From NCBI GenBank assembly GCA_016932595.1, contig JAFGCP010000309.1, positions 1-39,555 of the forward strand: a stretch of 39,555 bases of DNA, written 5' to 3'. This stretch comes from Deltaproteobacteria bacterium (GTDB taxonomy: Bacteria; Desulfobacterota; WTBG01; CAIYCZ01; CAIRTM01). Every line of letters starts with the position of its first letter. Position 1 is the first letter of the stretch. The position numbers and the translations under genes were made by a program. The notes under the pieces were generated by a model. The model ran no database searches. It saw only the letters and a program-made list of their open reading frames with translations, and was not told where the DNA came from. Below, one piece after another: positions 1 through 39,555 of this stretch.

Positions 1-588
1 AACGGCAGTTTTGACGAGGGCTCGGCAGGGCCGTTTGCCACCTACTACTATGATAGAGACGGCGACGGCTATGGTTCCCAGTCCTTCACAACGGTCTGCA
101 CCGGTCATGTGCCCGAACACTATGTGTCCGACAATTCCGACTGCAATGATTACAATGCCAGCACCAGGGACAACACCTATTACCACGATGAGGACGGCGA
201 CGGGTACGGTGATGCCGATACAGTGATGCTGGCCTGCGAAGCACCGGCGGGTTTTGTGACCGATAATTCTGACGTTGACGATACCGATCCTTTTTACACC
301 GACTTCATGCCGACTTGCGCAATAAAAATAATTCCCCGCATACTTGGCAGGCTCATTGGCGATAGAGAAAGGACCAGATCCCTGCTTATCATTGGTGAGA
401 GGGGCACGGAATTTGGCGAAACCCCGGCTGTAAAATGGGAATCCGATGCAATTGGCGTTTTAAGAACGCGCGTTTTTTTCAAGCGGTTCATGTTCATGCG
501 GGCGATGTTCAACGGTGAGCCCCTTGCTACACAAGAGTATCGAGTGCTTGTTGACGCTTGCGAGGGCTCGATCTCATGGGTGAAATGA
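1..588 (+). CDS. Surface protein with DxDGDGYG metal-binding repeats, 3' end only
   Basis: The frame is open from the first base of the window to a TGA at 586-588, so the 5' end lies outside. The visible 195 residues start with two copies of a roughly 40-residue repeat built on YYxDxDGDGYG, a Cys, a P-x-x-Y/F-V turn and a D-N-S-D-C/V-x-D end. This is the putative metal-binding repeat of MopE-like and other secreted proteins, where Asp-rich loops bind calcium or copper. After the repeats comes a C-terminal module of about 90 residues with a single Cys near the end (VDACEG) and no membrane anchor or sorting motif that I recognise. Similar tails end repeat-containing surface proteins of Desulfobacterota. 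The second repeat lacks the Cys of the NSDC motif (NSDVDD). The protein is probably exported; its function is unknown. Confidence 0.75.
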   Translation, partial: NGSFDEGSAGPFATYYYDRDGDGYGSQSFTTVCTGHVPEHYVSDNSDCNDYNASTRDNTYYHDEDGDGYGDADTVMLACEAPAGFVTDNSDVDDTDPFYTDFMPTCAIKIIPRILGRLIGDRERTRSLLIIGERGTEFGETPAVKWESDAIGVLRTRVFFKRFMFMRAMFNGEPLATQEYRVLVDACEGSISWVK

Positions 589-640
589 GTGCAGGCAGCG
601 CCTGCTGATGCATTAAGCTGCTTCCACACAAGAATATATG

Positions 641-682
641 CCCCGTTCATCTGTTGAACCATCAGGGTGAACGGGGTTTTTT
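641..682 (+). terminator. Rho-independent terminator of the surface-protein gene
   Basis: The arms CCCCGTTCA (641-649) and TGAACGGGG (668-676) form a perfect 9-bp GC-rich stem followed at once by TTTTTT. It lies about 55 nt after the stop codon. Confidence 0.9.
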
Positions 683-910
683 ATGCAGAGTGACATAAAA
701 AAGCAGATACCGCCGTTCTTTATATGGTAGTCAACGTGCATCAGAAAAAACCCGTAGTATGAGATGATTGTACAATAGTAACGGTGCCAAAGTCGCGCTG
801 ATATCATGGTAGTTTTTTTATAGACTGCTGTGCATGCTGCAGTTGTATTTTTTATCGCCTTTACCCTACTGACCTTTTTCTTCATGAGAGGGTCATGTAA
901 TTCAAAATAA

Positions 911-944
911 AAAAGCACTCAGCCGGTAATGGCAGAGTGCTTTT
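911..944 (-). terminator. Rho-independent terminator after tRNA-Glu
   Basis: AAAGCACTC (912-920) pairs with GAGTGCTTT (935-943). On the minus strand the stem is followed by TTTTTTATTTT. It lies 9 nt past the 3' end of the tRNA and would end both the tRNA transcript and any read-through from pth. Confidence 0.85.
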
Positions 945-952
945 AATTTTTA

Positions 953-1025
<73 letters not shown>

Positions 1026-1107
1026 TTGTTGTTAATTATCAAAAGAAAATAGCATACTAATTATTGAGAGGCAAGGATTTTATGGGCAGTTGCGGTAAAA
1101 AATGGCA

Positions 1108-1731
1108 CTAAAAACCAGTATCTTCCGATGAGCTGTCGTGTTTGGCAGCATCAGTGGCTGCCGTATGGAAGCGGTTCATTGCGGCTGCGACGCCCTGTGT
1201 GAGCAGCATTTCCAGACACTCATGCACCTTTGCTGTGAGGAGATCCAGTTGATTGAGCTCCTGGGTGGAAAATGGTTCAAGTACATAGTCTTGGCCTAAG
1301 ATATCATCGGAGGGAGGGCGCCCTATGCCGATGCGCAGGCGTACAAAGGCGTCGGTGCAGAGCTGGTCAATAAGTGATGCGATACCGCGGTGGCCGGCGC
1401 TGCCGCCGCGGACTTTTATTTTGATGCTGCCAAATGCCACATCCATGTCATCGTGTATGACGATTATATCCTCTGCAGCAATGCAGAAGGATTCTGCGAG
1501 GGCGCTGATTGCCTCGCCGCTGCGATTCATGAATGTCTGGGGCTTGGCGATAATGACCCCCTGTTCGCACCAGGTGCCGTGACCGAGCAGGGAATGAAAT
1601 TTCATTGTGTTCAGGGCAATGCCTGTTTCCTTCGCGATGCGATCTGCCGCCATGAACCCGATATTGTGTCTGGTCAGGCTGTAGGCATCGCCGGGATTGC
1701 CAAGACCTGCTATGAGCTTCACGGGACGCAT
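1108..1731 (-). CDS. pth: Peptidyl-tRNA hydrolase
   Basis: Releases tRNA from peptidyl-tRNAs that drop off the ribosome, in the cytoplasm. The 207-residue protein opens with the family signature GLGNPGDAYSLTRHNIGF, including the catalytic His of TRHN. It also has the substrate-binding FMNRSG segment and the HDDMD motif with the catalytic Asp. Length is usual for bacterial Pth, with a slightly long polar C-terminus. It is the last protein gene of the ispE-prs-rplY-pth series, about 60 nt after rplY, an arrangement common in Desulfobacterota. Confidence 0.97.
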   Translation of the reverse strand: MRPVKLIAGLGNPGDAYSLTRHNIGFMAADRIAKETGIALNTMKFHSLLGHGTWCEQGVIIAKPQTFMNRSGEAISALAESFCIAAEDIIVIHDDMDVAFGSIKIKVRGGSAGHRGIASLIDQLCTDAFVRLRIGIGRPPSDDILGQDYVLEPFSTQELNQLDLLTAKVHECLEMLLTQGVAAAMNRFHTAATDAAKHDSSSEDTGF

Positions 1732-1792
1732 ATCATGCTTTTATGCGGCAGGCAGTTATGAGCAACAATCATTGGCTGCCTGCCGGACGGCA

Positions 1793-2497
1793 TTACTTTT
1801 TGGCAGGAGCTGCTTTGGCAGCCGCAGGCTTGGCTGCAGCCGCAGGAGCTGCTTTGGCAGCCGCGGGCTTGGCCGCCGCCGCCGCCGGAGCACCTTCACC
1901 TTCAGTCTTTTCTTCTTTGGCAACGATGGGCGCCATGATGTTGACAACGCCCGCTTCCGCATCGGTGAGAATCTGGACACTTGCCGGAACATGCAAATCT
2001 TTTACATGCACGGAATCGCCGATTTCCATTGCGGTCACATCAATATCAATATGCGGCGGTACATCAGCCGGGAGGCTCTTGACCTTGATTTCATGCAGGA
2101 GATGGCGCAGGATGCCGCCATTTTTGACGCCAATGGCCTTGCCCATGATACGCACATGCACGGGGGCTATGATCTTTTCATCCATGCGTACGGCAAAAAA
2201 GTCGATGTGCCGGATTCTATCTTTGATCGGGTCGCGCTGGATGTCTTTAATCACGACCATGGTTTCTTTTTCATCCGCTGCATTGACAATCAGTTTGTAG
2301 AGCTGGTAGTCCTGCATATCCTCGTGGCCCGGACGGAACAGTTTATCCATTTCAGTGGCATTGACGCTGAGTGAAAGGGCGTCATAATGATGACCGTACA
2401 CAACCGCCGGTATGAGTCCTTGTGCGCGCAGTTTGCGGTTAACGCCTTTGCCTGCGCCCTCGCGGGATGTTGCGGTGATGGTAATTGTCTGACTCAT
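1793..2497 (-). CDS. rplY: Large ribosomal subunit protein bL25 (Ctc/TL5 type)
   Basis: Binds 5S rRNA in the 50S subunit. The 234-residue protein is the long Ctc/TL5 form. An N-terminal L25 domain (about residues 1-95, with the REGAGKGVNRKLRAQG start) is followed by the L25 beta domain (about 96-190) and a low-complexity Ala/Pro/Lys tail of some 45 residues ending KAAPAKK. The tail is encoded by an almost exact 39-bp tandem duplication (1803-1880) and is probably disordered and basic. A Shine-Dalgarno AAGGAGGC lies just upstream of the ATG. The gene sits between prs and pth. Confidence 0.96.
   Translation of the reverse strand: MSQTITITATSREGAGKGVNRKLRAQGLIPAVVYGHHYDALSLSVNATEMDKLFRPGHEDMQDYQLYKLIVNAADEKETMVVIKDIQRDPIKDRIRHIDFFAVRMDEKIIAPVHVRIMGKAIGVKNGGILRHLLHEIKVKSLPADVPPHIDIDVTAMEIGDSVHVKDLHVPASVQILTDAEAGVVNIMAPIVAKEEKTEGEGAPAAAAAKPAAAKAAPAAAAKPAAAKAAPAKK
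1803..1880. repeat. Two tandem 39-bp units encoding the bL25 tail
   Basis: Units 1803-1841 and 1842-1880 differ at three positions only and keep the reading frame. Each encodes 13 residues of the Ala/Pro/Lys tail of bL25. Copy number could change by slippage or recombination without breaking the gene. Confidence 0.9.
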
Positions 2498-2541
2498 GGT
2501 GCCTCCTTACAACTGTTGGTATAGGGTAACTATATATGTGT

Positions 2542-3483
2542 TTATATGAAAAGCGAGCTTACCGAGTCGTTGTTATGAATGCGCTTGATGGCAACGGAAA
2601 AAAGTTCGGCAATGGACAGCACTTTTATTTTATTCGACGCCGCGCCTTCAGCGGTGAGCGGAACCGTATCGGTCACAACAATTTCTTCGAGACATGATGC
2701 ATTGATTTTTTCCAGGGCTGTACCCGAAAGCACGGGATGCGTGCAGCAGGCGGCAACCGACAGAGCCCCTCGCGAACAGACCGCGTCTGCAGCCTTAGTA
2801 AGCGTTCCTGCAGTGTCAACCATATCGTCAAGCACCAGAGCATGCTTGCCGTCTATATCGCCGATGATATTCATGACCTCGGCTTCATTTGCCCGCAGGC
2901 GCCTTTTATCGATAATGGCAATTGTTGCGCCAATGCGTTTTGCCATGCTGCGGGCCCGCTCGACCCCACCGGCATCGGGTGAAACAATGACAACTTCCTT
3001 GCCGGCGTATTTTTCCTTCAGGTACTGGTAGATAATCGGCGAAGCGAAAAGATTGTCAACAGGGATGCTGAAAAAGCCCTGTATCTGGCCGGCATGCAGG
3101 TCGATAGTCAGTACGCGGTCGGCACCTGCCGTGGTCAGCAGATCGGCAATCAGTTTTGCCGTTATCGGCACCCGGGGTGCGACCTTGCGATCCTGGCGGG
3201 CATATCCGTAGTAGGGGATAACTGCGGTAATTCTTTCAGCCGATGCCCGTTTCAAAGCATCCATCATAATCAGGAGTTCCATCAGGTGGGTGTTGACGGG
3301 ATTGCAGGTTGACTGCACAACAAAAACATCCATGCCGCGCACGTTTTCCTGCACTTCGACCATGGTCTCGCCGTCGCTGAAGGCGCCTACTTTGGCTGCC
3401 CCCAGAGGCTGATTGAAATATTTGCAGATTTCATTGGCCAGGGCCGGGTTTGCATTGCCTGAAAAGATTTTAAGATTATTCAC
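2542..3483 (-). CDS. prs: Ribose-phosphate pyrophosphokinase (PRPP synthetase)
   Basis: Makes 5-phosphoribosyl 1-pyrophosphate from ribose 5-phosphate and ATP for nucleotide, His, Trp and NAD synthesis. The 313-residue protein has the class I layout: N-terminal FSGNANPALA, the DGE flexible-loop segment, YARQDRK in the catalytic loop, the DLHAGQIQGFF metal/substrate motif, SPDAGG and the PRPP-binding DDMVDTAGTL. A good Shine-Dalgarno (AGGAG) precedes the ATG. It lies between ispE and rplY; the 110-bp gap to ispE, where some genomes carry a tRNA, holds none here. Confidence 0.97.
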   Translation of the reverse strand: MNNLKIFSGNANPALANEICKYFNQPLGAAKVGAFSDGETMVEVQENVRGMDVFVVQSTCNPVNTHLMELLIMMDALKRASAERITAVIPYYGYARQDRKVAPRVPITAKLIADLLTTAGADRVLTIDLHAGQIQGFFSIPVDNLFASPIIYQYLKEKYAGKEVVIVSPDAGGVERARSMAKRIGATIAIIDKRRLRANEAEVMNIIGDIDGKHALVLDDMVDTAGTLTKAADAVCSRGALSVAACCTHPVLSGTALEKINASCLEEIVVTDTVPLTAEGAASNKIKVLSIAELFSVAIKRIHNNDSVSSLFI

Positions 3484-3593
3484 GAGAGACTCCTTTTGTA
3501 TGCTCCTGACACAGAAGCGCAGGACAAAGTATTATAGGACATTGCTGAGCAATGGGTTCCTGCGTTGTCTCTGTATGCGCTTGAAGCTCGATC

Positions 3594-4460
3594 TTATTCC
3601 TGGCAAAGACCCGGGGCCATGAAAATGTCGCCGCTCAGGCTTTTCGCGAGCTGCACAACAGCTTTGTCGCAGACCTCGCGGTTTTTAAAAACGCCAAAAA
3701 CCGATGAGCCGCTGCCGCTCAGCAGTGCGCCTTCGGCACCCGCCTGTATAAGACTTTTTTGTATAGCGGCAATTTCGGGATGCCTGGGTATAACCACCTG
3801 CTCAAAGTCATTATGCAGAAGCGTAAGCACCTGTGCAAGGTCATCAATAGAATTCGGTAAAATACTATTTTTTTGTTGATTTGTCAATATGATATCTTTG
3901 CTGTAGGTTGCGTACGCCCATGCCGTTGATATGCTGAAACGGGGGAAAACAATGATAAACCAGAGCTCAGTGCGCAGGTTGACCTGCTGCAGGATTTCAC
4001 CGATACCGTCGGCGCTGGCTGTTGGCCAGGGTGAAAGAAAAAAAGGCACGTCAGCTCCAAGACTGATGGCATGCTGCTGGAGATCGTGCAGTGAAAGACC
4101 CAGGTCAAACAGCCTGTTAAGGCCTTGAAGCGCAGCCGCCGCATCGCTGCTGCCGCCGCCAAGACCTGCCCCGGCAGGTATCCGTTTGTGCAGCTTGATG
4201 TTTATGCCCCAAACTCCTTCGCGGCGTCTCATCAGGAGCTCTGCTGCCCGGTACACGAGATTTGTACAATCTGATGGAACGGCCGGGTTGTTAACAGTAA
4301 GACATATACCGGGAACAGCTGATTTTTCCAGTGTCAGTTCATCGAAAAGGCCTATTTTTTGGAATATGGTGCTTATTTCATGATAGCCATCCGGCCGTTT
4401 TTTGATGATTTTCAGGCACAGATTGACCTTTGCAGGGGCTTTGATGACAAGTGATTCCAT
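3594..4460 (-). CDS. ispE: 4-diphosphocytidyl-2-C-methyl-D-erythritol kinase
   Basis: GHMP kinase that phosphorylates CDP-methylerythritol in the MEP route to isoprenoids. The 288-residue protein has the N-terminal substrate motif APAKVNLCLKI, followed by RPDGYHE. It also has the ATP-binding PAGAGLGGGSSDAAAAL loop, GADVPFF and the C-terminal LSGSGSSVFGVF motif. Length is normal. It shows that this organism uses the MEP rather than the mevalonate pathway. Only 8 nt separate it from the upstream DUF1844 gene, so the two are cotranscribed. Confidence 0.97.
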   Translation of the reverse strand: MESLVIKAPAKVNLCLKIIKKRPDGYHEISTIFQKIGLFDELTLEKSAVPGICLTVNNPAVPSDCTNLVYRAAELLMRRREGVWGINIKLHKRIPAGAGLGGGSSDAAAALQGLNRLFDLGLSLHDLQQHAISLGADVPFFLSPWPTASADGIGEILQQVNLRTELWFIIVFPRFSISTAWAYATYSKDIILTNQQKNSILPNSIDDLAQVLTLLHNDFEQVVIPRHPEIAAIQKSLIQAGAEGALLSGSGSSVFGVFKNREVCDKAVVQLAKSLSGDIFMAPGLCQE

Positions 4461-4468
4461 GGCTGAAT

Positions 4469-4870
4469 TTACTGGGCGTCTTTTTTCAGTTCTGCCACGT
4501 ACCGCATGCGCAGGTCATACAGCAGGGTTTCCAGCAGTTGGCTCTCATCCCGTGCAAGGTTTCCGACGGTTTTTTCCTTTAAAAGTCCAAGTATATCTAT
4601 CGTCTGCTTGGCAAGGGGCAGGTTGCGCTGCGTCTGGTTTGTTGCCGGATCAGGAATATCTCCCAGATGGAAAAGTGCGGATGAACTAAGGGATATGATA
4701 AAAGAGGAGAAATTAATTTCAGGCAGGTCTTTTGCGCTCATGCGATCATGAGAGGCGTTTTTTTTACTTTCGCCTGCTGTTTCCTCCTGCCCTGCTTTTT
4801 TCATTGTTTCGTCCTGCGCGCAAACCTCTTTGTCTTTAAAAGTAAAGCCATTTCCCTGTTTTTCTTCCAT
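4469..4870 (-). CDS. DUF1844 domain protein
   Basis: A 133-residue protein of unknown function. The N-terminal half (about 1-60) is polar, charged and probably disordered. The C-terminal half holds the DUF1844 core, recognisable from INFSSFIISLSSSALFHLGD, the PD/N-rich turn and NLPLAKQTIDILGLLKEKT. The start is taken as ATG 4870 because GGGAGGC lies 7 nt upstream; ATGs at 4897 and 4888 lack such a site. The family is common in Desulfobacterota and often sits next to small housekeeping genes. Here it lies between a phospholipid-synthesis gene and ispE. Confidence 0.8.
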   Translation of the reverse strand: MEEKQGNGFTFKDKEVCAQDETMKKAGQEETAGESKKNASHDRMSAKDLPEINFSSFIISLSSSALFHLGDIPDPATNQTQRNLPLAKQTIDILGLLKEKTVGNLARDESQLLETLLYDLRMRYVAELKKDAQ

Positions 4871-4910
4871 ACAGGCCTCCCTCGTCATTTCATGCATACA
4901 TGAGTTTTTA

Positions 4911-5489
4911 TTATTTCTGTGTTTGTTTCCATGTGTAATAGATCCGTTGCAGTACGGTTACATGCGTCAATATCGCAAGGGCCAGAAAAACGGGCTTCAT
5001 AAGATCGAAGTAGCAGCCGGCAACGATAAGAAGAATTCTTTCGGCGCGTTCCATGATGCCTATATTGCATATGGGGATGATTGTTTCAGCACGCGCACGC
5101 GTATAGGGGATCAGCACGCACCCCACGCAGGTGACTGCGCAGAGACTCACCATGAAGATGTCGGTATGCATTGAATAGTAAATGATAAAGGCAAGAAGTA
5201 TAGCCATGTCAGAGTACCGGTCAACAACGGAATCAATGAATCCCCCAAAGAGGGACGTTTTATTCATGGTTCTAGCGCTTGCGCCGTCAAGCATGTCGAA
5301 CAGACCGGCAACAAGAATGAGAATGGCGGCTGTTTTCCACCATCCGGGGATAATGAAACCTGTTGCTATCAAGTTGACCAGGAGCCCGGTAAGAGTGAGG
5401 GCCGTCGGGCTGATTTTTGCCAGAGGCCCCCTTTTGATGAGTCGGGAAAGCGGGCTGTCCAGTCTGTGTCCAAGCTTTTCACTGAGCAT
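4911..5489 (-). CDS. CDP-alcohol phosphatidyltransferase family membrane protein
   Basis: Integral membrane enzyme that would move a phosphatidyl group from CDP-diacylglycerol to an alcohol. The signature DG-x2-AR-x8-G-x3-D-x3-D is complete (DGASAR...GGFIDSVVDRYSD), so the metal-binding aspartates are intact. Hydrophobic segments cover most of the remaining length. Glycerol-3-phosphate (PgsA type) is one possible acceptor, but the sequence does not fix the substrate; the short form also resembles inositol-phosphate-type transferases. I place the start at ATG 5489 (192 residues). An in-frame TTG at 5531 would begin inside the T-tract of the dnaK terminator and has no Shine-Dalgarno. The site before ATG 5489 (AAGGGA) is somewhat distant, so the start is not certain. 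Confidence 0.8.
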   Translation of the reverse strand: MLSEKLGHRLDSPLSRLIKRGPLAKISPTALTLTGLLVNLIATGFIIPGWWKTAAILILVAGLFDMLDGASARTMNKTSLFGGFIDSVVDRYSDMAILLAFIIYYSMHTDIFMVSLCAVTCVGCVLIPYTRARAETIIPICNIGIMERAERILLIVAGCYFDLMKPVFLALAILTHVTVLQRIYYTWKQTQK

Positions 5490-5529
5490 GAAAATTTTAA
5501 ATCCCTTAGAGTTTTTGTGGGCGGTACTC

Positions 5530-5566
5530 AAAAAAAGAGGATGAAACTGTATGCTTCATCCTCTTT
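5530..5566 (-). terminator. Rho-independent terminator after dnaK
   Basis: Perfect 10-bp stem AGAGGATGAA (5536-5545) with TTCATCCTCT (5555-5564). On the minus strand it is followed by TTTTTTT. It lies 40 nt beyond the dnaK stop and separates dnaK from the phosphatidyltransferase operon. The plus strand shows only a poor T-tract, so it acts mainly on the minus strand. Confidence 0.92.
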
Positions 5567-5604
5567 ATTTGATTTAGAGAGTCTTTTGTCAAGAAAAAAC
5601 CTGT

Positions 5605-7509
5605 TTATTTATCTGTTTCTTCGAATTCCGCATCAACAACATCGCTCTGCCCTGACGGGCCCGTGCTCTGGGCGCCAGGGCTGTCTGCTCCAGGCTGCGC
5701 ATCGGCCGCTGATGCCTTCTTGTACATGGCTTCGGCCAAGCGGTGAGAGGCAGTGTTCAGTGCCTCCATGCGTGCCTTGATTTCTTCCGTATTTCCCTTT
5801 TCTATGGCCTCACGCGTTGCCTTGAGCGCGTCTTCAACTGCTTTAGCGTCTGCCTCTGAGACTTTATCACGGTTATCCTTCAGGACTTTTTCTGTTGCGT
5901 AGACAAGGCTGTCTGCCTGATTGCGCACTTCAATTTCTTCTCGACGCTTTTTGTCTTCGTCTGCATGCGACTGGGCATCCTTGACCATTTTATCAATATC
6001 GTCTTTATTGAGACCGCTGGATGCCGTTATGGTTATTTTCTGTTCCTTCCCGGTTCCGAGATCTTTTGCCGATACGTTCACGATGCCGTTGGCATCAATG
6101 TCGAAGGTTACTTCAACCTGGGGAACGCCGCGCGGCGCCGGCGGAAGGCCTACAAGCTGAAACCGGCCAAGGGTGCGGTTATCGCGCGCCATATCGCGCT
6201 CACCCTGCAGCACGTGGATTTCAACGCTTGTCTGGTTGTCGGCAGCCGTTGTGAATATTTCACTCTTGCGTGTCGGTATTGTCGTATTGCGCTCGATGAG
6301 CTTGGTCGTGACGCCGCCCAGGGTTTCTATGCCGAGGGACAGGGGCGTAACGTCAAGCAGAAGCACATCTTTGACCTCGCCTGCAAGAACGCCCGCCTGT
6401 ACGGATGCTCCCAGCGCGACAACCTCATCAGGATTTACGCCCTTATGCGGCTCTTTGCCAAAAATTTTGCGCACCATTTCCTGCACTTTGGGTATGCGTG
6501 TCGAGCCGCCGACAAGTATGGCCTCGTTTATCTGGCTGGGCTGCAATCCGGCATCCTGGAGGGCCTTTTCGCAGGGAATGTGGGAGCGCTCTATGAGATC
6601 GTCGATCATCTGCTCGAATTTTGCCCGGCTCAGGCGGCAGTTGAGATGCTTTGGCCCCGATGCGTCAGCCGTAATAAACGGCAGGTTTATTTCTGTTTCA
6701 ACCGTTGAAGACAGCTCGATTTTTGCCTTCTCCGCAGCCTCTTTGAGGCGCTGCAGGCCCATTTTGTCCTGACTGAGGTCTATGCCCTGATCTTTTCTGA
6801 ATTCTGCAACAAGCCAGTCGATAATGCGCTGATCCAGGTTGTCGCCGCCAAGATGCGTGTCGCCGTTTGTTGATTTGACCTCAATGACATTGTCGCCGAC
6901 TTCGAGTATGGAAATATCAAAAGTTCCGCCGCCGAAGTCATAGACTGCAACTGTTTCCTCCTTTTGCTTATCCAGGCCATAGGCAAGGGCAGAGGCTGTC
7001 GGCTCGTTGATTATTCGCAGTACATTCAGGCCGGCTATCGTGCCTGCGTCTTTGGTTGCCTGACGCTGGCTGTCATTAAAGTAGGCCGGCACGGTGATCA
7101 CCGCATCTTTTATTTCGGTGCCGAGATATGCTTCAGCCGATTTTTTAAGCTTCTGCAGCGTTTTGGCTGAAATCTCCTGCGGTGAATATTGCTTGCCGCG
7201 CACTTCGATCCGCACATCACCATTGGCACCCTCGAGTACTTTGTAGGGCACCATTTTCATTTCTTCACTTACTTCATTGTACTTGCGTCCCATGAAGCGC
7301 TTGATTGAATAAATTGTGTTTTCAGGATTGGTGATTGCCTGCCGCTTTGCAACCTGACCAACCAGAATTTCCCCGTCTTTGGTAAATGCAACAACAGAAG
7401 GGGTTAGCCTGCTGCCTTCCTCGTTAATGATAACCGTTGGCTCCCCACCCTCCATGACTGCAACAACAGAGTTGGTGGTTCCTAAATCTATACCTATTGC
7501 TTTTGCCAT
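5605..7509 (-). CDS. dnaK: Chaperone DnaK (Hsp70)
   Basis: ATP-driven Hsp70 chaperone. The 634-residue protein has the start [14 protein letters not shown] and the other ATPase motifs [27 protein letters not shown] and [13 protein letters not shown]. The substrate-binding domain (about 385-600, [14 protein letters not shown]) and a disordered tail ending EFEETDK follow. AAGGAGG lies 5 nt before the ATG. It stands alone: no grpE or dnaJ flanks it, it has its own promoter and terminator, and the only DnaJ-like protein of the window is 26 kb away and atypical. No CIRCE element or clear heat-shock sigma promoter is visible upstream. Confidence 0.98.
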
Positions 7510-7601
7510 ACTTGCCTCCTTAAATTTTTTCAGAATAGCTGATTTTTATTTTAAATATTAATATAATCTATAAACTAATATAGCTTTTTTCTTCTTGTGA
7601 A

Positions 7602-7629
7602 AGATAACCACGAACTGAGGGCGAGTCAA
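7602..7629 (-). promoter_or_regulatory. Probable sigma-70-type promoter of dnaK
   Basis: On the minus strand TTGACT (-35, 7629-7624) and TTATCT (-10, 7607-7602) are 16 bp apart, about 90 bp before the dnaK ATG. Apart from this promoter, the 277-bp dnaB-dnaK gap contains a 15-bp palindrome (AACAGCA-G-TGCTGTT, 7699-7713) just past the dnaB stop, and no gene. Confidence 0.5.
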
Positions 7630-7786
7630 TGGCAGGACTGAAAAAATATACAATTTATTTCAAAGGGTTATGAATTCTGTAGCGCTTTTTTACAGTACAA
7701 CAGCAGTGCTGTTCCGTGATTCCAGGATAGGTGTTCGCGGGGTGACGCTTGTGTGGCTTTGAGAATATAAGCAAAGGCGGATAGAG

Positions 7787-9142
7787 CTAGATGGGCATTA
7801 TGTCTCTGTAGGAATAATTCTCAAAACGGGTATATTCATTGATGAAAGCAAGTTGTACTTCGCCGGTTGGACCATTGCGCTGCTTGCCGATAATCACCTC
7901 GGCTTTGCCCTTTGATTCCTCGGAATCGGGATGGTAGACTTCATCGCGGTATATGAACAGGATAACGTCAGCATCCTGTTCAATGGCCCCCGATTCGCGC
8001 AAATCGGCCATATGGGGGCGTTTATCAACGCGGTCCTCTACTTTGCGATTGAGCTGGGAGAGTGCGATGACCGGCACATGGAGTTCCTTTGCAAGCCCCT
8101 TAAGTGATCGGGAAATTTCGGATATTTCCTGCTCGCGGCTGTCTGAGCGGTTTTTTGATCCGGCCATGAGCTGAAGATAATCAACAATGATCATGCCCAG
8201 AGCACCCTGTTCGGCTTTGAGTTTGCGGGCTTTGGTGCGCATTTCAAAGACATTTATCCCTGGTGTATCATCGATATACATTTTTGAATCGGCAAGTCTG
8301 CCTGCTGCCATGGATAGCTTGCCCCAGTCTGTTTCTGCGATGTTGCCGGTGCGCAGTTTATGGTTGTCGACGCGGGCTTCACTGCACAGCATGCGCAGCG
8401 CAAGCTGTTCTTTTGACATTTCCAGGGAAAAGAGTGCTATGGGAATATTGGTTTCCAGCGATGCAAACTGAGCGACATTGAGGCAGAATGCTGTTTTGCC
8501 CATGCTGGGACGTCCTGCAATGATAATGAGGTCGGAGGGCTGGAAACCTGATGTTTTTGCATCGAGATCTGCAAACCCCGATGGCACGCCGGTGATAAGC
8601 TGTTTTTTTTCATACAGCCGCTCAATATCCTTGAATGTTGACTTGAGTATCGTTTTAAGGGGATAAAAAGAAGGTTTTATCTGGTATTCTGAAATCTGGA
8701 AGATGGTTTTTTCTGAAAAATCGAGAATATCCTCGACATTTTCTTCGGCCGTTGTTGCCTTTGAGACGATTTCGGTCGCAGAGTAGATAAGACTGCGCAG
8801 TATTGACTTTTGCCGGATAATTTTGGCATAGTACTCAATATTGGCGGCGGTCGGGATTTTTTCAAGCAGGTCGGCGAGATAGGAAGCCCCTCCGACTTCA
8901 TCGAGCTTATTTTTTCTTTTCAGTACTTCGGTGACGGTGATAAGATCGGCGGGCTCGTTTTTTTCATACAGATCAAGCATCGCCTGATAAATCTGGCGAT
9001 GCGACTCGCGGTAGAAATCATCGGTTTTGATTATTTCAAGAGCCTTGAACAGCGCTTCATTTTCCAGCAGGACTGAGCCTAGAAGCGATTGCTCTGCTTC
9101 CAGGTTCTGCGGGGGTACGTTCTGGAGAGAGCTGCTGCCCAT
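7787..9142 (-). CDS. dnaB: Replicative DNA helicase DnaB
   Basis: Hexameric 5'-3' helicase of the replication fork. The N-terminal primase-binding domain starts at NLEAEQSLLGSVLLENEA and the RecA-like C-terminal domain has Walker A GRPSMGKTA, a DYLQLM Walker B and SQLNRKVEDR. No intein is present. The start is set at ATG 9142 (451 residues, MGSSSLQNVPPQNLEAEQ), which matches the usual DnaB N-terminus. A longer in-frame TTG at 9175 would overlap the end of rplI. AAGGAG lies just after the rplI stop. Last gene of the rplU-rpsF-rpsR-rplI-dnaB series. Confidence 0.97.
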   Translation of the reverse strand: MGSSSLQNVPPQNLEAEQSLLGSVLLENEALFKALEIIKTDDFYRESHRQIYQAMLDLYEKNEPADLITVTEVLKRKNKLDEVGGASYLADLLEKIPTAANIEYYAKIIRQKSILRSLIYSATEIVSKATTAEENVEDILDFSEKTIFQISEYQIKPSFYPLKTILKSTFKDIERLYEKKQLITGVPSGFADLDAKTSGFQPSDLIIIAGRPSMGKTAFCLNVAQFASLETNIPIALFSLEMSKEQLALRMLCSEARVDNHKLRTGNIAETDWGKLSMAAGRLADSKMYIDDTPGINVFEMRTKARKLKAEQGALGMIIVDYLQLMAGSKNRSDSREQEISEISRSLKGLAKELHVPVIALSQLNRKVEDRVDKRPHMADLRESGAIEQDADVILFIYRDEVYHPDSEESKGKAEVIIGKQRNGPTGEVQLAFINEYTRFENYSYRDIMPI

Positions 9143-9161
9143 GAAGCTTCCCCGATGCTCC

Positions 9162-9605
9162 TTATTCTTTGACAACCCATACTTTCAGATTGGCTGTTAT
9201 ATCAGAATGTACTTTAATCGGCACGGTGAAAATGCCAAGGCTTTTGATCGGCTCATCAAGCAGTATTTTCTTTTTGTCGACTTCAATGCCTTCATTTTTG
9301 AGGCTGGCGTAAATGTCGGCTGAGGTGACGGAACCGAAGAGCTTATCCTCTTCGCCGGCAGCGCGAATTATCGTACAGGAGATGCCCTCGATTTTTTTTG
9401 CAACGCCTTCGGATTCTTTTTTCAGTTTGTTCAGCTTTGCCTGGATCTGGCGCTTCTGGTGCTCAAGCTGCTTGACATTTTCAGTTGTTGCAATTATTGC
9501 CATGCCGTTTGGTATCAAGAAATTTCTGGCATAGCCGTCCTTAACTTTCAGCATGTCGCCTGCGGAACCGCGATGCGCTACATCTTCAGTCAAAATAACC
9601 TTCAT
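9162..9605 (-). CDS. rplI: Large ribosomal subunit protein bL9
   Basis: Binds 23S rRNA and protrudes from the ribosome base near the L1 stalk. The 147-residue protein has the signature N-terminal domain (MKVILTEDVAHRGSAGDMLKVKDGYARNFLIP), a long connecting helix rich in Lys/Gln (about 41-75) and the C-terminal domain (SVTSADIYASLKNEGIEVDKKKI). Standard length. Lies between rpsR and dnaB. Confidence 0.97.
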   Translation of the reverse strand: MKVILTEDVAHRGSAGDMLKVKDGYARNFLIPNGMAIIATTENVKQLEHQKRQIQAKLNKLKKESEGVAKKIEGISCTIIRAAGEEDKLFGSVTSADIYASLKNEGIEVDKKKILLDEPIKSLGIFTVPIKVHSDITANLKVWVVKE

Positions 9606-9639
9606 TGTTGAGGCCCCTTACCTGATACGTGGGTTAAAA

Positions 9640-9891
9640 TTAAAAGGATGTTACGGAAAAAGGCATGATCGAAAGCACGCGGGCGCGCTTTATTGCCCTT
9701 GCCAGTTCCCGCTGATGCTTGGCACAGTTTCCGGAAATTCTGCGGGGAATTATTTTTCCGCGTTCGGTGATGAAGTGCCGCAATGTGTTGTAGTCTTTAT
9801 AGGCTATATCAAGGTTGCTGTCCGAGCAGAATCGGCAGATTTTGCGCTTGGTATAAAATGGTTTTCTTTTTTGTGTTCTCCGTTTAATCAA
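9640..9891 (-). CDS. rpsR: Small ribosomal subunit protein bS18
   Basis: The 83-residue protein binds with bS6 in the platform of the 30S subunit. It has the N-terminal CRFC pair, the [17 protein letters not shown] core and [16 protein letters not shown]. The C-x2-C plus C-x2-H arrangement is the zinc-binding (C+) type of S18, so the genome probably does not rely on a zinc-free copy. It follows rpsF with a 69-nt gap. The C-terminus (MPFSVTSF) is slightly extended. Confidence 0.96.
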
Positions 9892-9960
9892 CTTGACCTC
9901 CTACCGGTGACTGTATGTTCAAAAGGCTGTGAGCTGTTTGGTTGTATGGTTACGGCGCTT

Positions 9961-10356
9961 TTACGCTTCTGCTGTTGTTGCAGCGGGTTCGGCTGCCTCT
10001 ACAAGAGCTTCAGCAGGTATTGAGGCCTCAGCAGCAGCCAGTTCGCCTTCACTGCCGGCATGGCTGAAGTTTTTTTCGAGCTTAAGCACGGTATAGCGAA
10101 TAACCTGTTCATTGTAGCGCACCGTGCGGTCAATGTCTTTGAGCGTTTCAGCCGTACCGGTAAAGAAAAGGAAGCAGAAATTGCCTTTTGTATGCTTTTT
10201 GATGGCATATTTCAAATTGCGCTTGCCCCATTTTTCGGTTTTAAGCATAGAGCCGTTATGTTTAGCAACGACTGCTCCAAGGGCGCTGAACAATTCATCC
10301 ATGACGGAATCGCTTGACTCCGGCTGGAAGATTATGCAGAGTTCGTATCCTTTCAA
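9961..10356 (-). CDS. rpsF: Small ribosomal subunit protein bS6
   Basis: Partner of bS18 in the 30S platform. Residues 1-95 form the ferredoxin-like fold: YELCIIFQPE, WGKRNLKYAIKKHTKGNFCFLFF and the VIRYTVLK strand. An Ala/Glu-rich tail of about 35 residues (to TTAEA) is longer than in most families and probably disordered. The gene lies just downstream of rplU (32 nt), not at the head of its own operon as is more usual. Confidence 0.96.
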   Translation of the reverse strand: MKGYELCIIFQPESSDSVMDELFSALGAVVAKHNGSMLKTEKWGKRNLKYAIKKHTKGNFCFLFFTGTAETLKDIDRTVRYNEQVIRYTVLKLEKNFSHAGSEGELAAAEASIPAEALVEAAEPAATTAEA

Positions 10357-10388
10357 AATACATCCTCCTGATAAGAATGGTTTGGATA

Positions 10389-10706
10389 TTATAAGCTAAT
10401 ATCCTTTATGGTTACTTCGGTAAGCAGCTGACGGTGGCCGGTTTTTTTGCGATAGCCTTTTCGCCGTTTTGACTTGAAGATAATGACCTTCCTGCCTTTT
10501 GTCTGACGTTTGATTTCTGCTGATACTTTGGCGTTTGCAACAATCGGTGTGCCAATGTGAATGTCTTTTCCGTTTTCCGGAGCAACCATGAGCACGTCAG
10601 TGAACTCGATAGAGGAGCCCGGTTCACCTTCAAGCTTTTCAATCAATAGGCTGTCGCCAGGGGCGACCCGATACTGCTTACCACCCGTTTTCACGATGGC
10701 GTACAT
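10389..10706 (-). CDS. rplU: Large ribosomal subunit protein bL21
   Basis: The 105-residue protein binds 23S rRNA. Signatures are MYAIVKTGGKQYRVAPGD, GKDIHIGTPIV and KSKRRKGYRKKTGHRQ. The start has AAGGAG upstream. rpmA (bL27), which nearly always follows rplU, is absent; rpsF follows instead. This is the first gene of the ribosomal protein-dnaB series and has a leader of about 130 nt with its own promoter. Confidence 0.97.
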   Translation of the reverse strand: MYAIVKTGGKQYRVAPGDSLLIEKLEGEPGSSIEFTDVLMVAPENGKDIHIGTPIVANAKVSAEIKRQTKGRKVIIFKSKRRKGYRKKTGHRQLLTEVTIKDISL

Positions 10707-10749
10707 AAATACACTCCTTGCAGGTTACGTGTTGAGCCGGTTAAGCTAC

Positions 10750-10763
10750 TGCGCGTTAGCGCA
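10750..10763 (-). promoter_or_regulatory. Hairpin in the rplU 5' leader
   Basis: Minus-strand TGCGC-TAAC-GCGCA makes a perfect 5-bp GC stem with a tetraloop, about 45 nt before the rplU ATG and inside the leader expected from the promoter at 10840-10868. Ribosomal-protein leaders often bind their own product; this one is only a candidate. Confidence 0.35.
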
Positions 10764-10839
10764 TCTGTCGCTTTGATAATTTCTCCCCGAGCCGTAGAGT
10801 TTTTGGGGATGATGTTATCTTTGATAATTAAAGAAGTGA

Positions 10840-10868
10840 TAATTAGTTCATTTTTTTCTTTTTGTCAA
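10840..10868 (-). promoter_or_regulatory. Probable promoter of the rplU-rpsF-rpsR-rplI-dnaB operon
   Basis: On the minus strand TTGACA (10868-10863) and TAATTA (10845-10840) are separated by 17 bp. This gives a leader of about 130 nt before rplU. The 320-bp divergent gap (10707-11026) also holds the hairpin at 10750-10763 and the palindrome at 10980-11000, and nothing else that I recognise. Confidence 0.65.
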
Positions 10869-10979
10869 GCAATTAATTTTACGCTTTTAGCTCAAACCTT
10901 TACAAGGCCTTCTTTTTTTAATTCAATCTTGCACGGCGCACAGCGGTTGTGCTAGTAGTATGTCTGATCATGATTGATA

Positions 10980-11000
10980 CCCCCTGCAGGCTGCAGGGGG
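10980..11000. promoter_or_regulatory. Perfect GC-rich palindrome before the NtrC-type regulator gene
   Basis: CCCCCTGCAG (10980-10989) and CTGCAGGGGG (10991-11000) are exact inverted copies around a single G. It lies 27 bp upstream of the ATG at 11027. It has no T-tract, and a one-base loop makes an RNA hairpin poor, so a protein-binding operator (perhaps for autoregulation) is more likely than a terminator. The binding protein is unknown. Confidence 0.45.
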
Positions 11001-11026
11001 CAACTCAGTGCCGCTCGCCTAAGATT

Positions 11027-12379
11027 ATGAAAAAGCAGCATATTTTATTGATTGATGATGATGAGTCGACGCTCAGCATGCTGTCGAAATTTTTTCTCAG
11101 GCAGAGTGCGTTTGTCCTGGAAGAAAGCGATGGCACGCACGCGCTGCAGATATTGCAGGAGGATGTTTTCGATGTTGTGATAACCGACCTTATGCTTGGT
11201 TCTGTAACCGGCATCGATATACTGAAAAAAGTCAAAGAAGTGGCTCCTCATACCGAGGTGATTATAATAACCGGCAACAGTTCGGTTGACTCTGCGGTGC
11301 AGGCAATGAAGCAGGGGGCCTTTGATTATATCACGAAGCCTATAGACCTGACTGAGCTCAATCTTGTGGTGCAGAAGGCCTATGAGCGGCAGCGCCTTGT
11401 CGCCGAAGTCAAGAATTTGAGAAGCCAGGTTAATGACCTGTTCAAATTCGACAATATTGTTGCAACAAGTCCGGCAATGCAGAAACTTCTCGCTATGGTA
11501 AGGCGCGTGGCCAGGTCCACCTCAACGGTGCTCATTGAGGGCGAAAGCGGCACCGGCAAAGAGGTTATCGCACATGCCATTTACAATTACAGCCTTCGAA
11601 GCGACGGCCCGTTTGTGGCAATCAATTGCGGGGCACTGCCTGAAACCCTGCTTGAAAGCGAGCTTTTCGGCTATGTCAAGGGAGCATTCACCGGCGCCAA
11701 TCTCACGAAAAAAGGTCTTTTCGAAGAGGCCCATGGAGGCACCATATTTCTAGATGAAATCGGGGAAACCAGCCCGGCTTTTCAGGTGAAGCTGCTGCGT
11801 GTTCTTCAGGAAAATGAAATTCGGCGCGTCGGGGATACCAAGGATATCGTCATCGACGTCCGCGTGCTTGCTTCAAGCAATGTGCCGATCAAGCAGCTGG
11901 TGGACGAGGGGCGCTTCCGTCAGGACCTGTATTTCAGGCTCAATGTGATTCCTCTGTATATTCCGCCTATCGCGGAGCGCCGTGAGGATATTCTGCCGCT
12001 TGCCCTTTTTTTTGTAGAGCGATACTGCAAGCGGACAAACAGGAGCTTAATCGGGCTGTCCAGAGACGCGATGCACAAGCTTGAGTTGTACGACTGGCCC
12101 GGCAATGTGCGGGAGCTTGAAAATACTATCGAGCGGGCCATGATTCTTGCGGAGACGGATGAGGTCACAGCCGATGATATATTGCTTGAAAACTATAATG
12201 GCAAAAAAGCGCAGTCGTATAATTTCTCGCACATGACTCTGCGTGACCTTGAGCGCCGCCATATAGAGGAAATGCTTATTCACTGCGGATGGAATCAGCG
12301 CGAGGCTGCCAAAAGGCTCAGCATCGGCTATAATACGCTCTGGCGTAAAATTAAAGAGTATGGCCTTGAACGCGCATAA
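11027..12379 (+). CDS. Sigma-54-dependent response regulator, NtrC family
   Basis: A 450-residue activator of sigma-54 promoters. Receiver domain (about 4-118) with acceptor Asp54 (VVITDLMLG) and the conserved TGN and KP positions. The AAA+ domain is intact, with Walker A GESGTGKE, the sigma-54 contact loop GAFTGA, Walker [10 protein letters not shown] and R-finger segment ERREDILPL. The Fis-like HTH ([20 protein letters not shown]) is at the C-terminus. ATG 11027 fits the receiver start; an in-frame GTG at 10949 would read through the palindrome and is unlikely. No kinase gene is adjacent, so the partner is elsewhere. It converges with the sigma-factor gene. Target genes are unknown. Confidence 0.93.
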
Positions 12380-12459
12380 GGCGCTTGGTTGAAGCGTCAC
12401 GCGGGGGGCAGCTTCATCTGATCGGTCCCGGTTTTTTGAGATGCCTGTCACTCCTGCAT

Positions 12460-13827
12460 TCAATTGACCAGAAAAGGCCTTAAAACTTCCGAGCAGGACG
12501 ACGCTTTTATTCTCTGCAGAGCCGTTGTTTCAATCTGACGAACGCGCTCGCGTGAAATACCGAATTTTTCACCAATTTCTTCCAGTGTATGCTCTCCGTC
12601 GACGCCAAGCCCAAACCGCATGCGAAGAATTCTTTCGTCCCGGGGGGACAGACATTTGAGCATTTCTTCGGTTTCATGCTCCAGCTGATACTTGAGTACA
12701 TGCTCAATCGGCGACTGCGGCATGGTTGCCGCTATGCATTCATGCAGGTTGCTGCCATCTTCTCCAAAGGGTGTTTCCAGGGAGAGAGGATCACGTGTAA
12801 TCTGAAGAGCAAAATGAACATTGACCGTTTCATTATCGGGACCCACCACAGCGCTTTCTGCGGGCACGCGCTGCTCATCGTTTTTTGTTTCATGCAGCAG
12901 CTTTTTGATTTTATCGTTTATATACACGGGAATTCGGATCGTTGACGACTTGTCTTCTATTGCCCTGATTATGGTCTGGCGTATCCACCAGCTTGCATAG
13001 GTGCTCAGGCGGTTGCCCAGCCGGTAATCAAATTTCTCCACGGCCCTCATAAGCCCTATATTGCCTTCCTGAATCAAATCCGAAAGGGGAAGCCCTCGGG
13101 CTGCATATTTTTTTGCTATACCAACCACAAGGCGAAGATTTGCCCCTACCAGTTCATTTTTCGCTTTTTTTGCAGCTCGGTCGGCCTTCAGATACTGGCG
13201 CAGAAGCGACAGAATATTTTTTCTAGCTTTGTTTATCTTGGCGGGATTTATAAAGGGGTAGAGCTTTTTAACAGCTCCGGATTTGTACGTGCGCAGTAAA
13301 TCAAAATGCATGCACATATCATCCGTCTCAAGTACCGCTACCGCTTTTTCCCTGCAGAGCTTTTTGCTTTTGTAGTAGGTGTGTTTTTCATTTTCAAGGG
13401 TAGCCTCTACCGCCATGACGGTGCGGTGAGCCCTTTGTATTTTTTGCAGCAGATCAAGGAATTTCGTGGTGTTTTTGTCATGCGGCCCCTGTTTTGCTGA
13501 AGCGGGCGTTTTTTTCCAGTCTATAATCGTAGAAAAATTTACAGCCCACTGCCTGATGAGAGAGCGTTTTTTTTTGTCTGCTTCAGCATAAGCAATAGCC
13601 AGATCCATCTCCTTATCGCGCGACACGACAGGCCATGTTTTAATCTCATTGAGGTAGGCAGTTATAACATTTCCATGTGAGCTTTTATCGTGCAAATCCG
13701 AACCCACGGATTCTTCCGGCGCCTCTTTCTCGGTTGCACTGCACTCCTCATTCTCCACACATTCAGTTGCATCCAGCAGCATATCTTCAAAATCTTCGCC
13801 GTGTATAGCAATCTGTTTTGTATTCAT
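12460..13827 (-). CDS. Sigma-70-family RNA polymerase sigma factor (group 1/2 type)
   Basis: A 455-residue sigma factor. Region 1.2 (about 50-85, [10 protein letters not shown]) is followed by a Lys-rich non-conserved segment of roughly 110 residues. Regions 2.1-2.4 follow ([53 protein letters not shown]), then 3.0 ([15 protein letters not shown]) and 4.1-4.2 ([35 protein letters not shown]). It lacks the acidic region 1.1 of typical RpoD and is shorter than RpoD but longer than RpoS. No dnaG is nearby, as would be usual for rpoD. A group 2 (RpoS-like) factor is my preferred reading. Two ATGs 9 nt apart share AAAGGAAAGG; the second (13827) has the better spacing. Confidence 0.85.
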
Positions 13828-13965
13828 AACATACACCTTTCCTTTACTGTTCGGTCTATAAATGAAGCAAATAGCGTGCCGCTGTATTTTTTTTATAAAA
13901 AATTTTAACTATTCGTAATTGCAGTGTTTTTTTTAATTTAATGTGGGGTTTGGCAGGCACTGTTG

Positions 13966-14000
13966 TTCCAAAATGGAATAAGTGTGGCTGTATTGGAATA
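13966..14000. repeat. TGGAATA motif cluster
   Basis: TTCCA-AAA-TGGAA (13966-13978) is a 13-bp palindrome. TGGAATA occurs at 13974-13980 and again at 13994-14000, 20 bp apart or about two helical turns. It lies about 140 bp upstream of the sigma-factor gene and could be an operator, but it may be chance. Confidence 0.3.
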
Positions 14001-14053
14001 CTAGGATCTTTTTTTTCGAGCATTTAACTTTTTTCCCCAGCCGTATGCGTCGT

Positions 14054-14157
14054 GAAGCTTTTGGTTCGTTAGCCCGTGCTATATTTTTGCAGGCTACGCC
14101 GGTACTGGTGGTCCACCAAAGGCTCGAACCGCACTGGTTGCCTCACCAAAAGCTTTC
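14054..14157. repeat. MITE-like palindromic element A (about 104 bp)
   Basis: Outer arms GAAGCTTTTGGT (14054-14065) and ACCAAAAGCTTTC (14145-14157) are inverted copies apart from one extra A. The centre is a perfect palindrome TGGTGGTCCACCA (14106-14118), and GTTCG/CGAAC segments are also mirrored. The whole can fold as one imperfect hairpin. It contains no gene, so it would need a transposase supplied from elsewhere, if mobile. Confidence 0.5.
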
Positions 14158-14194
14158 AGGTCTCCGCATGGTTACAATATTTTGTTAAATGCCC

Positions 14195-14348
14195 AGCAGG
14201 CTGTTGAAAAACGCCCATCTGCTGCGTTGCACTCATCATGCTTCACTGCGGCCTACGAAAAGTACGCCTCATTTCTCATGATTTCGCGCGCCTTGCATCT
14301 GAGCATTTTTGAACAGTATGCCTTAACTGACTTTTTCAACAACCTGCT
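14195..14348. repeat. MITE-like palindromic element B (about 154 bp)
   Basis: Terminal inverted repeats AGCAGGCTGTTGAAAAA (14195-14211) and TTTTTCAACAACCTGCT (14332-14348) match at 16 of 17 positions. A second, weaker inverted copy inside (CTGTTCAAAAATGC on the complement of about 14303-14316) and a central palindrome around CGAAAAGTACG (about 14258) make the element a long imperfect hairpin. From memory, CAACA(G/A)CCTGCT ends are typical of short dispersed repeats in Desulfobacterota genomes; that was not checked. Confidence 0.6.
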
Positions 14349-14482
14349 AGCAGAAAGTCAGCAACGTTAAAGCATAAAAACAGGTGTTTATTGTCTCAAG
14401 AAAACGATTGCCTGTGGCGATGGGTGCTGAAGCCGGCAGTTCAAATACTGCGTTTTTTTTGATTTTGTTTGCGGTGGGGCAC

Positions 14483-14512
14483 AAAAAAAACCCATCCTTA
14501 TCTGGATGGGCT
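14483..14512 (-). terminator. Rho-independent terminator of the redox operon
   Basis: CCCATCC (14491-14497) pairs with GGATGGG (14504-14510). Minus strand: GCCCATCC-AGATAA-GGATGGG followed by TTTTTTTT, 22 nt past the nuoF-like stop. The plus strand also has CTTTTT after the stem, so the signal may work both ways. Confidence 0.9.
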
Positions 14513-14533
14513 TTTTCAATTGCGAGCGGTAGG

Positions 14534-16228
14534 TTATTTTATATATGCGACGTAGTCATCGCGGAAATGTTTCAGCGATGAGAGAACAGGTATGGGAGCT
14601 GTTTTTCCCAGTGCGCATGCTGAGGCGCTAATTATGGTTTCAGACATGTCCTGCAGCAGGGACAGGTCGTGAGCCGTTCCGCGGCCTGCAATAATTTCGT
14701 CGAGCATGGCGCACATTCTACATACACCTTCCCGGCAGGGGACGCATTTTCCGCATGATTCCTGAACGAAAAAGTCGGTCAGGTAGCGCGCTATTTTCAC
14801 CATATCCGTTGTTTCATCCATAATAACCATGCCGCCTGAACCAAGCATCGTTCCCGCGCTTTTGAGCGAATCATAGTCAACGGTGAGAGTTTCCAGGCTT
14901 GCTGGAATGACGCCTCCTGACGGGCCGCCGGTTTGTATGCTTTTGAGCTTTTTGCCGCCGTCGATACCGCCGCCGATTGTGTGTACAACATCTTTGAGCG
15001 AGGTGCCCATGGCCACTTCAATCATGCCTGCCCGGGTTATATTGCCCGAAAGGGACAGTACTTTGGTTCCTTTGCTTTTATCGCTTCCGATTTTTTTGTA
15101 CCATGCGCTGCCCTTGGCAATAATTACCGGCACATTGGCCCAGGTTTCAACATTGTTGATGCAGGTCGGCCTGGAAAAAAGGCCCTTTTCAACGGGGAAA
15201 GGAGGCCTCTGGCAGGGCTCGCCAATACGGCCCTCGATGCAGGCGATGAGCGCGGTTTCTTCTCCGCAGACAAAACGCCCGCCGCCTTCTTTAACTTTAA
15301 CCGCCATGCTGAAGGATGTTCCAAGAATATTGTCGCCGAGCAGTCCCAGTTCAGTGGCATCAGCTATGGCCTTTTGGAAGCGCTTCAGGGCTATGCGGTA
15401 ATTATCGCGGATGTACACATAGGCGGTACTGGCGCCGATGGCAAAGCCGCCGATAATGAGCCCTTCAAGCACAGAGTGCGGATCTGATTCAAGGTAGCTG
15501 CGATGCATGCCGATGCCGGGTTCTCCTTCACTGACATTGCAGATGAGGTATTTTTCCGGGCCGGCAGACTCGCGGCAGGCTTTCCACTTGAGGCCTGCAG
15601 GGAAGCCGCCGCCGCCGCGGCCGCGCAGCCCCGCATCAATAATATCCTTGATGATTGCTTCCGGCTTCATGGCAAGGGCCCTGGCAAGAGCTGCATAGCC
15701 ATCGCGAGCTATATATTCATAAATGTTTTCAGGATTGATGCTGCCGGCATTGCGCAGGATAACTTTGCGCTGCGCCTTCAGGAATTCGATATCATTGACT
15801 GACCTGACTGAAGCGCAGCCGCCTTCGTCAGCGCTGTACTGATACTTTATTTCACCCACAAGCGCATGGTCTTCACTGTCGACGCGCGCGAAAGCCATAT
15901 CCTCAACCACGCTGCCTGCTGCGACAGCATCAAGCAGCCGGTGTATATCCTGTTCTTTGACATTGCCATAAATGATTTTGGATTTGCCAGGCTGCTGAAT
16001 TTCAACGGTCGGCTCCATATGGCACAGGCCGGTGCAGCCGACTTTTGCTAGCTCGGCATTCATGTTCCGTGATTTCAGTCCGTACTCAAGCGCGCTGAGC
16101 ACCACGTCTGCGCCTTTTGCAATGCAGCAGGTTGACATGCCGACATTAATGCGCACTGTGCCGGGGAAGAGCGTTTTATTACCCTGTTCCTTTGCCTTTA
16201 CCAAATCTTCTGCCGTCTGTATTTTCAT
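14534..16228 (-). CDS. NuoF-like NAD(P)H-oxidising flavoprotein
   Basis: FMN/[4Fe-4S] subunit that exchanges electrons between NAD(P)H and iron-sulphur carriers, as in NuoF, HndC and HydB. The 564 residues hold an N-terminal thioredoxin-like 2Fe-2S-type domain (1-100, C34/C35 and C65-x3-C69). The 51-kDa FMN/NAD domain has RGRGGGGFPAGLKWK and GEETALIACIEG. It is followed by an SLBB domain and the [4Fe-4S] domain (SCGKCVPCREG with a later ASAC). The first cysteine of the usual N-terminal C-x4-C is replaced, so that cluster may be absent or altered. There is no C-terminal two-cluster ferredoxin extension as in HydB. It is the last gene of the operon, 32 nt after the NuoE-like gene. The electron partner is probably the ferredoxin encoded first. 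Confidence 0.92.
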   Translation of the reverse strand: MKIQTAEDLVKAKEQGNKTLFPGTVRINVGMSTCCIAKGADVVLSALEYGLKSRNMNAELAKVGCTGLCHMEPTVEIQQPGKSKIIYGNVKEQDIHRLLDAVAAGSVVEDMAFARVDSEDHALVGEIKYQYSADEGGCASVRSVNDIEFLKAQRKVILRNAGSINPENIYEYIARDGYAALARALAMKPEAIIKDIIDAGLRGRGGGGFPAGLKWKACRESAGPEKYLICNVSEGEPGIGMHRSYLESDPHSVLEGLIIGGFAIGASTAYVYIRDNYRIALKRFQKAIADATELGLLGDNILGTSFSMAVKVKEGGGRFVCGEETALIACIEGRIGEPCQRPPFPVEKGLFSRPTCINNVETWANVPVIIAKGSAWYKKIGSDKSKGTKVLSLSGNITRAGMIEVAMGTSLKDVVHTIGGGIDGGKKLKSIQTGGPSGGVIPASLETLTVDYDSLKSAGTMLGSGGMVIMDETTDMVKIARYLTDFFVQESCGKCVPCREGVCRMCAMLDEIIAGRGTAHDLSLLQDMSETIISASACALGKTAPIPVLSSLKHFRDDYVAYIK

Positions 16229-16260
16229 TGTATTCCTCGTCAGTAACGCGGTTAATGCTC

Positions 16261-16920
16261 TTATGCAAGTGCCTCAATTTTGGCTTTTGCCTCGTCGCCC
16301 GTGTAGATTCTTCCGTCGATTTCAACGGCGGGGGAGCAGTCGCAGCAGCCCATGCACAGGGTTTTTTCCATGCTGACGGCCGGCGAAGCAGTCACTTTTT
16401 CTTCGATCTGCCGCGCAATGCCGTTTTTGTCATTGAGGTGGCAGGCCGTGCCGCAGCAGACTTTTACATGATGGCTTCCCGGGCGGGTGAGTCTGAAGGT
16501 TTTATAGAATGTCGCAACATTGTAGATGGTGCTCAAACTGATCCCTGTTTTGTTGCTTACGGCGCGCAGTGCTTCAACAGGCACATAGCCCACTTCATCC
16601 TGTATATCGTGCAGAATATACATGAGCTTATCCTGCGACGTGCCGTGCTTTTTGATGATCTCATCGATGACTTTTATGTCAAAATCGCCCAGTTCCTTGA
16701 ATTTTTTGAGAATGGCGGTTTTGAACGGATCAGGTACTATCTCCGCGACCACGGCTTTAACATGTTCCTCAAGAGCAGGGCCGCCCTGGGCTTTCTGTGC
16801 GATCACGGCAGACAGTTTTCCGCGGAATACTCCCCTCATCGCTTCAGGGACTTCGCCGAGCATGATTTCAAACATGGCTTCGCTTTTGCCTGACCAGGTT
16901 ATAGCTGTTGCCTCTGACAT
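16261..16920 (-). CDS. PCP_red-NuoE fusion (24-kDa 2Fe-2S subunit)
   Basis: A 219-residue protein in two parts. Residues 1-70 (ITWSGKSEAMFEIMLGEVP, then RGKLSAVIAQKA, EEHVKAVVAEIVP) resemble the small PCP_red-type domain first described in light-independent protochlorophyllide reductase and found appended to redox proteins. Residues 75-219 are a NuoE thioredoxin-like domain (DKLMYILHDIQDEVGYVP, LSTIYNVATFYKTF) with all four 2Fe-2S ligands: C155-x4-C160 and C189-x3-C193. It pairs with the NuoF-like subunit encoded next. In NADH-linked complexes NuoE supports electron transfer from FMN; the role of the added domain is unknown. Confidence 0.88.
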   Translation of the reverse strand: MSEATAITWSGKSEAMFEIMLGEVPEAMRGVFRGKLSAVIAQKAQGGPALEEHVKAVVAEIVPDPFKTAILKKFKELGDFDIKVIDEIIKKHGTSQDKLMYILHDIQDEVGYVPVEALRAVSNKTGISLSTIYNVATFYKTFRLTRPGSHHVKVCCGTACHLNDKNGIARQIEEKVTASPAVSMEKTLCMGCCDCSPAVEIDGRIYTGDEAKAKIEALA

Positions 16921-16965
16921 ATGAAACTCCCTAGTAGTGAATTATTTTGTTTCCGCGCCTTTTGC

Positions 16966-17688
16966 TCAGAGCGTTTTTTGAGTTTTGCTTTTCAGAAGTT
17001 CAAGGTTTGCGTTGACTTCTTCCTTCAAGGCAATGATTTTTTTTGCGCTCCAGCCGGCAAAGCGGGTCTGCGCCTTCACATAGCCCTCAACCGGCTGCGG
17101 GTTCGGGTCTTCACAGGTGATTTTATAGTATCCCTGGGCTATTTCATAGAGCGGGAAAACACGGCTTTCAACAGCTTTTCTCCCGACCTTCACCGTGTTT
17201 TCAGCCTCGAATCCCCATCCTACCGGGCAGGGGCAGAGGATATGCACAAAGGCTGATCCGGCGCAGTCCCAGGCTTTGCGAATTTTATCCACAAGGTCAA
17301 AGGGATGGCTCGGGCATGCTGTAGCGCTATAGTCGCAACCGCTTGCGCTTGCCACTGCCGGAAGTTTTTTCAGCATAACGGCCGTGTCAACCCTGCCGCC
17401 TGTGCATTCATTGTCGAAACAGATATGAAGAGCGCCCTCTTTTTTAGCAATGCTCAGCAGCGCAGGCTGTGAGCCTGCCGCAATGGCGCCGGAGTTAACA
17501 ATGATGCTTTCCTCCCACGGTATCTGCCATTTGGCCTGCTCTATATTCGCGCCGCTGCCTTCCAGCGCTTTGTAGACCTGACGTACGGCAAGTGCTACGC
17601 CGCAGCCTTTGCAGGCATTGTGACCTTTGGGCCCGAAATGCTCCTTGAAAGGCAGAAACTGTGCTGCATAAAGCGTGTATGTATCCAT
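16966..17688 (-). CDS. Shortened PorB-like protein lacking the TPP motif
   Basis: Clear homologue of the beta subunit of 2-oxoacid:ferredoxin oxidoreductases, but only 240 residues instead of about 290-320. Conserved parts are GHNACKGCG (22-30, the C-x2-C cluster pair), a shortened AaG segment (67-72), FDNE (91-94), PCPVGW (153-158, last cluster Cys region), the AVESRVFPLYE stretch and a PVEGYVKAQTRF end. The GDG...N segment that binds Mg-thiamine diphosphate is missing: about 20 residues link GAIAAG to DNE, where I would expect some 50-60. The third cluster cysteine (usually in a T-G-C) is also missing. The frame is intact, so this is not a recent deletion wreck. Its ATG overlaps the stop of the ferredoxin gene (TAATG), implying coupled translation. 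No PorA or PorG is in the window. A catalytic OFOR seems unlikely; an electron-transfer or scaffold role is possible. Confidence 0.85.
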   Translation of the reverse strand: MDTYTLYAAQFLPFKEHFGPKGHNACKGCGVALAVRQVYKALEGSGANIEQAKWQIPWEESIIVNSGAIAAGSQPALLSIAKKEGALHICFDNECTGGRVDTAVMLKKLPAVASASGCDYSATACPSHPFDLVDKIRKAWDCAGSAFVHILCPCPVGWGFEAENTVKVGRKAVESRVFPLYEIAQGYYKITCEDPNPQPVEGYVKAQTRFAGWSAKKIIALKEEVNANLELLKSKTQKTL

Positions 17689-17966
17689 TATTCAACCTCC
17701 TGCATGCTGACGGCGCCGAACCAGCACTCGCGATGACAGATGCCGCATCCTTTGCACAATTTGATATCAACATCATAAAACCCGTCTTCCTGCCGACTGA
17801 TGGCTGCGTCCGGGCAGTAAATATAGCAGAGTGCGCAACGCACGCACAATGTCTTGTCCCATACAGGGCCAAATTGCGGTTTGGTTCCCGGCGTATAAGG
17901 CTGCGCTTGCCCTGCTTCCAGCAATTGACAGCCCACTTTTTCCTGCTTGAATGTTTTGCTGATCAA
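17688..17966 (-). CDS. PorD-like 2x[4Fe-4S] ferredoxin
   Basis: A 92-residue ferredoxin resembling the delta subunit of pyruvate:ferredoxin oxidoreductase. Two C-x2-C-x2-C-x3-C motifs are complete: CVRCALCYIYCP and CKGCGICHRECW, separated by the RQEDGFYDVDIKL strand typical of PorD. The N-terminal part (LLEAGQAQPYTPGTKPQ, GPVWDK) is the usual PorD lead-in. The start is read as TTG 17966 because AAAGGAG lies 7 nt upstream; an in-frame TTG at 18005 has no such site. First gene of the operon and translationally coupled to the PorB-like gene. It should carry electrons between the NuoEF-like module and an outside partner. Confidence 0.88.
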   Translation of the reverse strand: MISKTFKQEKVGCQLLEAGQAQPYTPGTKPQFGPVWDKTLCVRCALCYIYCPDAAISRQEDGFYDVDIKLCKGCGICHRECWFGAVSMQEVE

Positions 17967-18053
17967 AGTTGGGTCTCCTTTGCGATTTTGATTGTAATTA
18001 TGCAAAATTATAGTTAATGAATGTGCTATGGCAAAGTATAAAATTAGATTGTA

Positions 18054-18082
18054 AGCTTATATTTTACCCCTTTAATTGTCAA
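18054..18082 (-). promoter_or_regulatory. Probable promoter of the redox operon
   Basis: On the minus strand a perfect TTGACA (18082-18077) is followed at 17 bp by TAAGCT (18059-18054), with TATAAG overlapping at a 15-bp spacing. It lies about 90 bp upstream of the ferredoxin start. Confidence 0.55.
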
Positions 18083-18200
18083 GCCATTTTTGGGTTGTTT
18101 TATCCGGTGCAGGAGACTGTGCCGTAATTAAAATGAACGTTGATTCTGGTGCGTCGCCCGCGCTCCGCCACGGCTGAAAGAAGGTTGCTTGTTTTTTTAA

Positions 18201-18238
18201 ACAGCGCAGAAGCGAATGGTCATTTGCCCCTGCGCTGT
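18201..18238. repeat. Long stable hairpin in the ferredoxin-panE divergent gap
   Basis: ACAGCGCAG (18201-18209) pairs with CTGCGCTGT (18230-18238). Inside, GCGAATG pairs with CATTTGC with one G-T pair around a 2-nt loop. No T-tract follows on the plus strand, and there is only a mixed TTTAAAAAAA on the minus strand. It may be a panE leader structure, an operator or a small RNA. The 387-bp gap (17967-18353) has no gene. Confidence 0.5.
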
Positions 18239-18353
18239 ATCAGAACTGCCTGGGCTCATTCAGCATGGGCAAAGATTATATACCTGCGATACAATCTCCT
18301 GTGACGGGTGTGATGGCCTTGAATAAAGAAACATTTTTCTGCCTGGGAGGTAT

Positions 18354-19277
18354 ATGAAAATAGTCATTGCAGGCGCCGGAGCCATGGGGTGTTTGTTCGC
18401 AGGCTTGCTTGCGGGATCCAGGCATGAGCTGTGGCTGCTTGAAAAGGATGCCGGGAAGGTGGATGCGATACGCTCTGCAGGGCTCAGCATAGAAATCAGC
18501 GGCGCTGAGCCGGCAGTCTCAATGCCCTCTATAACGGCATATGCGGGTGATGCAGGCATTGCTGATGTGCTCGTGCTGCTCGTGAAAGCATATGATACCG
18601 CAGCTGCAGTACAGGCAGCCCTGCCGGTAATCGGCCCACAGACAACGGTACTGACGCTGCAGAACGGCCTGGGCAATATCGAGGCAATCACGCGCGCTGT
18701 GCCGCAGACTTTGCTGCTTGCAGGAACCACGGCACAGGGGGCAACACTTCTTGGCAATGGCAGGGTGCGGCATGCAGGCAGGGGCGAAACGGTTATCGGG
18801 CCCCTTGTGCCGGAAGGGGCCGTGAGGGCCCATGCCGTGCAGGAGATTTTTCAGAGCGCAGGCATTCCCGCAACAGTGGCTGAAGATATTCAGCCGGTTC
18901 TTTGGGGGAAACTGCTGGTAAATGCCGGCATCAACGCGCTGACTGCAATCATGCGGGTAAAAAACGGCAGGGTAGGGGATATGGAGCCTCTGCAGGCTGT
19001 TATGCGGCGGGCTGTTGCCGAGGGGGCTGCTGTGGCGCAACGGCTGGGAATATCTTTGCCCTATCCCGATCCGGTCGTTCGAACGACGGAAATCTGTTGC
19101 GCCACGGCTGAAAATTTTTCTTCCATGTATCAGGATATCAGCTTGGGCCGGCGTACTGAAATCGATAGCATCAACGGCGTTATTGTGGAATACGCCAATC
19201 GTCTTGGCCTTCCAGTGCCGGTCAACTGCATGCTGACCCGCATGGTGCACGCTCTTGAATGCCCTTCTGTAAGCTGA
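18354..19277 (+). CDS. panE: 2-dehydropantoate 2-reductase (ketopantoate reductase)
   Basis: NADPH-dependent reduction of ketopantoate to pantoate for coenzyme A synthesis. The 307-residue protein has the Rossmann start IVIAGAGAMGCLFAGLL, the KAYDT and LQNGLGN segments, the catalytic Lys in VLWGKLLVNAGINALTAI, and the C-terminal helical domain (QDISLGRRTEIDSINGVIV). GGGAGG precedes the ATG. It stands alone, divergent from the redox operon and convergent with mnmE. Other members of the family reduce related 2-keto acids, so the assignment rests on the motif set. Confidence 0.92.
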   Translation: MKIVIAGAGAMGCLFAGLLAGSRHELWLLEKDAGKVDAIRSAGLSIEISGAEPAVSMPSITAYAGDAGIADVLVLLVKAYDTAAAVQAALPVIGPQTTVLTLQNGLGNIEAITRAVPQTLLLAGTTAQGATLLGNGRVRHAGRGETVIGPLVPEGAVRAHAVQEIFQSAGIPATVAEDIQPVLWGKLLVNAGINALTAIMRVKNGRVGDMEPLQAVMRRAVAEGAAVAQRLGISLPYPDPVVRTTEICCATAENFSSMYQDISLGRRTEIDSINGVIVEYANRLGLPVPVNCMLTRMVHALECPSVS

Positions 19278-19499
19278 ATTTGCAGATACCCGCAACTTTT
19301 TTTCGGTGGTATGTGCCTGCCCCATAGCAGATGCAATCGGGAATTTTTCAGGAGCATTGCAGCGGGTGCTGTGGTGTGAATTGGGCAATGCATGCAGCCT
19401 TTTACGAAGGAGGTGCCGGGAGAATGTAAGGCTGCGACAGGATAGTGCGAGGCAGATATGATTGTTGTGCAGCAGGCGGCACAGGGCAGGCCCGGCGCA

Positions 19500-20882
19500 T
19501 CATTTTCCAATGCAGAAACGGCTGAAAATGACATCGAGAATATCCTCAGCAGTGGTCCTGCCGGTAATCTCTCCGAGAGCAGCAAGTGCGGCATGCAGAT
19601 CTATGGACACGAGCTCAGGGGCCCGTTCGCACAGCAAACCCGCGGCCGCCTGTCCGAGTGCCTCCCGTGTTTTTTCCAGGGCCGAGCGGTGCCGCGCATT
19701 GGCGATGAGGATATCTGAAGGGGAAATGCCGCCATGGGCGCCGACCATATGGGCAATGGCCTGTTTGAGCTGCTCGATGCCGGTATGGTTCATGGCTGAA
19801 ACGGCGACGGTGCCGGCTGAAGGCAGCAGCGAGGCGAGCTTTTCCGGCCCCCAGGCAGAGGGTAAATCTGTTTTGTTCATGACGGCGATGAAATTTTTAT
19901 GTGCAAGAAGCCCCGCCACCGCATGATCGGCTTGATCAAGGGGCAGGCTTGCATCAAGCACCAGCAGGACAATATCGGCATGCTCTATTTTTACGCGTGC
20001 CCGCTCCATGCCCGCAACCTCAATTTCCTGATCGCTGTTGTCCAGGCCGGCTGTATCGATAAGATGTATCGGCATGCCGCCGATGGTCATGGTTTCCTGA
20101 ATGATATCCCGTGTCGTGCCGGGAATGGCGGTCACGATGGCACGCTCATCACCCAGCAGCGCATTCAGGATGCTGGACTTGCCGACATTTGGCTTTCCGG
20201 TAATAACCGCCTGTACGCCGCTTGCATACAGACAGCCGTCGTGGAATGTCGCGATCAGCCTGCCTGCGGCTTCCCGGACAGCTTGTATCTGTACGGCCAG
20301 CGTCGATGACGCAGCAGCAAGAATATCATCTTCAGGGAAGTCAATGGCTGCCTCAACTTCGGCCGTAATGCTCAGAAGACTGTCGTACAGATGATCTATC
20401 CGCTGCGCGAGCTTTCCTGTCAGCTGGCGCGAGGCTATTTTGAGCCCGATCTCCGACTTTGCCTCAATGACATCAATGACCGCCTCGGCCTGTGTAAGAT
20501 CCATCCGCCCGTTGAGAAAGCCGCGGCGGGTGAACTCACCTGCCCCGGCGAGCCGTGCTCCGGCGTCTATCGTCATGCGCAATATTTTTTCAAGCAGAAC
20601 GATGCCGCTGTGGCAGTTGATTTCAACGACATCCTCTCCGGTATAGGAGCGCGGGGCCTGCATGTAGGAGATAAGGGCTTCATCAAGATCGCTTCCGTCC
20701 TGCGGGTCGATGATGGTGCCGAAGTACAGGCTGTGCGAGCGGAGCGCTTCGGGATTGAAGTTTTTTGATTTAAAAAATTTTGCGACAATGCGGCAGGCTG
20801 CAGGGCCGCTCAGGCGAATGATGCCTATGCCGCCGGCGCCAACTGGTGTTGCGATGGCTGTAATTGTGTCGTGGTGCTGCAT
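19500..20882 (-). CDS. mnmE: tRNA modification GTPase MnmE
   Basis: With MnmG it makes the 5-carboxymethylaminomethyl modification of wobble uridine in tRNA. The 460-residue protein has the N-terminal formyl-THF-binding domain (DTITAIATPVGAGGIGIIRLSG) and a helical domain. The inserted G domain has GKPNVGKSSILNAL, PGTTRD, DTAGL and NKTD, and the protein ends in FCIGK with the essential Cys. It follows a DUF4388 gene at 35 nt. mnmG, its usual neighbour, is not in the window. The 222-bp gap to panE has only a weak inverted repeat (19394-19401 with 19428-19435). Confidence 0.97.
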   Translation of the reverse strand: MQHHDTITAIATPVGAGGIGIIRLSGPAACRIVAKFFKSKNFNPEALRSHSLYFGTIIDPQDGSDLDEALISYMQAPRSYTGEDVVEINCHSGIVLLEKILRMTIDAGARLAGAGEFTRRGFLNGRMDLTQAEAVIDVIEAKSEIGLKIASRQLTGKLAQRIDHLYDSLLSITAEVEAAIDFPEDDILAAASSTLAVQIQAVREAAGRLIATFHDGCLYASGVQAVITGKPNVGKSSILNALLGDERAIVTAIPGTTRDIIQETMTIGGMPIHLIDTAGLDNSDQEIEVAGMERARVKIEHADIVLLVLDASLPLDQADHAVAGLLAHKNFIAVMNKTDLPSAWGPEKLASLLPSAGTVAVSAMNHTGIEQLKQAIAHMVGAHGGISPSDILIANARHRSALEKTREALGQAAAGLLCERAPELVSIDLHAALAALGEITGRTTAEDILDVIFSRFCIGK

Positions 20883-20917
20883 TGTTCAACCAAAGAAGAA
20901 ATTGATTGCGGCAGGTT

Positions 20918-22441
20918 TTATGGGTATATCAGCAGAGATTTTTTAATTGTTTCATCAATTTTGCTGAACAAAGGGCCGGTTGGCTCCTGTCTGCAGTTTT
21001 CGCAGGTGATTTGGATTGAGATTATTTTTTGATGCCCGACAAGCGTATAGAAATGTGTCATGCACAGGGATGCATTTATCGTTTCCGCCGCTGTTATTTT
21101 GTACCCCTGCCCCCCGCCCATGGTTATAAGGCCATGGGACTCGATTGATGCCCAGGTCCTGTCTGATTTCCCATCCTGAAATCCGCCGATTTTTTTATAC
21201 ATTTCATCTTCGGCATTCCACTGCCCGAACCAGCGCTGAGCTTCGATTGAGACGGTAACCCGTGCCTTATATGAGGCTGTGATTTTTGATTTTCGGGGGC
21301 CGGATGTCTCCTGATGGGCAAAGCCCGCAGGCAGGTTCAGAAAAAAGAAGGCATTTTTGTCCTGCAGGGACTGTACCTCAGGCAGGGTTTTTTCAGGCTG
21401 TTTTATTTCCTCCGCCGGTTTAACTGCCGTCTGCTGTGGTACTGCAGGAGGCGTAAAGGTTGTGCGAATCAAGTCCTGCAGGGATCCTTTTTTGTAAAGG
21501 AAAAAAGCTCCGGCAGCGATGGAGCACAGGACTATGATACCAAGGGCGATACTGAAGAAACGAGTTCTTGTCCGGGGCCCTTCTCCGAGCTCAACTTCAA
21601 GAGTTTCGTTGACAGGAGGCCTTTTTTTCTGCTGCTGGCCGGATACATCAGGGACAATTTTTCCCTGAGAAATTTTCAATGAAGGATCGGCCGCAGCCGA
21701 CTGTGCCTGATCCGCAGTAAGCGACAGATCAATTTTTTCCTGAACATCTATTATGCCCGCTGACAAAAGGGTGTACAGAGCCTTGACGACGGTGAATTCA
21801 TCGTAGCCGCTCTGGTATATGATTTCTTTTATAGTGTTTATGCCGTTTACCAAACGCAGAACGGCATTTTCCTGGTGGTTGAGCGTTGTTTGCCTGTTTG
21901 CCGAAGCAGCATCGGCCGTATAGCGCAGGACCTGATTCCTTGCCGGTATTTGTTTTTCCAGCACGGACATCTCATCCACCCTGCGGGAAGCCTCCAGAAT
22001 TAATTCCATGGTTTCAAACTGCGTGTCTGCTTCGTCCGTTGCTGAAACAGCGCATTCTTCAAACCGGAATTTACCCTGTATCCAGTGAAAAAGGGTGTAG
22101 AGTATATTTTCTACCTGCATGCGGACGAATCTGTCCAGCTCGTCTTTTGAAATGAAGCATTCATCAACCAGCACTTTGCCGAGCCGCTCTTTGCGGTTTT
22201 TGGCTATCTGAAGAGTTTTTTCAAGTTCAATGGAGCCGATGACGCCTTCGCTTCGAAGCAGGTATCCCAGGTGTTTTTCATTGTCGGTGCTGGTGGCGGA
22301 AACTATGGTGCCCTCGCAGAAGTGGACGGTGACCACATCGTCGTCATGAGTAATGCGCAATTTCCCCGTCTTTTTATCATTGGACAGCAGTTGGAAAAGA
22401 CTGGAGAGATAAAAGGTTTCTAGATTGCCTTCAAGTGCCAT
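20918..22441 (-). CDS. DUF4388 protein with one membrane segment
   Basis: A 507-residue protein that I would place in the DUF4388 (PATAN-like) group from its start MALEGNLETFYLSSLFQLL and the TGKLRI...VHFCEGTIVSA pattern. The N-terminal part continues with a GspE/winged-helix-like segment (about 70-130, LGKVLVDECFISKDELDRFV) and a second DUF4388-like helical stretch to about 245. A single membrane helix (FFSIALGIIVLCSIAAGAFF) near residue 300 follows, then a Pro/Glu-rich linker. The C-terminal domain of about 150 residues, probably periplasmic, contains a C-x2-C pair (TCENC). Such proteins are common in Desulfobacterota and often act in two-component or motility pathways; the exact role is unknown. 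It is inserted between jag and mnmE, which are usually adjacent. Confidence 0.7.
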   Translation of the reverse strand: MALEGNLETFYLSSLFQLLSNDKKTGKLRITHDDDVVTVHFCEGTIVSATSTDNEKHLGYLLRSEGVIGSIELEKTLQIAKNRKERLGKVLVDECFISKDELDRFVRMQVENILYTLFHWIQGKFRFEECAVSATDEADTQFETMELILEASRRVDEMSVLEKQIPARNQVLRYTADAASANRQTTLNHQENAVLRLVNGINTIKEIIYQSGYDEFTVVKALYTLLSAGIIDVQEKIDLSLTADQAQSAAADPSLKISQGKIVPDVSGQQQKKRPPVNETLEVELGEGPRTRTRFFSIALGIIVLCSIAAGAFFLYKKGSLQDLIRTTFTPPAVPQQTAVKPAEEIKQPEKTLPEVQSLQDKNAFFFLNLPAGFAHQETSGPRKSKITASYKARVTVSIEAQRWFGQWNAEDEMYKKIGGFQDGKSDRTWASIESHGLITMGGGQGYKITAAETINASLCMTHFYTLVGHQKIISIQITCENCRQEPTGPLFSKIDETIKKSLLIYP

Positions 22442-22662
22442 AGCGGTATACGAGTAGTTTTTATTTATATTTAATCAAAAAAAAATGATTTTTACAATCA
22501 ATTCTTTTGCAGTCGCGCTGGCAATGCTTTGACCCGTGCGCCACACGGTCATCCGGCCAAATTCTGCATAAACTGCTGTGCTACGGGGTTTTCTGCTTTG
22601 ATGTGCCGGGGAGCGGTGCCGGGCACTGCTGAAATGTCATAGGAAACGGTGCGCCTGCATGT

Positions 22663-22703
22663 ACAAAGACGGAAGGGTAATCCAGGCCTTGTGCCGTCTT
22701 TGT
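22663..22703. repeat. Inverted repeat just after jag
   Basis: ACAAAGACGG (22663-22672) and CCGTCTTTGT (22694-22703) are perfect 10-bp inverted copies with a 21-nt loop, 12 nt past the jag stop. There is no T-tract on the minus strand. It may be a 3'-end stabiliser or a weak terminator. Confidence 0.4.
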
Positions 22704-22714
22704 CAGAATCAGGC

Positions 22715-23371
22715 TTACTGCCGGGGAGCTATGATAACCTTGCGCATGATGCCGTCTCCCCTGCTCCAAGTCGTCAGTTCCGTATCCTGTTTCAGTGTCA
22801 TATGAATGATACGGCGGTCTGCAGCATTCAACGGGGGCGTGGTGACGGTACCCCCTTTTGTTTTTGCTTTTTTACTCAGGCGCATGGCCAGGCCCTCGAG
22901 GTTTTCAACATGGCGGGAGCGGTATCCCTCGGAATCAACGAGAATGTGCGGCATGTCTGCGGCCTGCCTGGCCCGTATTTTATTGAGCAGGTACTGCAGA
23001 GCCTCAAGGGTCTGCCCTTTTTTTCCGATAAAAATGCCGCTGCCGTCACCGATGATGTTAAACACAACTTCATCATGGCTGGAAGCTGTTTCGATGCGCG
23101 CCGCCGGGTCTATGCGCCGGACGATACGATCAAAGAGAGTTTTTAAAGTATCAAGAGCCTCCTGTGCCGTGCTGCACCTGGCTGCCTGCAGCGGTGCTTG
23201 TTTCAGGGCCGCGCGAATTTTTGCCTTCCTCGAGGAGAAGATGGAAAGAAATCTGCCGGGGGTCGGCTCAAGCACCTCAATGTCAAGATTGTCTTCAGTG
23301 GTATGCAGCTGCTGTCCGGCTAGCGCGACTGCTTCTTCAACTGTTTTGGCTTCGACTTCGATGGATTGCAT
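22715..23371 (-). CDS. jag: RNA-binding protein Jag (KhpB)
   Basis: The 218-residue protein has the Jag N-terminal domain (1-50, MQSIEVEAKTVEEAVALA), a linker, a type II KH domain (about 85-150, ISxxx then IGKKGQTLEALQYLLNK) and an R3H domain (LAMRLSKKAKTKGG, PLNAADRRIIHMTL). It binds RNA and is usually cotranscribed with yidC. The start has AGGAGG 5 nt upstream. The first 52 nt lie inside the 3' end of yidC in another frame, so its synthesis is probably coupled to YidC. Confidence 0.95.
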   Translation of the reverse strand: MQSIEVEAKTVEEAVALAGQQLHTTEDNLDIEVLEPTPGRFLSIFSSRKAKIRAALKQAPLQAARCSTAQEALDTLKTLFDRIVRRIDPAARIETASSHDEVVFNIIGDGSGIFIGKKGQTLEALQYLLNKIRARQAADMPHILVDSEGYRSRHVENLEGLAMRLSKKAKTKGGTVTTPPLNAADRRIIHMTLKQDTELTTWSRGDGIMRKVIIAPRQ

Positions 23372-25098
23372 TCTTTTCCTCCTGCGGAGCTGATTTTGTT
23401 GTTGATGTAGTATTGCTGAACAATGGATATGACATTATTGACAAGCCAGTAGATGACAAGCCCCGAAGGAAAACTGAGAAACATGAACGTAAATACCAGG
23501 GGCATGAAAAGCATCATTTTTGCCTGCATCGGATCCATGCTTGCCGACGGCGTCATTTTTTGCTGCAGAAACTGCGACAGGCCCATGACAATCGGTGCGA
23601 TATAGGTCGGATCCTTTGCCGAGAGGTCGTTGATCCAGAATGAAACGAAGCTTGCATGCCGCAGCTCGATGGAGTACATCAGCGCATTGTAAAGCGCAAT
23701 GAAGACAGGTATTTGAATCAATATGGGCAGACAGCCGCTCAGCGGGTTTACATTGTATTTTTTGTAGAGCGAAAGCTGCTGGCGGGCGAATTCCTCCTTG
23801 TTGTCTTTGTATTTTTCCTTAAGAGCGGTCAGCTCAGGCTGAATCTTCTGCATGCCCTTCATGGATTCAAAACTTTTATGCGTGAGGGGCCAGAAGAGAA
23901 TTTTTATGATAATGGTCAGCAGGATAATCGCAAGGCCGTAATTGCCGAGAAAACCATAGAAGAATTTGACGCACATGAGCAGCGGCTTTGCGATAATGTC
24001 GAACCAGCCGAAGTCAAGGGTCTTTTCAAGGTGGCTTCCCTGCCGAGCCAGTATGTCCATGTCTTTGGGCCCCATGTAGAGCTGCAGCGGGTACTGTGCT
24101 TCCTGTCCGGGCTGTATGGTAATGGCCGGGAAGAACACCTGATAGGTTACTGCACCATCGGCGGTTTTGCTTATGCGCACCTGTGCGGGCTTCTGATCCT
24201 GCATGAGCAGGGCCGATATGAAATATTTTTCCTCGATGGCGGTCCAGAGAATATCGCCCTCGATAGGTGTTTCTTCCTTTACCTTTTCAATATCCTGCTT
24301 GACGACCTTGTCTTTGAGAAAATAGGTGAATTGTGCCACATCTGCCGTATTGCCGCTGAAGAATCCGCCGGCCTGCTGGGCTGGAACATGAGCCTTCCAT
24401 TCAATGACCGGCGTGCCCATACGGGCGGTTGAGCCGTCATTGCGCAGGGTCAGGGTGAGGCCGAAATTGTAGTCCCTGTCAGTGAACGCGAACTGCTTCG
24501 AGAGTTTCAGCCCCTGCTGGTCATCCTGCGAAAACGTTATGGCGCCCTGTTGCCCGGAATTTCGCAGTCGAAGGCTCTCTTTATCGGCCTGCCACGGCGC
24601 AGTGCCAAGAACGGTTGAGCCGGCATCGATAAAGAGCGTGCGCAGGGGGAGTTCCTGAGCGGAACGCCCATGGAGAAGTTGCTTGTCCTGCTGGCCTGCA
24701 TCTGCCGGAAAGTCGGGCCCGATGTTGAAAAGTTTTTTCATCAGGCGTTCCGCAGCCGTCGGCGCGAGGCTTTCCTTGTACTTGTGGAGCGTGAAGCTGC
24801 CGGGCCCTCCGGTTGCCCGCACAAAAAGTGCGGTAAAAAGGCCTGTTTCGACAGTAATGTCCCGGCCTTCATCAATGATGGGCGTCTGGGGAAGCAGAGC
24901 GATTTTTGGCGCATCATGTATTGTTTGAGGCTGAGCAACTACCGCTGTGGAGGGCGTGGGGATTTGCGCTTTTTCAGCTGTCGCGACAGCCGGAGTGTCG
25001 GCCTTTTTGGCGGGGGGAGGGGTGAACAGGTACTGATAGCTGAAAAGTACGGCAATGGACAGCGCAACAGCCAGAAGAATTCTTTTTTCATTATCCAT
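23320..25098 (-). CDS. yidC: Membrane protein insertase YidC
   Basis: Inserts inner-membrane proteins, with or without SecYEG. The 592-residue protein is of the Gram-negative type: an N-terminal membrane helix (ILLAVALSIAVLFSYQYLF), a Pro/Ala linker and a large periplasmic beta domain (about 60-350). The conserved insertase core follows (YGLAIILLTIIIKILFWPLT, the cytoplasmic MKGMQKIQPELTALKEKYKD hairpin, NPLSGCLPILIQIPVFIALY, LPLVF-type last helices). A basic tail (KSKPKQLKKQSR) may contact the ribosome. It lies between yidD and jag. Confidence 0.98.
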   Translation of the reverse strand: MDNEKRILLAVALSIAVLFSYQYLFTPPPAKKADTPAVATAEKAQIPTPSTAVVAQPQTIHDAPKIALLPQTPIIDEGRDITVETGLFTALFVRATGGPGSFTLHKYKESLAPTAAERLMKKLFNIGPDFPADAGQQDKQLLHGRSAQELPLRTLFIDAGSTVLGTAPWQADKESLRLRNSGQQGAITFSQDDQQGLKLSKQFAFTDRDYNFGLTLTLRNDGSTARMGTPVIEWKAHVPAQQAGGFFSGNTADVAQFTYFLKDKVVKQDIEKVKEETPIEGDILWTAIEEKYFISALLMQDQKPAQVRISKTADGAVTYQVFFPAITIQPGQEAQYPLQLYMGPKDMDILARQGSHLEKTLDFGWFDIIAKPLLMCVKFFYGFLGNYGLAIILLTIIIKILFWPLTHKSFESMKGMQKIQPELTALKEKYKDNKEEFARQQLSLYKKYNVNPLSGCLPILIQIPVFIALYNALMYSIELRHASFVSFWINDLSAKDPTYIAPIVMGLSQFLQQKMTPSASMDPMQAKMMLFMPLVFTFMFLSFPSGLVIYWLVNNVISIVQQYYINNKISSAGGKECNPSKSKPKQLKKQSR

Positions 25099-25193
25099 GA
25101 ACGGTTCCTTATTTAAGGATTTATTGCATGGAGTCAGCAGACATGCTGAATCCCGAGTCGCTTTTGTTGTGTCGTGTGGCAGCAGTAACAGGC

Positions 25194-25445
25194 TTAGACC
25201 GGATCATAGCCACCCGGATGAAGCGGATGGCATTTGAGCAGACGGCAGCATGTGAGTCGGCATGCTTTAAAAAAAGGGTACTTTGCAAAGGCCTCTATGG
25301 CATAATTGGAGCAGGTGGGGATAAAACGGCAGTGAGAACCCAAAACGGGGGATACCAGCACCTGATAACAGCGTATGAGAAATATGGAGAGCCTGTTAAT
25401 CCGGCTGTCGGGCTCCGATACAGAACAAAGTAATTGTTTATTCAT
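25194..25445 (-). CDS. yidD: Membrane protein insertion efficiency factor YidD
   Basis: The 83-residue protein has the family core LIRCYQVLVSPVLGSHCRFIPTC, CSNYAIEAF and HPLHPGGYDPV. It is a peripheral inner-membrane protein with an amphipathic N-terminal part that assists YidC. Its ATG overlaps the rnpA stop by 8 nt, which suggests coupled translation. A 95-bp gap separates it from yidC. All conserved Cys are present. Confidence 0.95.
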   Translation of the reverse strand: MNKQLLCSVSEPDSRINRLSIFLIRCYQVLVSPVLGSHCRFIPTCSNYAIEAFAKYPFFKACRLTCCRLLKCHPLHPGGYDPV

Positions 25446-25806
25446 TCAAATGCGATTCGGGTTCGTGAGCATGTGCATCAAATAACCGGTCGATTTCGCT
25501 GGCGATGCCCGCATAGAGCAGACGGTCTGCGCCTGTTTTTGCAGTGAAAACAATATCGCTTGAAGCTGGAAGCAATGCTTTATGCAGCCTGAAATATTCC
25601 CGTATACGGCGCTTTACATGATTGCGCTGTACCGAGTTGCCGATCTTTTTGCCGACGGTTATCCCCAAACGGCTCCATGAAAGGTTGTTTCCCAAAATTG
25701 CAACCTTGAAGTGCCGCGACTCTTTCCTTGCTCCTTTTCGATATATAATTATGAATTCAGCGCTTTTTTTTATTCTTTCTGCACGCTTTAAGGAGAAGTT
25801 GGACAT
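25438..25806 (-). CDS. rnpA: Ribonuclease P protein component
   Basis: Basic protein cofactor of RNase P in tRNA 5' processing. The 122-residue protein has RAERIKKSAEF, the RLGITVGKKIGNSVQRNHVKRRIREYFR signature (RNR region) and the FTAKTGAD strand. The C-terminal extension rich in His/Glu is a little longer than average. No strong Shine-Dalgarno is seen; the start is 12 nt after the rpmH stop. Confidence 0.95.
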   Translation of the reverse strand: MSNFSLKRAERIKKSAEFIIIYRKGARKESRHFKVAILGNNLSWSRLGITVGKKIGNSVQRNHVKRRIREYFRLHKALLPASSDIVFTAKTGADRLLYAGIASEIDRLFDAHAHEPESHLNE

Positions 25807-25818
25807 ATGCTTTTGGCG

Positions 25819-25953
25819 CTAAGCGCTCAGTGTTTTTCTGCCTTTTCGCCGTCTTCTTTTGATGACGTTCTGTCCGGACTTTGTGCTCATGCGCTCAAGA
25901 AAACCATGAGTTCTTTTGCGTTTTAATATGCTTGGCTGGAATGTCTGTTTCAA
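25819..25953 (-). CDS. rpmH: Large ribosomal subunit protein bL34
   Basis: A 44-residue reading frame starting with TTG at 25953: [20 protein letters not shown], then [10 protein letters not shown], ending [12 protein letters not shown]. This is bL34 over its full length, with the conserved THGF and RR-RKGRK parts. The TTG is supported by AGGGAGA 5 nt upstream and by the invariant N-terminus. It is the first gene of the conserved rpmH-rnpA-yidD-yidC-jag cluster. Confidence 0.97.
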
Positions 25954-26073
25954 GATAGTCTCCCTGTGTGCTTATGGCTACTGCTTTTGATTAATGTGTT
26001 TTGTACTGCTACTGGTTGAACTGTATGGACTTCCTCGAAGTTCAAGTATATAAAAAAACATAATTCAACTGCA

Positions 26074-26103
26074 TTGTCAAGGTTATTCATATCATTTTAT
26101 ACT
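26074..26103 (+). promoter_or_regulatory. Candidate promoter of the ntrY-ntrX/lpxC operon
   Basis: TTGTCA (26074-26079) and TATACT (26098-26103) are 18 bp apart, 160 bp before the kinase ATG. On the opposite strand the same site reads TTGACA and could serve rpmH, but a matching -10 is unclear. The 311-bp gap (25954-26264) has no gene and no DnaA-box cluster. Confidence 0.45.
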
Positions 26104-26264
26104 GCAGCAGGCGCTAAAAATTCTCATGGAACATGTTGTTTTGCCGGCAGCCCCCCCTAAATGCTGTTTGCCGCAGCCGGGATGCCTGTATTTTAAGATA
26201 TGCAACTCAAAGCCAATATGTGGTATGTTTAAACACATACAGCACTCTCAAGGATAGAGCTACC

Positions 26265-28556
26265 ATGGCTAGAGAAGATGACAGGCTCCAGCGCCAGATG
26301 CGTGAGGAGCAGAAGCGGCGCAAGCGGGAACAGAGTATTATTTTCATTGCCATACCGCTTGTCATTGCCCTTACGTCGCTGTTGATGTATGTGACCGGTC
26401 GCAGCGGCGAGGCTCTTCTGCCGCAGAATATTCTTGTATTCAGCCTCATCAATCTGAATGCTATTTTGCTGCTGCTGCTGCTTTTTCTTGTCGTGCGCAA
26501 TGTTGTGAAACTTTTTTTCGAGCGCAGAAGGGGCATTTTGGGGTCGAAGCTGCGCACAAAGCTGGTCATAGCTTTTGTGGGCCTGTCACTGGTGCCGACC
26601 ATGCTTCTTTTCTGGGTGTCCATCAGTTTCATAACCAATACGATTGAAAACTGGTTCAGCTTTAAAGTTGAGAATTCTCTGGAAGAGTCCCTCACGGTCG
26701 TTGATGCCTATTACCGGAACTCGTCCTCAAAAGCGCTTCACTACGCCCACCAGATTGCAGGAAGCATCGCAGCAAAAAAAATGCTCGGCGAGCGCGCCTC
26801 GGAGCCCTTATGGACTCTGGTTGCTGAAAAACAGTCCGAGTACGACCTTGGCGTGGTCGAGATATTTTCAGCCAGCGGAGCGCAGCTGGTCAAGGTTGCC
26901 CGTGCCGATGTGCCCGAAAAGGATTTTATAGGATCAGATGCGGCGCTTGTGCAGCTGGCTCTTGAAGGCAAGGAGGTTACCCGCATTCAGCCGGTTAACG
27001 ACGGAGATATCGTTCGGGGCGTTGTCCCGGTGCGGACTGCTGGCGGCAGGCAGGAAATAATCGGCGCCGTTATTGTAAATTTTTATAATCCCAAGAGCCT
27101 TGTCATCAAAATGGACGGGATCAACCGGGCGTATCAGGAATATAAACAGCTTAAAATATCCAAGGGACCCATCAAGGGAATTTATATTATTCTGCTGTCT
27201 GCAGTGACGCTGCTGATTATTTTTTCTGCTACGTGGTTCGGATTTCACCTTTCAAAGGTTATATCCGTTCCCATCAGTTCACTCGCGACTGCGACGCAGC
27301 AGATAGCTCAGGGGAATCTGGATGTTGTGATAGAGCCGTCGTCAGACGACGAAATCGGCAGCCTGATACAGTCGTTCAATAAAATGACCCATGACCTGAA
27401 AGCCAGCACGCAGCAGGTTGAATCAACAACCGGCAACCTGCGGGAAACCATTCGCGAGCTTGAGCACCGGCGGCTGTATATGGAGGTTTTGCTTGATAAT
27501 GTCGCCTCGGTCGTTGTTTCTACCGATCAGGACGGCGTCATAACGGCATTTAATAATTCAGCGGAGCGCATGTTCGCTACCACCTTTGCGCAGGCCGTCA
27601 ACCGCCCGTACGGTGAAGTGTTTGCCCATGAAGAGCTTGCGCCGCTGCGGGATTTTATAAGCGAGGTTCTTTCCTGCCGGCTTCGATCCGTCGAGCAGCA
27701 GATAGCCCTGTCGCTTGCCGACAGGATGGTGTTTTTGTACGTGCGCTCCAATATGTTTTTTGACGCCGACGGCACAAGCATGGGGCTTGTTCTGGTTGCC
27801 GAAGACCTCACCCAGCTGCAGCAGGCGCAGCGGGCATTTGCCTGGAAGGAAGTCGCTCGCAGGATCGCCCATGAGGTGAAGAACCCGCTGACGCCGATCA
27901 AGCTTTCAGCGCAGCGTTTGAAGAAGAAGTTTCAGCATCAGATATCCTCTGACGCGGGGGTGTTTGATGAATGCACAACGGTTATCATCAATCAGGTCGA
28001 TGAACTCAAGACCATGGTCAATGAGTTTTCAAGTTTTGCCCGCATGCCGGCAACCAATCCTCTGCCCAATGAGCTCAATGAAGTAGTTGAAGAGACCCTT
28101 GCATTGTACCGTGAAGCGCATAAAACCATTGTGTTCAGCGCCGTGCGAGAACTGGAGGCAATACGGTTTAATTTTGACCGGGACCAGATCAAGCGGGTGC
28201 TTATCAATCTGCTTGACAATGCGCTGCACTCCATGGAAAATGGCGGGACAGTAACGGTCAAGACAGCATATAATCAGGCCCTTGACGTGGTGATTATCGA
28301 GGTTGCGGACACCGGCAGCGGCATCCCGCCTGCGCTTAAAACCAAAATTTTTGATCCTTATTTTTCAACAAAAAAGGCCGGCACCGGCCTTGGCCTGGCG
28401 ATCGTCAATACGATAGTGTCAGATCACAATGGATTTATTCGCGTGCGCGACAATCATCCCAACGGCGCCTGCTTCATTATTCAGCTGCCGGTGTCACCGG
28501 TTATAAGTTTCAGAAGGGAAACATATAATGAAAAATTTAACAATACTGCTGGTTGA
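26265..28556 (+). CDS. ntrY: NtrY-like membrane sensor histidine kinase
   Basis: A 763-residue sensor. A charged N-terminus (RQMREEQKRRKREQ) is followed by three membrane helices (about 21-40, 53-75, 95-118), a periplasmic sensor region to about 300 and a fourth helix. Next come HAMP (about 330-380), PAS (about 410-510), HisKA with phosphoacceptor His536 (RRIAHEVKNPLTPIKLSAQR) and HATPase (NLLDNALHSM, DTGSGIPP, GTGLGLAIV). This is the NtrY layout, and the next gene is NtrX-like. ATG 26265 follows AAGGATAG; earlier in-frame codons would give an unrelated N-terminus. Its 3' end overlaps the NtrX-LpxC gene by 29 nt. Its ligand is unknown; NtrYX systems elsewhere respond to redox, nitrogen or envelope state. 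Confidence 0.92.
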   Translation: MAREDDRLQRQMREEQKRRKREQSIIFIAIPLVIALTSLLMYVTGRSGEALLPQNILVFSLINLNAILLLLLLFLVVRNVVKLFFERRRGILGSKLRTKLVIAFVGLSLVPTMLLFWVSISFITNTIENWFSFKVENSLEESLTVVDAYYRNSSSKALHYAHQIAGSIAAKKMLGERASEPLWTLVAEKQSEYDLGVVEIFSASGAQLVKVARADVPEKDFIGSDAALVQLALEGKEVTRIQPVNDGDIVRGVVPVRTAGGRQEIIGAVIVNFYNPKSLVIKMDGINRAYQEYKQLKISKGPIKGIYIILLSAVTLLIIFSATWFGFHLSKVISVPISSLATATQQIAQGNLDVVIEPSSDDEIGSLIQSFNKMTHDLKASTQQVESTTGNLRETIRELEHRRLYMEVLLDNVASVVVSTDQDGVITAFNNSAERMFATTFAQAVNRPYGEVFAHEELAPLRDFISEVLSCRLRSVEQQIALSLADRMVFLYVRSNMFFDADGTSMGLVLVAEDLTQLQQAQRAFAWKEVARRIAHEVKNPLTPIKLSAQRLKKKFQHQISSDAGVFDECTTVIINQVDELKTMVNEFSSFARMPATNPLPNELNEVVEETLALYREAHKTIVFSAVRELEAIRFNFDRDQIKRVLINLLDNALHSMENGGTVTVKTAYNQALDVVIIEVADTGSGIPPALKTKIFDPYFSTKKAGTGLGLAIVNTIVSDHNGFIRVRDNHPNGACFIIQLPVSPVISFRRETYNEKFNNTAG

Positions 28557-30690
28557 CGATGAACCTTCCATTGTGAATTCGCTTCGCGGCAGTCTTGAGG
28601 ACGAAGGGCATATACTGCTTACGGCTTCTGACGGCACCCGAGCCCTCGAGATCGTGCAATCTCATCCCGTGGACATTATTTTTCTCGATATCTGGCTTCC
28701 CGGGATGGACGGCATTCAAACCCTCAAAGCTGTCAGGGATTTTGACAGTGCTATAGAAGTTGTTATGATGACCGGTCACGGCACGGTGAACACGGCGGTT
28801 CAGGCCGTCAAGCACGGCGCCTTCGATTTTCTTGAAAAACCTTTTTCGTTTGATGCTGTTGTCGATGTAATAAGAAAAATAAAAGAAAAGCAGCAGGTGT
28901 CCGGTAAAGGCTCAGCAGGATCGAAAGCAGCGGACAGCAGCGGAGAACTGCCTGATTTGTCCGGAGAGAGCGATGCCATTTTAAGGGTTATGGACCAGAT
29001 CAAAAGCGCTGCATCCGGCACAGGGCATATTCTGCTTTTGGGAGAGATCGGGACGGGTAAGGAGCATGCGGCCCAGCTGATCCACAGCGGAGCGGGATTT
29101 AAGAAAAAAACCTTTACGAAGATCAACTGCGCTTTTTTGACGCCTGCTGAGCTCGAGGCAAAACTGTTCGGCGAAAACCAGCCCGGCAGGCAGGGCCTGC
29201 TGACCGGAGGGCTTTCAGGTGTGCTTTTCCTGCAGGCGCTTGATACTGCCCCGCCCGACATGCACAAGCGGCTTGCCGACCAGCTCGGCCAGCTGCTGCA
29301 GACGGGAGAAGGCGGGCTGCGTGTCGTCGCAGCGACGATTAAAACAGCGCCTTACGGAGTTTTGAAAAAGGCCCTTGCCGAGAGCTTTCAGCATACGATA
29401 CTGCTGCCGCCCCTGCGCGAGCGCCGCAGCGATATACCCGTTATGCTCAATTCATTTCTCGCCCGGTTTTGCAGGGAATATGGCTGCAGGGAAAAGCACT
29501 TTGCTGACGAGGCTCTTGAACTTCTGGTAAACTATGATTGGCCGGGCAATGTTAAGGAACTGAAGAACCTCACTGAAAAAATGATTGTTTCGGTGCCGAC
29601 AATAACCATTTCAGCCCAGGATTTGCCCTCGACGATACGCGAAGAGGCCCATCCTGTCTTCTCCCGCTCCTATGAGCACTTCTCAAGCATGGCAGAGGCG
29701 GAAGTTGCCTGGCGCAAAAATTATCTGCTGCATCATTTGCGCAAAAACGATCGCAATCTGTCAAGGACAGCTGCCGCAATACATATCAGGGAGAAGGAGC
29801 TGAAAAAATTAATCAAAGAATACGGCATTGCTTTTGCGAAAGAAAATCCGTCAGGTAAACGCTTTCAGAGAACGCTCAAACGGGCCATGGTGGTGAGCGG
29901 GCAGGGGCTGCATTCGGGAGACAAAACAGGGCTTATTTTAACGCCGCTGCCTCCCGGCAGCGGCATAGTATTCGGCAATATTTCAAGCGAAGATACGATT
30001 CCGGCATCCATTGAGTATGTGGTGTCGACCGACTATTCAACGTGTCTGCAGAATACCAACTCAACAGCCCGCACGATAGAGCATTGCCTCGCAACGCTGC
30101 ATTCCTATCGCATCACAAATCTTATGATCAAGATCAATAATGAAGTGCCCATCATGGACGGTTCTGCCGTTGATTTTTGTAAGATGATTGAGGATGCGGG
30201 TATTGAAGAGCAGGATGCTCCTGCCGATGACATCGTCCTTACCGAAAAATTTGTTATCGGTGACGTCGATGGCTCTAAAAAATACATGATAGTCGAGCCG
30301 GCGGAGCGATTTTCAATTCATTATATGCTGCAGTACCCAAAACCGGTCGGCCGGCAGGAATACACCTTTATCATGAACGACGAGGAATCCTTTAAGAAGG
30401 AGATTGCTCCGGCGCGCACATTCGGCTTTTTACGCGATATTGAGGCGCTTCAGGAGCGGGGGTTGGCAAGCGGCGGCAAGCTCAATAATTTTATTCTTAT
30501 CGACAATGAGAAGATTGTGAACACCGAGCTCCGGTTTCCCGATGAATTTGTGCGGCATAAAATTCTAGACATGATAGGAGACTTTTATTTGCTGGGCCGC
30601 CCCATCCGCGCACGGATAACTGCAAATATGACAGGGCATACCGACAATACAACGATGGTTCGTATGATTCGAGACCGCATGCATCTCTGA
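28528..30690 (+). CDS. NtrX-like response regulator fused to LpxC deacetylase
   Basis: One uninterrupted 720-residue frame. Residues 4-118: receiver with acceptor Asp54 (FLDIWLPGMDG), TGHG and EKPF, as in NtrX. Residues about 140-375: sigma-54-type AAA+ domain with Walker A GEIGTGKE (172-179), but the GAFTGA loop is absent and Walker B DE is replaced by Q236-A237 (VLFLQALD); LRERRSDIP and DWPGNVKEL remain. About 400-440: Fis-like HTH (LSRTAAAIHIREKELKKLIK). Residues 447-720: complete LpxC, UDP-3-O-acyl-GlcNAc deacetylase, the committed step of lipid A synthesis. It has EVPIMDGSA, catalytic Glu518, Zn ligands His519, His677 and Asp681, and His704; spacings match E. coli E78/H79/H238/D242/H265 to within one residue. 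AAGGGA precedes the ATG inside the end of ntrY. Probably phosphorylated by that kinase; whether this alters LpxC activity is inference. Confidence 0.93.
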   Translation: MKNLTILLVDDEPSIVNSLRGSLEDEGHILLTASDGTRALEIVQSHPVDIIFLDIWLPGMDGIQTLKAVRDFDSAIEVVMMTGHGTVNTAVQAVKHGAFDFLEKPFSFDAVVDVIRKIKEKQQVSGKGSAGSKAADSSGELPDLSGESDAILRVMDQIKSAASGTGHILLLGEIGTGKEHAAQLIHSGAGFKKKTFTKINCAFLTPAELEAKLFGENQPGRQGLLTGGLSGVLFLQALDTAPPDMHKRLADQLGQLLQTGEGGLRVVAATIKTAPYGVLKKALAESFQHTILLPPLRERRSDIPVMLNSFLARFCREYGCREKHFADEALELLVNYDWPGNVKELKNLTEKMIVSVPTITISAQDLPSTIREEAHPVFSRSYEHFSSMAEAEVAWRKNYLLHHLRKNDRNLSRTAAAIHIREKELKKLIKEYGIAFAKENPSGKRFQRTLKRAMVVSGQGLHSGDKTGLILTPLPPGSGIVFGNISSEDTIPASIEYVVSTDYSTCLQNTNSTARTIEHCLATLHSYRITNLMIKINNEVPIMDGSAVDFCKMIEDAGIEEQDAPADDIVLTEKFVIGDVDGSKKYMIVEPAERFSIHYMLQYPKPVGRQEYTFIMNDEESFKKEIAPARTFGFLRDIEALQERGLASGGKLNNFILIDNEKIVNTELRFPDEFVRHKILDMIGDFYLLGRPIRARITANMTGHTDNTTMVRMIRDRMHL

Positions 30691-30773
30691 TGCTGTGCCT
30701 CAGCCTGCGCGGTGCTTGTATCCGCGAGTTTGTTTGCTGTAAAACCCCCTGTTTTTTATCATACTGAGCACAC

Positions 30774-31463
30774 ATGAGCAATTCCCTGAATGTTGAGAAG
30801 AGCAGCGCAGCGGGTCCGGGTTCTTCTTCACGCCGCGAGCCTGACCAGATGGGCGCCGGCCGTACCCGCCTCTACCTTGCGCGGCATGGCGAGCTTGTCA
30901 CCTCCCATGAATGGCGGTATGTGGGCCATTTGGATGTAGCGCTCAATGATAAAGGACGGGCGCAGATAGCCCGCCTTGCCCGCAGGCTGAGCATGGAAAA
31001 AATAGATGTACTGCTGTCAAGCGACCTTATGCGCACGGTCGAGTCCGCCTGGATCATCGGCGCAGCCATCGGTCTTGAGCCGGCTGCTGAGCCTGCTTTC
31101 AGGGAGATACATCTTGGCCAGTGGGAGGGCTTGACGCGCGAGGAGATTACGGAGCGTTTTACGCAGGAGTTTGATCTTCGTTCCGCCGATATAGCCGGCT
31201 ACAGGATACAGGGCGGGGAGAGCTTTGCCGACCTGCGCGACCGCGTCATACCGCGGCTGACAGCCTGCCTTGATGAGCACCAGGGCAGGAATGTGCTGCT
31301 GGTGGCCCATGGAGGAGTGAACCGCATTATTCTGTGTCATGCCCTTGGGCTTGATTTAAACATGCTGCCCCGCATCGATCAGGCATATGGCTGCCTGAAT
31401 ATCATAGATTTTTTTGACGGCGTCCCGGTCGTTCACCTGATGAATGAAACGCCGTTTGATTGA
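30774..31463 (+). CDS. Histidine phosphatase superfamily protein
   Basis: A 229-residue phosphatase of the phosphoglycerate-mutase-like clan. Residues about 33 onward show LYLARHGE with the nucleophilic His, the DVALNDKG segment, SSDLMRTVESA, the acid/base region FREIHLGQWEGLTREE and the second catalytic His in VAHGGVNR. The pattern is closest to CobC-like (alpha-ribazole phosphatase) and fructose-2,6-bisphosphatase-type members, but the substrate cannot be assigned and no cobalamin genes are near. A polar 30-residue N-terminus precedes the domain; a later start at ATG 30849 is possible. It follows the LpxC fusion by 83 nt, and its 3' end overlaps the next gene by 20 nt. Confidence 0.85.
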   Translation: MSNSLNVEKSSAAGPGSSSRREPDQMGAGRTRLYLARHGELVTSHEWRYVGHLDVALNDKGRAQIARLARRLSMEKIDVLLSSDLMRTVESAWIIGAAIGLEPAAEPAFREIHLGQWEGLTREEITERFTQEFDLRSADIAGYRIQGGESFADLRDRVIPRLTACLDEHQGRNVLLVAHGGVNRIILCHALGLDLNMLPRIDQAYGCLNIIDFFDGVPVVHLMNETPFD

Positions 31464-32358
31464 CTGGCTGCCGCCTGCGTATGCCTTGCCGCGGGGAGCG
31501 GGTTCGGCTGCCCGCGGTTCTGTAGCGGAAGATGCTCGTGGCAGCCTCTTGGGACACTGTATGGAACAGGCCGTTTATATACACTGCAGCGATCAGCTGC
31601 GCTACCTGAGTGATGATTTTACGCGGCTGTATTTCGGAGCGGAATTTTGTGAGCGCCTGATACCGCCGCGGCTTGAGCTTCAAACGGCGCTGCGCAGCGC
31701 CCGCGAAAGATCACTCGGCTTTACCTTTATGACCCCGTTTGTGACAAACCGGGGACTTGAGCAGCTCGAAGAGCTGCTGGCCGTGCTTGAGCAGAGCCTG
31801 CCTGATGCTGAAGTTGTTGTGAATGACTGGGGGGTGCTTCAGCTGCTGCGCAGCGAGCATCCCCGGCTCAGGCCCGTGCTCGGTCGGCTGCTCAACAAGA
31901 GCAAGCGCGGTCCGCGCCTTATGAATATTTTCGAGCAGCTTCCCGCCGAAACAAAGAGCTACTTTCAGGGCTCCAACCTTGACGTGCCGGCAGCCGTCCG
32001 CTTTCTGGCGCAGCAGGGCATCAGCCGCGTGGAGTTTGACAATCTTCTGCAGGGCCTGAACCTTGAGGGCACGGATGCAGGCCTTCACAAGTCGCTCTAT
32101 GTACCGTTTGCTTTTATTTCCGCAACCCGCTTCTGCCTGAGCGCCAACTGCGATGATCCGGTAAAGATGGGCTCAATCGGCATTTTTCCCTGCGGCAGAG
32201 AATGCCTGAAGTACAGCTTCAACCTGTATAATCCGGTCATGACCCTGCCGCTTATACGGCGCGGCAATGCTGTTTTTTTTATACATGAAACCATACCCGA
32301 TGCTGTTACCAGGCATCAGGTCGACCGGATTGTCGTGCAGCCGGAGCTGCCGGTCTGA
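31444..32358 (+). CDS. UbiV-like peptidase U32 family protein
   Basis: A 304-residue protein, or 265 residues from ATG 31561, where GGGA lies upstream and the family similarity begins. VVVNDWGVLQLL and LGRLLNKSKRGPR are typical of the U32 branch that contains UbiV. Four Cys fit the UbiV [4Fe-4S] pattern: C69 (FGAEFC), C236, C250 and C254 (C-x13-C-x3-C), with an extra C231. E. coli UbiV uses C39, C180, C193 and C197. Known U32 proteins act in oxygen-independent hydroxylation of quinone precursors (UbiUV) or of RNA (RlhA, TrhP), not as classical proteases. A UbiU-like gene follows at 2 nt. No SCP2-type UbiT or other quinone genes are present, so the substrate is open. Confidence 0.7.
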   Translation: MKRRLIDWLPPAYALPRGAGSAARGSVAEDARGSLLGHCMEQAVYIHCSDQLRYLSDDFTRLYFGAEFCERLIPPRLELQTALRSARERSLGFTFMTPFVTNRGLEQLEELLAVLEQSLPDAEVVVNDWGVLQLLRSEHPRLRPVLGRLLNKSKRGPRLMNIFEQLPAETKSYFQGSNLDVPAAVRFLAQQGISRVEFDNLLQGLNLEGTDAGLHKSLYVPFAFISATRFCLSANCDDPVKMGSIGIFPCGRECLKYSFNLYNPVMTLPLIRRGNAVFFIHETIPDAVTRHQVDRIVVQPELPV

Positions 32359-32360
32359 GC

Positions 32361-33368
32361 ATGAAGAAAATGAAGATACTCTCTCCGCTTGACAGCATCG
32401 AAGAAGTCGACAGTCTTGCAAGGGCCGGGGCAGGAGAATTTTTCTGCGGAGTCCTGGAAGACAGCTGGTATGAGAAATATCCGGTCATTTCCATCAACAG
32501 GCGGCCTGCGGGCAAAGGGCATTTCCGGCGCTTTGATGATTTGAAAGAAGCGGTCGCAAAAGCTCACGGTCTCGGCATACCCGTATATTTTACGCTCAAT
32601 GAGCATTATTACACGCAGGCGCAATACGATTTAATCAGGCGGTATCTTGACGGGGCGACAGGCGCAGGTGTCGATGCTTTTATCCTTACCGATTTCGGGC
32701 TTCTGCAGTTTATAAAAGAACAGCGCTATCCGGCGGCCATGCATATCAGCACCGGCGGAACGGTGTTCAACTGGCGCTCCGCAGCTTTTTTCAAACAGCT
32801 GGGCGCCTCCAATATTACCTTCCCGCGCCATCTCTCGATTGCGGAAATAGAGACTATTACGGCAAAGATGCCGCCTGTGGACACAACGGTTTTTGTGCTC
32901 AATTCCCGCTGCATAAACATCGACGGCTTTTGTACGTTTCAGCACGGGCTGGCGCGCAAAGAAGTGCCGCCCATGTTCAAAAACGCCTGCATGCTGCCTT
33001 TTGAGGTGCAGGTGTGCTCCAGCGATCAGAGCCTTCCTTTCATGCGGCAGGCATGCATGATAGAGCGGCAGCGCATATGGGAGCGGGTGCATGTTGATGA
33101 CCATCCCTGCGGCGCCTGCGCCCTGTGGGAATTTAAAAAGCTCGGCATCGGCAGCCTGAAAGTCGTCGGCCGCGGCAACCCCATTGAGCGCAAGCTGTGC
33201 GATGTGAATTTTTTAAAAACCCTTTTGGCCAGGCTTGATGAAAGCCCGGGGCAGGCTGAATTCCGCTCATCCGCCCGCATGCTGTATACGGCAACCTATA
33301 AGCGCGCGTGCAGAGCCGCTATGTGCTATTATCCCGAAGTGATGGCTGCACAGCAGGAGGGATCGTGA
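32361..33368 (+). CDS. UbiU-like peptidase U32 family protein
   Basis: A 335-residue U32 protein with a TIM-barrel-like first half (ILSPLDSIEEVDSLARAGAGEFFCG, DAFILTDFGLLQF, MHISTGGTVFN). A cysteine set follows at C184, C191, C210 and C253 (C250 nearby). The spacing 7/19/43 is close to the 7/17/39 of the E. coli UbiU [4Fe-4S] ligands. The stretch after the last Cys (ALWEFKKLGIGSLKVVGRGN) is the usual U32 motif. It presumably forms a heterodimer with the upstream UbiV-like product, as UbiU and UbiV do. Its stop codon overlaps the GTG start of the DnaJ-like gene (GTGA). The function is not known; a peptidase role is unlikely. Confidence 0.75.
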   Translation: MKKMKILSPLDSIEEVDSLARAGAGEFFCGVLEDSWYEKYPVISINRRPAGKGHFRRFDDLKEAVAKAHGLGIPVYFTLNEHYYTQAQYDLIRRYLDGATGAGVDAFILTDFGLLQFIKEQRYPAAMHISTGGTVFNWRSAAFFKQLGASNITFPRHLSIAEIETITAKMPPVDTTVFVLNSRCINIDGFCTFQHGLARKEVPPMFKNACMLPFEVQVCSSDQSLPFMRQACMIERQRIWERVHVDDHPCGACALWEFKKLGIGSLKVVGRGNPIERKLCDVNFLKTLLARLDESPGQAEFRSSARMLYTATYKRACRAAMCYYPEVMAAQQEGS

Positions 33369-34471
33369 AGCCAGATTACTACAGGGTGCTCGGCGTCGAC
33401 CGCAGGGCAAGCGCGGCCTCTATCAAGAAAGCCTACCGAAGCCTTGCCATGAACTATCACCCGGATAGAAATTTTGGCGATGAGCTGGCTGAAGAGAAAT
33501 TCAAGCTTGTGAATGAGGCCTATGCTGTCATCGGCAATGCCGGGAAGCGCAGCGATTATGATGTTTTTTTAAACCGTCAGGCTGCTGAGTCCAGGCGCCG
33601 CGAAACAACCCCACCGCCGCGCAATGATTTTTATATGCCCCGAGATGAAATGCTGCGTGATTTTTATGAGGGGTTTTATTTTCGACAGGACGTGCCCAAA
33701 AACCGGGGCAAAAAGGGGCAGGATCTGCGCCGGAATCTGAAGGTGAGCTTCAGGGATGCAGCCCTCGGAGGCGCCGCCGAGATACATATCCCCTTTTTGG
33801 GCGCCTGCCAGCAGTGCCGGGGCACAGGCATACGGGCCGGCTCGAAAACGGTTATCTGCCAGCAGTGCCGTGGCAGGGGGCAGGTGAACGACCGGCGCGG
33901 TGCGCAGCAGCAATGCCCATCCTGTAAGGGAGCGGGCAAAACAGCCACAGCGCTGTGCCCGCGGTGCACAGGCAAAGGCACTGCCTGGTCTGAGCGGCCG
34001 ATTCAGATACGCATTCCCCCTGGTGTTGAAACCGGAGCACGGCTTCAGGTCCGCGGCATGGGGTTGCAGGGCAGGGATGGCGGCGCAGCAGGGGATTTTA
34101 TGATTGTAGTGCATGTTGAAAAGCACCCTTTTTTCGAGCGTGACGGGCTGGATATTATCTGTGCTGTTCCCCTATCATTCTATCAGGCCATGCTGGGGGG
34201 ATATGTTTCTGTGCCTGCCCTGAAAGGGGTAAAAAAGATAAAGATTTCAAAAGGGTTACAGAACGGGGCTGAGATTCGGGTTCAGGGCGGGGGTGCCGTG
34301 TCGGAGGCTCACAACAGGCACGGAGATATGGTGTACCGCTTTCATATTGAAATGCCCAAAAAGATCTCTCTCATGGAAAAAAAGCTTTTGCGGCAGCTTG
34401 CAGAACTGCCGGTCCATGACGGGTACCGGCTTTTGTCCGCCTTCAGCAAAAAACTGCTGAAACATGGCTAA
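33365..34471 (+). CDS. DnaJ-like co-chaperone without a Gly/Phe region
   Basis: A 368-residue type-I-like J protein. J domain at residues 3-66 with HPD at 32-34. Four intact zinc-finger repeats (CQQCRGTG, CQQCRGRG, CPSCKGAG, CPRCTGKG) and C-terminal beta domains (IRIPPGVETGARLQVRGMG, VHVEKHPFFERDGLDI) follow. The Gly/Phe-rich linker of canonical DnaJ is replaced by a Pro/Arg/Tyr-rich stretch (PPPRNDFYMPRDEM). GTG 33365 is the start: AGGAGGG lies 4 nt upstream and the codon overlaps the previous stop. It is encoded far from dnaK, so it may be a specialised J protein rather than the main DnaJ. Its 3' end overlaps the convergent tatC by 4 nt. Confidence 0.9.
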   Translation: MKPDYYRVLGVDRRASAASIKKAYRSLAMNYHPDRNFGDELAEEKFKLVNEAYAVIGNAGKRSDYDVFLNRQAAESRRRETTPPPRNDFYMPRDEMLRDFYEGFYFRQDVPKNRGKKGQDLRRNLKVSFRDAALGGAAEIHIPFLGACQQCRGTGIRAGSKTVICQQCRGRGQVNDRRGAQQQCPSCKGAGKTATALCPRCTGKGTAWSERPIQIRIPPGVETGARLQVRGMGLQGRDGGAAGDFMIVVHVEKHPFFERDGLDIICAVPLSFYQAMLGGYVSVPALKGVKKIKISKGLQNGAEIRVQGGGAVSEAHNRHGDMVYRFHIEMPKKISLMEKKLLRQLAELPVHDGYRLLSAFSKKLLKHG

Positions 34472-35208
34472 TCAATCTCAGGTTCCTTTTTTTTCTCAAA
34501 AAAACGCACTGCAACAATACTCAGCTCGTATAAAATCAGCATTGGCACAGCCATCAGCAATTGATTGACCGCATCGGGCGTGGGAGTCAGTATTGCCGCC
34601 GCGATGAAAATACCGATAATGACCATCTTGCGGTATTTTTTCAAATGGCTGTGCTTAATGATACCCAGGCGGGCCAGGCAGATGATAAACACCGGCAGCT
34701 CGAAGACGATTCCGAATCCCAGCAGGAAAATGCAGCTGAAGGAAAGGTATTCGCCGATGGACGGCATTATTTTGACATACTGGGTATTATAGCCCATGAA
34801 AAACTTGAAGGCTTGCGGGAAGACGGCGAAATAGGCGAAAGCCGTGCCGCCGATAAAAAATAGTACCCCCAGGAGCACAAAAGGCATGATGCTCTTACGT
34901 TCCGTATCATACAGGCCAGGAGCGACAAAGGCCCAGATTTGATAAATGATAACCGGGCTTGCGACAAAAATGCCGGCAAAAAAGGCAAGCTTCAAATAGG
35001 TAAAAAAGGCTTCGGTAACGCCGGTGAAAATAAATGAGCTGCCCTCGGGCATTGCTTTGATCAGCGGCTCTGAAAGCAGCAAAAACAGCCGCTCAGAGAG
35101 ACCGTAACAGGCAATGAAACCGATGCCCGTAGCAATAAGGCTTATGACAAGGCGTCTGCGCAGCTCTTCCAGATGCGATGTCAGGGGGAGTTTTTCTTCT
35201 TCCATCAC
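34468..35208 (-). CDS. tatC: Sec-independent protein translocase TatC
   Basis: Twin-arginine signal-peptide receptor of the inner membrane. The 246-residue protein starts with the conserved cytoplasmic SHLEELRRRLVISL, has six hydrophobic segments and the LKLAFFAGIFVASPVIIYQIWAFVAPGLYDTERK segment with the invariant FxAPGL. It also has FELPVFI and the TPTPDAVNQLLMAVPM end. A basic tail (RFFEKKKEPEID) is cytoplasmic. ATG overlaps the tatA stop by 4 nt (ATGA), so the two are coupled. It converges on the DnaJ-like gene with a 4-nt overlap; no terminator fits between. Confidence 0.97.
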   Translation of the reverse strand: MMEEEKLPLTSHLEELRRRLVISLIATGIGFIACYGLSERLFLLLSEPLIKAMPEGSSFIFTGVTEAFFTYLKLAFFAGIFVASPVIIYQIWAFVAPGLYDTERKSIMPFVLLGVLFFIGGTAFAYFAVFPQAFKFFMGYNTQYVKIMPSIGEYLSFSCIFLLGFGIVFELPVFIICLARLGIIKHSHLKKYRKMVIIGIFIAAAILTPTPDAVNQLLMAVPMLILYELSIVAVRFFEKKKEPEID

Positions 35209-35456
35209 AGGTTTTCTTTGTGATCTGGTATTTGCGCTTCGCTGTCACCTGGGGGAGTTTTTTTTGCCGGGGGAGGGGGTTCTTCCCGGGTCAGCGCATC
35301 AAGATCAAAATTCTGTTTAATGTCGTCTGTGGCATGCTTGAATTCACGAAAGGCTTTGCCCAGCGATTTTGCCAGATCAGGCAGCTTGCGGGGCCCGATA
35401 ATAAGCAGAGCAACAACCAGAATAATAATAATTTCCTGAAATCCCAAGCCGAACAT
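35205..35456 (-). CDS. tatA: TatA/TatB-family translocase protein
   Basis: An 83-residue protein with one N-terminal membrane helix (FQEIIIILVVALLIIGPRKLPDLAKSLGKA), the invariant FGxxE/Q start and the GPRKLP hinge. An amphipathic helix and a Pro-rich acidic tail follow. Length is normal for TatA. One gene of this type precedes tatC, so it may serve both TatA and TatB roles or a second copy may lie elsewhere. No strong Shine-Dalgarno is seen before the ATG. On the minus strand TATATAAT (around 35486-35493) about 30 bp upstream of the ATG could be a -10 box. Confidence 0.92.
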   Translation of the reverse strand: MFGLGFQEIIIILVVALLIIGPRKLPDLAKSLGKAFREFKHATDDIKQNFDLDALTREEPPPPAKKTPPGDSEAQIPDHKENL

Positions 35457-35570
35457 GGTAATATAGCCCGTTTTTGTAGCGGAATTATATAATCTTTTTG
35501 TTGTTTGTAGCCGCTTTTTACAGTATTGTCAACCTAACATCCGGAATAAATAGTAGTACGGAGAAAAGCC

Positions 35571-36635
35571 ATGGGAAGAACGGTTGTTTTGAAGGACACA
35601 TGCTTTCTGGGCCATGTAACCCAGCATGGCCATCCGGAAAGTCCCGAGCGTCTGGAGGCAATTTATGCCATGCTTCAGAATGCTGATATGGCAGGATGTG
35701 TCGAAGAGATTTCCCCGCGCCGGGCGGCAAAAGCCGAGATTGCTCTGAATCACTCACCGGCCTATATTGATCGTATTGCCGCCACGGCAGGCAGGCCTCC
35801 CCTGAGCCTTGATCCCGATACCGGCACGTCTGAAGGTTCCTGGAATGCAGCTGCACATGCTGTGGGCGCGGTGCTGGACGGTATAGACAGGATACTTTCA
35901 GGGGCGGCTGATAATGCTTTTGCCCTGGTTCGGCCTCCGGGGCATCATGCCGAATACAGCCAAGCAATGGGCTTTTGCCTGTTTAATAATATAGCTATCG
36001 GTGCCCGCTATTTGCTTGAGAAGCACAACATGCAGCGGGTTCTGATTTTTGACTGGGATATTCATCACGGCAATGGAACGCAGCACTCTTTTTATGCCAA
36101 CCCTCAGGTACTGTATGTGTCAACTCACCAGTATCCCTACTATCCGGGAACGGGTGCTTTTGAAGAGACGGGGGACAATGCGGGCAGGGGGTTTACCGTC
36201 AATGTTCCTCTGTCGGGGGGGCAGGGCGACAGTGATTATGCCTGCATTTTACGTGAGATACTTGTGCCCCTTGCCCTTGAATACCAGCCCGAATTCGTGC
36301 TGGTGTCGGCAGGTTTCGACATTTACCAGCATGACCCGCTCGGCACTATGGAGGTAACCCCGCAGGGTTTTTATGCCATGACAGACATTATCAGAGAACT
36401 GGCCGATACGGTCTGCGGCGGCAGGCTGCTGCTTGTTCTTGAGGGCGGCTATCATGTGCTGGGCATAGCAGAAGCAGTGAAGCAGACCCTGCGTGCATTG
36501 AGCAGCACCTGCGGTTCACCGGTCAAAAAACCTGTCTGTTCGGGGGAGGATGCCCGGATTCTGCCTGCAACCCGTGCGAGCATGGATAAAGTAAAAAAAC
36601 TGCATTCGGCTGCCTGGAAGGTTTTTCGTCAGTGA
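35571..36635 (+). CDS. Histone-deacetylase-family (AcuC/HDAC-like) hydrolase
   Basis: A 354-residue zinc hydrolase of the arginase/deacetylase fold. Catalytic features are intact: RPPGHHAE (His-His pair), DWDIHHGNGT (zinc Asp and His), SAGFDIYQHDPLG (second zinc Asp) and LEGGYH (Tyr of the active site after GG). The start HPESPERLEAI is typical of class II-type bacterial enzymes. Bacterial members deacetylate acetyl-CoA synthetase, polyamines or other acetylated amines; the substrate here is unknown. GGAG lies 7 nt before the ATG. Monocistronic by context: divergent from tatA, with a 278-bp gap before zapB. A C-terminal extension of about 50 residues has no known motif. Confidence 0.92.
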   Translation: MGRTVVLKDTCFLGHVTQHGHPESPERLEAIYAMLQNADMAGCVEEISPRRAAKAEIALNHSPAYIDRIAATAGRPPLSLDPDTGTSEGSWNAAAHAVGAVLDGIDRILSGAADNAFALVRPPGHHAEYSQAMGFCLFNNIAIGARYLLEKHNMQRVLIFDWDIHHGNGTQHSFYANPQVLYVSTHQYPYYPGTGAFEETGDNAGRGFTVNVPLSGGQGDSDYACILREILVPLALEYQPEFVLVSAGFDIYQHDPLGTMEVTPQGFYAMTDIIRELADTVCGGRLLLVLEGGYHVLGIAEAVKQTLRALSSTCGSPVKKPVCSGEDARILPATRASMDKVKKLHSAAWKVFRQ

Positions 36636-36845
36636 AAAATGTTTGAACAAAAAGTCGTTTTTGTATCAGATGGAGCCCGAAACAAATTGTTCCGTCCCGT
36701 AAAATAAAACACTAAAAACAAATGGTTGCTATGAAATTTCAAGCTGCTGGCAAAGGTAAAAAATCCATGTTTCAGGGTTTTATGACAGCCCTTTACTGCA
36801 AAGCTTTTTTATGCTTATGGCAGGCTGATTTATCTAAGAAACAGC

Positions 36846-36874
36846 TTGACTTTTAGCATATAACCTTTTAACTT
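36846..36874 (+). promoter_or_regulatory. Probable promoter of zapB-zapA
   Basis: TTGACT (36846-36851) and TAACTT (36869-36874) are 17 bp apart, 40 bp before the zapB ATG. Confidence 0.5.
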
Positions 36875-36913
36875 AACTGGCAAAATATTAATTTTAATCG
36901 CTTGAGGTTATGG

Positions 36914-37141
36914 ATGGATACTCTGAATGCATTTGATACGCTTGCGCAGAAGGTGGAACTGATTATTGAAAAGTATGAAACAGTTGTAAAAGAAAAAGAG
37001 GCAATTGAGAAGCAGATAGCCGAGCGAGCGCAGGACCGCGACCAGATGATCAAAAAGATCGATGAGTTTACCAGTGAGCGCGGTGCAGTCAGTCAGCGTA
37101 TAGACGCACTGCTGGCTAAAATCGAGGAGCTCGGCATATAA
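36914..37141 (+). CDS. zapB: ZapB-like cell-division coiled-coil protein
   Basis: A 75-residue protein that is almost one continuous coiled coil with a heptad pattern (LAQKVELIIEKYETVV, then charged KEKEAIEKQIAERAQ). The size, fold and position just before zapA fit ZapB, which organises the FtsZ ring through ZapA. ATG 36914 is chosen because GAGG lies 6 nt upstream; an in-frame TTG at 36902 has no site. Sequence conservation in this family is low, so the call leans on the neighbour. Confidence 0.7.
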   Translation: MDTLNAFDTLAQKVELIIEKYETVVKEKEAIEKQIAERAQDRDQMIKKIDEFTSERGAVSQRIDALLAKIEELGI

Positions 37142-37158
37142 CAACAAGGCAGGCCTGG

Positions 37159-37437
37159 ATGGGGGAAAGTTTTCAAATAACGGTAATGGGGCAGACCTAT
37201 CTGCTCAAGGGCACGCATGACGCAGCGTATGTGGCGCGCGTCGAAAATTTCCTCAATGAACAGATCGAACAGGCCCGCAAAACAGGGGCAACGGCCGATA
37301 CGTTCAACCTTATGGTTCTGGTTGCTTTAAATCTTGCGGACGACTGCATTAAAAAAGATGATGCACTGAAAAAGCTGGCCGGAAGTATCGAGGCGGATTC
37401 CGAGCGGCTTGTAAAACTGATTGATTCGCGCTTGTGA
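37159..37437 (+). CDS. zapA: Cell division protein ZapA
   Basis: A 92-residue FtsZ-ring-associated protein. The N-terminal ZapA head (FQITVMGQTYLLKGTHDAAYVARVENFLNEQI) is followed by the NLMVLVALNLADDCIK helix and a C-terminal coiled coil. It crosslinks FtsZ filaments and binds ZapB. It lies 17 nt after zapB. In many proteobacteria zapA is followed by the 6S RNA gene, and a matching structure is found here. Confidence 0.92.
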   Translation: MGESFQITVMGQTYLLKGTHDAAYVARVENFLNEQIEQARKTGATADTFNLMVLVALNLADDCIKKDDALKKLAGSIEADSERLVKLIDSRL

Positions 37438-37556
37438 ATTATGTATACTCGTTTTTACCTATAAGGTTAAATTACATATTTTACATAAAATTTTTCTTGG
37501 AGGGATTTGGTTTTTTACTAGAGGGCTTTGAAAAGTCCTTATGTATAGATTGTCAG

Positions 37557-37777
37557 ACAGAACGGTGAATGAAAGCATAGCGGAGCAAAAGAAGCTAGAA
37601 AAAGGTTGCTACGGCCTTTAAACATTTATACAGAGTAACCACATGGCATATACTGTTTTTTCATTGCATGCCTGTTCATTCAGTGGGATGTGTTTGTAAC
37701 TGCTGTCATACATCCGCATACTGTTTTAGTGTAGAAAAATTTCTGTTGCCCGCCTTTCGTTTCGTTCACTGATCTGC
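37557..37777 (+). ncRNA. ssrS: Candidate 6S RNA (rod-like structure)
   Basis: The two ends pair through a series of helices: 37558-37561 with 37773-37776 (CAGA/TCTG); 37565-37574 with 37760-37769 (GTGAATGAAA/TTTCGTTCAC, one G-U pair); 37580-37583 with 37750-37753 (GCGG/CCGC); 37585-37588 with 37746-37749 (GCAA/TTGC); and 37590-37592 with 37742-37744. The interior holds further hairpins, including GGATGT/ACATCC at 37686-37691 and 37709-37714. This long rod with an open middle and a length near 220 nt is the shape of 6S RNA, which binds and inhibits RNA polymerase holoenzyme. The place after zapA is the classic ssrS locus. A -10-like TATAGA (37544-37549) puts the start near the first helix. Primary sequence is not diagnostic by eye. 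Confidence 0.6.
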
Positions 37778-37875
37778 AAAGCCCGAGAATTTTTTCAATG
37801 CCTGTGCTGCTCAGAAGCCTCACGCTGATGAATGCAGGAGTGATGGATGTATCGGTATGCCCGTATCGATAAAAC

Positions 37876-37898
37876 GGCCGCCGCAGAGCATGGCGGCT
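37876..37898 (+). promoter_or_regulatory. Hairpin in the rny leader
   Basis: GCCGCC (37877-37882) and GGCGGC (37892-37897) form a 6-bp GC stem with a 9-nt loop, extended by one G-T pair. It lies about 25 nt before the rny Shine-Dalgarno and has no T-tract. It may affect rny mRNA stability or translation. Confidence 0.35.
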
Positions 37899-37933
37899 GT
37901 ACTATATAATAATCAGATAAAGGAGGAACAACT

Positions 37934-39496
37934 TTGGACCCGATATACATAGCGCTGGCTGGTATCTCCGGTGTCGTAGCCGGAATTGTAGCAGGATTTT
38001 TTCTTAGAAAAAAAATTATTGAAAATAAAATATCTTCCGCTGAAGAGACGGTCGGCAAGCTTATAAATGAAGCGAAAAAAGAAGCTGATACGATAGTGAA
38101 GGAGGCCCGGCTTCAGGCCAAGGAAGAGCTGTACCGCACAAAGGCCGAGTTTGAAAAGGAGTCGCGCAACAAGAAGTTTGAAATGCAAAAGCAGGAAAAG
38201 CGGCTCGCGCAGAGGGAGGAAAACCTCGAAAAAAAGGTCGGCCTGGTCGATCAGAAGGAAATTACCATTGCAAAGCGCGAAAAGACCCTTGCGGCGCAGG
38301 AAAAGGCCGTGAAGGAGATGGAGGACCAGTACACGCAGTCCCTTGAGGAGCAGAAGCGAAAGCTTGAGCGCATATCGGGCATGACCTCAGAGGAGGCAAA
38401 AAAACTTCTGATGCAGAACCTTGAAAATGAGGCCAAGCATGATTCTGCGCGAACCATACGCAGGATCGAGGAGGAAACCAAGGAGAATGCCGATAAGATT
38501 GCCCGCAATATCATTGCCATAGCCATACAGCGCTACAGCGCCGATTATGTCGCAGAGAAGACCGTATCCGTGGTGGCCCTTCCCAATGATGAGATGAAGG
38601 GGCGCATTATCGGCCGCGAAGGCCGCAACATCCGAGCCATTGAGCAGATTACCGGCGTTGACCTGATCATCGACGATACGCCTGAAACAATACTGATATC
38701 CTCCTTTGACCCGATTCGGCGGGAGGTTGCGCGCATCGCTCTGGAGAAGCTGATTACCGATGGCCGCATTCACCCCTCGCGGATCGAGGAGATTGTCGAG
38801 AAGGTCAGGGGTGAGGTTGACAACACCATTCGGGAAGCCGGAGAGCAGGTGACCTTTGATGTGGGCATTCAGAAAATAAATCCCGAGCTTCTGCGCCTGC
38901 TGGGGCGTTTGAAATTCCGCACCAGCTATGATCAGAATGTGCTCCAGCACTCTCTGGAGGTCTCCTACCTGTGCGGCATGATGGCATCCGAGCTGGGCAT
39001 CAATGTCAAGTCCGCCAAGCGCGCAGGACTTCTGCATGATATCGGCAAAGCCGTTGATCATGAAGTGGAAGGGTCCCATGCCCTGATCGGCGCCGACCTG
39101 GCAAAGAAGCATGGCGAGGCGGAAGAGATTATTCACGCCATTGCGGCCCATCATGACGATGTCAAGGCACAGACCGTGCTTGCGGTGCTTGTGCAGGCTG
39201 CGGATGCCCTGTCCGCAGCCAGGCCGGGGGCGCGGCGCGAAATGCTGATGACCTATGTCAAGCATCTGCGTGACCTTGAGGATATTGCCAATGCCTTTAA
39301 GGGTGTCAGCAAGTCCTATGCCGTCCAGGCGGGCCGCGAAATACGCGTCATGGTGGAAAGCGGCGACATAAACGATGATGGCGCGGTGGTGCTTTCAAAG
39401 GACCTTGCCAAGAAGATAGAGGAGTCCCTCACCTATCCCGGGCAGATAAAGGTGACCGTCATACGTGAAACACGCGCAATAGATTACGCAAAGTAG
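37934..39496 (+). CDS. rny: Ribonuclease Y
   Basis: Membrane-anchored endoribonuclease that starts mRNA decay. The 520-residue protein has an N-terminal membrane helix ([19 protein letters not shown]), a long charged coiled coil (about 25-205), a KH domain ([20 protein letters not shown]) and an HD domain with [17 protein letters not shown] and later conserved residues. The start is TTG 37934: AAAGGAGG lies 7 nt upstream and the next residues DPIYIAL lead directly into the membrane helix. Length is normal. The remaining 59 bases after the stop show nothing recognisable. Confidence 0.97.
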
Positions 39497-39555
39497 TGGT
39501 TTTACCCGTATAGGAGCGTTTGCATAGGGTATACTCAGGTGGACGCAGCCCAGCC

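Follow-up and report, generated by a model that had tools for sequence, protein, structure and literature searches.

LpxC commits the cell to lipid A; as an essential point at which lipopolysaccharide synthesis is controlled, it is also targeted by antibiotics, and the controls known for it are in the main proteolysis and transcription. Response regulators that act through an enzyme are a known kind, CheB and PorX among them. PorX is described as an enzyme-output response regulator in PMC11320123. A review from 2025 on how lipid A is regulated (PMC12444477) attributes the control of LpxC in other organisms to proteolysis, LapB homologues and transcription, and a search of it for fusions and for Desulfo- names gave no hit. 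The NtrYX two-component system has been tied to the cell envelope and to lpxC expression in alphaproteobacteria (PMC7240162), and it lowers the lpxC transcript in Rhodobacter and Caulobacter (PMC7240162, PMC12444477). A fusion between a response regulator and LpxC was not described in the literature searched, the coverage of which leaves out many subscription journals, and LpxC as the output of a response regulator is, as far as we found, undescribed.

A response regulator and LpxC in one reading frame

The window (the whole 39,555-nt stretch of DNA that was analysed) contains a gene that encodes, in one uninterrupted frame, a receiver (REC), an AAA+/HTH region resembling that of NtrX, and LpxC over its full domain (Table 1). 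An earlier note, made from the letters of this DNA, had read receiver and LpxC as a single protein, and the open reading frame, the Pfam matches and the same fused frame in relatives of the class all bear this out. The Pfam matches were Response_reg (residues 6-115, 2e-30), Sigma54_activat (residues 145-253, 3e-15, over part of the model only), AAA_lid_14 (residues 297-375, 5e-23) and LpxC (residues 447-714, 4e-84, with positions 1-266 of the 268 of PF03331 covered). Against TIGR00325 the protein scored 265.6 bits, above the cut-off of 187.25, which makes it a member of the LpxC family. The chain ends six residues past the LpxC domain and carries no FabZ domain. The Shine-Dalgarno-like AAGGGA in front of the start codon is a plausible ribosome-binding site.

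Table 1. Features of the fused gene and of the adjoining kinase gene, with positions in the window.
Feature	Position	Strand	Basis
NtrY-like membrane sensor histidine kinase: NtrY_N, HAMP, PAS, HisKA (VARRIAHEVKNPLTPI H-box), HATPase_c	26133..28556	+	Pfam, translation
AAGGGA, Shine-Dalgarno-like, 8 nt 5' of the ATG of the fused gene	28514..28519	+	sequence read directly
Response regulator-LpxC fusion protein, 720 aa	28528..30690, stop codon included	+	ORF translation, Pfam, class relatives
Receiver domain, residues 6-115; D10, D11, D54, T82, K104	28543..28872	+	Pfam and alignment
Degenerate NtrX-like AAA+, residues 145-375	28960..29652	+	Pfam, NCBIfam, alignment
Remnant Fis-type HTH and linker, residues about 380-440, without HTH_8 match	29665..29847	+	profile scans
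LpxC deacetylase domain, residues 447-714; E518, H519, T631, H677, D681, H704	29866..30669	+	Pfam, NCBIfam, alignment

Both active sites are intact, as the earlier note had held for Asp54 of the receiver and for E518, H519, H677, D681 and H704 of the enzyme. In the receiver alignment, the acidic pair D10/D11, D54, T82 and K104 are all present, and D10, D11, D54 and K104 are found in every fusion whose alignment has those columns. The five enzyme residues, together with T631 and N665, are invariant in an alignment of 108 sequences (54 fused and 54 stand-alone LpxC), and they are spaced as in the Aquifex and E. coli enzymes. An AlphaFold model of the 720-aa protein, built on a seven-sequence input, reached a pLDDT of 54 and a pTM of 0.31, too poor for reading an interface between receiver and LpxC.

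A sigma-54-type AAA+ domain and an HTH had also been claimed. These regions can be located, but they are degenerate and should not be taken for a functional activator. All 22 members that contain an AAA+ region have lost GAFTGA, the Walker-B Glu and the RxDL arginine finger and have Lys in place of the sensor-II Arg, whereas the Walker-A Lys is kept in the 22 (GEIGTGKE in the source protein). A scan of seven members for HTH_8 found nothing up to an E of 1. The marks of a sigma-54 enhancer-binding activator (GAFTGA, Walker-B Asp-Glu, arginine finger and HTH_8) are therefore lacking in the fusion. The weak scores are not a problem of the tool, since the ordinary NtrC-type response regulator encoded at 10949-12379 of this window matches both models strongly, Sigma54_activat at 2e-69 and HTH_8 at 4e-14. 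We propose that the AAA+ and HTH of the source lineage are a relic or a passive spacer.

A sequencing error hiding a stop codon or frameshift is excluded by independent assemblies of the class. The same fused frame occurs in 12 of its genomes, in proteins of 630-768 aa, and in relatives at 56-84% identity the frame is open over its full length. Comparison with the nearest relative (L048, 84% identical) gave dN/dS values of 0.04 for the receiver, 0.14 for the AAA+ region, 0.09 for the HTH and linker and 0.04 for LpxC, so that every segment is under purifying selection. The shared frame and this selection together show that the fusion is not a sequencing artefact. In one metagenome-assembled genome (G002; L015 / L049), the fused frame measures just 630 aa because it leaves out most of the receiver, which lies in another frame, although tblastn matches residues 1-720; this is probably a frameshift or sequencing error in that assembly.

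Elsewhere in the window, a 304-aa protein without a Pfam family is encoded at 31444-32358, with a histidine phosphatase gene on one side and a U32 peptidase gene on the other, and two further ORFs without Pfam matches (18522-19388 and 16969-17688) lie in housekeeping surroundings (NuoE/F-like, MnmE, YidC, RnpA).

Copy number, distribution and origin of the fusion

A search of the source genome (3.87 Mb, 76% complete) for a separate lpxC, the check proposed in the earlier note, found none besides the fusion; LpxA is also encoded there. In the GTDB class, the fusion is the only lpxC in 12 of the 17 genomes (the source and 11 more). Four of the remaining five, from two other families, carry a stand-alone lpxC, and none was found in the fifth, which is incomplete (59%).

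In a sample of 395 genomes of the phylum, LpxC came in two kinds, frames of about 300 aa and weaker-scoring frames mostly of more than 400 aa. The 79 genomes with a weaker-scoring LpxC were searched again, about 56 of them having frames above 400 aa; representatives were fetched from every family with such frames, and a receiver was confirmed in all. This domain-architecture search, also suggested earlier, yielded 54 different fusions of receiver and LpxC, spread over 24 families of Desulfobacterota. They are built in two ways, as REC-AAA-HTH-LpxC (n = 22) or as REC-LpxC (n = 32; about 440 aa, no AAA+ or HTH). Among 119 Acidobacteriota, REC-LpxC was found in two (L145 and L147), the other long LpxC frames there being spurious, and among 113 Myxococcota no receiver was present in any long-frame LpxC locus fetched.

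Very long stop-to-stop frames in high-GC genomes mimic kinase-receiver-LpxC fusions (L103, L104, L105), a warning for automatic counts of domain architectures. Candidates of 1007-1423 aa in G071, G106 and G190 were rejected: their N-terminal parts come from reading through shadow frames in DNA of high GC content, and any kinase present is encoded by a gene of its own. One genome (G394) has two REC-LpxC genes about 130 kb apart (L122 and L123). Another (G062) has one fused and one stand-alone lpxC (L114 and L115), with contamination (5%) a possible source, and an NtrY-like kinase about 0.9 kb downstream of the stand-alone gene.

In the LpxC tree, all fused domains lie on one side of a branch with 100/100 support, with no stand-alone sequence inside. 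Since they form one clade, the fusion probably arose once. One fused case (G145) was seen in family f53, the other sampled members of which have stand-alone enzymes, and it nests in the clade of the source family, which makes horizontal transfer probable in this instance. The NtrC-type linker helix is kept in several REC-LpxC forms (e.g. L117, L123 and L145), and L145 also keeps what appear to be the first residues of the AAA+ domain. The persistence of these remnants speaks for an origin of REC-LpxC from an NtrX-LpxC ancestor by deletion of AAA+ and HTH. Some REC-LpxC lineages, however, branch first in the tree, so that branching order and linker remnants point opposite ways on which architecture is older.

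The fused LpxC also has peculiarities of its own. Its C-terminal tail measures 0-14 aa, against 31-40 aa in 33 of the 54 stand-alone enzymes. Position 706, two past the last catalytic His (window 30643-30645), is Asp or Glu in most fused proteins and Leu in 53 of the 54 stand-alone ones; position 549 is mostly Asp or Glu in the former and Pro in 42 of the latter. The acidic residue 706 is a clade marker near the active site and possibly part of a contact between receiver and enzyme.

An NtrY-like kinase often accompanies the fusion

The fused gene overlaps the upstream kinase gene, as had been noted, by 29 nt. The kinase matches NtrY_N (1.5e-5) and has an intact H-box (HEVKNPLTPI) and intact ATP-binding motifs; it is a putative NtrY-type partner. 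Of the 47 non-redundant loci in which the upstream sequence was long enough to tell, about 18 have the gene for such a kinase immediately in front of the fusion, and both architectures are represented among them. When gene neighbourhoods were clustered, the kinase cluster comprised 19 loci and every other cluster at most five; the kinase is the only widely recurrent neighbour of fused lpxC. An NtrY_N kinase, one per genome, was found in 27 of the 33 fused genomes tested and was not detected in the other six of this set.

What the receiver may do to the enzyme

The core common to all members is a receiver joined to LpxC, the transcription-factor parts are decayed or gone and both active sites are kept, so that control of the enzyme by phosphorylation is the simplest model. 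We consider it fairly likely, from sequence comparison, that LpxC has taken the place of the output domain in the NtrX-type regulator of a two-component system and that phosphorylation would act on the enzyme, not on transcription. The NtrY-like membrane kinase would sense an envelope or redox cue and autophosphorylate, and we infer that it passes its phosphate to Asp54. The receiver would then alter the attached LpxC, most likely in its activity, although an effect on stability or membrane recruitment is possible, and lipid A flux would thereby be set post-translationally. Direct two-component control of LpxC, as put forward in the earlier note, is in this respect the best-supported reading, with a sole LpxC, a phylum-wide single origin, a preserved phosphorylation site, a linked NtrY-type kinase and forms that lack AAA+ and HTH; the effect of phosphorylation on LpxC is the part that we infer. 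Wiring from NtrYX to LpxC is plausible because NtrYX lowers the lpxC transcript in Rhodobacter and Caulobacter, and a response regulator of Desulfovibrio vulgaris targets lpxC as well (PMC3333781); by this analogy the fusion would be a short cut for a connection already made elsewhere through gene regulation.

Phosphorylation could instead set the abundance of LpxC and leave catalysis alone, the receiver being a conditional degradation switch that replaces a missing C-terminal FtsH degron. The title of a reference cited in PMC3333781 states that the C-terminal end of E. coli LpxC is needed for degradation by FtsH, LpxC is controlled elsewhere mainly by turnover (PMC12444477), and the tail of roughly 35 residues that most stand-alone relatives possess is missing from the fused enzyme. 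LapB also gave no match above cut-off in the GTDB class, where sub-cut-off matches resemble TPR noise. The loss of the tail is, however, also compatible with control of activity, the class members with a stand-alone LpxC are likewise without LapB, and the degron is missing from alpha- and beta-proteobacterial LpxC as well (PMC12444477); we regard a degradation switch as unlikely. Somewhat less probable again is a receiver that serves for dimerisation or localisation only, as a tether without phospho-control. More than half of the loci have no kinase next to the fusion and six of the 33 genomes gave no NtrY_N match, both of which count against phospho-control; dimerisation by itself can be enough to conserve a receiver, and a soluble enzyme can be joined to a dimerising domain for structural reasons. 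Yet a complete phosphorylation site is kept in essentially all members, receiver and enzyme have equally low dN/dS values, and most genomes contain a kinase, linked or not.

The retention of an NtrX-like REC-AAA-HTH region in 22 distinct members, under purifying selection, could mean that the protein still regulates transcription and carries LpxC along as a passenger, or has it as a second function. This we hold to be very improbable: GAFTGA, the Walker-B Glu and the arginine finger are lost and HTH_8 is unmatched, in the very window where the NtrC-type regulator keeps strong matches to both models, and AAA+ and HTH are missing altogether from the 32 other members. It is, finally, just as improbable that the chain is cleaved or independently initiated and that free LpxC does the work. 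An in-frame ATG (M453) does lie just inside the LpxC domain, but a start there would cut off the conserved Q447-R452, M453 is not conserved in L050/L051, and the fused state has been kept across the phylum from what appears to be one origin, with linkers under purifying selection. Control of LpxC through its receiver therefore remains the reading that we prefer. With a receiver attached to the only LpxC and kept across 24 families, the supply of outer-membrane lipid may be under the direct control of a membrane sensor, and the REC-LpxC form of about 440 aa offers a simple system for in vitro testing of receiver control. The fusion also appears to record the passage from a transcription factor to an enzyme regulator, its DNA-binding and ATPase parts being decayed or gone depending on the lineage.

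Comparison with described systems

With stand-alone LpxC (TIGR00325, PF03331) the fusion shares the full enzyme domain, the zinc and catalytic residues and a score above the cut-off; it differs in its N-terminal receiver and NtrX remnant, the lack of a C-terminal tail, the acidic residue 706 and the usually acidic residue 549. NtrX of the NtrYX system is its best regulator match (4e-73 to NF051870; 2e-53 to the solved NtrX chain, PDB 5M7N), and an NtrY-like kinase adjoins it, but its 247 bits against NF051870 fall below the cut-off of 600, Walker B of the AAA+ domain is lost, the HTH is decayed and the output is an enzyme. The bifunctional LpxC-FabZ enzyme (NF009667/PRK13188) likewise holds LpxC within a fused polypeptide, although the partner there is a C-terminal dehydratase and not a signalling domain, and the fusion reaches only 216 bits against the 465 of that family. 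In Desulfovibrio vulgaris, a related sulfate reducer, the response regulator DVU2934 has lpxC as its single target (PMC3333781), but there the two are separate proteins and control is exerted at the promoter. In having a receiver fused to a catalytic domain, the protein described here resembles the enzyme-output response regulators CheB and PorX.
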